This document shows, one piece after another, positions 1 through 40,444 of a stretch of 40,444 nt of DNA (the first letter of the stretch is position 1; the number at the start of each line of letters is the position of its first letter). Origin of the DNA: Roseburia sp. (GTDB taxonomy: Bacteria > Bacillota > Clostridia > Lachnospirales > Lachnospiraceae); the NCBI GenBank assembly GCA_023667765.1, contig JAMOZS010000021.1, forward strand, positions 1 to 40,444, read 5' to 3'. The position numbers were made by a program, and so were the translations under genes. The notes below the pieces were generated by a model. The model was not told where the DNA came from and searched no databases. It saw only the letters and a program-made list of their open reading frames with translations.

Positions 1-17
1 AAGGAGAACTTCAGAAC

Positions 18-284
18 ATGATAGGAAACAAAGATAAGGTAATACAAAAAAAGCAGAAAATAATAGACAGGCTCCTTGCCGAAAATAACAAACTGCGAGA
101 ACAACTAAAGGAGCTTAATCCTGATATCCTGGCAGAAAAGATGAAACTGGCAGCTGATAGCTATGATGAATATAAGAAATTGGCAGGAGAATTGGCAGCT
201 GCCAAAAAAGAATATCTGGAAATCATCCGGGATGCCCGGCGCTATCGAAAAGAACTGGAAACAATAAAATGCCGAAAAAAATAG
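18..284 (+). CDS. Small charged coiled-coil protein, function unknown
   Basis: The 88-residue product is almost entirely helical and charged, with heptad-like leucines and isoleucines through residues 15-35 and 55-85, so a coiled coil is the only structural statement I can support. The ATG follows a strong Shine-Dalgarno (AAGGAGAA at 1-8) with a 9-base gap, which makes this a believable real gene. Its upstream neighbours lie outside the window. A bidirectional terminator sits about 150 bases downstream. Small coiled-coil proteins like this occur in prophages and integrated elements, and the adjacent tRNA gene would be a typical integration target, but no integrase or att duplication is visible here, so that origin is only speculation. 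I do not recognise the family. Confidence 0.5.
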   Translation: MIGNKDKVIQKKQKIIDRLLAENNKLREQLKELNPDILAEKMKLAADSYDEYKKLAGELAAAKKEYLEIIRDARRYRKELETIKCRKK

Positions 285-431
285 GCACTCAAGTGAAAAG
301 AATCAGCTCTTATACTTCCGCCGTTTGATAAAGAGTATCACGTAAAAAATCATTTATTCGTATACTGCGGAGGGACCGACGATGAGCCACACGATATATT
401 GCAAAGAGGCCACGACAGCCTTCCAATATAT

Positions 432-481
432 AAAAAGAACCTGAAACCCATACATTTACCGGATTTTCAGGTTCTTTTTTT
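432..481. terminator. Bidirectional intrinsic terminator
   Basis: A perfect 15-bp inverted repeat (432-446 with 465-479) encloses an 18-base loop. The outer arms are A-rich on the left and T-rich on the right, so a U tract is made on either strand. It lies just downstream of tRNA-Pro on the minus strand and after the small ORF on the plus strand, and can end both transcripts. Confidence 0.85.
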
Positions 482-483
482 CG

Positions 484-558
484 TCGGAGTGACAAGATTC
501 GAACTTGCGGCCTCCGCCTCCCTAAGACGGCGCTCTAACCAAACTGAGCCACACCCCG
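484..558 (-). tRNA. tRNA-Pro (anticodon AGG)
   Basis: Read on the minus strand, this 75-base segment folds as a complete cloverleaf. The 7-bp acceptor is CGGGGTG with CACTCCG (one G-U pair) and discriminator A. The D arm is GCTC/GAGC, the anticodon stem is CCGTC/GGCGG, and the T arm carries TTCGAAT. The seven-base anticodon loop is TTAGGGA, which puts AGG at positions 34-36, so it reads CCU and, if A34 is deaminated to inosine, CCC and CCA. CCA is not encoded. A promoter lies at 572-600 and a terminator at 432-481, giving a single-gene transcript. Confidence 0.93.
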
Positions 559-571
559 TAACACAAATGGT

Positions 572-600
572 ATTATAACCCGTCCTTCGGAAAAAAGCAA
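572..600 (-). promoter_or_regulatory. Promoter of tRNA-Pro
   Basis: On the minus strand, -35 TTGCTT (600-595) and -10 TATAAT (577-572) are separated by 17 bp. The predicted start, about 7 bases past the -10 box, is only a few bases upstream of the mature tRNA 5' end at 558, as expected for a stable-RNA promoter. Confidence 0.75.
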
Positions 601-653
601 TAGTTTTTTTTAATTTTGTCTGCTATTTTTTATTTTTTCCCTATTTTTTCCTG

Positions 654-1928
654 TTATTTTCTTTTTATTTCCCTTTTGCTTTCCAAGCGTTTCTCCGGCT
701 GCTTCTCCGTTTTGTTTTCCGGCTTATTTTCCGGTTTCTTTTCCGCTCTTCCCGATACTGCCGGTTCCTTTCTCCCTGCAGCGGAGAACTCCGGCCCTTT
801 TTTCGCATTCCTGTCGTTCACGCTGTCCCGAAGCAGAGAATAGCCCGTAGCTAACAGCGGTATAAAGAGGAGCATACCGGCTATTCCAAAAAGGCTGCCG
901 CCCAGACTCACCGCCGCCAATACCCAGATAGAAGGCAGTCCTACGGAATTACCCACTACCCTGGGGTAAATCAGATTGCCCTCCAGCTGCTGCAAAACCA
1001 GAAATAACACCACAAACCATACTGCCAAAACAGGGTTCTCTATCATAATCAAAAAGGCTCCCACCACGCAGCCGATAAAGGCTCCCACTATGGGAATCAG
1101 CGCAGTAAAAGCAATCAACACTCCCACCATCACTGCATAGGGCATCCTGAAAATACTCATGGCAATCACAAACATGCATCCCAGAATAACCGCCTCCAAA
1201 CACTGGCCAGTGATAAAATTACTGAAATTCCTGTGAAGCAGAGACATCACATACAAAACCCGCCGGTTCACCTTATCCGGCAGATAAGCCGTCAAAATAC
1301 GTTTCCCCTGGTCCGCCAGCTTCTCCTTCTGGGCAAGTATGTATAAAGCAAAAATAAAACTGATGGTTCCGTTCACTACGCCGCCCACAATACTGCTGGC
1401 CACATTTACCGTAGACGTCAGCATGCTTCCCAGACCGTTCTTCAAAAATTCCGTCACAGTCGCCACAATGCTGTCCCAATTTAATTCCAGATTTTCCAGC
1501 GCCGCAACGGATTTCTCCAATTCGGGATATCTGGCGCTGAGCTCCTGCAAACGGACTGCCGTCTCGTCCAGAAAGGCCGGGAGCTTCTGTCCCAAAACCG
1601 AAACTGCCTTGGTAAGCTGGGGAACCATCGTGCCGATTACCAGGGCTACCACAATTCCCACAATCAAAATCGCAAGCAGCAGGCTTATCGGACGACCGTA
1701 CTTATCTGCAAGCTTTCCCTTCCTTTTTCCGAAAAAGGTATTTTCAATCGCTTTCATGGGGAGATTCAAAATAAACGCTACCACCCCGCCATACAGAAAG
1801 GGCTTTGCAATCCCAAACGCCAGACCGATTCCCTGAAAGACCTCCTTGCTATACATCAAAAGCAGTATCAATATTGCGCCAAACACCAAGAGCCCCCGGA
1901 GCTGTCGCATTTTATCTCTCTCTAACAT
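654..1928 (-). CDS. AI-2E family membrane transporter
   Basis: A 424-residue polytopic membrane protein of the AI-2E/PerM family, whose members export small solutes and which includes ion antiporters. The actual substrate cannot be read from sequence. Hydrophobic segments lie near residues 8-50 and 60-85. A long periplasm-facing helical region (about 90-170) follows, then a cluster of five or so membrane helices over residues 180-375. The last 50 residues are a lysine/glutamate-rich low-complexity tail with repeated KPENK-like units, unusual for the family core and probably a disordered cytoplasmic extension. The gene starts 9 bases after the PepD stop codon, so the two are co-transcribed. 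An in-frame ATG at 1910, preceded by AGAGAG, is an alternative start that would shorten the protein by six residues. Confidence 0.85.
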   Translation of the reverse strand: MLERDKMRQLRGLLVFGAILILLLMYSKEVFQGIGLAFGIAKPFLYGGVVAFILNLPMKAIENTFFGKRKGKLADKYGRPISLLLAILIVGIVVALVIGTMVPQLTKAVSVLGQKLPAFLDETAVRLQELSARYPELEKSVAALENLELNWDSIVATVTEFLKNGLGSMLTSTVNVASSIVGGVVNGTISFIFALYILAQKEKLADQGKRILTAYLPDKVNRRVLYVMSLLHRNFSNFITGQCLEAVILGCMFVIAMSIFRMPYAVMVGVLIAFTALIPIVGAFIGCVVGAFLIMIENPVLAVWFVVLFLVLQQLEGNLIYPRVVGNSVGLPSIWVLAAVSLGGSLFGIAGMLLFIPLLATGYSLLRDSVNDRNAKKGPEFSAAGRKEPAVSGRAEKKPENKPENKTEKQPEKRLESKREIKRK

Positions 1929-1937
1929 TCTTTTTCC

Positions 1938-3437
1938 CTATGCCTCTCCGCATTCCTTCTGCGCCAAGACCTGCAGCAGAAAATCCCAAACCCTCGCCGT
2001 CGAAGAAATGCTTAATTTTTCCTCCGTGGTATGAATATCCTTCATATCCGGCCCAATGGAAACACAATCCAGACCCGGAATTTTGTCCACCATAAAACCG
2101 CATTCCACGCCTGCATGAATCGCCTCCACCTGCGGCTTGCTTCCATACATTTTCTCATAAATCCCGACCATCTTCTCCCGCAGTACGGAATCTGGCTGAT
2201 ACTGCCAGCCCGGGTAATCTCCCGATATGAGGCAGCTTCCTCCCGCCAGCCCGGTGACGGCCCCCACCCGGGACAGCAAATACCGCTTCTTACTCTCCAC
2301 GCTGCTCCGCACGGAAAACTCCGCCGTCAGTTCCTGACCGTCCAGTTGCATAATCCCCAGATTTAGAGACGTCTCTACCAGCCCCTTCACATCCGGACTC
2401 ATCGCCTGCACACCGCAGGGCAGCGCAATTAAAAAGTCTGCCGCCCGACGGCTATCCTCTACGGTTACTGCCTCCGTTTCACAAAGGCTATCCGCCGTCT
2501 CCCAGATAAGCTCCACTCCCGGGTCACGAGTCTGCAGTTCCTGCTTAAGCTGCGCGGCAAGCTCCTCCATCAGCCCGTCAAAGCCTCCCTGCGCCCGGGA
2601 ACAGGCTTCGGACTTTCCCGCTTCCTTATCACACTCCGGTAAGAGCACCTCCAGCTCCGCCGTCCTGGGAATCGCATTATCCGCAAGCCCGCCAAAAGCT
2701 GCTGTCAGTCTCGCCGGAAACGCCTTGCAAATACGCCAAAGCACACGGCCTGCCAATACATTGGCATTTCCTCTCTCTTTATCAATCTCCGCACCGGAAT
2801 GACCTCCCTGCAGACCATCCAATTTGATTCGGCACAGGACGCCCCGAGCTGTCTCCCGGTGCAGGGGCAGACGGCACTTTATTCTGGCTCCCCCGGCGCA
2901 GCCGGCCAGAAAAATTCCCTCTTCCTCAGAGTCCAGATTAATCAGACGCTTCCCTTGCAGCATAGATACGTCGACACGGCGGGCACCCTCCATGCCGGTC
3001 TCCTCGTCCACTGTCAGCACCACCTCCAGCTTGGGATGCGCAATATCCTCTGCCGCAAGCAGCGCCATACAATAAGCTACCGCAATACCGTCATCTCCCC
3101 CCAGACTGGTATCCTTTGCCGAAAGCATATCTCCCTCCACCTTCAGCTCCAACCCCTGCGTTTTCATATCTCTGGGGGAACCCGGCTTCTTTACAGCCAC
3201 CATATCCATATGCCCCTGCAGAATGACCGCGGGCTCCTCCTCATACCCTTGCGCCGCCTCTTTTATGATAATGATATTTTTCATTTCATCCTGCACGCAG
3301 TACAGCCCATGCTCCCTGGCAAAAACTGCCAGATAATCGCTGATACCATCCACATTTCCCGAACCTCTGGGAATCTTGCTGATTTCTTCAAAATACGCAA
3401 AGACGCACTTCGGCGCCAGCTCTGATAATATGCCCAT
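1938..3437 (-). CDS. pepD: Aminoacyl-histidine dipeptidase (PepD-like, peptidase M20C)
   Basis: A cytoplasmic zinc dipeptidase that hydrolyses Xaa-His and other dipeptides, feeding the amino-acid pool. Its 499 residues match the usual length of about 485-500. Metal-site motifs of the M20 clan appear in order: GHMDMV (first His and the supporting Asp), TSLGGDDGIA (bridging Asp), DEETGMEGA (catalytic Glu followed by ligand Glu), and LDSEEEG (ligand Asp). HAGVECG near the C terminus carries the last His. The lid/dimerisation insert holds GLQGGHSGAEI. The start is set by GGGAGG placed 5 bases before ATG. The AI-2E transporter follows in the same operon. The assignment to M20C rather than another M20 group rests on the GGDDGIA and GGHSG motifs. 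Confidence 0.92.
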   Translation of the reverse strand: MGILSELAPKCVFAYFEEISKIPRGSGNVDGISDYLAVFAREHGLYCVQDEMKNIIIIKEAAQGYEEEPAVILQGHMDMVAVKKPGSPRDMKTQGLELKVEGDMLSAKDTSLGGDDGIAVAYCMALLAAEDIAHPKLEVVLTVDEETGMEGARRVDVSMLQGKRLINLDSEEEGIFLAGCAGGARIKCRLPLHRETARGVLCRIKLDGLQGGHSGAEIDKERGNANVLAGRVLWRICKAFPARLTAAFGGLADNAIPRTAELEVLLPECDKEAGKSEACSRAQGGFDGLMEELAAQLKQELQTRDPGVELIWETADSLCETEAVTVEDSRRAADFLIALPCGVQAMSPDVKGLVETSLNLGIMQLDGQELTAEFSVRSSVESKKRYLLSRVGAVTGLAGGSCLISGDYPGWQYQPDSVLREKMVGIYEKMYGSKPQVEAIHAGVECGFMVDKIPGLDCVSIGPDMKDIHTTEEKLSISSTARVWDFLLQVLAQKECGEA

Positions 3438-3506
3438 CGCATCCTCCCTTGCTATCCCGCCAGACTATGTAATATGCAAAGGGGAGCCGTAACGACTCCC
3501 CAAGGC

Positions 3507-3578
3507 CTCCCCGAGTTGGGCTCGAACCAACAACCCCGCGGTTAACAGCCGCGTGCTCTACCATTGAGCTATCAAGGA
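3507..3578 (-). tRNA. tRNA-Asn (anticodon GTT)
   Basis: The 72-base minus-strand segment folds with acceptor TCCTTGA/TCGGGGA (two G-U pairs), D arm GCTC/GAGC, anticodon stem CGCGG/CCGCG around loop CTGTTAA, and a T arm with TTCGAGC. The anticodon is GTT, which reads AAC and AAU. The discriminator is G and CCA is not encoded. It lies 56 bases downstream of the acyl-CoA ligase stop codon on the same strand. I could not find a convincing promoter of its own. Confidence 0.95.
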
Positions 3579-3634
3579 TTATAGAAAAGCTTTGCTCTTC
3601 TATTTCATAAACAGTATATCCGCAAAAAAAGATT

Positions 3635-5275
3635 TTATGCATCCGCTTCAATTTGTTGTGCAACCAATTGTTCGGCGCCGTATTTTTTGCGCAAAGCGGG
3701 CTTCTCTATCTTACCCGTAGCGTTTCTGGGCACCTCCGCAAAAATAATTTTTCTGGGGCGCTTGTAGCGAGGCAGTCCCATACAATATTCCTGTACCTCC
3801 TGTTCCGTACAGTTCATGCCATCCTTCACGGCAATGATTGCGCCGGTAATCTCGCCCAGACGTTTATCCGGCAGTCCTATCACCGCCACATCCTTTACCT
3901 TATCATAAGCGCTCAGGAAATTCTCAATCTGTACCGGATAAATGTTTTCGCCGCCGCTGACAATCACATCCTTCTTTCTGTCCACCAGAAAGATAAAGCC
4001 CTCCTCGTCCTGCATCGCCATATCTCCGGTATAAAGCCAGCCCTCCTTTAAGGTCTCCGCCGTAGCCTCCGGGTCATTATAATAACAGGTCATAACGCCG
4101 GGACCCTTCACGCAGAGCTCGCCCACATCTCCCTGCTTCACCTGACTGCCGTTCTCGTCCACAATCTTGCATTTCCAGCGATAACCCGGTATGCCGATTG
4201 CGCCGACCTTATGAATATTCTCCACACCCAGATGAACACAGCCGGGACCGGTAGATTCTGACAAACCATAATTCGTATCATATAAATGCTTCGGGAAATA
4301 TTCCTTCCAATGCTTTATCAAAGACGGAGGAACCGGCTGCGCGCCGATATGCATCAACCGCCATTGTTCCAGCTCATAATCCTCCAGCCGCAAATCTCCT
4401 CTGTCCAGAGAATCCAGAATATCCTGAGCCCAGGGCACCAATAGCCACACAATCGTACAATGCTCCGCAGAAACGGCCTCCAGTATCTGCGCCGGGGTCG
4501 TTCCCTTTAAAAGTACAGCCCTGCTGCCTGCGCAAAGGCTCCCCATCCAGTGAAACTTGGCTCCCGTATGATACAGAGGAGGAATACACAGGAATACATC
4601 CTCCCTGCCTGTCAGATGGTGACGCTGTTCCATCTCCGCCGCCTGAGTCAGGCTCAGATGCTTATGTAGGATAGCCTTGGGAAACCCTGTGGTCCCTGAA
4701 GAAAAATAGATTGCCGCATCATCATCATCCGTCAACAATACCTTAGGCGGCTGGCTGGAGCAGTCTGCCACCAGCTCCCGATAACTCTCCGCAAAGGTAG
4801 GACAGCCATCCCCCACGTAAATCAGAAGTCTGCCCTTGCTTAATTTCTCTTCAATCGACTCGATACGTCCGATAAACTCAGGGCCAAAAAACAGTACATG
4901 CACCTCCGCCAAATCCGCACAATACTGAATCTCATCCGCCGCAAAGCGGAAATTAAAAGGGACGGCTATCGCTCCCGTTTTCAGAATGCCGAAATAAATC
5001 GGCAGCCATTCCAGACAGTTAAACATCAATACCGCCACTCTGTCGCCCTTCTGCACCCCCCGGGACAAAAGCATATTTGCCACCCTGTTCGCCTTCTCGT
5101 CAAAAACACTCCAGGTAATCTCTCTCCTGTAGGGAATCGGCGAGGTAGCCTGCACCAAATCATACTCCTTCCAGGTAGTCTTTCTCGTATCCTGCATTGT
5201 GGGATTCAACTCGACCAATGCAACTTCCTCTCCATATAATTTATGGTTTCTCTCTAATAAATCTGTAACCGGCAT
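3635..5275 (-). CDS. AMP-forming acyl-CoA ligase
   Basis: A 546-residue member of the ANL adenylate-forming family that activates a carboxylic acid with ATP and joins it to CoA. The phosphate-binding motif SSGTTGFPKA is near residue 190 and YGLSESTG near 335. The ATP/hinge motif GWLYTGD is followed by DRKKDVIVSGGENIYP, and the C-terminal catalytic lysine is in NATGKIEK. No transmembrane segment is present. Substrate is uncertain: overall layout fits medium/long-chain fatty-acid or other hydrophobic acid CoA ligases, and bile-acid CoA ligases share the fold. It is transcribed divergently from an amidohydrolase through a shared regulatory region with two operator-like repeats, which suggests the pair answers to one ligand-sensing repressor. 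An AAAGGAT sequence precedes the ATG. Confidence 0.87.
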   Translation of the reverse strand: MPVTDLLERNHKLYGEEVALVELNPTMQDTRKTTWKEYDLVQATSPIPYRREITWSVFDEKANRVANMLLSRGVQKGDRVAVLMFNCLEWLPIYFGILKTGAIAVPFNFRFAADEIQYCADLAEVHVLFFGPEFIGRIESIEEKLSKGRLLIYVGDGCPTFAESYRELVADCSSQPPKVLLTDDDDAAIYFSSGTTGFPKAILHKHLSLTQAAEMEQRHHLTGREDVFLCIPPLYHTGAKFHWMGSLCAGSRAVLLKGTTPAQILEAVSAEHCTIVWLLVPWAQDILDSLDRGDLRLEDYELEQWRLMHIGAQPVPPSLIKHWKEYFPKHLYDTNYGLSESTGPGCVHLGVENIHKVGAIGIPGYRWKCKIVDENGSQVKQGDVGELCVKGPGVMTCYYNDPEATAETLKEGWLYTGDMAMQDEEGFIFLVDRKKDVIVSGGENIYPVQIENFLSAYDKVKDVAVIGLPDKRLGEITGAIIAVKDGMNCTEQEVQEYCMGLPRYKRPRKIIFAEVPRNATGKIEKPALRKKYGAEQLVAQQIEADA

Positions 5276-5341
5276 ACTCTTTATCCTTTATCACTTTAAA
5301 TTTTTACACTTTAACGATTTTAACTATGAAAGTGCATCTTT

Positions 5342-5370
5342 AAAATAACATGTTTTACGAAAAAAGTCAA
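5342..5370 (-). promoter_or_regulatory. Promoter of the acyl-CoA ligase gene
   Basis: On the minus strand, -35 TTGACT (5370-5365) and -10 TATTTT (5347-5342) are 17 bp apart. The -35 box lies inside the left copy of the 23-bp repeat, so binding there would block transcription. Confidence 0.6.
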
Positions 5371-5424
5371 TGCAACCGCATGTTTGAAAAAAGTGCTGAA
5401 AAAAGTCAATGCAACCGCATTGAC
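5359..5424. promoter_or_regulatory. Twin operator-like repeats between divergent genes
   Basis: Two identical 23-bp sequences occupy 5359-5381 and 5398-5420, 39 bp apart start to start. Each contains the core TCAATGCAACCGCAT. The right copy extends to a perfect 8-bp palindrome, GTCAATGC-AACC-GCATTGAC (5405-5424); the left copy keeps only the inner part of the second arm. Palindromes of this size are typical of TetR- or MarR-type regulators, but no such regulator is encoded nearby. Confidence 0.6.
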
Positions 5425-5448
5425 AGAACCCGGAATTTGGTCTATTCT
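5420..5448 (+). promoter_or_regulatory. Promoter of the amidohydrolase gene
   Basis: A consensus -35 TTGACA (5420-5425) and -10 TATTCT (5443-5448) are 17 bp apart. The -35 box overlaps the right arm of the second palindromic repeat, so a bound repressor would occlude it. Confidence 0.7.
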
Positions 5449-5523
5449 GTTACTGATTATGCGGGTAAATAATTTATCCTATAAAGACAAATGCGCAAAA
5501 AACAGCGCAGAAATGAGGAGAAT

Positions 5524-6375
5524 ATGATAATTGATTTTCATACCCATACCTTTCCCGAGAGCATCAGTTCCAAAGTCATCCATAAGCTGAGCATGGCAGC
5601 CGCCACCAAGGCTTTTACGGACGGCTCCTTAAGCGGTCTGCTCTCCTCTATGAAGGAGGCGGGTATCGACTATTCCGTGAATCTGCCTGTGATGACCTCG
5701 CCGGAGCAGGTAGAGAAAATCAACGCCTCCATGCTGGAAAACCGCGAGACGCTTTTTTCTCAGGGAATCATAGCCTTTGGCGGGCTGCATCCCGATTATC
5801 AGGACTATAAAAAAGAACTTCGCCGGCTAAAGGCCGGAGGCATCCTCGGAATCAAGCTTCATCCGGCCTACCAGAATGTAGATTTGACGGATATCCGTAT
5901 GCTGCGGATAATAGAGGCTGCTGCCGCTGAAGATTTGATTATTCTGATACATGCAGGAATAGATATCGGCCTCTACGAGCACAATTATTCCTCCGTCCCC
6001 CAAATACTACGGGTAATCCGGGAAATCGCTCCGAAATATTTCGTTCTGGCCCATATGGGGAACTGGGGCTGCTGGGATGAAGTAGAAAGCGATTTGGCCG
6101 GTGCTTTGGTATATCTGGATACCGCCTTCGCTATCGGTCCTGTCACGGCAGAGCCGGCCGCAGGCCGCCCTCCTGTCCGGAATTTCAATCTGACCGAGGA
6201 ACAGTTTCTCCGAATCATACGAAAGCATGGCACAGACAAAATTCTCTTTGCCACAGACAGCCCCTGGGAGAATCAGAAGGATTATCTGAACCGCATCAGG
6301 CAAATGTCCCTGACCGAAGAGGAACAAAAACAGATTCTCGGAGATAATGCCGCGAAGCTGTTAAGGCTCTCCTGA
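5524..6375 (+). CDS. Amidohydrolase family protein (TIM-barrel metal hydrolase)
   Basis: A 283-residue cytoplasmic hydrolase/decarboxylase of the amidohydrolase-2 type. Metal-binding signatures are DFHTHTF at the N terminus (HxH), KLHPAYQN in the middle of the barrel, LIHAGID (His), AHMGN, and ATDSPWE near the C terminus (the catalytic Asp). The start at 5524 was chosen over an ATG 33 bases upstream because GAGGAG lies 6 bases before it and the family normally opens directly with the MIIDxHxH strand. Its reaction is unknown; relatives hydrolyse lactones and amides or decarboxylate aromatic acids. The gene is divergent from an acyl-CoA ligase with shared operators, so the two may act on one imported carboxylic compound. 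A strong terminator follows. Confidence 0.8.
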   Translation: MIIDFHTHTFPESISSKVIHKLSMAAATKAFTDGSLSGLLSSMKEAGIDYSVNLPVMTSPEQVEKINASMLENRETLFSQGIIAFGGLHPDYQDYKKELRRLKAGGILGIKLHPAYQNVDLTDIRMLRIIEAAAAEDLIILIHAGIDIGLYEHNYSSVPQILRVIREIAPKYFVLAHMGNWGCWDEVESDLAGALVYLDTAFAIGPVTAEPAAGRPPVRNFNLTEEQFLRIIRKHGTDKILFATDSPWENQKDYLNRIRQMSLTEEEQKQILGDNAAKLLRLS

Positions 6376-6388
6376 TTTTCTACCGGTC

Positions 6389-6433
6389 AAAAAACAGCCA
6401 GGTCCCTCAATCTTGAGGAACCTGGCTGCTTTT
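6389..6433. terminator. Bidirectional terminator between convergent genes
   Basis: A 16-bp stem with one mismatch (6395-6410 with 6413-6428) is flanked by AAAAAA on the left and TTTT on the right. It separates the amidohydrolase (+) from the convergent phenylacetate-CoA ligase (-). Confidence 0.8.
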
Positions 6434-6502
6434 GTAGCATATTTCCCTTCGCACGAGTGCGCATCCTATTCTCAACGAAAGCCGCAAAGCTTTCCGGTCA
6501 TA

Positions 6503-7807
6503 TTAACAATACAGATTTCTCTTATCGATAACTCTTACAGCCTTACCCTCACTTCTGGTAATGGTCTTAGGCTCCACCACCTTTACATCCACCTTGATGC
6601 CCAGCATGGACTTCAAGCCGGCCACAATCCTCTTCTCTCTCTCGGGAACGGTCAAAGTGGGATTCTCCGCCATCTCAGGCGTCAGCTCCACCTGTACCTC
6701 GATGGTATCGCTGTTGCCCACACGGTCCACCACTATCTGATAATTAGCCTGATATCCCTGATTCAAGAGTACTGCCTCAATCTGAGAGGGCCATACGTTT
6801 ACACCCTTCACCACCATCATATCATCGCTTCTACCGGTGGGCTTGTGCATACGAATATGCGTACGTCCGCAGGAACAGGGCTTTCTCGTCAAATAGCATA
6901 AATCTCTGGTGCGATAACGCAACAGCGGAAATGCCTTCTTGGTAATACAGGTAAATACCAGCTCGCCAATCTCACCCTCGGGAAGCACCTCACCGGTCTC
7001 GGGATTGATAATCTCCGGAATAAAATGATCCTCCTGAATATGCATTCCTGCCTGTTCCTCACATTCAAAGGATACGCCGGGACCGGAAATTTCGGTCAAG
7101 CCATAGATATCATAGGCCTTGATGCCCAAGGTCTCCTCAATATGATGTCTCATTTCCTCGGTCCAGGGCTCTGCGCCAAAGATACCGGCCTTTAACTTGA
7201 TTTTGTCCTTTAAGCCTCTCTCTGTGATAGCCTCTCCCAGATTTGCCGCATAGGAAGGGGTACAGCAAATAATCGTTGAGCCCAAATCCGTCATAAACTG
7301 CAGCTGTCTCTCCGTATTACCAGAGGACATGGGAAGCGTCAGACAACCCACCTTATGAGAGCCTCCGTTTAATCCGGGGCCTCCGGTGAACAAACCATAG
7401 CCGTAGCAGACATGGCACACATCCTCCTTTGTGCCGCCGGCTGCCACAATGGCTCTCGCACAGCACTCGTCCCAGATATCCAAATCATTCTGCGTATAAA
7501 ACGCCACAACACGGCGTCCTGTGGTTCCGCTGGTGGATTGAATACGCACGCATTCGGAAAGCGGCACCCCCAGAAGCCCATAAGGATACTGGTCCCTCAG
7601 GTCGTCCTTCGTGATAAAGGGGAGCTTATATAAATCCTCAATTCCATGAATATCCTCAGGCTTCACTCCCTGCTGTTCCATTTTGTCATGATAAAATTTC
7701 ACATTGTCATAGACGAACCTTACCTGCTCCACAAGCCTCTCGCTTTGCAGCGCCTGCAGCTTCTCCACGGGCATGGTCTCAATCTCGGGTTGATAATAAT
7801 TTCCCAT
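6503..7807 (-). CDS. paaK: Phenylacetate-CoA ligase (aryl-acetate:CoA ligase)
   Basis: A 434-residue AMP-forming ligase that joins phenylacetate or a related aryl acetate to CoA. Family signatures are QSTSGTTGRRVV (phosphate loop, near residue 90), YDIYGLTEISGPG (near 235), and LLRYRTRDLCYL followed by CGRTHIRMHKPTGRSDDMM, which is the PaaK-type substitute for the usual hinge, then VKGVNVWPSQIE. The cysteines around CSCGRTH match the zinc-binding knuckle common in anaerobe members. It is the third gene after iorA and iorB on the same strand, about 125 bases downstream of iorB. That context argues for metabolism of phenyl-, hydroxyphenyl- or indole-acetate produced from aromatic amino acids rather than aerobic phenylacetate breakdown. 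Confidence 0.92.
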   Translation of the reverse strand: MGNYYQPEIETMPVEKLQALQSERLVEQVRFVYDNVKFYHDKMEQQGVKPEDIHGIEDLYKLPFITKDDLRDQYPYGLLGVPLSECVRIQSTSGTTGRRVVAFYTQNDLDIWDECCARAIVAAGGTKEDVCHVCYGYGLFTGGPGLNGGSHKVGCLTLPMSSGNTERQLQFMTDLGSTIICCTPSYAANLGEAITERGLKDKIKLKAGIFGAEPWTEEMRHHIEETLGIKAYDIYGLTEISGPGVSFECEEQAGMHIQEDHFIPEIINPETGEVLPEGEIGELVFTCITKKAFPLLRYRTRDLCYLTRKPCSCGRTHIRMHKPTGRSDDMMVVKGVNVWPSQIEAVLLNQGYQANYQIVVDRVGNSDTIEVQVELTPEMAENPTLTVPEREKRIVAGLKSMLGIKVDVKVVEPKTITRSEGKAVRVIDKRNLYC

Positions 7808-7932
7808 TGTTCCTTCTCCTTATATGTTTTTATATAGTCTGAACCACTCCAAACCCCAAACTGCCCTGCCGCCCTCCTGTGACCTATTCTGCGCAGAACA
7901 GCTGTAAGTCTCACAATCCGCCGACATACTAA

Positions 7933-8508
7933 CTAGGCCTCGCCCCGTCCTAATAAAAATGCCTGATGATTCAACTGCACGAACTTTGCCGGTACGCATT
8001 CCTCAATCGCCTTCTGCCATTTTTCCAACGGTATATCAAAATATCTGGAGAGCCTTCCCATCAGTACAATATTGACCGCCTTGGAGGAGCCTGCCTCCTC
8101 CGCCAGAGAAAGACAATCCATAGCATCCACCTGAACGCCCTGAGCCTCCAGCTTTTCAATCAAATCCACCGGATACTCCATTGCTCCGGTAATGACAGGC
8201 ATAGGGTCAATCTCCTGGGTATTTACCACAATACGCCCATCCTGTCTTAAATATTCCAAATATCTGGCCGCCTCCAGCTTTTCAAAAGAGACAATGAAAT
8301 CCGCCTCTCCTCTGTCAATCACAGGAGAATATACCTTGTCTCCAAAGCGCACATAGGTCACTACGCTTCCGCCCCTCTGACTCATTCCATGCACCTCAGA
8401 CACCTTTACATCATATCCCTCTGACAAAAGCAAATGTCCCAGAAGCTTGCTGGCAAGCAGGGAACCCTGTCCTCCCACCCCTACTATCATAATGTTCTTT
8501 GTCATCAT
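7933..8508 (-). CDS. iorB: Indolepyruvate:ferredoxin oxidoreductase, beta subunit
   Basis: The gamma-domain subunit of the 2-oxoacid:ferredoxin oxidoreductase that turns aryl pyruvates into aryl-acetyl-CoA while reducing ferredoxin. The product begins MMTKNIMIVGVGGQGSLLA, where GVGGQG is the family N-terminal glycine loop, and continues with SEVHGMSQRGGSV, the conserved pyruvate-oxidoreductase gamma motif, and KAVNIVLMGRL. With this start the protein has 191 residues, the expected size. The reading frame is open further upstream into iorA, but that extension has no family similarity, and the chosen ATG lies downstream of an AGGAGAAAGG purine-rich stretch. The intergenic gap to iorA is 28 bases, so the subunits are co-expressed. 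Confidence 0.93.
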   Translation of the reverse strand: MMTKNIMIVGVGGQGSLLASKLLGHLLLSEGYDVKVSEVHGMSQRGGSVVTYVRFGDKVYSPVIDRGEADFIVSFEKLEAARYLEYLRQDGRIVVNTQEIDPMPVITGAMEYPVDLIEKLEAQGVQVDAMDCLSLAEEAGSSKAVNIVLMGRLSRYFDIPLEKWQKAIEECVPAKFVQLNHQAFLLGRGEA

Positions 8509-8536
8509 TTTATCCAAACCTTTCTCCTGTCTTGCT

Positions 8537-10270
8537 TTAATCCTGTGACTGCAGGGCGCCGAATTTACACAGCTGCTTACATACTCCGCAGCCCACGCAG
8601 AGCGTTGTATCAATCACCGCCTTGCCGTCTCTGACACTGATGGCCGGACAGCCCATGCGCATACATGCCTTACAGCCCACGCATTTCTCACAGTCCACCC
8701 GAAGCGCCTTCTCGTGCTTTACATATTTCAACAGAGCACAGGGCCGTCTGCTGATAATCACAGAGGGCTCCTCAACCGCCAGTTCTTCCTTTATGACTCT
8801 GTCGCATTCCGCCAAATCATAGGGGTCTACTACCGTTACTCTCGCAAAGCCCATGGCGCGGCACAGAGCCTCCAAATCAATCTTACCTGCCGGGTCGCCC
8901 TTAATGTTATAGCCGGTAGTGGGATTCTGCTGATGCCCCGTCATTCCGGTAATGGAATTGTCTAAAATAATCACCGTGGAATTACTCTGGTTATAAGCAA
9001 TATTCGCAAGGCCCGTCATCCCGGAATGCATAAAAGTAGAATCACCGATTACCGCCACGGTTCTTCCTTCGCTCTCCTGTCCCAGCGCCTTGTTAAAGCC
9101 ATGAAGAGAACTGATGGAAGCTCCCATACACAATGTCATATCCATCGCACTTAAAGGCGCCACGGCTCCCAGCGTATAACAACCGATATCGCCTAATACC
9201 GTGCATTTATTCTTTGCCAGCGTATAGAACAGACCTCTGTGGGGACAGCCCGCACACATTACCGGCGGTCGGCCGGGCAGGGTCTCCTCCAGCTTACGAA
9301 ATGCAGGCGTTTCCACACCCAGCTTCCGGGCAATCAGATTCTGGGAAAACTCACCCTCCATGGGTAGAATATCCTTGCCTGTTACCTCAAGCCCCAACGC
9401 CCTGCAATGATTCTCAATCATCGGATCCAACTCCTCGATAATTACCAGCTTCTCTACTTTACCGGCAAAATCCAGAATCAGCTTTTCGGGCAGCGGGTAT
9501 ATCATACCCAGCTTCAAAATGCTGGCCTGATCTCCAAATACTTCCTTCGCATACTGATAACTGGTAGAAGAGGTAATGATTCCCAAACGGGTATCGCCCA
9601 TCTCCACCCGGTTAAAGTCGCAGTTCTCGGCATAGGCAGTCAGCCTTCTGGTCCGCTCCTCCACCACCGGATGACGACGGATGGCATTTACAGGCATCAT
9701 CACATACTTTGCTATATTTTTCTCGTATTTTTTTATCTCAGGCAGTACCCTTTCCCCCTCCTCCACAACACTCTGGGAATGGGCCACACGGGTACACATT
9801 TTTATGATAACGGGGGTGTCAAATTCCTCGGACAGCTCATAAGCCTTCTTCGCAAAGGCACAGGCCTCTCCGGAATCCGCCGGCTCCAGCATCGGAACCT
9901 TTGCCGCCATGGCATAATGACGGGAATCCTGCTCGTTCTGGGAAGAATGCATCCCCGGGTCATCTGCCACACAGATAATCATTCCGCCGTTTACACCGGT
10001 ATAAGAACAGGTAAAAAGTGGGTCTGCCGCCACGTTCAGCCCCACATGCTTCATACCGCAAAAGCTTCTCCTGCCTGCCAGCGACGCGCCAAAAGCCACC
10101 TCCATAGCCACCTTTTCATTGGGCGCCCACTCGCAATAAATTTCATCATATTTTGCCGCTTCCTCCGTTACCTCCGTACTGGGTGTACCGGGATAACTGG
10201 ATACCACGCTACAGCCCGCCTCATAAAGACCCCGCGCCAAAGCCTGATTACCTAACATCAATCGTCTCAT
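8537..10270 (-). CDS. iorA: Indolepyruvate:ferredoxin oxidoreductase, alpha subunit
   Basis: The catalytic, thiamine-diphosphate-dependent subunit of the aryl-pyruvate oxidoreductase. The N-terminal half is the pyrimidine-binding/alpha domain (MLGNQALARGLYEAG, then SYPGTPSTEV). The second half is the TPP-binding domain with CAGCPHRGLFY, GDIGCYTLG and GDSTFMHSGMTGLAN. The C terminus holds two [4Fe-4S] motifs, CVGCKACMRMGCPA and CVGCGVCKQLCKFGA, as in IorA. Starting at 10270 gives 577 residues, matching the family; the open frame continues 29 codons upstream but lacks similarity, and GGAAGG lies about 9 bases before the chosen ATG. It heads the iorA-iorB-paaK operon, with a promoter at 10414-10442 and a leader of about 135 bases containing a 7-bp hairpin (10369-10390). 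Confidence 0.93.
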   Translation of the reverse strand: MRRLMLGNQALARGLYEAGCSVVSSYPGTPSTEVTEEAAKYDEIYCEWAPNEKVAMEVAFGASLAGRRSFCGMKHVGLNVAADPLFTCSYTGVNGGMIICVADDPGMHSSQNEQDSRHYAMAAKVPMLEPADSGEACAFAKKAYELSEEFDTPVIIKMCTRVAHSQSVVEEGERVLPEIKKYEKNIAKYVMMPVNAIRRHPVVEERTRRLTAYAENCDFNRVEMGDTRLGIITSSTSYQYAKEVFGDQASILKLGMIYPLPEKLILDFAGKVEKLVIIEELDPMIENHCRALGLEVTGKDILPMEGEFSQNLIARKLGVETPAFRKLEETLPGRPPVMCAGCPHRGLFYTLAKNKCTVLGDIGCYTLGAVAPLSAMDMTLCMGASISSLHGFNKALGQESEGRTVAVIGDSTFMHSGMTGLANIAYNQSNSTVIILDNSITGMTGHQQNPTTGYNIKGDPAGKIDLEALCRAMGFARVTVVDPYDLAECDRVIKEELAVEEPSVIISRRPCALLKYVKHEKALRVDCEKCVGCKACMRMGCPAISVRDGKAVIDTTLCVGCGVCKQLCKFGALQSQD

Positions 10271-10413
10271 GGTAAATTTCCTTCCTGTTTTCTCGTTTTG
10301 ACATCCGCCCGATTCATGGTTTTGCCAAATACCGAAGCCATGGGCCGAGCCGCGCATTCCCCACCCGAAACGCCGACAAATTACGGCGTTGAGAGAAATT
10401 ACGCTCGTATCAT

Positions 10414-10442
10414 ATCATAGCATTTTTTAAAGTTTTAGTAAA
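10414..10442 (-). promoter_or_regulatory. Promoter of the iorA-iorB-paaK operon
   Basis: On the minus strand, -35 TTTACT (10442-10437) and -10 TATGAT (10419-10414) are 17 bp apart in an A/T-rich stretch between the chemoreceptor gene and iorA. Confidence 0.65.
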
Positions 10443-10481
10443 CAAGAAAAATTCGGCATGAAGCTTCTGCAAAGGGAAAAT

Positions 10482-12359
10482 TCAGCCTTCTATCATATCC
10501 AGAAGATTACCTGTAATATCTGCCATATTAGAAGACACTTCCTTCGTATCATGAGAAATCTGTACATTTTCCTCCACTACGTCAGAAATCTGACCAAGCT
10601 GTCTGACAGCGCGCTCCACAATATCCACATTCTGCCGTACCATATGGGATATTTCGTCTACATCCTCCCTGGAACGCTCAATATTTCCCACTACCGCCGA
10701 GAATGTATCCGCTGTTTGCTGCGTGATACTCTGCCCCTCTTTTACTGCCTGTATGGAACCTGTAATCAACTCATTCGTCTCCTTCGCCGCCTGCAGGCTT
10801 CTGGCCGCAAGTGCGCCTACCTCTGTGGCAACTACCGTAAAGCCCTTGCCAATCTCACCGGCTCTGGCCGCCTCAATGGATGCATTCAGGGAAAGCAGAT
10901 TCGTCTGCTGCGCAATGGAATTGATTTCATCAATAATTTTTTCAATCTTCATGGACATATCGCTGATTTTCTGCATAGAATCCTTCAGCATCTCCATCTG
11001 TGACTGTGTTTCTCTGATTTTATCTGTGGTAGTTCCTGTAGAAGCAGAAATATCGGCAGAGGCGCTTACACTGTGCTTCAGTTCCTCCTTCAGCCGTCCC
11101 ATAATCTGCTGCAAACCGGAAACCGCCTGCTTTTGCTTTTCGGTGCCGTTATATATGCTATCTGCATTTTCCAGGGTCTTTCCGGATACCTGTCCCAAAT
11201 CCCCACAGACATTCTTTATATTTTCAATAAGCATCCGGTTACTCTCTACATTGGCTTCCTGCTGCTTTATGAGTTCCTCATTTTCCCGAATACTCTGACA
11301 GATACTGGCCACCATCCGGTTAATATTGTCGGAAAGCTGTTCAAATTCCGGATTTCCTTTCTCGTTTACGGTAATGTCGAAATCGCCCTCTGCAATTTTT
11401 TTCATGGAGGCAGTAATCTGATTCAGTCCCCGCACAATTTTACTTTCCACCATCCGGTTAATCATAATCAACAGTACCCCAAAAATCAGAAGCATACTGA
11501 GAGATACCACCAATGTCTGGCTCCGGCGTTCTGCATAATACTCCGAGGCGGGAAGAAAGGTTCCAATAATTGTATCACCGTTTTCCTCGGCATAATAATA
11601 TCCTTTTTTCCCATCTATCCCTGCCTTGCCGCTTCCCACAAAACTCTCCGGGAAACCGGCGTCCACAGCCGACGTGCCAATCAACGCGTCGTTCGGGTGG
11701 GCAAGCAGCAGCCCGCTGGCTTTATCGATGGCATAGATATAGCCGTTTGTACCAAAATCAATATCCCTGAGCACTACAGAGATATCCGTACCGGCAAGAG
11801 TCTCCTCCAGAACCTCCGGACGCACTCCTACCTGCACCAGTCCTTTCGCGTCCTTTCTCGCCACGCCGATATACTGCATCAGAATGCCCTCCGCCACATT
11901 GAGCTGGGGCTCCTGCGCAATCTCGACGGACGGATCGTCCACGATGACCATAAACGCTCTGGCCTGTTCGCCGCTGGTCATATCAAAGCCTACATAACTG
12001 TCTATCGTACTGGAGGTAATAATTCCCTTTTCATCAATAATATGTAATTCGTTTATTTGCAGCCGGTCTCTAATCTGCTCCAGCTTTTTCTTATCGGAAG
12101 CAATAGAAGGTTCCATGGCCAGCATATCCGCAAAGGCTCTGGTTTTTGCCAGATTATCTGCATTCAGATTATCCGTAAGCCTTTGAATATTTTCCTCATT
12201 ACCGGCAAGTCTTTCCCTAACGTCCACAAGCTTACTCTGGCTGGAAGCCATATTATTATGTCGGTTTGTGAAAGTCTGCAAGGTAAATATGGCGGCAATG
12301 GTGACAACAAGCGCCACAATCATATAAACAAAAAGCCGTTTTGTAAAAATTTTTTTCAT
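10482..12359 (-). CDS. Methyl-accepting chemotaxis protein with extracellular Cache-type sensor
   Basis: A 625-residue membrane chemoreceptor that passes ligand signals to CheA/CheW. The first transmembrane helix spans residues 9-28. An extracellular domain of about 250 residues with Cache-like features ([44 protein letters not shown]) is followed by a second helix near residues 277-300. Then come a HAMP linker (about 303-355) and a long coiled-coil signalling domain. The conserved hairpin tip [19 protein letters not shown] continues to [12 protein letters not shown] near residue 500. Cache domains bind amino acids, organic acids or other small metabolites, but the ligand cannot be inferred. 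An unusual 14-bp inverted repeat lies 30 bases upstream of the start. No che genes are in the window. Confidence 0.95.
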
Positions 12360-12388
12360 AAATTTTTATCCTTTCTTCCATATTTTAT

Positions 12389-12450
12389 AACCGTGAGCAA
12401 AACCCAAACCACCTGCTCCTGCTTCCCGGCTCTGGATTTTGCTCACGGTT
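12389..12450. repeat. 14-bp inverted repeat upstream of the chemoreceptor gene
   Basis: AACCGTGAGCAAAA (12389-12402) pairs perfectly with TTTTGCTCACGGTT (12437-12450) around a 34-base loop. It lies between tRNA-Gly and the chemoreceptor ATG on the minus strand and lacks a clean U tract. It may end the tRNA transcript, or be a leader structure or regulator site for the receptor gene. Confidence 0.6.
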
Positions 12451-12489
12451 TATTGCCGCTTATAGAATCCGTAAAAAATATAACAAAAA

Positions 12490-12560
12490 AGCAGATAACG
12501 GGAGTCGAACCCGCCTTTCCAGCTTGGGAAGCTAGCGTTCTACCGATGAACCATATCTGC
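12490..12560 (-). tRNA. tRNA-Gly (anticodon CCC)
   Basis: The 71-base minus-strand segment folds with acceptor GCAGATA/TATCTGC and discriminator T. The D arm is GTTC/GAAC, the anticodon stem CTAGC/GCTGG encloses loop TTCCCAA, and the T arm carries TTCGACT. The anticodon CCC reads GGG only, so it complements more general glycine tRNAs elsewhere in the genome. CCA is not encoded. A promoter is visible at 12577-12605. Confidence 0.94.
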
Positions 12561-12576
12561 ATACAATCTATTAACT

Positions 12577-12605
12577 ATTATAACACATCCGCCGGCATTT
12601 GACCA
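12577..12605 (-). promoter_or_regulatory. Promoter of tRNA-Gly
   Basis: On the minus strand, -35 TGGTCA (12605-12600) and a perfect -10 TATAAT (12582-12577) are 17 bp apart; the predicted start falls about 10 bases upstream of the tRNA. The 200 bases between this site and rplT otherwise hold only a weak T-rich terminator candidate and a doubtful 23-codon ORF. Confidence 0.65.
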
Positions 12606-12799
12606 GCAGAACTTTACTATATAACAAAAAAATTAAAAAACACCCCTACGACAATGGGCAGTCAAAATTGCGCTTCTATGTAATTACGCAAGCCTTGTGG
12701 TAAACAGCCATGGAAACCGCTGCACTCTGACATGCCGCCGCCTCCATGACCGAATAGCCTAAACAGGACTGTTCTGTTCTTGCAAAGGATACAAACCTT

Positions 12800-13156
12800 T
12801 TATGCAATCTTGCTCTTTGCAAGCTCTGCCAGAGTCTTAAATCCCTCCGCATCATTAACTGCCATTTCAGCCAGCATCTTTCTGTTCATATCAACACCGG
12901 CCAGCTTCAGGCCATACATAAATCTGCTGTAAGACAAACCATTCATTCTTGCCGCTGCGTTGATACGTGCAATCCACAGCTGTCTGAACTGACGCTTTCT
13001 CTCTTTTCTTCCTGCATAAGAGCTGGTAAGCGCTCTCATGACAGACTGCTTTGCTACTCTATACTGCTTGCTTCTGGCGCCTCTGTATCCCTTTGCAAGC
13101 TTTAATACTCTGTTATGCTTCTTCTTGGCGTTCAAGCCACCTTTAATTCTTGCCAT
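12800..13156 (-). CDS. rplT: 50S ribosomal protein L20
   Basis: A 118-residue basic protein that binds 23S rRNA early in large-subunit assembly. The N terminus [20 protein letters not shown] and the block [20 protein letters not shown] are diagnostic for L20, and the length is exactly that of the family. It is the last gene of the infC-rpmI-rplT operon, 24 bases after rpmI. In Firmicutes, free L20 binds the infC leader and represses the operon, which fits the attenuator seen at 13970-13995. Confidence 0.98.
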
Positions 13157-13180
13157 TGTCTTTTCTCCTCCATACCTGAA

Positions 13181-13378
13181 TTATAAATAGGGCAAAATCT
13201 TCTTCATATTCTTTACATTGGTTGCGTCGGTAATGGCAGCCTTTCTGAGATTACGCTTTCTCTTGGTAGACTTCTTTGTCAGGATATGGCTCTTGTAAGC
13301 TTTGGCTCTCTTTAACTTACCTGTTCCCGTTACTTTAAAACGCTTCGCTGCCGCTCTGCTTGTCTTCATTTTTGGCAT
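13181..13378 (-). CDS. rpmI: 50S ribosomal protein L35
   Basis: A 65-residue, strongly basic protein of the large ribosomal subunit. The N terminus [20 protein letters not shown] and the central [17 protein letters not shown] match L35 end to end. It lies between infC and rplT in the universal order, 47 bases after infC, with a GGAGG-type ribosome-binding site (AGGAGGAAAT) before the ATG. Confidence 0.98.
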
Positions 13379-13425
13379 AACTATTTCCTCCTAAACTATT
13401 CTTAATCTATTTTAACTTCTGCGAC

Positions 13426-13932
13426 TTATCGCTTCTCAGTTAAAAACATGGTCATGCTTCTTCCCTCTACCTTAGGCGCCTTCTCTACCACCGCAATATC
13501 AGAAAGGCTTTCGGCAAAATCGTCGAGAATATGCTTACTGGTATTCATATGCGCCATCTCTCTGCCGCGGAAGCGCAATGTAATCTTTACCTTATCACCC
13601 TTTGTCAGGAACTTTCTTGCGGCATTCACCTTTGTGTTCAAATCGTTGGTATCAATATTGGGAGACAAACGTATCTCCTTAATTTCAATCACATGCTGCT
13701 TTTTTTTGGCTTCCTTCTCTTTTCTGATTTGCTCGTACTTAAACTTGCCGTAATCTACAATTCTGCACACAGGCGGCTTCGCCGTAGGAGCAATTTTCAC
13801 CAAATCCAGTCCTGCCTCCTCGGCAAGCTGCATTGCCTCTCTGGCAGACATAATTCCAAGCTGTTCCCCATCCTCCCCAATCAAACGTACTTCCTTGTCT
13901 CTGATTTGTTCGTTAATCATTAAATCGCTAAT
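13426..13932 (-). CDS. infC: Translation initiation factor IF-3, starting at an AUU codon
   Basis: IF-3 binds the 30S subunit, checks the start codon and keeps 50S away. The 168-residue product has the N-terminal domain (INEQIRDKEVRLIGEDGEQL), the linker-like LVKIAPTAKPPVCRIVDYGK, and the C-terminal domain (IEIKEIRLSPNID, FRGREMAHM). The start was set at ATT (13932-13930) because a perfect GGAGGT lies 8 bases upstream and the preceding codons have no IF-3 similarity. An ATG four codons further in has no Shine-Dalgarno at the right distance. AUU is the known self-regulatory IF-3 start codon in bacteria: scarce IF-3 lets ribosomes use it. The gene leads the infC-rpmI-rplT operon behind a leader of about 185 bases. 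Confidence 0.93.
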   Translation of the reverse strand: MSDLMINEQIRDKEVRLIGEDGEQLGIMSAREAMQLAEEAGLDLVKIAPTAKPPVCRIVDYGKFKYEQIRKEKEAKKKQHVIEIKEIRLSPNIDTNDLNTKVNAARKFLTKGDKVKITLRFRGREMAHMNTSKHILDDFAESLSDIAVVEKAPKVEGRSMTMFLTEKR

Positions 13933-14117
13933 GGTCCTGCACCTCCATAAGAAAATAAAAACATGTGACAAAAAAACGGACAGCACAGCTATCCGCAAAT
14001 CCTCATAATCATACCGTCATTCTCAGAAACAGTACGAAAAAGAAATAAACGCTTACTGGCTCAATTGCCGTAAGGTGAGAGCGGACACTCTGCTTGTTTT
14101 CCTACGTTTTTGAACGC
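13933..14117 (-). ncRNA. infC-rpmI-rplT leader RNA (L20-leader-like)
   Basis: About 185 bases separate the predicted start near 14117 from the AUU codon. The leader can form several hairpins and ends in an intrinsic terminator 38 bases before the start. This arrangement corresponds to the Firmicutes L20 leader, where L20 binding favours premature termination. The match is by position and the terminator; I did not verify the covariance model. Confidence 0.6.
13970..13995 (-). terminator. Attenuator terminator upstream of infC
   Basis: On the minus strand CGGATAG pairs with CTGTCCG around loop CTGTG, followed directly by seven T residues (13976-13970). It lies inside the leader, before the infC start, so it acts as a conditional terminator rather than an operon end. 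Confidence 0.8.
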
Positions 14118-14123
14118 TTATGT

Positions 14124-14152
14124 AGCATAACACAAAGACATTTCCCTGTCAA
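14124..14152 (-). promoter_or_regulatory. Promoter of infC-rpmI-rplT
   Basis: A perfect -35 TTGACA (14152-14147) and -10 TATGCT (14129-14124) on the minus strand are 17 bp apart, placing the start near 14117. Confidence 0.8.
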
Positions 14153-14190
14153 TACCCCGAAATAAATTTCTTGAAGCTTCCTGAATCCTG

Positions 14191-14220
14191 CCGAAGAGAG
14201 GCCGTACAGCCTCTCTTCGG
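14191..14220. terminator. Strong hairpin after the DUF1540 gene
   Basis: CCGAAGAGAGGC pairs perfectly over 12 bp with GCCTCTCTTCGG around a 6-base loop. It sits 17 bases downstream of the DUF1540 stop codon. No U tract follows on either strand, so it may end or stabilise the transcript rather than act as a classical terminator. Confidence 0.5.
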
Positions 14221-14236
14221 ACAATGATACTACAGA

Positions 14237-14557
14237 TTATTTCTCCGTAAAGGTAGCGCAGGCCGTTTCCCTGCAGTCACAGGCGCCGCAGCCCCTGATA
14301 TCCACATGCTCCGCCACACATTTATAATTGCTGTTATACATACATTTTACCGCCTCACAATCAATGCTGATTGTTTTGCTGGGGTGTGACAAAGAGCTGG
14401 TATAGGCGTCATGCCCCTCTCTTACCTGGGCAAAGCTCTCACAGCAGGTATCATCACAGTCACATGCATGCTTCCCACCCACCATAATATCGCCTTTACA
14501 GCAATAACACTCCGAATTATAGGTACAATTTTCCACCGCGCATTTTAAATCCGCCAT
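14237..14557 (-). CDS. Protein with two DUF1540 cysteine-rich domains
   Basis: A 106-residue protein made of two copies of the DUF1540 metal-binding-like module. The first spans about residues 3-40 (CAVENCTYNSECYCC, then CDCDDTCC). The second spans about 68-103 (CEAVKCMYNSNYKC, then CDCRETAC). Together they hold more than a dozen cysteines with conserved C-x5-C-x3-N-x-x-C-like spacing, which suggests metal binding in the cytoplasm. The biochemical role of DUF1540 is not established; such genes are common in spore-forming Clostridia. The start at 14557 was preferred because AAGGAGG lies 5 bases before it; an in-frame ATG six codons upstream has no ribosome-binding site. It lies downstream of thrS. 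Confidence 0.85.
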   Translation of the reverse strand: MADLKCAVENCTYNSECYCCKGDIMVGGKHACDCDDTCCESFAQVREGHDAYTSSLSHPSKTISIDCEAVKCMYNSNYKCVAEHVDIRGCGACDCRETACATFTEK

Positions 14558-14627
14558 ACAAACCTCCTTCTGCATTGTTCCTGCTTATTATGCAGTAGTA
14601 GTCTGTCCCGGAACGGTCGAAAATATA

Positions 14628-16595
14628 CTATTTGTCAGCTTTTTGTTTCTCCGGCTCCTCCTTACGAATAGCCTTGGTACGAATTTCCTCTCCAATCTGA
14701 GCAATAAACTCCTGCAGAGGCTTTGCTCCCTCGTCTCCGGCGAAACGGCTTCTCACAGATACCTGCTCCTCCTCCGCTTCCTTCTGACCGACAACAAGCA
14801 TATAGGGCACTCTGGCTTTTCTGGCCTCCCGAATCTTAAAGCCAATTTTTTCGGAGCGGCCGTCTGTGGTTACCAGAATCCCGTTCCTTTTCAGTTCCTT
14901 CTCCACCGAAGCCGCATAGTCGGCATACTTCTCCGATATGGGAAGGATACGCACCTGCTCAGGACACAGCCATGTAGGGAACTTGCCCTCATATTTCTCA
15001 ATCAGCCAGGCCAGGGTTCTCTCATAGCAGCCCATAGAAGTTCTATGAATAATATAAGGGCGGACCTTATCCCCGTTCTGGTCAATATAATACATATCAT
15101 ACTGAGCTGCCAAAAGCGCATCCCACTGAATCGTAATCATAGTATCTTCTTTACCATAAACATTTCTGGTATTGATATCTACCTTGGGGCCATAAAAGGC
15201 AGCCTCTCCTATATCCTCCGTAAACGCAATCTCCAGTTCCTCCAGAATCCGCCTGATGGCGCCCTCCGTCTGCTCCCAGACCTCAGGCTCCCCCATATAT
15301 TTTTCACGATTATTCGGATCCCATTTGGACAGATGATAGGTCACATCCTCCTCCACACCCAGCGTCTGGAGACAATATTTCGCCAGTGCCAGACAGTTCT
15401 TAAATTCCTCCTCCATCTGGTCGGGACGCACCACTAAATGGCCCTCAGAAATCGTAAACTGACGCACACGGGTCAATCCATGCATCTCCCCGGAATCCTC
15501 GTTGCGAAACAGCGTCGAAGTCTCGCTGTAACGACACGGCAGGTCACGATAAGAGTGCTGCGTCGCCTTATACACAAAGTACTGAAAAGGACAAGTCATA
15601 GGGCGGAGCGCCATAGCCTCCTTGTCATTGGGGTCGCCCAGCACAAACATGCCGTCCAGATAATGGTCCCAATGACCGGAAAGCTTATATAAATCGCTCT
15701 TGGCCATAAGCGGCGTCTTCGTCCTCATATAACCCCACTCATTATCCTCCAGGTCCTCAATCCAACGCTGCATGGTCTGAATGATTTTGGCGCCCTTGGG
15801 CATCAGAAGCGGAAGTCCCTGGCCAATCACATCAACGGTAGTAAACAGCTCCATCTCCCGGCCCAGCTTATTATGGTCACGATTTTTGATATTTTCCAGA
15901 AATACCAGATACTCCTCCAGCTCTTCCTTCTTAGGAAAGGCAGTTCCATAGATACGCTGGAGCATCGCCTTATTGGAATCTCCTCTCCAATAAGCGCCGG
16001 AAGAAGAGGTCAGCTTAAACGCCTTAATCCCCTTCGTGCTCATCAGATGAGGGCCTGCGCATAAGTCCACAAATTCGCCCTGACTATAGAAGGAAATCTC
16101 CGCATCCTCCGGCAAATCCCTTATCAGTTCAACCTTATAAGGCTCACCCTTCTCTTCCATAAACCGAATTGCCTCTTCTCTGGACAGCGTAAATCTCTCC
16201 AGCTTCTCTCCCTTTTTAATGATTTTTTTCATCTCCGTCTCCAGAGCGTCCAAATCCTCTCTGGAGAAAGGCGCATGGTCAAAATCATAATAAAAACCGT
16301 TCTCTATGCTGGGGCCAATCGTAAGCTTTGCCTCCGGAAACAAATTCTTAACTGCCTCCGCCAGTACATGGGAGGTCGTGTGGCGGATGACTGCCAGACC
16401 TTCCTTATCATTGGCTGTGCAAACGGAAAGCTCACAGTCCTCTGTCAATACCGTTCTCAAATCCACCACCTTGCCATTCACCCTGCCGCAGCAGGCAGCT
16501 CTGGCCAAACCCTCACTGATGTCCAGCGCAATTTCATATACGCTTTTGCTCTCTGCATACTCTTTCACCGAGCCGTCCTTCAATGTAATCTTCAT
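14628..16595 (-). CDS. thrS: Threonyl-tRNA synthetase
   Basis: Charges tRNA-Thr in the cytoplasm. The 655 residues contain the N-terminal TGS domain (1-60), the second additional (editing) domain with TTSHVLAEAVKNLFPE and the HLMSTKG region, then the class II catalytic core and a C-terminal anticodon-binding domain (EQVRILPISEKYADYA onward). The core differs from the common bacterial pattern: the zinc-site motif reads RPMTCPFQ rather than PMNCP-[GE]-H, and the second reads TISEGHLVV rather than TQDDAHIF. The three expected zinc ligands (Cys of MTCP, His of EGHL, His of IHRTSMG) are retained, so it should be active. Expression is controlled by the T-box upstream. An AAGGAAGG ribosome-binding site precedes the ATG. 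Confidence 0.96.
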   Translation of the reverse strand: MKITLKDGSVKEYAESKSVYEIALDISEGLARAACCGRVNGKVVDLRTVLTEDCELSVCTANDKEGLAVIRHTTSHVLAEAVKNLFPEAKLTIGPSIENGFYYDFDHAPFSREDLDALETEMKKIIKKGEKLERFTLSREEAIRFMEEKGEPYKVELIRDLPEDAEISFYSQGEFVDLCAGPHLMSTKGIKAFKLTSSSGAYWRGDSNKAMLQRIYGTAFPKKEELEEYLVFLENIKNRDHNKLGREMELFTTVDVIGQGLPLLMPKGAKIIQTMQRWIEDLEDNEWGYMRTKTPLMAKSDLYKLSGHWDHYLDGMFVLGDPNDKEAMALRPMTCPFQYFVYKATQHSYRDLPCRYSETSTLFRNEDSGEMHGLTRVRQFTISEGHLVVRPDQMEEEFKNCLALAKYCLQTLGVEEDVTYHLSKWDPNNREKYMGEPEVWEQTEGAIRRILEELEIAFTEDIGEAAFYGPKVDINTRNVYGKEDTMITIQWDALLAAQYDMYYIDQNGDKVRPYIIHRTSMGCYERTLAWLIEKYEGKFPTWLCPEQVRILPISEKYADYAASVEKELKRNGILVTTDGRSEKIGFKIREARKARVPYMLVVGQKEAEEEQVSVRSRFAGDEGAKPLQEFIAQIGEEIRTKAIRKEEPEKQKADK

Positions 16596-16682
16596 TTCCG
16601 TTTCCTTCCTTTCCGGGGTAAAGCAGGCAGTACGCTTTGCCTCTCCTGTCTCTACTATTCCTATTACAGATTACAGGGAATC

Positions 16683-16986
16683 AAAAGTCCCCTGCAATTT
16701 CCATTGCAAGGGACGTAATATACGCGGTTCCACCCTTGTTGCAGATACCTGCTGCCTGCGGACAACGCCTTCTTAAGCCTCTGTCCTGTACCTGCCACTT
16801 CATTTGCTCATAACGGGAGCCTCCGGGCTGTTTGGTTATCAGCCGCTCAGAGCCGGTTTTCAAATATAATCCGGCGAAGCTGTTTCCAGCTCCTGTCTGC
16901 TGCTACGCCACAGGACAGCTCTCTCTGACGCCCTCATATATCCTACTGTTCTCTTCAACGCTTTTATTCCTATGAGACAATTATAA
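16683..16986 (-). ncRNA. T-box riboswitch of thrS (threonine, specifier ACC)
   Basis: The minus-strand leader carries the canonical T-box sequence AGGGTGGAACCGCG (16736-16723). The terminator GTCCCTTGCAAT/ATTGCAGGGGAC with a GGAA loop and TTTT tail follows at 16714-16683. Upstream is a long Stem I region containing an AGTA element and, on its 3' side, GAAAACC. I assign ACC at 16857-16855 in that GAA-containing loop as the threonine specifier codon. Uncharged tRNA-Thr should pair there and with the T-box bulge to prevent termination. It fills most of the 460-base gap upstream of thrS. Confidence 0.93.
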
Positions 16987-16992
16987 TTTTGT

Positions 16993-17021
16993 ATTATAAA
17001 CCGATTCTTTGAAAATGTAAA
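16993..17021 (-). promoter_or_regulatory. Promoter of the thrS T-box transcript
   Basis: On the minus strand -35 TTTACA (17021-17016) and a perfect -10 TATAAT (16998-16993) are 17 bp apart, giving a start near 16986. Confidence 0.8.
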
Positions 17022-17055
17022 GCCTCAATTTTCAGCGCCTTCCCTTTCAGGATAA

Positions 17056-17559
17056 TTAACTCCTGTTAATCTCCCCTGTAATATACCCCTCCACATCGCC
17101 TCTGGGCATATCGAGAGATACCGCCAATTCACCATACAGATTGTCCTCCGCCAATCGGAAATACTTGGCGTCCACGGCGGTAACCTTGCGGCCTGCCTCC
17201 AGGCGCTTCTGTTTGCGCAGATAGATGGTCTTAATAATCCGTATCCATTCCTCACAGCTGTTACTGCGCATACAGCCCTTGTATTCCTGTTCGAGAAGCT
17301 TATCATTGGTAATGGTAATCAGCGGAATATCCGGTATCTCCTTAATGAGTATCCTGGCCTGCTCATTGGATAACACCCTGCGGATGGATTCCTTCCCGGT
17401 ATCTACCGGCACATACACCGTGCTTCCCGCCATATAAACCGGCTTTAATATATAATATTCCCTATCCTTATCCACACCGGAAATATTCAGCGTAGTAATG
17501 TCCTCCACCACACAAACACCCTTATTGCCGCATACAACATATTCACCTTTTGAAAACAC
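17056..17559 (-). CDS. CarD/CdnL-type transcription regulator
   Basis: A 167-residue protein with the CarD_CdnL_TRCF fold. The N-terminal RNA-polymerase-interacting Tudor-like domain (about residues 1-60: VFSKGEYVVCGNKGVCVVED, later YYILKPVYMAGSTVYVPVD) is followed by a helical C-terminal domain. Family members bind the RNA polymerase beta subunit and stabilise open promoter complexes. I start it at GTG 17559 because the family normally opens M-F-x-x-G-[DE]-x-V and AAGGGTGG lies 5 bases upstream. A GTG three codons earlier (17568) is also open but abuts that ribosome-binding site. The gene has its own promoter (17655-17683). The C-terminal region is more divergent than in mycobacterial CarD. 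Confidence 0.85.
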   Translation of the reverse strand: MFSKGEYVVCGNKGVCVVEDITTLNISGVDKDREYYILKPVYMAGSTVYVPVDTGKESIRRVLSNEQARILIKEIPDIPLITITNDKLLEQEYKGCMRSNSCEEWIRIIKTIYLRKQKRLEAGRKVTAVDAKYFRLAEDNLYGELAVSLDMPRGDVEGYITGEINRS

Positions 17560-17654
17560 CCGAACCACCCTTTCTACTAATATTTACCATTCCTGTTCCT
17601 TATTTTAACCCGTTTTCACGCAGTTATTCAGAATCGAAACATATTTGTACTTCT

Positions 17655-17683
17655 ATTTTATCAGATTCTGCTAAAAATGTCAG
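17655..17683 (-). promoter_or_regulatory. Promoter of the CarD-type gene
   Basis: On the minus strand -35 CTGACA (17683-17678) and -10 TAAAAT (17660-17655) are separated by 17 bp. Confidence 0.6.
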
Positions 17684-17738
17684 TAAACTTTCGGGTCGTC
17701 TGTCATTTTTGTGAATAGTGCGCAGATAAATCCCATAA

Positions 17739-18380
17739 TTATTTGTGCAAATCTTCTCCCTTTTCCGGAGGAGAAAACGCCCTTTTCTTCTCTGCCATCA
17801 TATAATAGATAACAATCAGAAACAGGCAGCAGCACCATATGCCCCTTTCTCCGAACATATTTATCATACTGTGGCCAAATAATACGCCCACCAAAAAAGC
17901 GACTGCCGCCGTTATCGCCAGACGAACCCGGCCTTCCCCTCCGACAGACAGACGTCTCCCAACCTCCGCTAAAACACCCCAGGTAAACGCGAGCAATATA
18001 TCGGACAGCTTACCGGCTTCCCCCGCCAACAGCCCTACGGCAAAAATATCCATGGCTCCAATCAGTACTGCCGTCTGCTGCCAGCGCATCCCCTCAAACT
18101 GCTGATATACTCTTCGAATCAGTTCTGCGGCAAGCGCTCCTGCCGCGAATGCCAAAATCGGCCACAGAAAGGCAGGAATTTCCGCTTTCCTTCCATTCAC
18201 CGCACATAGAACTATCTGTACTATATTTCCCGGCTGAAGAACCGCAAATATCCCGCCCCGAAAGAAAAAGCTGTAATACTCCGCCATTCCGGCCGAAACC
18301 GACAAAAACAGAAGCAGATTCCTTATTTTCTTGTAAGTCTCCTGTGACTTCGTCACACTGTCATAAATCTCATTTTCCAT
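17739..18380 (-). CDS. DUF1275 (YoaK-like) membrane protein
   Basis: A 213-residue membrane protein with about six hydrophobic segments (near residues 22-40, 48-62, 72-90, 102-120, 127-140 and 155-200). The segment SAGMAEYYSFFFRGGIFAVL followed by QPGNIVQIVL matches the pattern A-G-x-x-[DE]-x(7)-G-x(4)-x-x-G-N near the start of DUF1275 proteins, so I place it there with moderate confidence. Function of the family is not established. It lies about 180 bases upstream of the CarD-type gene on the same strand, probably as a separate unit. The A/T-rich 244 bases between it and the divergent transglutaminase-like gene hold no confident promoter that I could define. Confidence 0.6.
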   Translation of the reverse strand: MENEIYDSVTKSQETYKKIRNLLLFLSVSAGMAEYYSFFFRGGIFAVLQPGNIVQIVLCAVNGRKAEIPAFLWPILAFAAGALAAELIRRVYQQFEGMRWQQTAVLIGAMDIFAVGLLAGEAGKLSDILLAFTWGVLAEVGRRLSVGGEGRVRLAITAAVAFLVGVLFGHSMINMFGERGIWCCCLFLIVIYYMMAEKKRAFSPPEKGEDLHK

Positions 18381-18624
18381 CGCAAAACAATCCTTTTGTC
18401 AAAAAATATCCTTCTTCCTTTTCCTATCTGAAAGTTCCAATAAATATGATAATTATATCACCGAAGAATATACCGTGTCAATTTTCGCACAGCGAAAACT
18501 CAAGGCAGACGTAACAGTTCAGGCAGACAAAGGGTATTCACAAAATCAAAAGTATGATACAATATTCGTAAGTAAGGCTTCCGATTCAGGGAACCGTCAC
18601 CGTTCTGCAAAGGAGTGTGGATTT

Positions 18625-20175
18625 ATGAAAAGAAACCTAACAAGAATACTAGCCGTATTGATAGCCTGTCTGCTTCTGGCAAACGAATTCCCGCAGACGG
18701 TTTTCGCTTCCACCACAGGCACATCATTGATTGACGCCCAGAAAAAGGTCTGGAATATTATTAATACATATGCCGACCCGGACTATTTTTTGGAGGATGT
18801 CTATCATTACAGAACAAACCTGATTGGGAAAAAGGAGATGACGGACGCCCAATACAAGGAATTACGTCAGGCAGCATTAAAGGCAACGAAAAAATGTACC
18901 ACGCAGTATGAAAAGATTCAGGCAATCACAGAGTTTGTTGCCAATCGGGTTTATTATGATTATCAATACTATTATGACAAGACAAATCATACCACCTATA
19001 TTAAGCCCTACGATGTCTATCAATACAAACGTGCAACCTGCTCCGGCTATACCAGTCTTACAACGACGCTGCTTGTGTCCATTGGCATCCCCTGCATGGA
19101 ATTATACAGCTACAACCATACCTATAACGCCGCCTATGACAGCACAAGCCAAAGATGGATTTTTATAGATACCACATGGTGCAGCAATAACAGATACGGT
19201 CATCCCGGAGACAGCAAAAAACACCACACACAAAAGGCCTCCCTAAGCTGGTTCGATAAAACGCCGGAGGAACTTGGCGCCGATTTGTCCCATTGTGTCT
19301 ACTGGGTAGACGGCCTGACAGATAGAAAAAACAATTCCGCCTATTACAGATTATGTACCGGGCATGATTCCTTTTATGACTATTATACAGGCTGGAAAGA
19401 TGTAGACACCTGGTATCTGAGCATCGCCGGCGCCAGAAAGAATAATCTGAAAGCAGTCGCCGGTTTTGCCGGTCTGGAAGTGCGCAGCGTCCAATGCGAT
19501 CCCAGACAGCGCGGAATGATAAAAGACGATAACACGCTCAAAACAGTAGATTTATCCGCAACAAATATTTCCTCCATCGAGGGCAAGTCCTTTGAGCGAT
19601 GCCGTGCCTTGACAAGCGTTACCTTTCCCTCCTCCCTGACCACAATCGAGACGTCCGCATTTGCCTACTGCAACAAATTAAAAGAAATTAATCTTTCGGG
19701 GACAAAGGTCTCTTCCATCGGTTATAGCGCATTCCTGGGATGCAACGCGGCAAAAATGATTTTACTGCCCTCCACGGTGAAAACCATTAACGACGGCGCT
19801 TTCCTATGTTCCGCCTCCTCCAGTGTTAAAACCACCGTTATCACCCCTCTTTCCAAAAAGAAGCTCGGACTTGCAGAGAACCAAAAAAAGATATGGGGCG
19901 GTCGGAGCGTAACGCTCAATCGGAATGTCTATACGATAGAATTCATCGGAAATAAGGCAACCAGCGGCCAAATGTCTAAAACCCTCTGCGGCAGGGGAGT
20001 TCAAATGAAGCTCCCGGCCAATCAGTTTAAACGCAGCGGCTACACCTTTACCGGCTGGAGCACAAAAAAGAACGGCAAAGGTACGCTTTATAAAGACAAA
20101 GCATCCATCAAAAATCTTGCGAAAAAGAACAAAACCGTCAAACTGTATGCCCAGTGGAAGAAGAACAAAAAATAG
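18625..20175 (+). CDS. Secreted transglutaminase-like protein with leucine-rich repeat and InlB-type repeat
   Basis: A 516-residue exported protein. A signal peptide covers residues 1-28 (KR, hydrophobic ILAVLIACLLLA, cleavage after VFA). The transglutaminase/protease-like fold follows, with the triad readable as Cys139 in RATCSGYTS, His165 in YNHTYNA, and Asp182 in FIDTTWC. After about residue 290 there are BspA-type leucine-rich repeats (LTSVTFPSSLTTIETSAFAY, IGYSAFLGC, INDGAFLC). The C terminus is a Listeria-Bacteroides repeat ending YTFTGWSTKKNGKGTLYKD, then LYAQWKKNKK. No LPXTG or other anchor is visible. The start at 18625 follows AAAGGAG and gives a proper signal peptide; the frame is open 50 codons upstream without one. 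Likely a surface-associated peptidase or cross-linking enzyme; substrate unknown. Confidence 0.87.
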   Translation: MKRNLTRILAVLIACLLLANEFPQTVFASTTGTSLIDAQKKVWNIINTYADPDYFLEDVYHYRTNLIGKKEMTDAQYKELRQAALKATKKCTTQYEKIQAITEFVANRVYYDYQYYYDKTNHTTYIKPYDVYQYKRATCSGYTSLTTTLLVSIGIPCMELYSYNHTYNAAYDSTSQRWIFIDTTWCSNNRYGHPGDSKKHHTQKASLSWFDKTPEELGADLSHCVYWVDGLTDRKNNSAYYRLCTGHDSFYDYYTGWKDVDTWYLSIAGARKNNLKAVAGFAGLEVRSVQCDPRQRGMIKDDNTLKTVDLSATNISSIEGKSFERCRALTSVTFPSSLTTIETSAFAYCNKLKEINLSGTKVSSIGYSAFLGCNAAKMILLPSTVKTINDGAFLCSASSSVKTTVITPLSKKKLGLAENQKKIWGGRSVTLNRNVYTIEFIGNKATSGQMSKTLCGRGVQMKLPANQFKRSGYTFTGWSTKKNGKGTLYKDKASIKNLAKKNKTVKLYAQWKKNKK

Positions 20176-20194
20176 CCGAAGCCTTTATTGACAT

Positions 20195-21547
20195 TCATCT
20201 GTCAATAATCGCCTTACTTCTCCACTTACCTTTGAAATACCGCACTACGCAGACAACGGCGGTGGTCACCCAGGTAGCGCCGGTAGTAACCCAGATGCCC
20301 CAATAGCCCAAAAACGGAATCCGTGTCAGGACAGGCGCATATATAATACGGCAAGCCACCTCCGTAATACCGTTCAACATGGCGAAGCCGGTATCCCCGC
20401 AGCCGTTCAAAAGCGCTCTCGGCACATAAATCATGCCCAGGCCAAAGTAACAGAGACTGGTTATCCGCAGCGCACGACCTGCGATTTCTATCACTTCCGC
20501 CTCCTTGACAAAGATACCTACAATCTGCTCTCCAAACAGATACGCCACCGGAATAAGCGCCAGGCTGAAAACCAAAGCCATCAGAACAGCCTGGCGAAAG
20601 CCCTTCTTTACCCTTTCTATTTTTCCGGCTCCCATATTCTGTCCCGAATAGGTCGTGAGCGCCATTCCCAGGGAGCCATAGGGCTGCTGTACCACCTGTT
20701 CGATTCTTCCGGTAATCGTATAAGCCGCCATCACCGTATCACCAAAGGTATTCACCACCCCCTGCAGAGCCATACAGGAAATTGCTATCATGGAATTCTG
20801 CAAAGCCACCGGCAGTCCCAGTTTGAAGGAACGGATGATAATCGCCTTATGGGGTCTCAATTCCTCTCTTGTCAGTCTGAAATACGATACTTTGTGATAA
20901 GCGTAGAGCAGGCAGGTAACTGCCGAAACTGCCTGAGCGATAATCGTGGCCAGCGCCACGCCAAAAACTCTCCAATCCAGAACCAGCACAAAGGTCAAAT
21001 CCAATACCACATTCACAATACTGGATAAAATCAGAAAATATAAAGGAGTTCTGGAATCACCCAAGGCCCGCAGAATCGCCGATGCACCATTATAAAGGGC
21101 TATTCCCACTATCCCCAGACAGGTCGTTCTCATATAAAGAATCGAATCTCCGATGATATTATCGGGAGTTGCCAGAAGCCGAAGCAGCACAGGAGCCAGC
21201 AGCACCCCTGCCACGCTGACGGTAAGCGCCGCCGTTACCAGCACATAAAAAGAATTGGCAATCGTGCTGCGCACCTTCTTCTCATCTTTTGCGCCAAAAT
21301 ACTGGGCCACAATAATACCGATTCCGATTGCAAGACCCGAGCTTAAGGAAAAGAACAGGAAATTCATAGAACCGCAGGTTCCCACCGCCGCCAGAGCGTT
21401 CTTTCCCACAAAATTGCCTACCACAATAGAATCCACCATATTGTATAACTGCTGGAACAGATTTCCCAACAAAAGAGGCAACGCAAACTTCACAATATGC
21501 TTTGCCGGACTTCCGGTGGTCATATCCGTTATATTCTTTGTACTCAT
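20195..21547 (-). CDS. MATE family multidrug/cation efflux transporter
   Basis: A 450-residue inner-membrane protein with twelve predicted helices in two similar halves. The N terminus MSTKNITDMTTGSPAKHIVK and NLFQQLYNMVDSIVVGNFVG are typical of clostridial MATE exporters, and the second half repeats the pattern at PVALQNSMIAISCMALQGVV. MATE proteins expel organic cations or drugs in exchange for sodium or protons. The gene ends 19 bases from the convergent transglutaminase-like gene and lies 89 bases downstream of the xylanase on the same strand. No substrate can be assigned. Confidence 0.93.
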   Translation of the reverse strand: MSTKNITDMTTGSPAKHIVKFALPLLLGNLFQQLYNMVDSIVVGNFVGKNALAAVGTCGSMNFLFFSLSSGLAIGIGIIVAQYFGAKDEKKVRSTIANSFYVLVTAALTVSVAGVLLAPVLLRLLATPDNIIGDSILYMRTTCLGIVGIALYNGASAILRALGDSRTPLYFLILSSIVNVVLDLTFVLVLDWRVFGVALATIIAQAVSAVTCLLYAYHKVSYFRLTREELRPHKAIIIRSFKLGLPVALQNSMIAISCMALQGVVNTFGDTVMAAYTITGRIEQVVQQPYGSLGMALTTYSGQNMGAGKIERVKKGFRQAVLMALVFSLALIPVAYLFGEQIVGIFVKEAEVIEIAGRALRITSLCYFGLGMIYVPRALLNGCGDTGFAMLNGITEVACRIIYAPVLTRIPFLGYWGIWVTTGATWVTTAVVCVVRYFKGKWRSKAIIDR

Positions 21548-21636
21548 AACTGCTTACCTTCTTTTATATCCTTTTTCTATCTTTTTTATTATCCTTTTTC
21601 CTTTATATTCCCGAAGCTGGGCTGCCTGCTGCTACT

Positions 21637-22866
21637 CTACTTCAGTGTCAGCTGCTGCTCTGCCATGCCCTCCGTCAGCTTTAGCGCAGCGCTTCTCCCA
21701 TTCGCCGTAACCAGATAATCGCCCTTAAAGCCTTCTGCCTCCGCAAAGCCGTTCTCATCGGTAAAGATTTCACAATCCGTCCACCATTCACCCTTAATCA
21801 GCTCCATAAGCCTCTTATAAACCGGCTTGACGCTATTATCCCTGTGAAGCACTCCGCTGGGTGCGTTTAACCATGCCCCGTCCGTAAAATCCCAACCGGT
21901 AATCGCCTGCACCTGAGGATGAGCAAACAGAATTCGATACATCTCCTCCGTCTGCCTCATCTGCCTCTCCTCTCCCTCGGGAGTGGAAGCGTCGTCCTCA
22001 TACCTAAAGTCATTTAAATCCGTGATTTCCGGCGGCACAAGCGGCCCGGAGACCAATGTATTCTCGGTAAAATGTATCGGCAGACCAAAATGCTCATAGC
22101 GCTCCAATACCTGCTCCAGCTTCTCTGCCCCCCAATATCCCTGATGCTGATGGGACTGAATACCGATAGCGCTAATAGGCACACCGGCGCATAGACAACC
22201 GTCAATCAATATTTCATAGGAAATAGAAGTATTAAAATCATTCAGCAAAAGCTCTGCGTCCGGATTGGCGGCCTTTGCAGCCCCAAAGACCTCCCGGATA
22301 AGTCCCACTCTCCCGTATTCCTTGCATATACGAGTGACGGCATTATCATATCTGTCAAAAACAGGCATAATCACAACCTCATTGATGACGTCCCACATAT
22401 CAATCATTCCCTGAAAGGCCGTGACATCACGGGTAATCCGTTCCAATTGCTTTTTTAATATGGTTTCATTATCATATTTCATCAGCCAATTCGCGCAGCT
22501 CGTGTGCCAGCAGAGAGGATGTCCCTTTATCTTCACACCGTTCTCCTGCAGAAATTTCGCTGCATTTCTGCGGCTCGCAGTCTCCGGCTTCCCCTCCTCC
22601 GGCTCAAAACCACCCCAGTAAAAGGGAAGGGTGCCGTAGTTATACAGGGCCAGCCATTTATCGATTCTGTCCTTCAAAAACTCCCTGTCCTTTCCTTCGG
22701 CGGGATTGGCATAACCAATGGTGTCAAACGCACCGCAGCCAAAAAGGAACTCATGCCTCGTCTGCTTCAGGGTCAGCCTGCTGTTCGCAACAGGCTGACC
22801 CTGCGCGTCCGTGATATGTAATCTGCATTTTGCTCTTCTATGAGCCAATCTACTGTAATCCTTCAT
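21637..22866 (-). CDS. Endo-1,4-beta-xylanase, glycoside hydrolase family 10, apparently cytoplasmic
   Basis: A 409-residue GH10 (beta/alpha)8-barrel enzyme that cleaves internal bonds of xylan or xylo-oligosaccharides with retention. The acid/base Glu163 is in WDVINEVV and the nucleophile Glu268 in IHFTEN; GHPLCWHT is the conserved substrate-binding strand. Before the barrel lies a short beta-rich segment (CRLHITDAQGQPVANSRL) leading into HEFLFGCGAFD, and a similar small module closes the protein. There is no signal peptide, so it probably acts on imported xylo-oligosaccharides. The start at 22866 follows GGGGGC by 7 bases; the frame is open 14 codons further upstream. It is divergent from an AraC-family gene that is the natural candidate regulator. 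Confidence 0.9.
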   Translation of the reverse strand: MKDYSRLAHRRAKCRLHITDAQGQPVANSRLTLKQTRHEFLFGCGAFDTIGYANPAEGKDREFLKDRIDKWLALYNYGTLPFYWGGFEPEEGKPETASRRNAAKFLQENGVKIKGHPLCWHTSCANWLMKYDNETILKKQLERITRDVTAFQGMIDMWDVINEVVIMPVFDRYDNAVTRICKEYGRVGLIREVFGAAKAANPDAELLLNDFNTSISYEILIDGCLCAGVPISAIGIQSHQHQGYWGAEKLEQVLERYEHFGLPIHFTENTLVSGPLVPPEITDLNDFRYEDDASTPEGEERQMRQTEEMYRILFAHPQVQAITGWDFTDGAWLNAPSGVLHRDNSVKPVYKRLMELIKGEWWTDCEIFTDENGFAEAEGFKGDYLVTANGRSAALKLTEGMAEQQLTLK

Positions 22867-23045
22867 AATATGCCCCCGTTTCTGCGCTGTCTCTGGCGCC
22901 TCGTACAATACTTCGCCATGATAACCGACGTCTTTTCGATATCAAAGGGATTATACTCAATTTTTGCCTTATGTGCTACCTATACTTTGCGGGAGACTGC
23001 TTATTTTTTGTCATTTTTCCTATTTTCTCAGAAAATTACATGCCC

Positions 23046-23073
23046 TTGACTTTTCACGGCTTTCCTGTAAACT
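23046..23073 (+). promoter_or_regulatory. Promoter of the AraC-family regulator
   Basis: -35 TTGACT (23046-23051) and -10 TAAACT (23068-23073) are separated by 16 bp, about 75 bases before the regulator ATG. The xylanase promoter on the opposite strand is less clear; only a TATAAT-like box could be seen. Confidence 0.5.
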
Positions 23074-23150
23074 AAGGATAGGTTGATTCCAGCGGTGTAC
23101 GCGGATTTACGCCGCTTGTCAAAAATAAGACACAGAAGGGACTGCAAAAA

Positions 23151-24017
23151 ATGACTCATTCCAAATGTTTTGAAAATCTATATTTTCGTCCCACCGTAAA
23201 CACCATATCAGCCTTTCCCCCTGTTTTCCCTTTACATTGGCATAAATATGTGGAAATTCTTGCACTTCCCATGGATGCACCAAATACCGGGGCCTTGCGG
23301 CTTCGTGTTCATCAGACGGACTACCTGCTGCATCCCGGCTGCCTTCTCTTCGTATGGCCCGGCGAATTACATGAGATTCTCCAAAATAAAGGGGGATTGA
23401 TTGGCCTGCAGTTTTCACCCCTTCTCCTGAACGAGCTGCCGGACTTCGCCCCTTTTCTTCATCTGTTCCGCAACTGTCACTATATCAGCCCGGAGAGCTC
23501 TCCTGCTCTGGCGGAAAACATACAGGCCCATATACAGCATATTTTAAAGCTTCAGTCCGCCCCCGGCAATTTCCATGACGTAGAGGCTCTCATCTGCCTG
23601 CTGGAGCTGTTTATGGAACTGGGAAAACATATCGAAAACACACTTGCCAGAGATATTGCGCAGGGCTCCGGCAATGCCGGCAAAACACTGGAAAAAATCA
23701 ATGCTGCCTGCAGCTTTATCTCCCAAAACTGCGAGCAAGAATTAACTCTGGAGACCGTCGCTGAGCACATCGGCTTCAGCGCCTGTTATTTCTCCAGAGT
23801 CTTTAAACAAACCACCCATTATAATTTTGTAGAATATCTGACGATGCAGCGGGTTAAACGGGCCCAGGCCCTGTTAGCCGATTCCCATATCGCCATCACA
23901 GAGCTGGCCTACCAATCCGGCTTTAAGAGCATCTCCACCTTTAACCGGGTATTCCGACAGCTAAGGGGCTGCTCACCCAGCGAATACAGGAAATACTATC
24001 TCGAAAATATTACCTGA
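23151..24017 (+). CDS. AraC family transcriptional regulator with N-terminal cupin
   Basis: A 288-residue cytoplasmic DNA-binding regulator. The N-terminal half is a cupin-like ligand domain (PVFPLHWHKYVEILALP, then LLHPGCLLFVWPGELHEI), typical of sugar-sensing members. The C terminus carries two helix-turn-helix motifs: LETVAEHIGFSACYFSRVF near residues 198-217, and the diagnostic ITELAYQSGFKSISTFNRVF then GCSPSEYRKYY. It is transcribed away from the GH10 xylanase gene, so activation of xylo-oligosaccharide use is the simplest role. The Shine-Dalgarno is AAGGG about 9 bases before ATG. Its stop codon lies a few bases before the 56-bp tandem repeats that separate it from convergent prfA. Confidence 0.92.
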   Translation: MTHSKCFENLYFRPTVNTISAFPPVFPLHWHKYVEILALPMDAPNTGALRLRVHQTDYLLHPGCLLFVWPGELHEILQNKGGLIGLQFSPLLLNELPDFAPFLHLFRNCHYISPESSPALAENIQAHIQHILKLQSAPGNFHDVEALICLLELFMELGKHIENTLARDIAQGSGNAGKTLEKINAACSFISQNCEQELTLETVAEHIGFSACYFSRVFKQTTHYNFVEYLTMQRVKRAQALLADSHIAITELAYQSGFKSISTFNRVFRQLRGCSPSEYRKYYLENIT

Positions 24018-24023
24018 GACTGT

Positions 24024-24152
24024 ACCAGCTTTGCGGCCTTGGTCCAGCCGACCAGGCCGGTCAGTTCCCGTTCATCTTCACCAGCTTTGCGGCCTTGGTC
24101 CAGCCGACCAGGCCAGTCAGTTCCCGTTCATCTTCACCAGCTTTGCGGCCTG
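24024..24152. repeat. Tandem 56-bp repeat overlapping the 3' end of prfA
   Basis: Two full copies (24024-24079 and 24080-24135), differing by one base (G/A at the 36th position), are followed by a partial third copy (24136-24152) that is the real end of prfA. Read on the minus strand, each unit repeats the prfA terminal codons for [10 protein letters not shown] plus the stop. Each full unit also contains an imperfect hairpin, GGCCTTGGTC with GACCAGGCC. The unit is not a multiple of three. Confidence 0.85.
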
Positions 24153-25193
24153 GTCGGCGGCAATGCAGGCATCAATGATTTCCTGGATGTCTCCGTTCAT
24201 AACCTTATCCAGCTTATAGATGGTCAGTCCGATACGATGGTCCGTCACACGGCCCTGGGGGAAATTATAGGTACGGATTTTCTCGGAACGGTCGCCCGTT
24301 CCAATCTGGCTCTTTCTAAGCTCCGCCTCCGCGTCATGACGTTGCTGCTGCTCCATATCATAGAGCTTTGCCTTTAACAGCGCAAAGGCTTTCGCCTTGT
24401 TCTGCAGCTGAGATTTTTCCGTCTGGCTGTATACTACGATTCCCGTAGGATAATGGGTCAAACGTACTGCGGAATCCGTGGTATTGACACATTGTCCGCC
24501 GTTTCCCGAAGCACGCATGACGTCTATTCTGATATCCTTTTCGTCGATTTCAATATCAATATCTTCATCCACCTCAGGCATTACCGCCACACTAATTGTA
24601 GAAGTATGAATACGTCCGCCGCTCTCTGTCTCCGGCACACGCTGTACGCGATGCACACCGCTCTCATACTTCATAACGGAATAGGCGCCCTGACCATTAA
24701 TCATAAACTGCACTTCCTTCATCCCGCCAATTCCGATTTCGTCCACGTTCATGGTCTCCACTCTCCAACGGCGGCCCTCTGCGTAATGCACATACATGCG
24801 ATATATCTCTGCGGCAAACAGCGCCGCTTCATCTCCTCCTGCTCCGGCCCGGATTTCCACGATGACATTCTTATCATCATTCGGATCCTTGGGAAGCAGC
24901 AGAATCTTTAATTCCTGCTCCAGCTCCTCCACCCGTTTTTTGCTGTCGTTCAGGGTTTCCTTCAGGAGCGCCCGCATCTCCTCATCGCTCTCCTCCTCCA
25001 GCATGGACAGAGAATCCTCTATCTCTTCCCTGCATTTCTTATATTCCTTATAGGTCTCCACAATAGGCGTCAAATCGCTCTGCTCCTTCATCAGTCTGCG
25101 GAAACGCTCCTGATTGTTGGTCACTGTGGGCTCGTTTAATTCCCCCATAATTTCTTCAAAACGTATTAATAAATCTTCCAGCCTGTCAAACAT
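24117..25193 (-). CDS. prfA: Peptide chain release factor 1
   Basis: RF1 recognises UAA and UAG stop codons and triggers peptide release. The 358 residues match the family length. The codon-recognition domain is in the middle ([20 protein letters not shown]). The peptidyl-hydrolase motif GGQ, methylated by PrmC, lies near residue 230 in [18 protein letters not shown]. The gene begins three bases after the prmC stop, so the enzyme that methylates RF1 is co-expressed with it. The last ten codons and the stop are duplicated downstream in a 56-bp tandem repeat; the reading frame of prfA itself is intact. Confidence 0.97.
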
Positions 25194-25196
25194 TTC

Positions 25197-26045
25197 TTAC
25201 CTCGTTTCCTCTAAAAAAGTGCCGTACACTACCCTGTCCAGCCCCGAAAAATCCTGCGCCACCTGTATGTCTGCAAATCCGGCCTGCGCCATCAATCCAA
25301 CCACCTCCGCCGCCTGCTCACAGCCAATCTCAAAATATAGTCTGCCTCCCCGGTTTAAATAAGGTCTGCTCTCCCTTATAATCCTCCGATAAAAATACAG
25401 ACCATCCTCCCCTCCGTCCAGCGCCATCCGAGGCTCATAATCTCTCACCTCAGGCATCAGAGTGTTTATTTCTGCGGTTTTGATATAGGGAGGATTTGAG
25501 ACAATCACATCATATTTGCCTTCCGCCTTCTCAAACAAATTGCCCTCCAAAAAGCAAACGGTCTCCTGGGGAATCAGTCTTTCGGCGTTTTCACCTGCCA
25601 GCGCCAGCGCTTCCTTTGAAAGGTCCACGCCCACGCCCCTACAGTCATTGGAATAATATAAAAGACTGATGAGAATACAGCCGCTGCCCGTACACATATC
25701 CAGAATACTCATACCATCGTGCAGCTCCCGCATGACCTCCTCTACAAGGATTTCCGTGTCCTGCCTGGGAATTAACACCCTGTCGTTTACTCTGAAGGTC
25801 AGCCCCATAAACTCCTGCCGTCCTGTCAACTGCTGTAACGGAACATGCTCTGCCCGCCTTGCCAGAAGCTCCCGGTACAGAACCTCTTCCTCTGCCAAAA
25901 CCGCCCTGTCCCCATGAGCCAGCAGCGTATTCCGGTTGGTATGGCACACAAACTCCAAAAGCAGCCTTGCATCCCATGCCGCCTCCTCTATCTCCGCCTG
26001 CTCTAAAAGCAGACGACCTTCCTGATACAAGCTTTGATAATCCAT
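25197..26045 (-). CDS. prmC: Release factor glutamine methyltransferase
   Basis: Uses S-adenosylmethionine to methylate the glutamine of the GGQ motif in RF1 and RF2. The 282 residues include the N-terminal helical domain, the family hallmark PLQQLTGRQEFMGLTFRV, the SAM-binding strand ILDMCTGSGCILISLL, and the catalytic NPPY motif in DVIVSNPPYIKTAEI near residue 185. It sits directly before prfA, the usual arrangement in Firmicutes, and about 55 bases after the DUF1385 gene. Confidence 0.96.
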   Translation of the reverse strand: MDYQSLYQEGRLLLEQAEIEEAAWDARLLLEFVCHTNRNTLLAHGDRAVLAEEEVLYRELLARRAEHVPLQQLTGRQEFMGLTFRVNDRVLIPRQDTEILVEEVMRELHDGMSILDMCTGSGCILISLLYYSNDCRGVGVDLSKEALALAGENAERLIPQETVCFLEGNLFEKAEGKYDVIVSNPPYIKTAEINTLMPEVRDYEPRMALDGGEDGLYFYRRIIRESRPYLNRGGRLYFEIGCEQAAEVVGLMAQAGFADIQVAQDFSGLDRVVYGTFLEETR

Positions 26046-26101
26046 AGCCCCTGTCCTTCCTTTATCTTAAAAGATACCGAATCTTAAAAGACAGAAGGAC
26101 G

Positions 26102-27085
26102 CTAAGACTCCCTCTGATTTTCCGTCTCCTCTTCGTCTGCCTCATAGGCAAAGTTTTCCCTCAGATATGCTTTCCAGTCAAACACGGCCTCCACGGAAGC
26201 GATAGCCACCTCCACCATGTCTTTATCCGGCTCCTTCGTGGTCAGACGCTGTATGAACATACCCGGCGCCGATAAAATCCTGACAAATACATTATCGCTG
26301 CGGCCGGCCAATCTAATTATCTCATAGGAAATTCCCGCCACCACCGGCATCAACAGTATCCGACAAAAAATACGTTCGAATATACTTTCCGCGCTGATAA
26401 TAAAGAACAGCAGAATGCTCACGATAAGCACAAAGAAAATAAAGCTGGTGCCGCATCTTCTGTGCAGTCTCGAGCTTCTCATCACATTGCCCACGGTAAG
26501 CGGCCTGCCCCTCTCAATGCAGTTGATGCACTTATGCTCCGCACCATGATACTGATATACTCTGCGAATATCCTTCATCAGGCTGATTCCTCCTACATAA
26601 AGCAGGAAAATTAAAATACGAATCCCCCCCTCAATCAATGTCATCAAGGATTTATTGCGAATATATTTTTGAAACAGAGAAGTGACAAAATACGGCAGCA
26701 CAATAAAAATCCCCACCGCAAGCACTACTGCAAGCAGCATGACAAAGGCAGTCACAAGCTTCTCCGCCTTGTCCCCCAGCAGCTTTCTAAGCGTCCTGTC
26801 AAACTTTGTCTCCTCCTCATCCTCCTCATAGAACGAAGAAGAAAAATTCAGTACCTTCATACCAAGCACCAGAGAATCCACAAAGTTAAAGACTCCTCTG
26901 ACGAAGGGAAAGCTTTTAAAACCGCTGTCCTGCCCGGTGCCTCTGTAATTCTCTACCTCCACAGCAATTTCACCATTCGGCTTTCTCACAGCCACGGCAT
27001 ACTTCTCTTTGTTTCTCATCATCACGCCTTCCAGTACGGCCTGTCCGCCGATACCGGAATAACATTTTCTTTTTCTTACCGCCAT
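26102..27085 (-). CDS. DUF1385 (YqhQ-like) membrane protein
   Basis: A 327-residue integral membrane protein of the DUF1385 family. The opening CYSGIGGQAVLEGVMMRNKE is diagnostic, followed by hydrophobic segments near residues 105-140 and 155-180. The YQYHGAEHKCINCIERG motif with its His/Cys cluster comes next, then RLHRRCGTSF and further helices. Function is unknown; conservation of HGAEHK suggests metal binding. I start at ATG 27085 because GGAGAT lies just upstream; the open frame reaches a TTG at 27160 but has no ribosome-binding site there and overlaps the rpmE terminator. It sits between rpmE and prmC, as is common in Clostridia. Confidence 0.9.
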   Translation of the reverse strand: MAVRKRKCYSGIGGQAVLEGVMMRNKEKYAVAVRKPNGEIAVEVENYRGTGQDSGFKSFPFVRGVFNFVDSLVLGMKVLNFSSSFYEEDEEETKFDRTLRKLLGDKAEKLVTAFVMLLAVVLAVGIFIVLPYFVTSLFQKYIRNKSLMTLIEGGIRILIFLLYVGGISLMKDIRRVYQYHGAEHKCINCIERGRPLTVGNVMRSSRLHRRCGTSFIFFVLIVSILLFFIISAESIFERIFCRILLMPVVAGISYEIIRLAGRSDNVFVRILSAPGMFIQRLTTKEPDKDMVEVAIASVEAVFDWKAYLRENFAYEADEEETENQRES

Positions 27086-27158
27086 ACTGCCATCTCCATT
27101 TATATCATCTATAAGGCTTGCAGAAAACAAAGCATTCTGTTCCAAACCTTTACTGTCC

Positions 27159-27191
27159 AAAAAAGGTTGAGATAGAAAAACCTCAACCTTT
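27159..27191 (-). terminator. Terminator after rpmE
   Basis: On the minus strand AAAGGTTGAG (27191-27182) pairs perfectly with CTCAACCTTT (27171-27162) and runs into a T tract. It lies 12 bases after the rpmE stop codon and separates rpmE from the DUF1385 gene. Confidence 0.8.
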
Positions 27192-27202
27192 CGCTCACAT
27201 TT

Positions 27203-27412
27203 CTATTTAACACCGTATTTCTTGTTGAACTTATCAATACGTCCGTCGGCTCTCGCTGTTTTCTGCTGGCCTGTGTAGAATGAATGGCATTTGGAGCAAA
27301 CCTCTACATGAATCTCAGGCTTCGTGGAGCCGGTTACAAATGTGTTACCACAGTTACAGGTTACTGTAGCCTGGTAATATGCGGGATGGATTCCTTCTTT
27401 CATCTCTTTCAC
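27203..27412 (-). CDS. rpmE: 50S ribosomal protein L31, zinc-binding type
   Basis: A 69-residue large-subunit protein. The N terminus [20 protein letters not shown] and [15 protein letters not shown] identify L31. The cysteine pairs TCNC and SKC are those of the zinc-containing (C+) form, in contrast to the cysteine-less paralogue induced by zinc starvation in some bacteria. It lies about 110 bases downstream of rho on the same strand and ends in a clear terminator. Confidence 0.97.
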
Positions 27413-27520
27413 CTCTCTATTATCATTGACGTTATATTTGTGTTCTCATCCTCACTGCCTATGGAACCACAAACAGCGGTATTATTGTAACACAGGTATT
27501 TATGTCTTGCAAGAGCTATT

Positions 27521-29017
27521 TTAAATAAATTTGTTCTTTTTTACCATTCCGACAAATTCCATATTATTTCGAGTGCGCGCAAACATATCCAGAATACGGT
27601 CTGTGGCTTCATCGGATTTCAGGCCGTTCAATGCCTTACGCATAATATTGATGGCTTCAAGCTCCTCCCCGGAAAGCAGCAAATCCTCTCTTCTGGTGCC
27701 GGATTTTGCCAAATCAATAGCCGGAAAAATACGTTTCTCAGAGAGCTTCCTGTCAAGCACCAGTTCCATATTGCCCGTCCCCTTAAATTCCTCATATACC
27801 ACGTCGTCCATCTTACTGCCCGTATCCACCAGTGCAGTCGCCAGAATTGTCAGGCTCCCGCCCTCCCGCATATTTCTTGCGGCGCCGAAAAAACGCTTGG
27901 GCATATGCAGCGCCGAAGGGTCCAGACCGCCTGAAAGCGTACGTCCGCTGGGGGGAACCACCTGATTATAGGCCCTGGTCAGACGGGTAATGCTGTCCAA
28001 AAGAATCACCACATCCTTCTTATGCTCCACCAGTCTCTTTGCGCGCTCAATCACCATCTCGGACACTCTTTTATGATGCTCCGGCAATTCGTCAAAGGTA
28101 GAATAAATTACCTCAACATTCTGACCCATAATCGCCTCTTTGATATCCGTTACTTCCTCGGGCCGTTCGTCAATCAGCAAAATCAACATATGCATCTGAG
28201 GATTGCTGCGCAGCACGGACTTCGCCACCTCCTTTAGCAAGGTTGTTTTTCCCGCCTTGGGCGGAGATACAATCATTCCACGCTGTCCCTTACCCACCGG
28301 ACACACCAAATCCATAACTCTCATAGCCACGCTGCTGCCGGGCGTCTCCATCCTGATTCTCTCATTGGGAAAGATGGGCGTCATATCCTCGAACGCCATG
28401 CGCCTCGCACATTCTTCTATGGTATAGCCGTTGATTGTGCGAATAAACAGCAGCGCGCTGAACTTCTCCTGCTGGGTCTTTACCCGCTTGTTTCCCCAAA
28501 GAATATCTCCGGTTTTTAACCCAAAGCGCCGTATCTGACTGGGCGCCACATATACATCATTTTCTCCCGGCAGATAATTCTCACATCGGATAAAGCCATA
28601 ACCGTCGGGCATCACCTCCAGAATACCGCTGGCCTCCTCTCCGCTGTCCAGCTCTCGGGGATACTGATTCTCATAATATATTTCATTGCGGTAATTCTTT
28701 TCTCTGTCTCCCTCGGATACGGCGGCTCTTGGCGCTGTCTGGGCAGGTCTTGGCGCATTTTCCGACTTGGAAGACGTCGACGGTGCAGGAGCAGACGGTG
28801 CCTGCACCGTCTGGGCAGGTCTGAACTCATTTTCCGCCCCGAATGTGGCTGCTGCCGGTGCCGTCTTTACGGCCGCCTCTCTTTTCAAACGCTCATCCTC
28901 CGCCAGCATGGCCTCCACCACATCCTTCTTTTTCATGGTGGAAGTGCCTTTGATTCCACGTACCTTCGCAAGCTCCTTTAATTCTGTCAACGGCAATGAT
29001 TCATACTTTTCTCTCAT
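27521..29017 (-). CDS. rho: Transcription termination factor Rho
   Basis: An RNA-dependent hexameric ATPase/helicase that ends transcription. The 498 residues contain the N-terminal Rho domain (LPLTELKELAKVRGIKGTST), a low-complexity Ala/Pro/Ser linker at about residues 47-105, and the cold-shock-like RNA-binding domain (GILEVMPDGYGFIRCENYLP). The ATPase core has Walker A PPKAGKTT near residue 255, the Walker B region VVILLDSITRLTRAYN, and the Q-loop/R-loop segment. The linker contains two similar units (ENEFRPAQTVQ and ENAPRPAQTAP) and a DNA-level 11-bp inverted repeat (28779-28811). It has its own promoter and a leader of about 185 bases, which leaves room for the autogenous attenuation known for rho. 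Confidence 0.97.
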   Translation of the reverse strand: MREKYESLPLTELKELAKVRGIKGTSTMKKKDVVEAMLAEDERLKREAAVKTAPAAATFGAENEFRPAQTVQAPSAPAPSTSSKSENAPRPAQTAPRAAVSEGDREKNYRNEIYYENQYPRELDSGEEASGILEVMPDGYGFIRCENYLPGENDVYVAPSQIRRFGLKTGDILWGNKRVKTQQEKFSALLFIRTINGYTIEECARRMAFEDMTPIFPNERIRMETPGSSVAMRVMDLVCPVGKGQRGMIVSPPKAGKTTLLKEVAKSVLRSNPQMHMLILLIDERPEEVTDIKEAIMGQNVEVIYSTFDELPEHHKRVSEMVIERAKRLVEHKKDVVILLDSITRLTRAYNQVVPPSGRTLSGGLDPSALHMPKRFFGAARNMREGGSLTILATALVDTGSKMDDVVYEEFKGTGNMELVLDRKLSEKRIFPAIDLAKSGTRREDLLLSGEELEAINIMRKALNGLKSDEATDRILDMFARTRNNMEFVGMVKKNKFI

Positions 29018-29209
29018 ATATTCCTCCTGGTTTTGCGACAGACTTCTCCACCGCCTTTTACATCCTTACTTTCCGTATCACTGTTGTTTCCTTAATATAT
29101 AATGAGGGGGTATCTCTGACAACTCATATCTGGCAGATTGCACAAAATATCACACACTGTCTGCTCCGTCGAACAAAACATCATCATAAATCAGCGCATA
29201 CTTCACAAA

Positions 29210-29237
29210 TTTATAAACTGTCATGGGGTTGTGTCAA
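29210..29237 (-). promoter_or_regulatory. Promoter of rho
   Basis: On the minus strand a perfect -35 TTGACA (29237-29232) and -10 TATAAA (29215-29210) are 16 bp apart. The predicted leader of about 185 bases between here and the rho ATG contains no gene. Confidence 0.7.
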
Positions 29238-29298
29238 GACTTGTCATGGAGATGTTCAACACGAATGTACAATCACATTTCTTTCTGTATTATAATAC

Positions 29299-29451
29299 AT
29301 TTCCTCCCAAATAGGAAGTACTAATTCAAAAACTTGCCAAAAAAAACTTGCGGATACCCATAAACTATTATATGATACTTATGCGTGAACACGCAGAAAA
29401 GAGGTAATTTCATGACAGCAAATGAAAAAGCGCTTTTAAAACATGAAGAAT
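29299..29451. repeat. Left copy of the 153-bp direct repeat (target duplication)
   Basis: Identical base for base to 31920-32072. It contains the malic enzyme promoter, leader, ribosome-binding site and first 13 codons. It abuts the left end of the insertion sequence. One base at each border cannot be assigned to repeat or element, so the true duplication is 151-153 bp. Confidence 0.95.
29348..29376 (+). promoter_or_regulatory. Duplicated malic enzyme promoter (left copy)
   Basis: -35 TTGCGG (29348-29353) and -10 TATGAT (29371-29376) with 17-bp spacing. This copy now drives only a 16-codon stub and points into the insertion sequence, whose left end begins with a terminator. Confidence 0.65.
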
Positions 29452-29462
29452 CGGTAGTTTGA
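29412..29462 (+). pseudogene. Stub of the malic enzyme gene created by the insertion
   Basis: The duplicated start reads the first 13 malic enzyme codons (MTANEKALLKHEE), then runs into the element as SVV and stops. It keeps the AGAGGT ribosome-binding site and promoter, so a short transcript and 16-residue peptide may be made. The complete gene lies to the right of the element. Confidence 0.8.
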
Positions 29463-29489
29463 CAGCCTAATCTTACTCAGGACTTTCCA

Positions 29490-29514
29490 AAGCCAGCAAT
29501 GGCTTAATTTTTTT
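29490..29514 (+). terminator. Terminator at the left end of the insertion sequence
   Basis: AAGCCA-GCAA-TGGCTT (29490-29505) is a perfect 6-bp hairpin followed by AATTTTTTT. It should stop transcripts entering from the duplicated malic enzyme promoter and shield the transposase from outside transcription. Confidence 0.7.
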
Positions 29515-29534
29515 GTCAATTTCTAAATTTATAT

Positions 29535-29563
29535 TTGCACGTTACATACGAATACTGTATAAT
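29535..29563 (+). promoter_or_regulatory. Promoter of the insertion sequence genes
   Basis: -35 TTGCAC (29535-29540) and a perfect -10 TATAAT (29558-29563) with 17-bp spacing lie just upstream of the small ORF. The -35 overlaps the left subterminal inverted repeat, so a protein bound there could repress transposition genes. Confidence 0.75.
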
Positions 29564-29598
29564 GTAAATATATAACACAGAAAGGATGGGAACATTTT

Positions 29599-30042
29599 AT
29601 GGATTATGATGATTATAGCAAGGCATGTGATAAGATAAGGACAGAGAACAGTAAGTATCTCAATCTTTTTGAACAGGCCCTGGTTGAAGATGGCCTTAAG
29701 GACAGCACCATTAAGAGGCATTTATCGAATATTGACTTCTATATAAATGATTTTCTCCTGTACGAAGAACCTCTTACGATTGACCACGGTATAGGCAGGA
29801 TTGATTCCTTCCTTGGCGACTTCTTCATACGCAAATGCATGTGGTCTACGCCCGGAAATATAAAAAGCACGGCTGCAAGTATTAAAAAGTTTTACAAATG
29901 TATGATGGAGCGCGGGATTGTGAAAAAAAGTGACTATGAATTCCTATGCTCTGAAATCAGAGATGGGATGGAAACATGGCAGGCTGACTGTGCTATCTAT
30001 AATGATCCTGATGAACCGAATCCATTTGCCTTTTTCTTTTGA
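29599..30042 (+). CDS. Small IS-encoded protein resembling a recombinase core-binding domain
   Basis: A 147-residue protein that is all-helical in appearance. The pattern FEQALVEDGLKDSTIKRHLS, then IDFYINDFLL, IDSFLGDFFIR and TAASIKKFYKCMMERG resembles the N-terminal SAM-like (core-binding) domain of tyrosine recombinases. The catalytic Arg-His-Arg-Tyr domain is entirely absent, and the protein ends in FAFFF after an acidic stretch. It starts 7 bases after AGAAAGGATGGG and lies 12 bases before the transposase, so both are made from one transcript. A DNA-binding accessory or regulator of transposition is the most natural guess; this is inference from fold-like appearance only. Confidence 0.65.
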   Translation: MDYDDYSKACDKIRTENSKYLNLFEQALVEDGLKDSTIKRHLSNIDFYINDFLLYEEPLTIDHGIGRIDSFLGDFFIRKCMWSTPGNIKSTAASIKKFYKCMMERGIVKKSDYEFLCSEIRDGMETWQADCAIYNDPDEPNPFAFFF

Positions 30043-30054
30043 TGGGGGACAGCT

Positions 30055-31821
30055 ATGAGACTTGGATGGACGAAAAACAAAAATTCCACAACATACCGTG
30101 CCGTAAAAACAGTGCGTGTGGATGGGAAAAATAAGACGCTTCCCATAAAAACCTTTGGATCTGATAAATTCATATGTGCAACCTATCATGTAACTGATGC
30201 CAAAGCATGGGCGAAGGAACAGGTCCGGCTGATGAACGAAGCCGAAAAAGAGGACTCCGCAAAGTTCAACATTGAACTCTGCGCCGGAACAGACCTGGCG
30301 ATGGGTGAACAAAGGCGTTTTAATGGCGGATATCTTTTCCTGCAAGACATTTATTATGAGTTGGGACTGCATAAGATATGCCGTGCAATCTCTGGCAGAC
30401 ATCTTTTTGAGTATGATCTCAATGACATACTCTCGCGCCTCATCTATACGAGGATCCTTTACCCCTCATCAAAGAAAAGCAGTTTTGAAGAATCAAAACG
30501 ATTTATAGAACAGCCGTCATTTGAGCTTCATGATATTTATCGCGCGCTGTCTGTTATGGCGGAGGAATCCGATTACATCCAGAGCCGCCTCTTCAAAAAC
30601 AGTTCCGCCATCCAAAAGAGAATGACACAAGTGATTTACTACGACTGCACCAACTTCTATTTTGAGATTGATGCCGCCGAGGATGACAAGCAGTTCGGCA
30701 AGAGCAAGGAGAACCGCCCTCTTCCGATTGTGGGGATGGGGCTGTTCATGGATATGGACGGCATCCCCATATCCTTCTCTGTCTATCCGGGCAACAGAAA
30801 TGAGCAGATGACTATGATCCCATTAGAAGAAAAGATGCTTTCCGACTTCGGAATGTCAAAGTTCATTGTCTGCACGGATGCCGGTCTTTCGTCCGCTACC
30901 AATCGGGTATTCAACACTTATGATAAAGAGGATGGAACCCGTGGCTTCATCACAACGCAGCCGATAAAAACGCTGAAAGCATTTTTGCAGGAATGGTGCC
31001 TTGCCGATGATGGGTGGATTCTTGACGCAGATAACTCCGGTAAAAAATATAAAATATCTGAATTAGACGATGAACTGGACAAAGACAAGGTCTTTTACAA
31101 GATGAGATGGATCAAAGAAGAAGGGATTATCCATACAGACAAAGGTGATAAAAAACAAGTCATCGAACAAAAGCTCATCGTCTCGTATTCCATTAAATAC
31201 CGTAACTTTCAGCGTCGTGTGCGGCAGGGCCAGGTAGAGCGCGCAATAAAAATGGTAGAGGCCGGTTGTACTTGCGCCGGCAGGAAAAAACAGAACGACC
31301 CTAAGCGGTTTATAAAAACCAATCATGCAACAGAAGAAGGTGAGGTGGCGGAAATATCTGCCAGCTACATAGACCAGTCCATTATTGAAGACGAAGAAAA
31401 ATACGATGGTTTCTATGCAGTGTGCACGAATCTCGATGACAGCATAGGAACTATAGTAAAAGCAAACAAGCGCCGTTGGGAAATCGAGGAATGTTTCCGG
31501 ATAATGAAGACAGACTTTGAGTCACGCCCTGTATATTTAAAACGTCAGGACAGGATCTCGGCGCACTTCATCACTTGTTTCATTGCGCTTATTGTATACC
31601 GATATCTGGAAAAAAAGTTGGACAATAAATATACCATCGACCAGATACTTCCAACCCTGCGGGAAATGGATTTCATGAAGTATGAGGGCAAGGGGTATCA
31701 GCCAGTATACACAAGAACAGAGATTACAGATGCATTGCATGAGGCATTCGATTTTTGTACGTCAAAACAGATTGTTCCTATAGCTAAGATGAGAAATATC
31801 TGCTCACAGACCAAGAAATAG
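30055..31821 (+). CDS. IS1634-family DDE transposase
   Basis: A 588-residue cut-and-paste type transposase of the IS4 superfamily. Catalytic residues are readable as Asp197 in YYDCTNFYFE, Asp275 in FIVCTDAGLS and Glu478 in RRWEIEECFRIMK. Lys485 completes the Y/W-R-E-K signature with the expected six-residue spacing. The long insertion between the second Asp and the Glu (about 200 residues, with the Cys pair GCTCAG) is a beta-strand-rich feature of IS1634 members. No stop or frameshift is present. The ribosome-binding site is GATGGGGGA. A terminator hairpin follows at 31851-31894. Confidence 0.92.
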   Translation: MRLGWTKNKNSTTYRAVKTVRVDGKNKTLPIKTFGSDKFICATYHVTDAKAWAKEQVRLMNEAEKEDSAKFNIELCAGTDLAMGEQRRFNGGYLFLQDIYYELGLHKICRAISGRHLFEYDLNDILSRLIYTRILYPSSKKSSFEESKRFIEQPSFELHDIYRALSVMAEESDYIQSRLFKNSSAIQKRMTQVIYYDCTNFYFEIDAAEDDKQFGKSKENRPLPIVGMGLFMDMDGIPISFSVYPGNRNEQMTMIPLEEKMLSDFGMSKFIVCTDAGLSSATNRVFNTYDKEDGTRGFITTQPIKTLKAFLQEWCLADDGWILDADNSGKKYKISELDDELDKDKVFYKMRWIKEEGIIHTDKGDKKQVIEQKLIVSYSIKYRNFQRRVRQGQVERAIKMVEAGCTCAGRKKQNDPKRFIKTNHATEEGEVAEISASYIDQSIIEDEEKYDGFYAVCTNLDDSIGTIVKANKRRWEIEECFRIMKTDFESRPVYLKRQDRISAHFITCFIALIVYRYLEKKLDNKYTIDQILPTLREMDFMKYEGKGYQPVYTRTEITDALHEAFDFCTSKQIVPIAKMRNICSQTKK

Positions 31822-31850
31822 ATTGTGTAACGTGCATTAATAAGATAAAT

Positions 31851-31894
31851 AAAATTCTCGCAAGCCACCACCAGAGCGGTCCGCGAGAATTTTT
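31851..31894 (+). terminator. Terminator after the transposase
   Basis: AAAATTCTCGC (31851-31861) pairs perfectly with GCGAGAATTTT (31883-31893) around a 21-base loop, and a T follows. It lies 30 bases after the transposase stop codon and should protect the neighbouring malic enzyme gene from read-through. Confidence 0.75.
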
Positions 31895-31919
31895 ACCTTA
31901 AAAGACTGTCAAAGACGGG

Positions 31920-32072
31920 ATTTCCTCCCAAATAGGAAGTACTAATTCAAAAACTTGCCAAAAAAAACTTGCGGATACCCATAAACTATTATATGATACT
32001 TATGCGTGAACACGCAGAAAAGAGGTAATTTCATGACAGCAAATGAAAAAGCGCTTTTAAAACATGAAGAAT
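31920..32072. repeat. Right copy of the 153-bp direct repeat (target duplication)
   Basis: Identical to 29299-29451. It contributes the promoter, ribosome-binding site, start codon and first codons of the intact malic enzyme gene, so the insertion left that gene fully equipped. Confidence 0.95.
31969..31997 (+). promoter_or_regulatory. Working malic enzyme promoter (right copy)
   Basis: -35 TTGCGG (31969-31974) and -10 TATGAT (31992-31997) with 17-bp spacing; predicted start about 30 bases before the ATG. Confidence 0.65.
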
Positions 32073-33184
32073 GGAACGGTAAAATAGAAACAGTCTCCAA
32101 ATCCCCCGTGAAGTCCAGAGAGGACTTAGCCATCGCTTATACTCCCGGCGTTGCCGAGCCCTGCAGGGTAATCGCCGCAGACAGGGAAGCGGCATATAAA
32201 TATACCATGAAGGCCAATACCGTAGCAGTCGTATCAGACGGAAGCGCCGTGCTGGGGCTGGGCAATATCGGTCCCCACGCGGCAATGCCGGTTATGGAGG
32301 GCAAGGCTGTATTATTCAAGGAATTCGGCGGCGTCAATGCGATTCCCATCTGCCTTGATACGCAGGATACCGAAGAGATTATCAAAGCTGTTACCTGGCT
32401 GGCCCCCGGATTCGGCGGAATCAACCTCGAGGACATCAGCGCTCCCCGCTGCTTTGAGATAGAAGAACGTCTGAGAGCCACCCTGGATATTCCCGTGTTC
32501 CATGACGATCAGCACGGAACAGCCATCGTAGTGCTGGCCGGCATTATTAACGCTCTGAAAATAGTTGGCAAAAAGAAGGAGGACTGCCGTGTAGTGGTAA
32601 ACGGAGCCGGAAGCGCCGGTGTGGCGATTGCCAAGCTGCTTTTGACCTATGGCTTCCCCCATATTATCATGTGCAGCAGAAAAGGCATTCTTTCCAAAGA
32701 GGTAGAGGGGCTTAACTGGATGCAGAAAAAAATGACCGAGGTCACCAATCTGAACAACGAAACCGGTACGCTGGCCGATGCTCTTAAGGGCGCGGATATC
32801 TTCATAGGCGTATCCGCCCCCAATACCGTGACCCCGGAAATGGTATCCTCCATGAACTCCGATTCCATTCTCTTCGCCATGGCCAATCCCGTACCCGAGA
32901 TTATGCCGGATGCGGCGAAGGCAGCAGGCGCCCGAATCGTAGGCACCGGCAGAAGCGATTTCCCCAATCAAATCAACAATGTAGTCGCTTTCCCCGGTAT
33001 TTTCAAGGGAGCCTTAGAGGGACGCGCCCCCCAGATTACGGAAGAAATGAAGCTGGCCGCCGCCGAAGCCATTGCAGGTCTGGTACCGGATAGCGAATTG
33101 GCGGAGGACAACATTATGCCGGAACCCTTTGACCCCAGAGTGGCGCTTACGGTAGCCGAGGCTGTAAAGAGCCATATCCGATAA
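32033..33184 (+). CDS. NAD(P)-dependent malic enzyme (malate to pyruvate and CO2)
   Basis: A 383-residue short-form malic enzyme that decarboxylates malate oxidatively to pyruvate. Catalytic and binding motifs are AYTPGVAEPCR (Tyr near residue 37), KAVLFKEFGGVNA (Lys), ISAPRCFEIEERL with VFHDDQHGTAIV (metal ligands), the dinucleotide loop NGAGSAGVAIAK near residue 190, and MANPVPEIMPDAA. The start at 32033 follows AGAGGT with a 6-base gap and is the start shared with the left repeat; an in-frame ATG nine codons upstream lies in the leader. The radical SAM gene begins one base after its stop. Whether NAD or NADP is preferred cannot be read reliably. Confidence 0.95.
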   Translation: MTANEKALLKHEEWNGKIETVSKSPVKSREDLAIAYTPGVAEPCRVIAADREAAYKYTMKANTVAVVSDGSAVLGLGNIGPHAAMPVMEGKAVLFKEFGGVNAIPICLDTQDTEEIIKAVTWLAPGFGGINLEDISAPRCFEIEERLRATLDIPVFHDDQHGTAIVVLAGIINALKIVGKKKEDCRVVVNGAGSAGVAIAKLLLTYGFPHIIMCSRKGILSKEVEGLNWMQKKMTEVTNLNNETGTLADALKGADIFIGVSAPNTVTPEMVSSMNSDSILFAMANPVPEIMPDAAKAAGARIVGTGRSDFPNQINNVVAFPGIFKGALEGRAPQITEEMKLAAAEAIAGLVPDSELAEDNIMPEPFDPRVALTVAEAVKSHIR

Positions 33185-33185
33185 T

Positions 33186-34136
33186 ATGATACCTGAAAGC
33201 TGGCACGGCAAACCCTATTATTCCCTGGATTCCTATTGTAAAAATACGTATCGGCACAAATGCTATAAAATAGCCCTGAATGCCCATATGACCTGTCCCA
33301 ACCGGGACGGCCTTTTGGACACTCGGGGCTGTATCTTCTGTAGCGCAGGAGGCAGCGGTGACTTCGCGGCCGCCCAAACCGACGGAATCGACTCCCAGCT
33401 GCAGACAGGACTGGCTCTGTTTCGCACCAAAAACACCGGCTGTCACTATATCGCCTATTTTCAGGCCTACACCAATACCTATGCGCCTCTTCCCTATCTG
33501 GAAAAAATTTATACGGAGGCGCTCTCTCATCCCATGGTCTGCGGCATCTCCATCGCCACAAGACCGGACTGTCTGGGAGACGGCGTGCTATCCCTCCTTT
33601 CCAGGCTGCAGGGACGTTTCCCCGAAAAATTTATCTGGATAGAGCTGGGCCTTCAGACCATGCATGAGACGACTGCCTGCTACATTCGGCGGGGCTATCG
33701 GCTGCCGGTATTTGAAAATGCCATGCATGCGCTGAAGCTTCTGAATATTCCCGTAATTGTCCACGTGATTCTCGGACTGCCAGGAGAGACCTTCGGAATG
33801 CAGCTGGACACGATTCAATACCTAAACGGACTGGCTCCCTTCGGAATCAAGCTGCAGCTTCTGCACATCTTAAAGGGCACCGACCTGGAACAGGAATATC
33901 TGGAGGGGAGGGTTCCCGTGCTGTCAAAGGCTGCCTATCTGACGCTGGTGATTCAATGTCTGGAAGCGCTGTCTCCGAACATTGTTGTACACCGGCTTAC
34001 CGGAGACGGACCAAGAGAGCTTCTGCTCGCCCCACTCTGGAGTCTTAATAAGCGGGATGTGTTAAACTCCCTACATCAACGGATGCGCGAGCAGAACAGT
34101 TTTCAGGGCAAGCGAACTTTATCATACGGAGGTTAA
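33186..34136 (+). CDS. Radical SAM protein, TIGR01212/YhcC-type
   Basis: A 316-residue cytoplasmic radical SAM enzyme. The cluster-binding cysteines follow the variant C-x11-C-x2-C: Cys37, Cys49 and Cys52 in CPNRDGLLDTRGCIFC. Other conserved parts are GISIATRPDCLGDGVL and WIELGLQTMHETT. The C-terminal segment includes HRLTGDGPRELLLAPLW, typical of the YhcC/YtqA group. The reaction is not established for the group. It starts a single base after the malic enzyme stop with no strong ribosome-binding site, so translation is probably coupled. The DUF4364 gene follows two bases after its stop. Confidence 0.9.
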   Translation: MIPESWHGKPYYSLDSYCKNTYRHKCYKIALNAHMTCPNRDGLLDTRGCIFCSAGGSGDFAAAQTDGIDSQLQTGLALFRTKNTGCHYIAYFQAYTNTYAPLPYLEKIYTEALSHPMVCGISIATRPDCLGDGVLSLLSRLQGRFPEKFIWIELGLQTMHETTACYIRRGYRLPVFENAMHALKLLNIPVIVHVILGLPGETFGMQLDTIQYLNGLAPFGIKLQLLHILKGTDLEQEYLEGRVPVLSKAAYLTLVIQCLEALSPNIVVHRLTGDGPRELLLAPLWSLNKRDVLNSLHQRMREQNSFQGKRTLSYGG

Positions 34137-34138
34137 GA

Positions 34139-34657
34139 ATGCTGGAGGATTCTCTGACTTTATATAAACTGATTATCTTATATATGCTGAACCGGGTTAC
34201 CTTTCCTCTCACGACAGCCCAAATCAGCGACTTTATCCTTGAAATGGAATACACGAATTTCCTGACGCTGCAGCAGGTTATCAACGAACTGCTGGAGGCC
34301 AATATGATTTCCGCCAAAACCGTCCGCAACCGCACCCATCTGGAAATCACCCGGGAAGGCAGAGATACCCTGCGCTATTTCGGCAGTCGTATCGGGGAGG
34401 CAATCAAAGAGGATATCAACCATTATCTCAGAGAAAAAGAATATACTCTGAGAAACGAAGTATCTGTTTTAGCGGACTATTATAAATCCACTTCCGGAGA
34501 ATATGAAGCAAGACTGGTGGCCAGAGAGCGGGATACGGATTTAATTCACATCACTCTCTCCGTTCCTACAGAGGAGCTGGCTTCCTCTATCTGCTGTAAC
34601 TGGCAGAACAAAAACCAGGAAATTTATCGGTATCTGATGCAGGAATTATTTCAATAA
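34139..34657 (+). CDS. DUF4364 protein
   Basis: A 172-residue protein of the DUF4364 family found in Clostridia. The N-terminal half (SLTLYKLIILYMLNRVTFPL, then FLTLQQVINELLEANMIS and LEITREGRDTLRYF) reads as a winged-helix DNA-binding domain, so a regulatory role is likely though not demonstrated. The C-terminal half is mixed alpha/beta with EYTLRNEVSVLADYYKS. The ribosome-binding site GGAGG overlaps the end of the preceding radical SAM gene, giving a compact three-gene unit with malic enzyme. It converges on rarA with one base between the stop codons. Confidence 0.85.
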   Translation: MLEDSLTLYKLIILYMLNRVTFPLTTAQISDFILEMEYTNFLTLQQVINELLEANMISAKTVRNRTHLEITREGRDTLRYFGSRIGEAIKEDINHYLREKEYTLRNEVSVLADYYKSTSGEYEARLVARERDTDLIHITLSVPTEELASSICCNWQNKNQEIYRYLMQELFQ

Positions 34658-34658
34658 C

Positions 34659-35981
34659 TCATGCCTCTCTCTTAATCCGCGCCATGTGCTCTCTGATTTT
34701 TACCTCGTATCCGCTGCCCGAAGGCTGATAGAATTCCTTTCCGTTCAGCTCATAAGGCAGGTACTGCTGCTTTACATAATGATTCGGATAGTCATGGGCA
34801 TACTGATAGCCGACGCCATGTCCCAGTCTGGAGGCTCCCTTATAATGAGCATCCTGTAAATGAGCGGGAATCGGCAGATTCCCTGTATGCTTTACCTCTT
34901 CCAGAGCCTCAAAAACCGCCTGGCAGCAGGCATTGCTCTTGGGGGCGCAGGCCACATAGATTGCCGCCTGGGACAAAATAATCTGAGCCTCGGGCATCCC
35001 GACTCTCTCTACCGCCAATGCCGCCTGCACCGCAACCGACAGTGCCTGAGGGTCGGCATTCCCCACATCTTCAGAAGCGCATATCATAATCCTGCGGGCA
35101 ATAAAGGTCACACTCTCTCCTGCGTGGAGCATCCGGGCCAGATAATATACCGCCCCGTCCGGGTCCGACCCCCTCATACTCTTGATAAAGGCAGAAACCG
35201 TATCATAATGATTATCTCCGTTTTTATCATAACGCACTGCTTTCTTCTGAATGCATTCCTGGGCTGTCTGAAGCGTAATATGTATGTTTCCGTCCTCCGC
35301 TCTCCCGGTGGTCATAATTCCCAGTTCCACCGCATTCAACGCCTTTCTGGCATCTCCTCCCGCCATATCCGCCAGAAAGTCCAGCGCATCCTCCTCTATC
35401 TCGGCCTGATAGGCCCCCATCCCACGGTCCATGTCATAAACAGCCTTTCTTATAAGCTCCTTAATCGCCTGAGGGGGAATGGGCTCCAGCTCAAAAATCA
35501 CGGATCGGGACAACAGCGCCCCATTAACCTCGAAATAGGGATTCTCCGTAGTGGCCCCTATCAGAATCACCGTCCCGTCCTCCACATACGGCAGCAGATA
35601 ATCCTGCTGCCCCTTATTAAAGCGATGAATTTCGTCAATAAAAAGAATGGAGCGCCTGCCATACATCCCCTGCAGCTCCCGGGCTCTGGCCACCACCTCC
35701 TCCATATCCTTTTTGCCTGCCACCGTAGCGTTAATCTGCATAAACTCCGCACTGGTGGAATTTGCTATCACCTTTGCCAGCGTGGTTTTGCCGGTGCCGG
35801 GCGGCCCGTAAAATATGACCGAACTAAGCTTATCCGCCTGAATCGCCCGGTACAACAGCTTATCTTTGCCGATAATATGCTGTTGTCCCACTACCTCGTC
35901 CAGCGTCCGGGGACGCATTCTGGCAGCCAGAGGCGACTCCTTCTCTTTATTTGTTTTTTCCATGTATTCAAATAAATCCAT
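34659..35981 (-). CDS. rarA: Replication-associated recombination protein RarA (MgsA) AAA+ ATPase
   Basis: A 440-residue AAA+ ATPase related to clamp loaders and RuvB that acts at stalled replication forks. Motifs are PLAARMRPRTLDEVVGQQHI near the start, Walker A FYGPPGTGKTTLAK near residue 60, Walker B ILFIDEIHRFNKGQQDYLLP, and sensor 1 GATTENPYFEVN. The C-terminal tetramerisation part contains DPDGAVYYLARMLHAGE and the family-specific ending KGASRLGHGVGYQYAHDYPN. A complete, unremarkable member with length matching the family. It is monocistronic between DUF4364 and the SDR gene. Confidence 0.95.
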   Translation of the reverse strand: MDLFEYMEKTNKEKESPLAARMRPRTLDEVVGQQHIIGKDKLLYRAIQADKLSSVIFYGPPGTGKTTLAKVIANSTSAEFMQINATVAGKKDMEEVVARARELQGMYGRRSILFIDEIHRFNKGQQDYLLPYVEDGTVILIGATTENPYFEVNGALLSRSVIFELEPIPPQAIKELIRKAVYDMDRGMGAYQAEIEEDALDFLADMAGGDARKALNAVELGIMTTGRAEDGNIHITLQTAQECIQKKAVRYDKNGDNHYDTVSAFIKSMRGSDPDGAVYYLARMLHAGESVTFIARRIMICASEDVGNADPQALSVAVQAALAVERVGMPEAQIILSQAAIYVACAPKSNACCQAVFEALEEVKHTGNLPIPAHLQDAHYKGASRLGHGVGYQYAHDYPNHYVKQQYLPYELNGKEFYQPSGSGYEVKIREHMARIKREA

Positions 35982-36095
35982 GCTTTTTCCTCATTTCTCC
36001 CCTTCACATTCTGTTCCCTGTCTTTTATCCCATCCATTTTATCGTACTTCCCTGCCTTTGTAAATGATAAGCTGCAAAAGTCTATGACCCGACGC

Positions 36096-36122
36096 AACAG
36101 TTCAGCCTTCCGCTGAATTGTT
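36096..36122. terminator. Hairpin at the end of the SDR gene
   Basis: AACAGTTCAGC and GCTGAATTGTT form an 11-bp stem (one G-T pair) around CTTCC, overlapping the SDR stop codon. The octamer GACCCGAC occurs on both sides. No U tract follows, so this may be a Rho-independent-like pause or simply an end-stabilising structure. Confidence 0.4.
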
Positions 36123-37020
36123 ACGACCCGACAATGGTTCCTCCGTTAGGGTGAAGCACCTGCCCCGTCATATAAGAAGCATCCTGAGACGCCAGAAATA
36201 CATAGCACGGCGATACCTCGCAGGGCTGCCCCGCTCTATCCATAGGCACCTTTGACGTTTTCCGTCCAAAAGTGGCAACTGCTTCCGCCGAAAAAGAAGC
36301 CGGAATCAGGGGCGTCCAGATAGGCCCCGGCGCAACCGCATTCACCCGTATTCCCTGCTCTGCCAATGACAATGCCAAGGACCTTGTAAGCGCTACAACC
36401 GCCCCCTTAGTGGCGCTGTAATCAATTAATTCCTTATTTCCCTGATAAGCTGTGACAGAGGCCGTATTAATGATGCTGCTTCCCCGTTCCATATATGGCA
36501 GCGCACACTGTATGGTATAAAAGAATGATATAATATTATTTTGAAACACCAGCTGCAGCTGCCTGGGCGAAATATCCAGAATACTGTCCTGCACAAACTG
36601 AACCCCATGGTTATTGACCAGAATATCGATTCTGCCAAAGCATTCCAGCGTATCCCTGATACATTTCTGCACAAAGCTCCACTCCTGCAGATTTCCTCGT
36701 ATCAGCAGACAGCTCCCGCCTAATTGCCTGATTCTGTCCTCCGTTTCTCTGGCGTCACGTTCCTCGTCATAGTATATCAGGGACACAGCCGCTCCTTCCT
36801 TCACATAGGCATAGGCAACCGCCCGGCCAATCCCGCTGTCTCCTCCTGTAATAATTGCAACTTTGTTTTCCAGCCTTCTGCCGCATTGCGGGCTTTCTGA
36901 TACAGGCCTGGGATTCATAAGATATTCCAGACCCGGCTGTTCCTCCTGATGCTGCGGCGGAAAGGAAAATGCTATATCTTCACACTCCCGAACGCTGCCA
37001 TAATGATTCTCTGATTTCAT
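36121..37020 (-). CDS. Short-chain dehydrogenase/reductase, general-stress type
   Basis: A 299-residue NAD(P)-dependent oxidoreductase of the classical SDR fold with an N-terminal extension of about 45 residues (SENHYGSVRECEDIAFSFPP), as in the YdaD/YghA/GSP39 group. The cofactor loop is TGGDSGIGRAVAYAY, the structural motif NNHG, and the active site includes Ser in IINTASVTA and the Tyr-Lys pair in YSATKGA. The start at 37020 has an 8-base gap from GGAGGT; an ATG two codons upstream would sit only 2 bases from it. In Bacillus, relatives belong to the general stress regulon; the substrate here is unknown. Confidence 0.9.
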   Translation of the reverse strand: MKSENHYGSVRECEDIAFSFPPQHQEEQPGLEYLMNPRPVSESPQCGRRLENKVAIITGGDSGIGRAVAYAYVKEGAAVSLIYYDEERDARETEDRIRQLGGSCLLIRGNLQEWSFVQKCIRDTLECFGRIDILVNNHGVQFVQDSILDISPRQLQLVFQNNIISFFYTIQCALPYMERGSSIINTASVTAYQGNKELIDYSATKGAVVALTRSLALSLAEQGIRVNAVAPGPIWTPLIPASFSAEAVATFGRKTSKVPMDRAGQPCEVSPCYVFLASQDASYMTGQVLHPNGGTIVGS

Positions 37021-37091
37021 TGGCATTCACCTCCTTCTATTACTATATGCAGATAGGGCAGCAAGTGTATTCTGATTTCCCGGATGACTCA

Positions 37092-37120
37092 TTGCACAAA
37101 GCAACGGATTGTGATAAAAT
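37092..37120 (+). promoter_or_regulatory. Promoter of the soluble chemoreceptor gene
   Basis: -35 TTGCAC (37092-37097) and -10 TAAAAT (37115-37120) are 17 bp apart, about 55 bases before the ATG. Confidence 0.65.
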
Positions 37121-37180
37121 AAAGGCAATTCCAAGATTGGACAACCATTCATATTTTTTACGAATAGGAGATGAGAAGAC

Positions 37181-38590
37181 ATGAGTATCTTGAACAAAAC
37201 AAAGAAAAAAGATTTATTATTATTGTCAGAGATGGCGGATGCGGATTATGGCAAAAAGTCCCCTGAAATGGCACAGATATATGAAAGGCTGGCAAAGGGA
37301 CGTTCTCAATTTCAGGAGGTGATGTCGGATGTATTCGGCTGCCTGATGCAAATCAGTTCACTGGATTTAGGCCTGAGCCATTATTCCGACAAGCTGCAGG
37401 AAATATCTGAAAGTATGTCAAATGCCACAAAAGTCATCCACGATTCGGCGCAGGATGCATCCTCCGTGGCGACCAGCGTGTCCAAACAACATGAGGAGTT
37501 AACCAATACCATTATCAATGTATCCGATGAGTCCAATAATGTCTATAAGAAGATTGATGAGGGCCAGCAGGAGCTGACAGAAATCAAGGACTTGTCCGAA
37601 AAGACAATCGCCATTTCCAAGGCGATGAAAGAGGATATGAATCAGCTTTCCGTTGTCATTCAGCAGATGAATGAAGTGGTTGACGGAATCAATTCCATCT
37701 CCATGCAAACAAATATGCTCGCTTTAAACGCCTCTATTGAAGCGGCAAGAGCCGGCGAAGCGGGAAGAGGCTTTTCGGTAGTGGCGGATGAAATCAGAAA
37801 ATTAGCCGAGGAAACCCAGAAATTAACTGCGAATATGGCGAATTTTGTATCGGATATACTCACTGCATCCTCCAAGAGCGCAGAGAGCTCGGATAATACC
37901 ATTGAGTCATTGGGAACCGTCACAGCTAAAATGAATCACGTATGGGAATTAAACGAGGACAATCGGCGGCATCTGGGAAAAATCACCGACAATATCTCTT
38001 CTCTGGCCGCGGTCAGTGAGGAAATCAGCAGCTCCATGATTGAATTGGAGACCCGCGCCGCTAATATTGACCAACAGTGCTGCGTATTACAGGAGGATAC
38101 CGTAACATTAGAGCAGCACGAAGAAGAAATCAAGGATATTATCGCACCTTTGGTAGCCATTGAAAAAACCTTGGACGCTTCTGCAAATGTCATGGGAAAT
38201 ATGTCGCAGGACGCTTTTTATAAATTAGATTATCAGAGCTTTTCGGAGCATATCGACAGGGCAATCAGCGCACACCAAAACTGGCTGGACTCTCTGGAAC
38301 AAATTGTGAGTCAAAAAATCATTCATCCCTTACAGATTGATGATAAAAAATGCGGCTTTGGACATTTTTATTATGCTATCACTCCAACTGACCCTGAAAT
38401 ACAAGCCATCTGGAAACCCTTAGGGGAAAAACACAAGAAATTTCATTCCTATGGCAAAGAAGTAATCGACGCCTTATTCGCTCAGGATTTCGACAAGGCT
38501 CAAAGTATTTATCAGGAAGCGGTTAAATATTCCGAAACTCTGATACAGGACTTGGAACAAATCAAAGCAATCCTGCAATCACAGATATAA
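37181..38590 (+). CDS. Soluble methyl-accepting chemotaxis protein with C-terminal CZB zinc-binding domain
   Basis: A 469-residue cytoplasmic chemoreceptor with no transmembrane helix. The signalling coiled coil covers about residues 30-340, with the conserved tip [20 protein letters not shown] continuing to [17 protein letters not shown]. The C-terminal chemoreceptor zinc-binding (CZB) domain at about 355-430 keeps the expected ligands: His365 in AHQNW, Cys391 in KKCGFG, and His418 and His422 in KHKKFH. In the studied CZB proteins a zinc-bound cysteine senses hypochlorous acid or zinc levels. Here Trp of the CxxGxW-type motif is replaced by His-Phe. It would tune chemotaxis to internal redox or metal state. 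Monocistronic with its own promoter. Confidence 0.93.
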
Positions 38591-38616
38591 TACATAAGCT
38601 TTCAGATTCACAATAC

Positions 38617-38652
38617 GCAGGAGACACCCTTACCATAGAAGGAGTCTCCTGC
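38617..38652. terminator. Hairpin between convergent genes
   Basis: GCAGGAGAC (38617-38625) pairs with GTCTCCTGC (38644-38652); the inner CCTT/AAGG can extend the structure. It lies between the chemoreceptor (+) and the small membrane protein (-). No adjacent long U tract is present. Confidence 0.5.
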
Positions 38653-38662
38653 ATATACGATT

Positions 38663-39034
38663 TTATCTGCTGAAACTGCTAAAAAGGTTCGCCAGCGGCT
38701 CTACCGCCGTATGCAGATCCTCTATCGCTTCATTCAGTTCCTCTATATTCAAAGCGGATAATTTATTTATAGCGCCGGTAATCCCCTCCTGGCTTTCTCC
38801 CAACAAACTGCTCACCTGCTCAAAGTTTTCCATTACCGTATTTATCCGGTTGAATACCGGCACAAGCGCCAACACGCAGACTATCAGAATCAATAGCGAA
38901 CAGCCGCAGAAAAACGTCCTGATTTTAGACATTGTATACTGCTTCCTCGCATACTTTTCCTGCGCCGCATTCTCCTCCTCTATCCTTCTCATCCACTCTG
39001 AAACCGCATTCCAATCCATATTACTTTCCGACAT
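38663..39034 (-). CDS. Small single-pass membrane protein, function unknown
   Basis: A 123-residue protein not recognised as a named family. The N-terminal 40 residues are charged and cytoplasmic (WMRRIEEENAAQEKYARKQY), followed by one transmembrane helix at about residues 44-64 (CGCSLLILIVCVLALVPVF). After it comes an amphipathic helix with spaced Ile/Leu residues (VMENFEQVSSLLGESQEGIT, INKLSALNIEELNEAIEDLH) that resembles DUF948- or chemoreceptor-like coiled coils. The start at 39034 follows GGAGG with 5 bases; an in-frame ATG six codons upstream lacks a ribosome-binding site. It converges on the CZB chemoreceptor gene, and a functional link is possible but unsupported. Confidence 0.65.
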   Translation of the reverse strand: MSESNMDWNAVSEWMRRIEEENAAQEKYARKQYTMSKIRTFFCGCSLLILIVCVLALVPVFNRINTVMENFEQVSSLLGESQEGITGAINKLSALNIEELNEAIEDLHTAVEPLANLFSSFSR

Positions 39035-39109
39035 GGTCTCTCCTCCCACCATTTGTTTCCCTGTTTCCTACAGATGCTTTTTTTCATTGCATAAAATACG
39101 ATATTCCTG

Positions 39110-39243
39110 TTACTCCTCAGTCAAACAATAGGAGCCGCAAAGCAGGCGCACGAACTCAACCTCCTCCCCGGTAATCTCTTCTGATGCCTCGTTGGTAGCA
39201 ATCAACTCCTGACTCGCAACATCATTCAAAGCTGTTCTGCCAT
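39110..39243 (-). pseudogene. Frameshifted small ORF, about 44 codons
   Basis: On the minus strand an ATG at 39243, preceded by GAGGTGA, reads MAEQL and stops at once. Shifting back one base at CTTTGA opens a frame of 39 codons: L-NDVASQELIATNEASEEI, then TGEEVEFVRLLCGSYC and LTEE, ending TAA at 39112-39110. The acidic composition and good ribosome-binding site suggest a small gene broken by one base, or a sequencing slip. Family unknown. Confidence 0.3.
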
Positions 39244-39260
39244 TAACTCACCTCGTTCAA

Positions 39261-39935
39261 CTATAAATATCTTTGCAATTCTTCTATTAACTGATACACT
39301 CTTGTGGCGGGGCACATTCGAGATGGTGCAGCATCTCCATACGCCTCATATTGACGTTTAGCCCGTGCTATGGCAGCATCCGTTTTATCCCGAAGTATCT
39401 CAAAAACATTCTTCATATTCTTCTCGTAACCACAATAATCTTTTAATAATTCCCTATATTTTTCTCGACCTACATTAACAGACAGTTCTTGAAAATGAAG
39501 AAGAAACCACAATTCAATACATTCATTTGACCATGCCACACAATATTTTCGCACATCTGTTTTATTCTCTGCACTGTATTGTGTGTTATCAAAATTGTCT
39601 AAAGGAAAATCGTCTTTGTCATACATCAGCCATACTACTTCTGCCTGTGGGAACTCCTTATCTACGGTATTTCTCGCATACTCCAACAATCCCTTGGTAT
39701 TTCTGCCTGTCCCCTTCACTATGATAAATCTGCCTGTCGAAAATGCTTTGTACTTTTCATTAATCTGCTGTGCTATTGATTCAATATAATAAGGCTCTGT
39801 TTTGGTTCCTTCACTCACAATATAGGTATAATATGGCAGTTCATAATTTATTTCTTTTTGCTTTCTTTGCATCTTTTCCTTAAGATCTTTCTGGTCTCGT
39901 TTCAATTCACTGAATTTCTTGGGTTTAAGACTCAT
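39261..39935 (-). CDS. RloB-family protein (AbiLii-like, putative defence nuclease)
   Basis: A 224-residue protein with the RloB signature: a basic N terminus, then YTYIVSEGTKTEPYYIESIA, which matches the family opening E-G-x-x-[TE]-x-x-Y. The acidic motif VVWLMYDKDDFP follows, then SNECIELWFLLHF, the most conserved RloB block, and a helical C terminus. RloB proteins are thought to have a TOPRIM-like fold with metal-binding acids, which would make Glu of VSEG and Asp/Asp of DKDD candidate catalytic residues; that reading is inference. Its ATG overlaps the stop of the upstream ATPase gene (ATGA), so the two are translated together, as in RloAB and the lactococcal AbiL phage-abortive system. 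The A/T-rich codon usage differs from neighbouring housekeeping genes. Confidence 0.87.
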   Translation of the reverse strand: MSLKPKKFSELKRDQKDLKEKMQRKQKEINYELPYYTYIVSEGTKTEPYYIESIAQQINEKYKAFSTGRFIIVKGTGRNTKGLLEYARNTVDKEFPQAEVVWLMYDKDDFPLDNFDNTQYSAENKTDVRKYCVAWSNECIELWFLLHFQELSVNVGREKYRELLKDYCGYEKNMKNVFEILRDKTDAAIARAKRQYEAYGDAAPSRMCPATRVYQLIEELQRYL

Positions 39936-40444
39936 TCACTATCCTCCCAATTCATAATCCTCTGGATATATGGGTCAGCTCCGTATCGTCCTTCAATATA
40001 GCGTTTTCCATAAGCTTCATCATTTCTTATCATAGTCCCGTCTGCTTTACGAAAAGAGGCAAGCGAATACAATTTAGATGCTCCATAAGGATTTTTTGCA
40101 CAAAACCAAATTTCATCCCGGCGAAATACATCATGATTCATTGTTGTGATATCATGTGAAGTTAATAAAAGTTGTGCCCCTTTTTTGTTACTTTGTGGAT
40201 TCGTAAATAATTCTATTAGATATCGCAAAAGTTTCGGATGCAGTTTCGCATCTAACTCATCCGCAATTAACAAGTTGCCTTCCTCCAAACAGCTGCTTAT
40301 CTTAGCCAGACAGCTAAACAGCTTTCTTGTGCCACTGGACTCTTCTTCCAGGCGTATTTCACATATTTCTCCATTTTCCATCAAGTGCTTGGTATACACA
40401 TTTTCTATATTTCCATCCAAATCCTTTTCCACTCGAATACCTTT
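39932..40444 (-). CDS. AAA ATPase of RloA/AbiLi-type pair, 3' part only
   Basis: The last 170 or so codons of an ATPase whose start lies beyond the right edge; the frame is open to the last base. Visible parts are the signature-like LEEESSGTRKLFSCL, Walker B with its catalytic acid in LLIADELDAKLHP, and the H-loop LLLTSHD, the arrangement of OLD/SMC-like AAA ATPases used in many defence systems. A C-terminal tail (EGRYGADPYIQRI) is typical of this ATPase group. The gene overlaps the RloB gene by four bases. Without the N terminus, Walker A and subfamily cannot be checked; the RloB partner is the main support for the defence call. Confidence 0.85.
   Translation of the reverse strand, partial: KGIRVEKDLDGNIENVYTKHLMENGEICEIRLEEESSGTRKLFSCLAKISSCLEEGNLLIADELDAKLHPKLLRYLIELFTNPQSNKKGAQLLLTSHDITTMNHDVFRRDEIWFCAKNPYGASKLYSLASFRKADGTMIRNDEAYGKRYIEGRYGADPYIQRIMNWEDSE

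Follow-up and report, generated by a model that had tools for sequence, protein, structure and literature searches.

The closest described relatives of the insertion analyzed here are IS1634 of Mycoplasma mycoides and IS1549 of Mycobacterium smegmatis, members of the same family that generate long direct repeats of variable length, ranging from 8 to 514 bp (PMC2266710). In the parts that concern the two elements, this 2008 review notes the lack of any proposed mechanistic model for the variable duplications, and it names no promoter anchor. According to the same source, duplications in the IS1634 family are either of 5–6 bp or, as in IS1634 and IS1549, long and variable, while the elements measure 1500–2000 bp and share the terminal pattern C-----YT. 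Another trait of the family is that the YREK motif is not complete. ISGka5 and ISPfe2 belong to the same family by name but are reported with 6-bp duplications in the relevant parts of PMC8024623 and PMC3281130. Promoter targeting has been described for a different set of elements, namely TnGBS, ISLre2, and members of the ISKra4 group, which, in the part of PMC3942029 that deals with them, insert 13–17 bp upstream of the −35 box, i.e. outside the promoter, and carry unrelated transposases of the Mutator superfamily.

The window, by which we mean the whole 40,444-nucleotide stretch of DNA that was analyzed, is one whole contig of a 2.79-Mb draft genome in 101 contigs, and it contains an IS1634-family element flanked by a long target duplication. 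Judging from the junctions of related insertions, we consider it quite likely that elements of this clade usually have their right end at the downstream boundary of a σA-type −10 box and their left end 33–332 bp upstream, such that the core promoter is duplicated, and we infer from these positions a mechanism that involves the bubble opened by RNA polymerase. This differs from the behavior of TnGBS, ISLre2, and the ISKra4 group: the clade's joint lies at −7/−6, with the −35 box at a spacing of 17–18 bp, rather than 13–17 bp upstream of −35, the promoter is duplicated, and the Pfam and NCBIfam matches of the transposase are to DDE_Tnp_1 and IS1634/IS4-type models rather than to Mutator-type ones. 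Long duplications and promoter targeting are thus each known, but their combination at the −10 box was not found in the searchable literature; nor did we find a report of −10-box anchoring by IS1634-family elements in the openly searchable literature, where an earlier description is possible.

The Insertion between rho and Malic Enzyme

The element (29452–31919, + strand, 2468 bp, ends CGGTAGTTTGACAG / CTGTCAAAGACGGG) is flanked directly by two copies of a 153-bp segment, at 29299–29451 on the left and 31920–32072 on the right. The copies are identical in 153 of 153 bases, and the next base differs on both sides. An exact repeat of 153 bp that touches both ends of the element is not chance. 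The transposase of 588 amino acids is encoded by a full-length ORF (30055–31821, + strand) and scores 340.9 bits against the NCBIfam model NF033559 (transpos_IS1634, cut-off 100) and 34.6 bits against Pfam DDE_Tnp_1 (cut-off 23). The terminal pattern of the family, read by eye, is present at both ends (left CGGTAGTT; right, as the reverse complement, CCCGTCTT). The duplications also correspond to the long and variable type of the family, with 153 bp in the window and 33–332 bp in 35 relatives. The length of the element, on the other hand, is outside the 1500–2000 bp given for the family, a range that is descriptive and not a defining trait, and it is exceeded because an extra ORF of 147 amino acids (ORF1, 29599–30042, + strand) is carried. 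One copy of the element was found in the 101-contig assembly.

ORF1 appears to be an optional passenger. Profile searches gave no match for it in Pfam or NCBIfam, and its assignment as an integrase was rejected, the best PHROGs match of an ORF1 homologue (E = 0.021) being too weak. A stretch of about 520 bp that includes ORF1 is missing in relatives such as G119, and the nearest elements, those of G119 and G132:C63, are without it. Among the 138 genomes of the genus, five have a match to ORF1 (the window, G057:C63, G132:C43, G102:C109, and G103:C112); in G132, ORF1 and the transposase are on separate contigs. The element's own promoter-like boxes, TTGCAC-17-TATAAT (29535–29563, + strand), lie upstream of ORF1, and they can be read as well in L093, a relative that lacks ORF1.

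On the left of the element, rho (27521–29017, − strand; NF006886, 593.2 bits) is transcribed away from it, and on the right lies an intact malic enzyme gene of 383 amino acids (32033–33184, + strand; Pfam PF00390 and PF03949). Each 153-bp copy holds the promoter-like boxes of malic enzyme, read from the sequence as TTGCGG-17-TATGAT (29348–29376 in the left copy and 31969–31997 in the right, + strand), followed by an RBS-like stretch, an ATG (at 29412 in the left copy), and 13 codons. The right copy runs on into the open 383-aa ORF, so that malic enzyme regains its 5′ end. A preliminary description of this DNA had claimed the identical copies abutting an intact IS1634-type element, the presence of the malic promoter boxes, RBS, ATG, and first 13 codons in the duplicated piece, and the rebuilding of the gene by the right copy, and the present analysis bears out each of these observations. 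In the left copy, the malic start (29412–29462) continues directly into the end of the element and encounters a TGA in the terminal repeat after 16 codons. Transcription from the malic promoter captured there would proceed through ORF1 and the transposase gene.

The left copy also contains the −35 region of rho. The predicted rho promoter (29289–29317, − strand) consists of a −10 box TATAAT (29294–29289), a 17-bp spacer, and a −35 box TTCCTA (29317–29312). The latter is a weak match to TTGACA, and we call the promoter despite this because both boxes and the 17-bp spacing are conserved. Malic enzyme was matched in 132 of the 138 genomes of the genus, and the loci of 29 others were fetched; the pattern ATTATA-N17-TAGGAA, i.e. 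the leftward TTCCTA-17-TATAAT, occurs in 20 of these 29 relatives, with constant spacing and a spacer sequence that drifts. The malic promoter pattern was found in none of the 29, yet similar boxes are readable in several of these loci.

The duplication starts at 29299, within the spacer of the putative rho promoter, with the joint 29298/29299 falling between −16 and −17. The left flank retains the −10 box and the duplication includes the −35 box, so that the left copy would leave rho with a complete promoter. On the reading of these boxes, the analysis shows an insertion in the divergent promoter region of rho and malic enzyme, in which the 153-bp duplication provides a complete predicted promoter for each gene. 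The promoter that was entered would be that of rho; in the clade, the right end usually lies at the predicted −10 box of the gene on the left.

The Right End at the Predicted −10 Box

Related junctions were collected from a contig scan of relatives (80 loci kept, 543 relatives), a family search (46 of 397 genomes, with 40 regions fetched), and genus searches. The resulting 130 deduplicated loci, mostly from Clostridia-type genomes, gave 100 right-end junctions; 30 loci were dropped because the right end was unmatched, fewer than 45 bp lay outside it, or the first 40 outside bases duplicated those of another locus.

The consensus of the first six bases outside the right end is ATTATA, which is the −10 box of a leftward promoter cut between −7 and −6. 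A match to TATAAT in at least five of six bases is found at the right end in 66 of the 100 junctions, compared to 1.0% of the positions in the same flanks, and in 60 of 91 when one junction is taken per distinct element. The full hexamer is present in 37 junctions, against a background of 0.05%. Conservation is highest at position one (92%), followed by positions five (88%) and six (85%); we take these to correspond to T−7, A−11, and T−12, respectively.

A −35 box matching TTGACA in at least five of six bases at a spacing of 16–18 bp accompanies 28 of the 100 junctions (background 1.7%). The distribution over the spacings is narrow, with 17 junctions at 17 bp, 8 at 18 bp, and 3 at 16 bp, while the other spacings between 10 and 25 bp have at most two. 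The two scores amount to 68.4% and 30.4% for 79 right ends, whereas they are 2.6% and 1.3% for 76 left ends scored alike, the sole bias of the left end being a slight one toward C or T in the two flanking bases that adjoin it. Eighteen later junctions, which were hand-chosen and inspected before counting, gave 13/18 and 6/18 with the same scoring, where masked bases in L259 and L272 were counted as mismatches and L258 fails (2/6).

That the strongest signal resides in the six bases adjoining the right end would also suit a transposase that itself recognizes an ATTATA-like motif, with the promoters being incidental and RNA polymerase uninvolved; direct motif recognition is, as general knowledge, common among transposases. 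A bare preference for ATTATA would, however, not predict the independent −35 signal, which is located far from the joint at a spacing of 17–18 bp, while only 2.4% of the background positions with a −10 match of at least 5/6 have a −35 match. Neither would it predict the extended −10 bases, which are found at 32 of the 100 junctions, compared to 6.7%. We therefore regard direct recognition of the hexamer as rather unlikely, and consider a promoter occupied by RNA polymerase to be the probable target.

Left End and Duplication Lengths

The left end lies at a variable distance upstream of the −10 box. In the 35 loci where the repeat abuts both ends, this distance is 33–332 bp, with a median duplication of 105 bp and none shorter than 33 bp. 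With the right end at the −10 box and the left end upstream of it, the duplication would usually copy the whole promoter. The statistics of the junctions show, for boxes assigned by sequence, that the long variable duplication corresponds to the stretch from the predicted −10 box to an upstream point and contains the putative core promoter. The preliminary description had interpreted the insertion in terms of a long target duplication and a rebuilt gene. Both parts stand, while the interpretation proves to be incomplete in that the position does not appear to be arbitrary: the joint would be set by the −10 box and the duplication would extend upstream, usually copying a promoter because the element goes to promoters.

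A target repeat was detected in 42 of the 100 loci with a usable right end, two of them (L068 and L173) weak and decayed. When the loci are restricted to the 63 with 400 bp or more of sequence beyond each end, a repeat is seen in 39 and missing in 24. In genomes with multiple copies, 43 of 58 loci gave a repeat of at least 14 bp. Three of these (L236, L289, and L293) were excluded because the repeat lies at a distance from the element and is probably due to chance, which leaves 40 loci that we read as having repeats close to the two ends, in several subfamilies with different ends; several of the 58 are insertions already in the 80-locus scan set. A wider sample had matches in 111 of 398 genomes. 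Forty regions were fetched from it, and the ends were determined in 30 (10 were unpaired), giving 15 long repeats of 59–406 bp, 8 loci with none, and 7 matches of 4–8 bp that are not reliable as duplications. The 35 clean lengths gave no signal of helical periodicity, the best vector length being 0.277 at 9.9 bp.

Two loci deserve separate mention. At L063 (G132:C63), where the element shows 74% identity, the repeat is limited to the 6 bp ATCATA, a hexamer that itself resembles a −10 box. At L155 (G536:C1:846006-849668) there are two adjacent IS1634 copies, and the left duplication copy starts 2.3 kb from the left end of the element, as though the second element had inserted into that copy or next to it.

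The shortest clean duplication is about as long as the span from −10 to −35, and transcription leads away from the element for 34 of 42 left-hand genes, versus 15 of 40 right-hand ones (Fisher p = 1e-4). Both features could also arise if insertion were nearly random and all events that fail to rebuild a promoter were lost by selection. Such selection would, however, not pin the joint to one base at −7/−6, and no promoter signal is present at the left end, so that we judge this explanation improbable. Selection against broken promoters may instead add to the effect of an insertion that is directed to the −10 box.

Proposed Mechanism

We suggest that the first strand transfer would be into the template strand where the −10 region is melted in the RNA polymerase open complex. 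For a promoter that reads leftward, the top strand serves as the template, and its 5′ end would be joined to the right end of the element at −7/−6, a position that is single-stranded in the open complex. The second joint would form on the opposite strand, 33–332 bp upstream at a point that is only roughly set, and gap repair would then copy the whole interval between the two joints. One IS1634-family transposase binds the β sliding clamp, according to the pertinent part of PMC4549789, which makes strand-displacement synthesis between the joints conceivable.

A fixed anchor at −10 would turn the unexplained variable duplications into a testable two-step reaction. The clade would add another type to the transposons that target promoters, with members that insert within the promoter itself and still provide the gene with an entire copy. 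This could explain the spread of such elements through compact genomes, and it could also serve to mark promoters in uncultured bacteria.

The Window Junction and Unoccupied Sites

The window itself departs from the rule. The first six bases at its junction are ATTTCC, which match TATAAT in only three of six positions. With the predicted rho −10 box just outside the joint of the element, the joint would be displaced 10 bp upstream, i.e. by about one helical turn. The match is below 4/6 in 15 of the 100 junctions; the left copy is present in three of these outliers (L001, L094, and L174), and among those three the 10-bp displacement is seen only in the window. Matches of at least 4/6 occur in 8 of 13 junctions of the nearest clade of the window, versus 54 of 60 and 23 of 27 in two more distant groups.

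In four inspected relatives of other species (L053, L040, L056, and L048), the site is single, unduplicated, and continuous to the malic start, at distances of 164, 191, 135, and 138 bp, respectively; the corresponding distance in the window without the insert would be 123 bp. L053 differs by one base from the 29-bp rho promoter site of the window. These loci agree with the earlier expectation that relatives without the element carry a single segment, just as the 33–332 bp found in the 35 clean cases agree with the expected long and variable duplications at other copies. In these cross-species comparisons, neither two copies at a site without the element nor exclusively short duplications were encountered. 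Although the assembly is a draft in 101 contigs, it is scarcely credible that the 153-bp repeat arose in assembly or goes back to an older tandem duplication in which transposition had no part, considering that the element was found once in the assembly, that 21 of the 29 fetched relatives have rho as the oppositely oriented neighbor of malic enzyme, that the site is single in the four inspected ones, and that such repeats occur at 42 of the 100 related junctions.

A Sister Subfamily at T-Tracts

In a sister IS1634 subfamily (ends CCTGACTTTTGCAG and alike; loci L239-L246, L325-L329, L335-L339, and L364), it is the left end that is fixed, after T-tracts: at least four T are present in the last six bases of 15 of 19 junctions, compared to 7.6% in the flanks. 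The fixed joint would also here lie on the template strand, with the duplication running upstream. Because this arrangement parallels that of the promoter-associated clade, we offer, tentatively and as a somewhat doubtful generalization, that IS1634-family transposases may read transcription complexes. One end would attack the template strand of the bubble, in the open complex or, in the sister subfamily, at a T-tract, in some cases that of an intrinsic terminator, and the other end would join the opposite strand behind the polymerase, at a position that varies. The long duplications would be the trace of these two steps, perhaps with strand-displacement synthesis by a clamp-bound polymerase.

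The T-tracts suggest terminators as the possible targets of the sister subfamily, and we put this forward as a suggestion only. A clear hairpin directly before the T-tract is present in only four loci (L239, L243, L244, and L328), and at L243 the duplication of about 31 bp comprises the whole hairpin and the T-tract.
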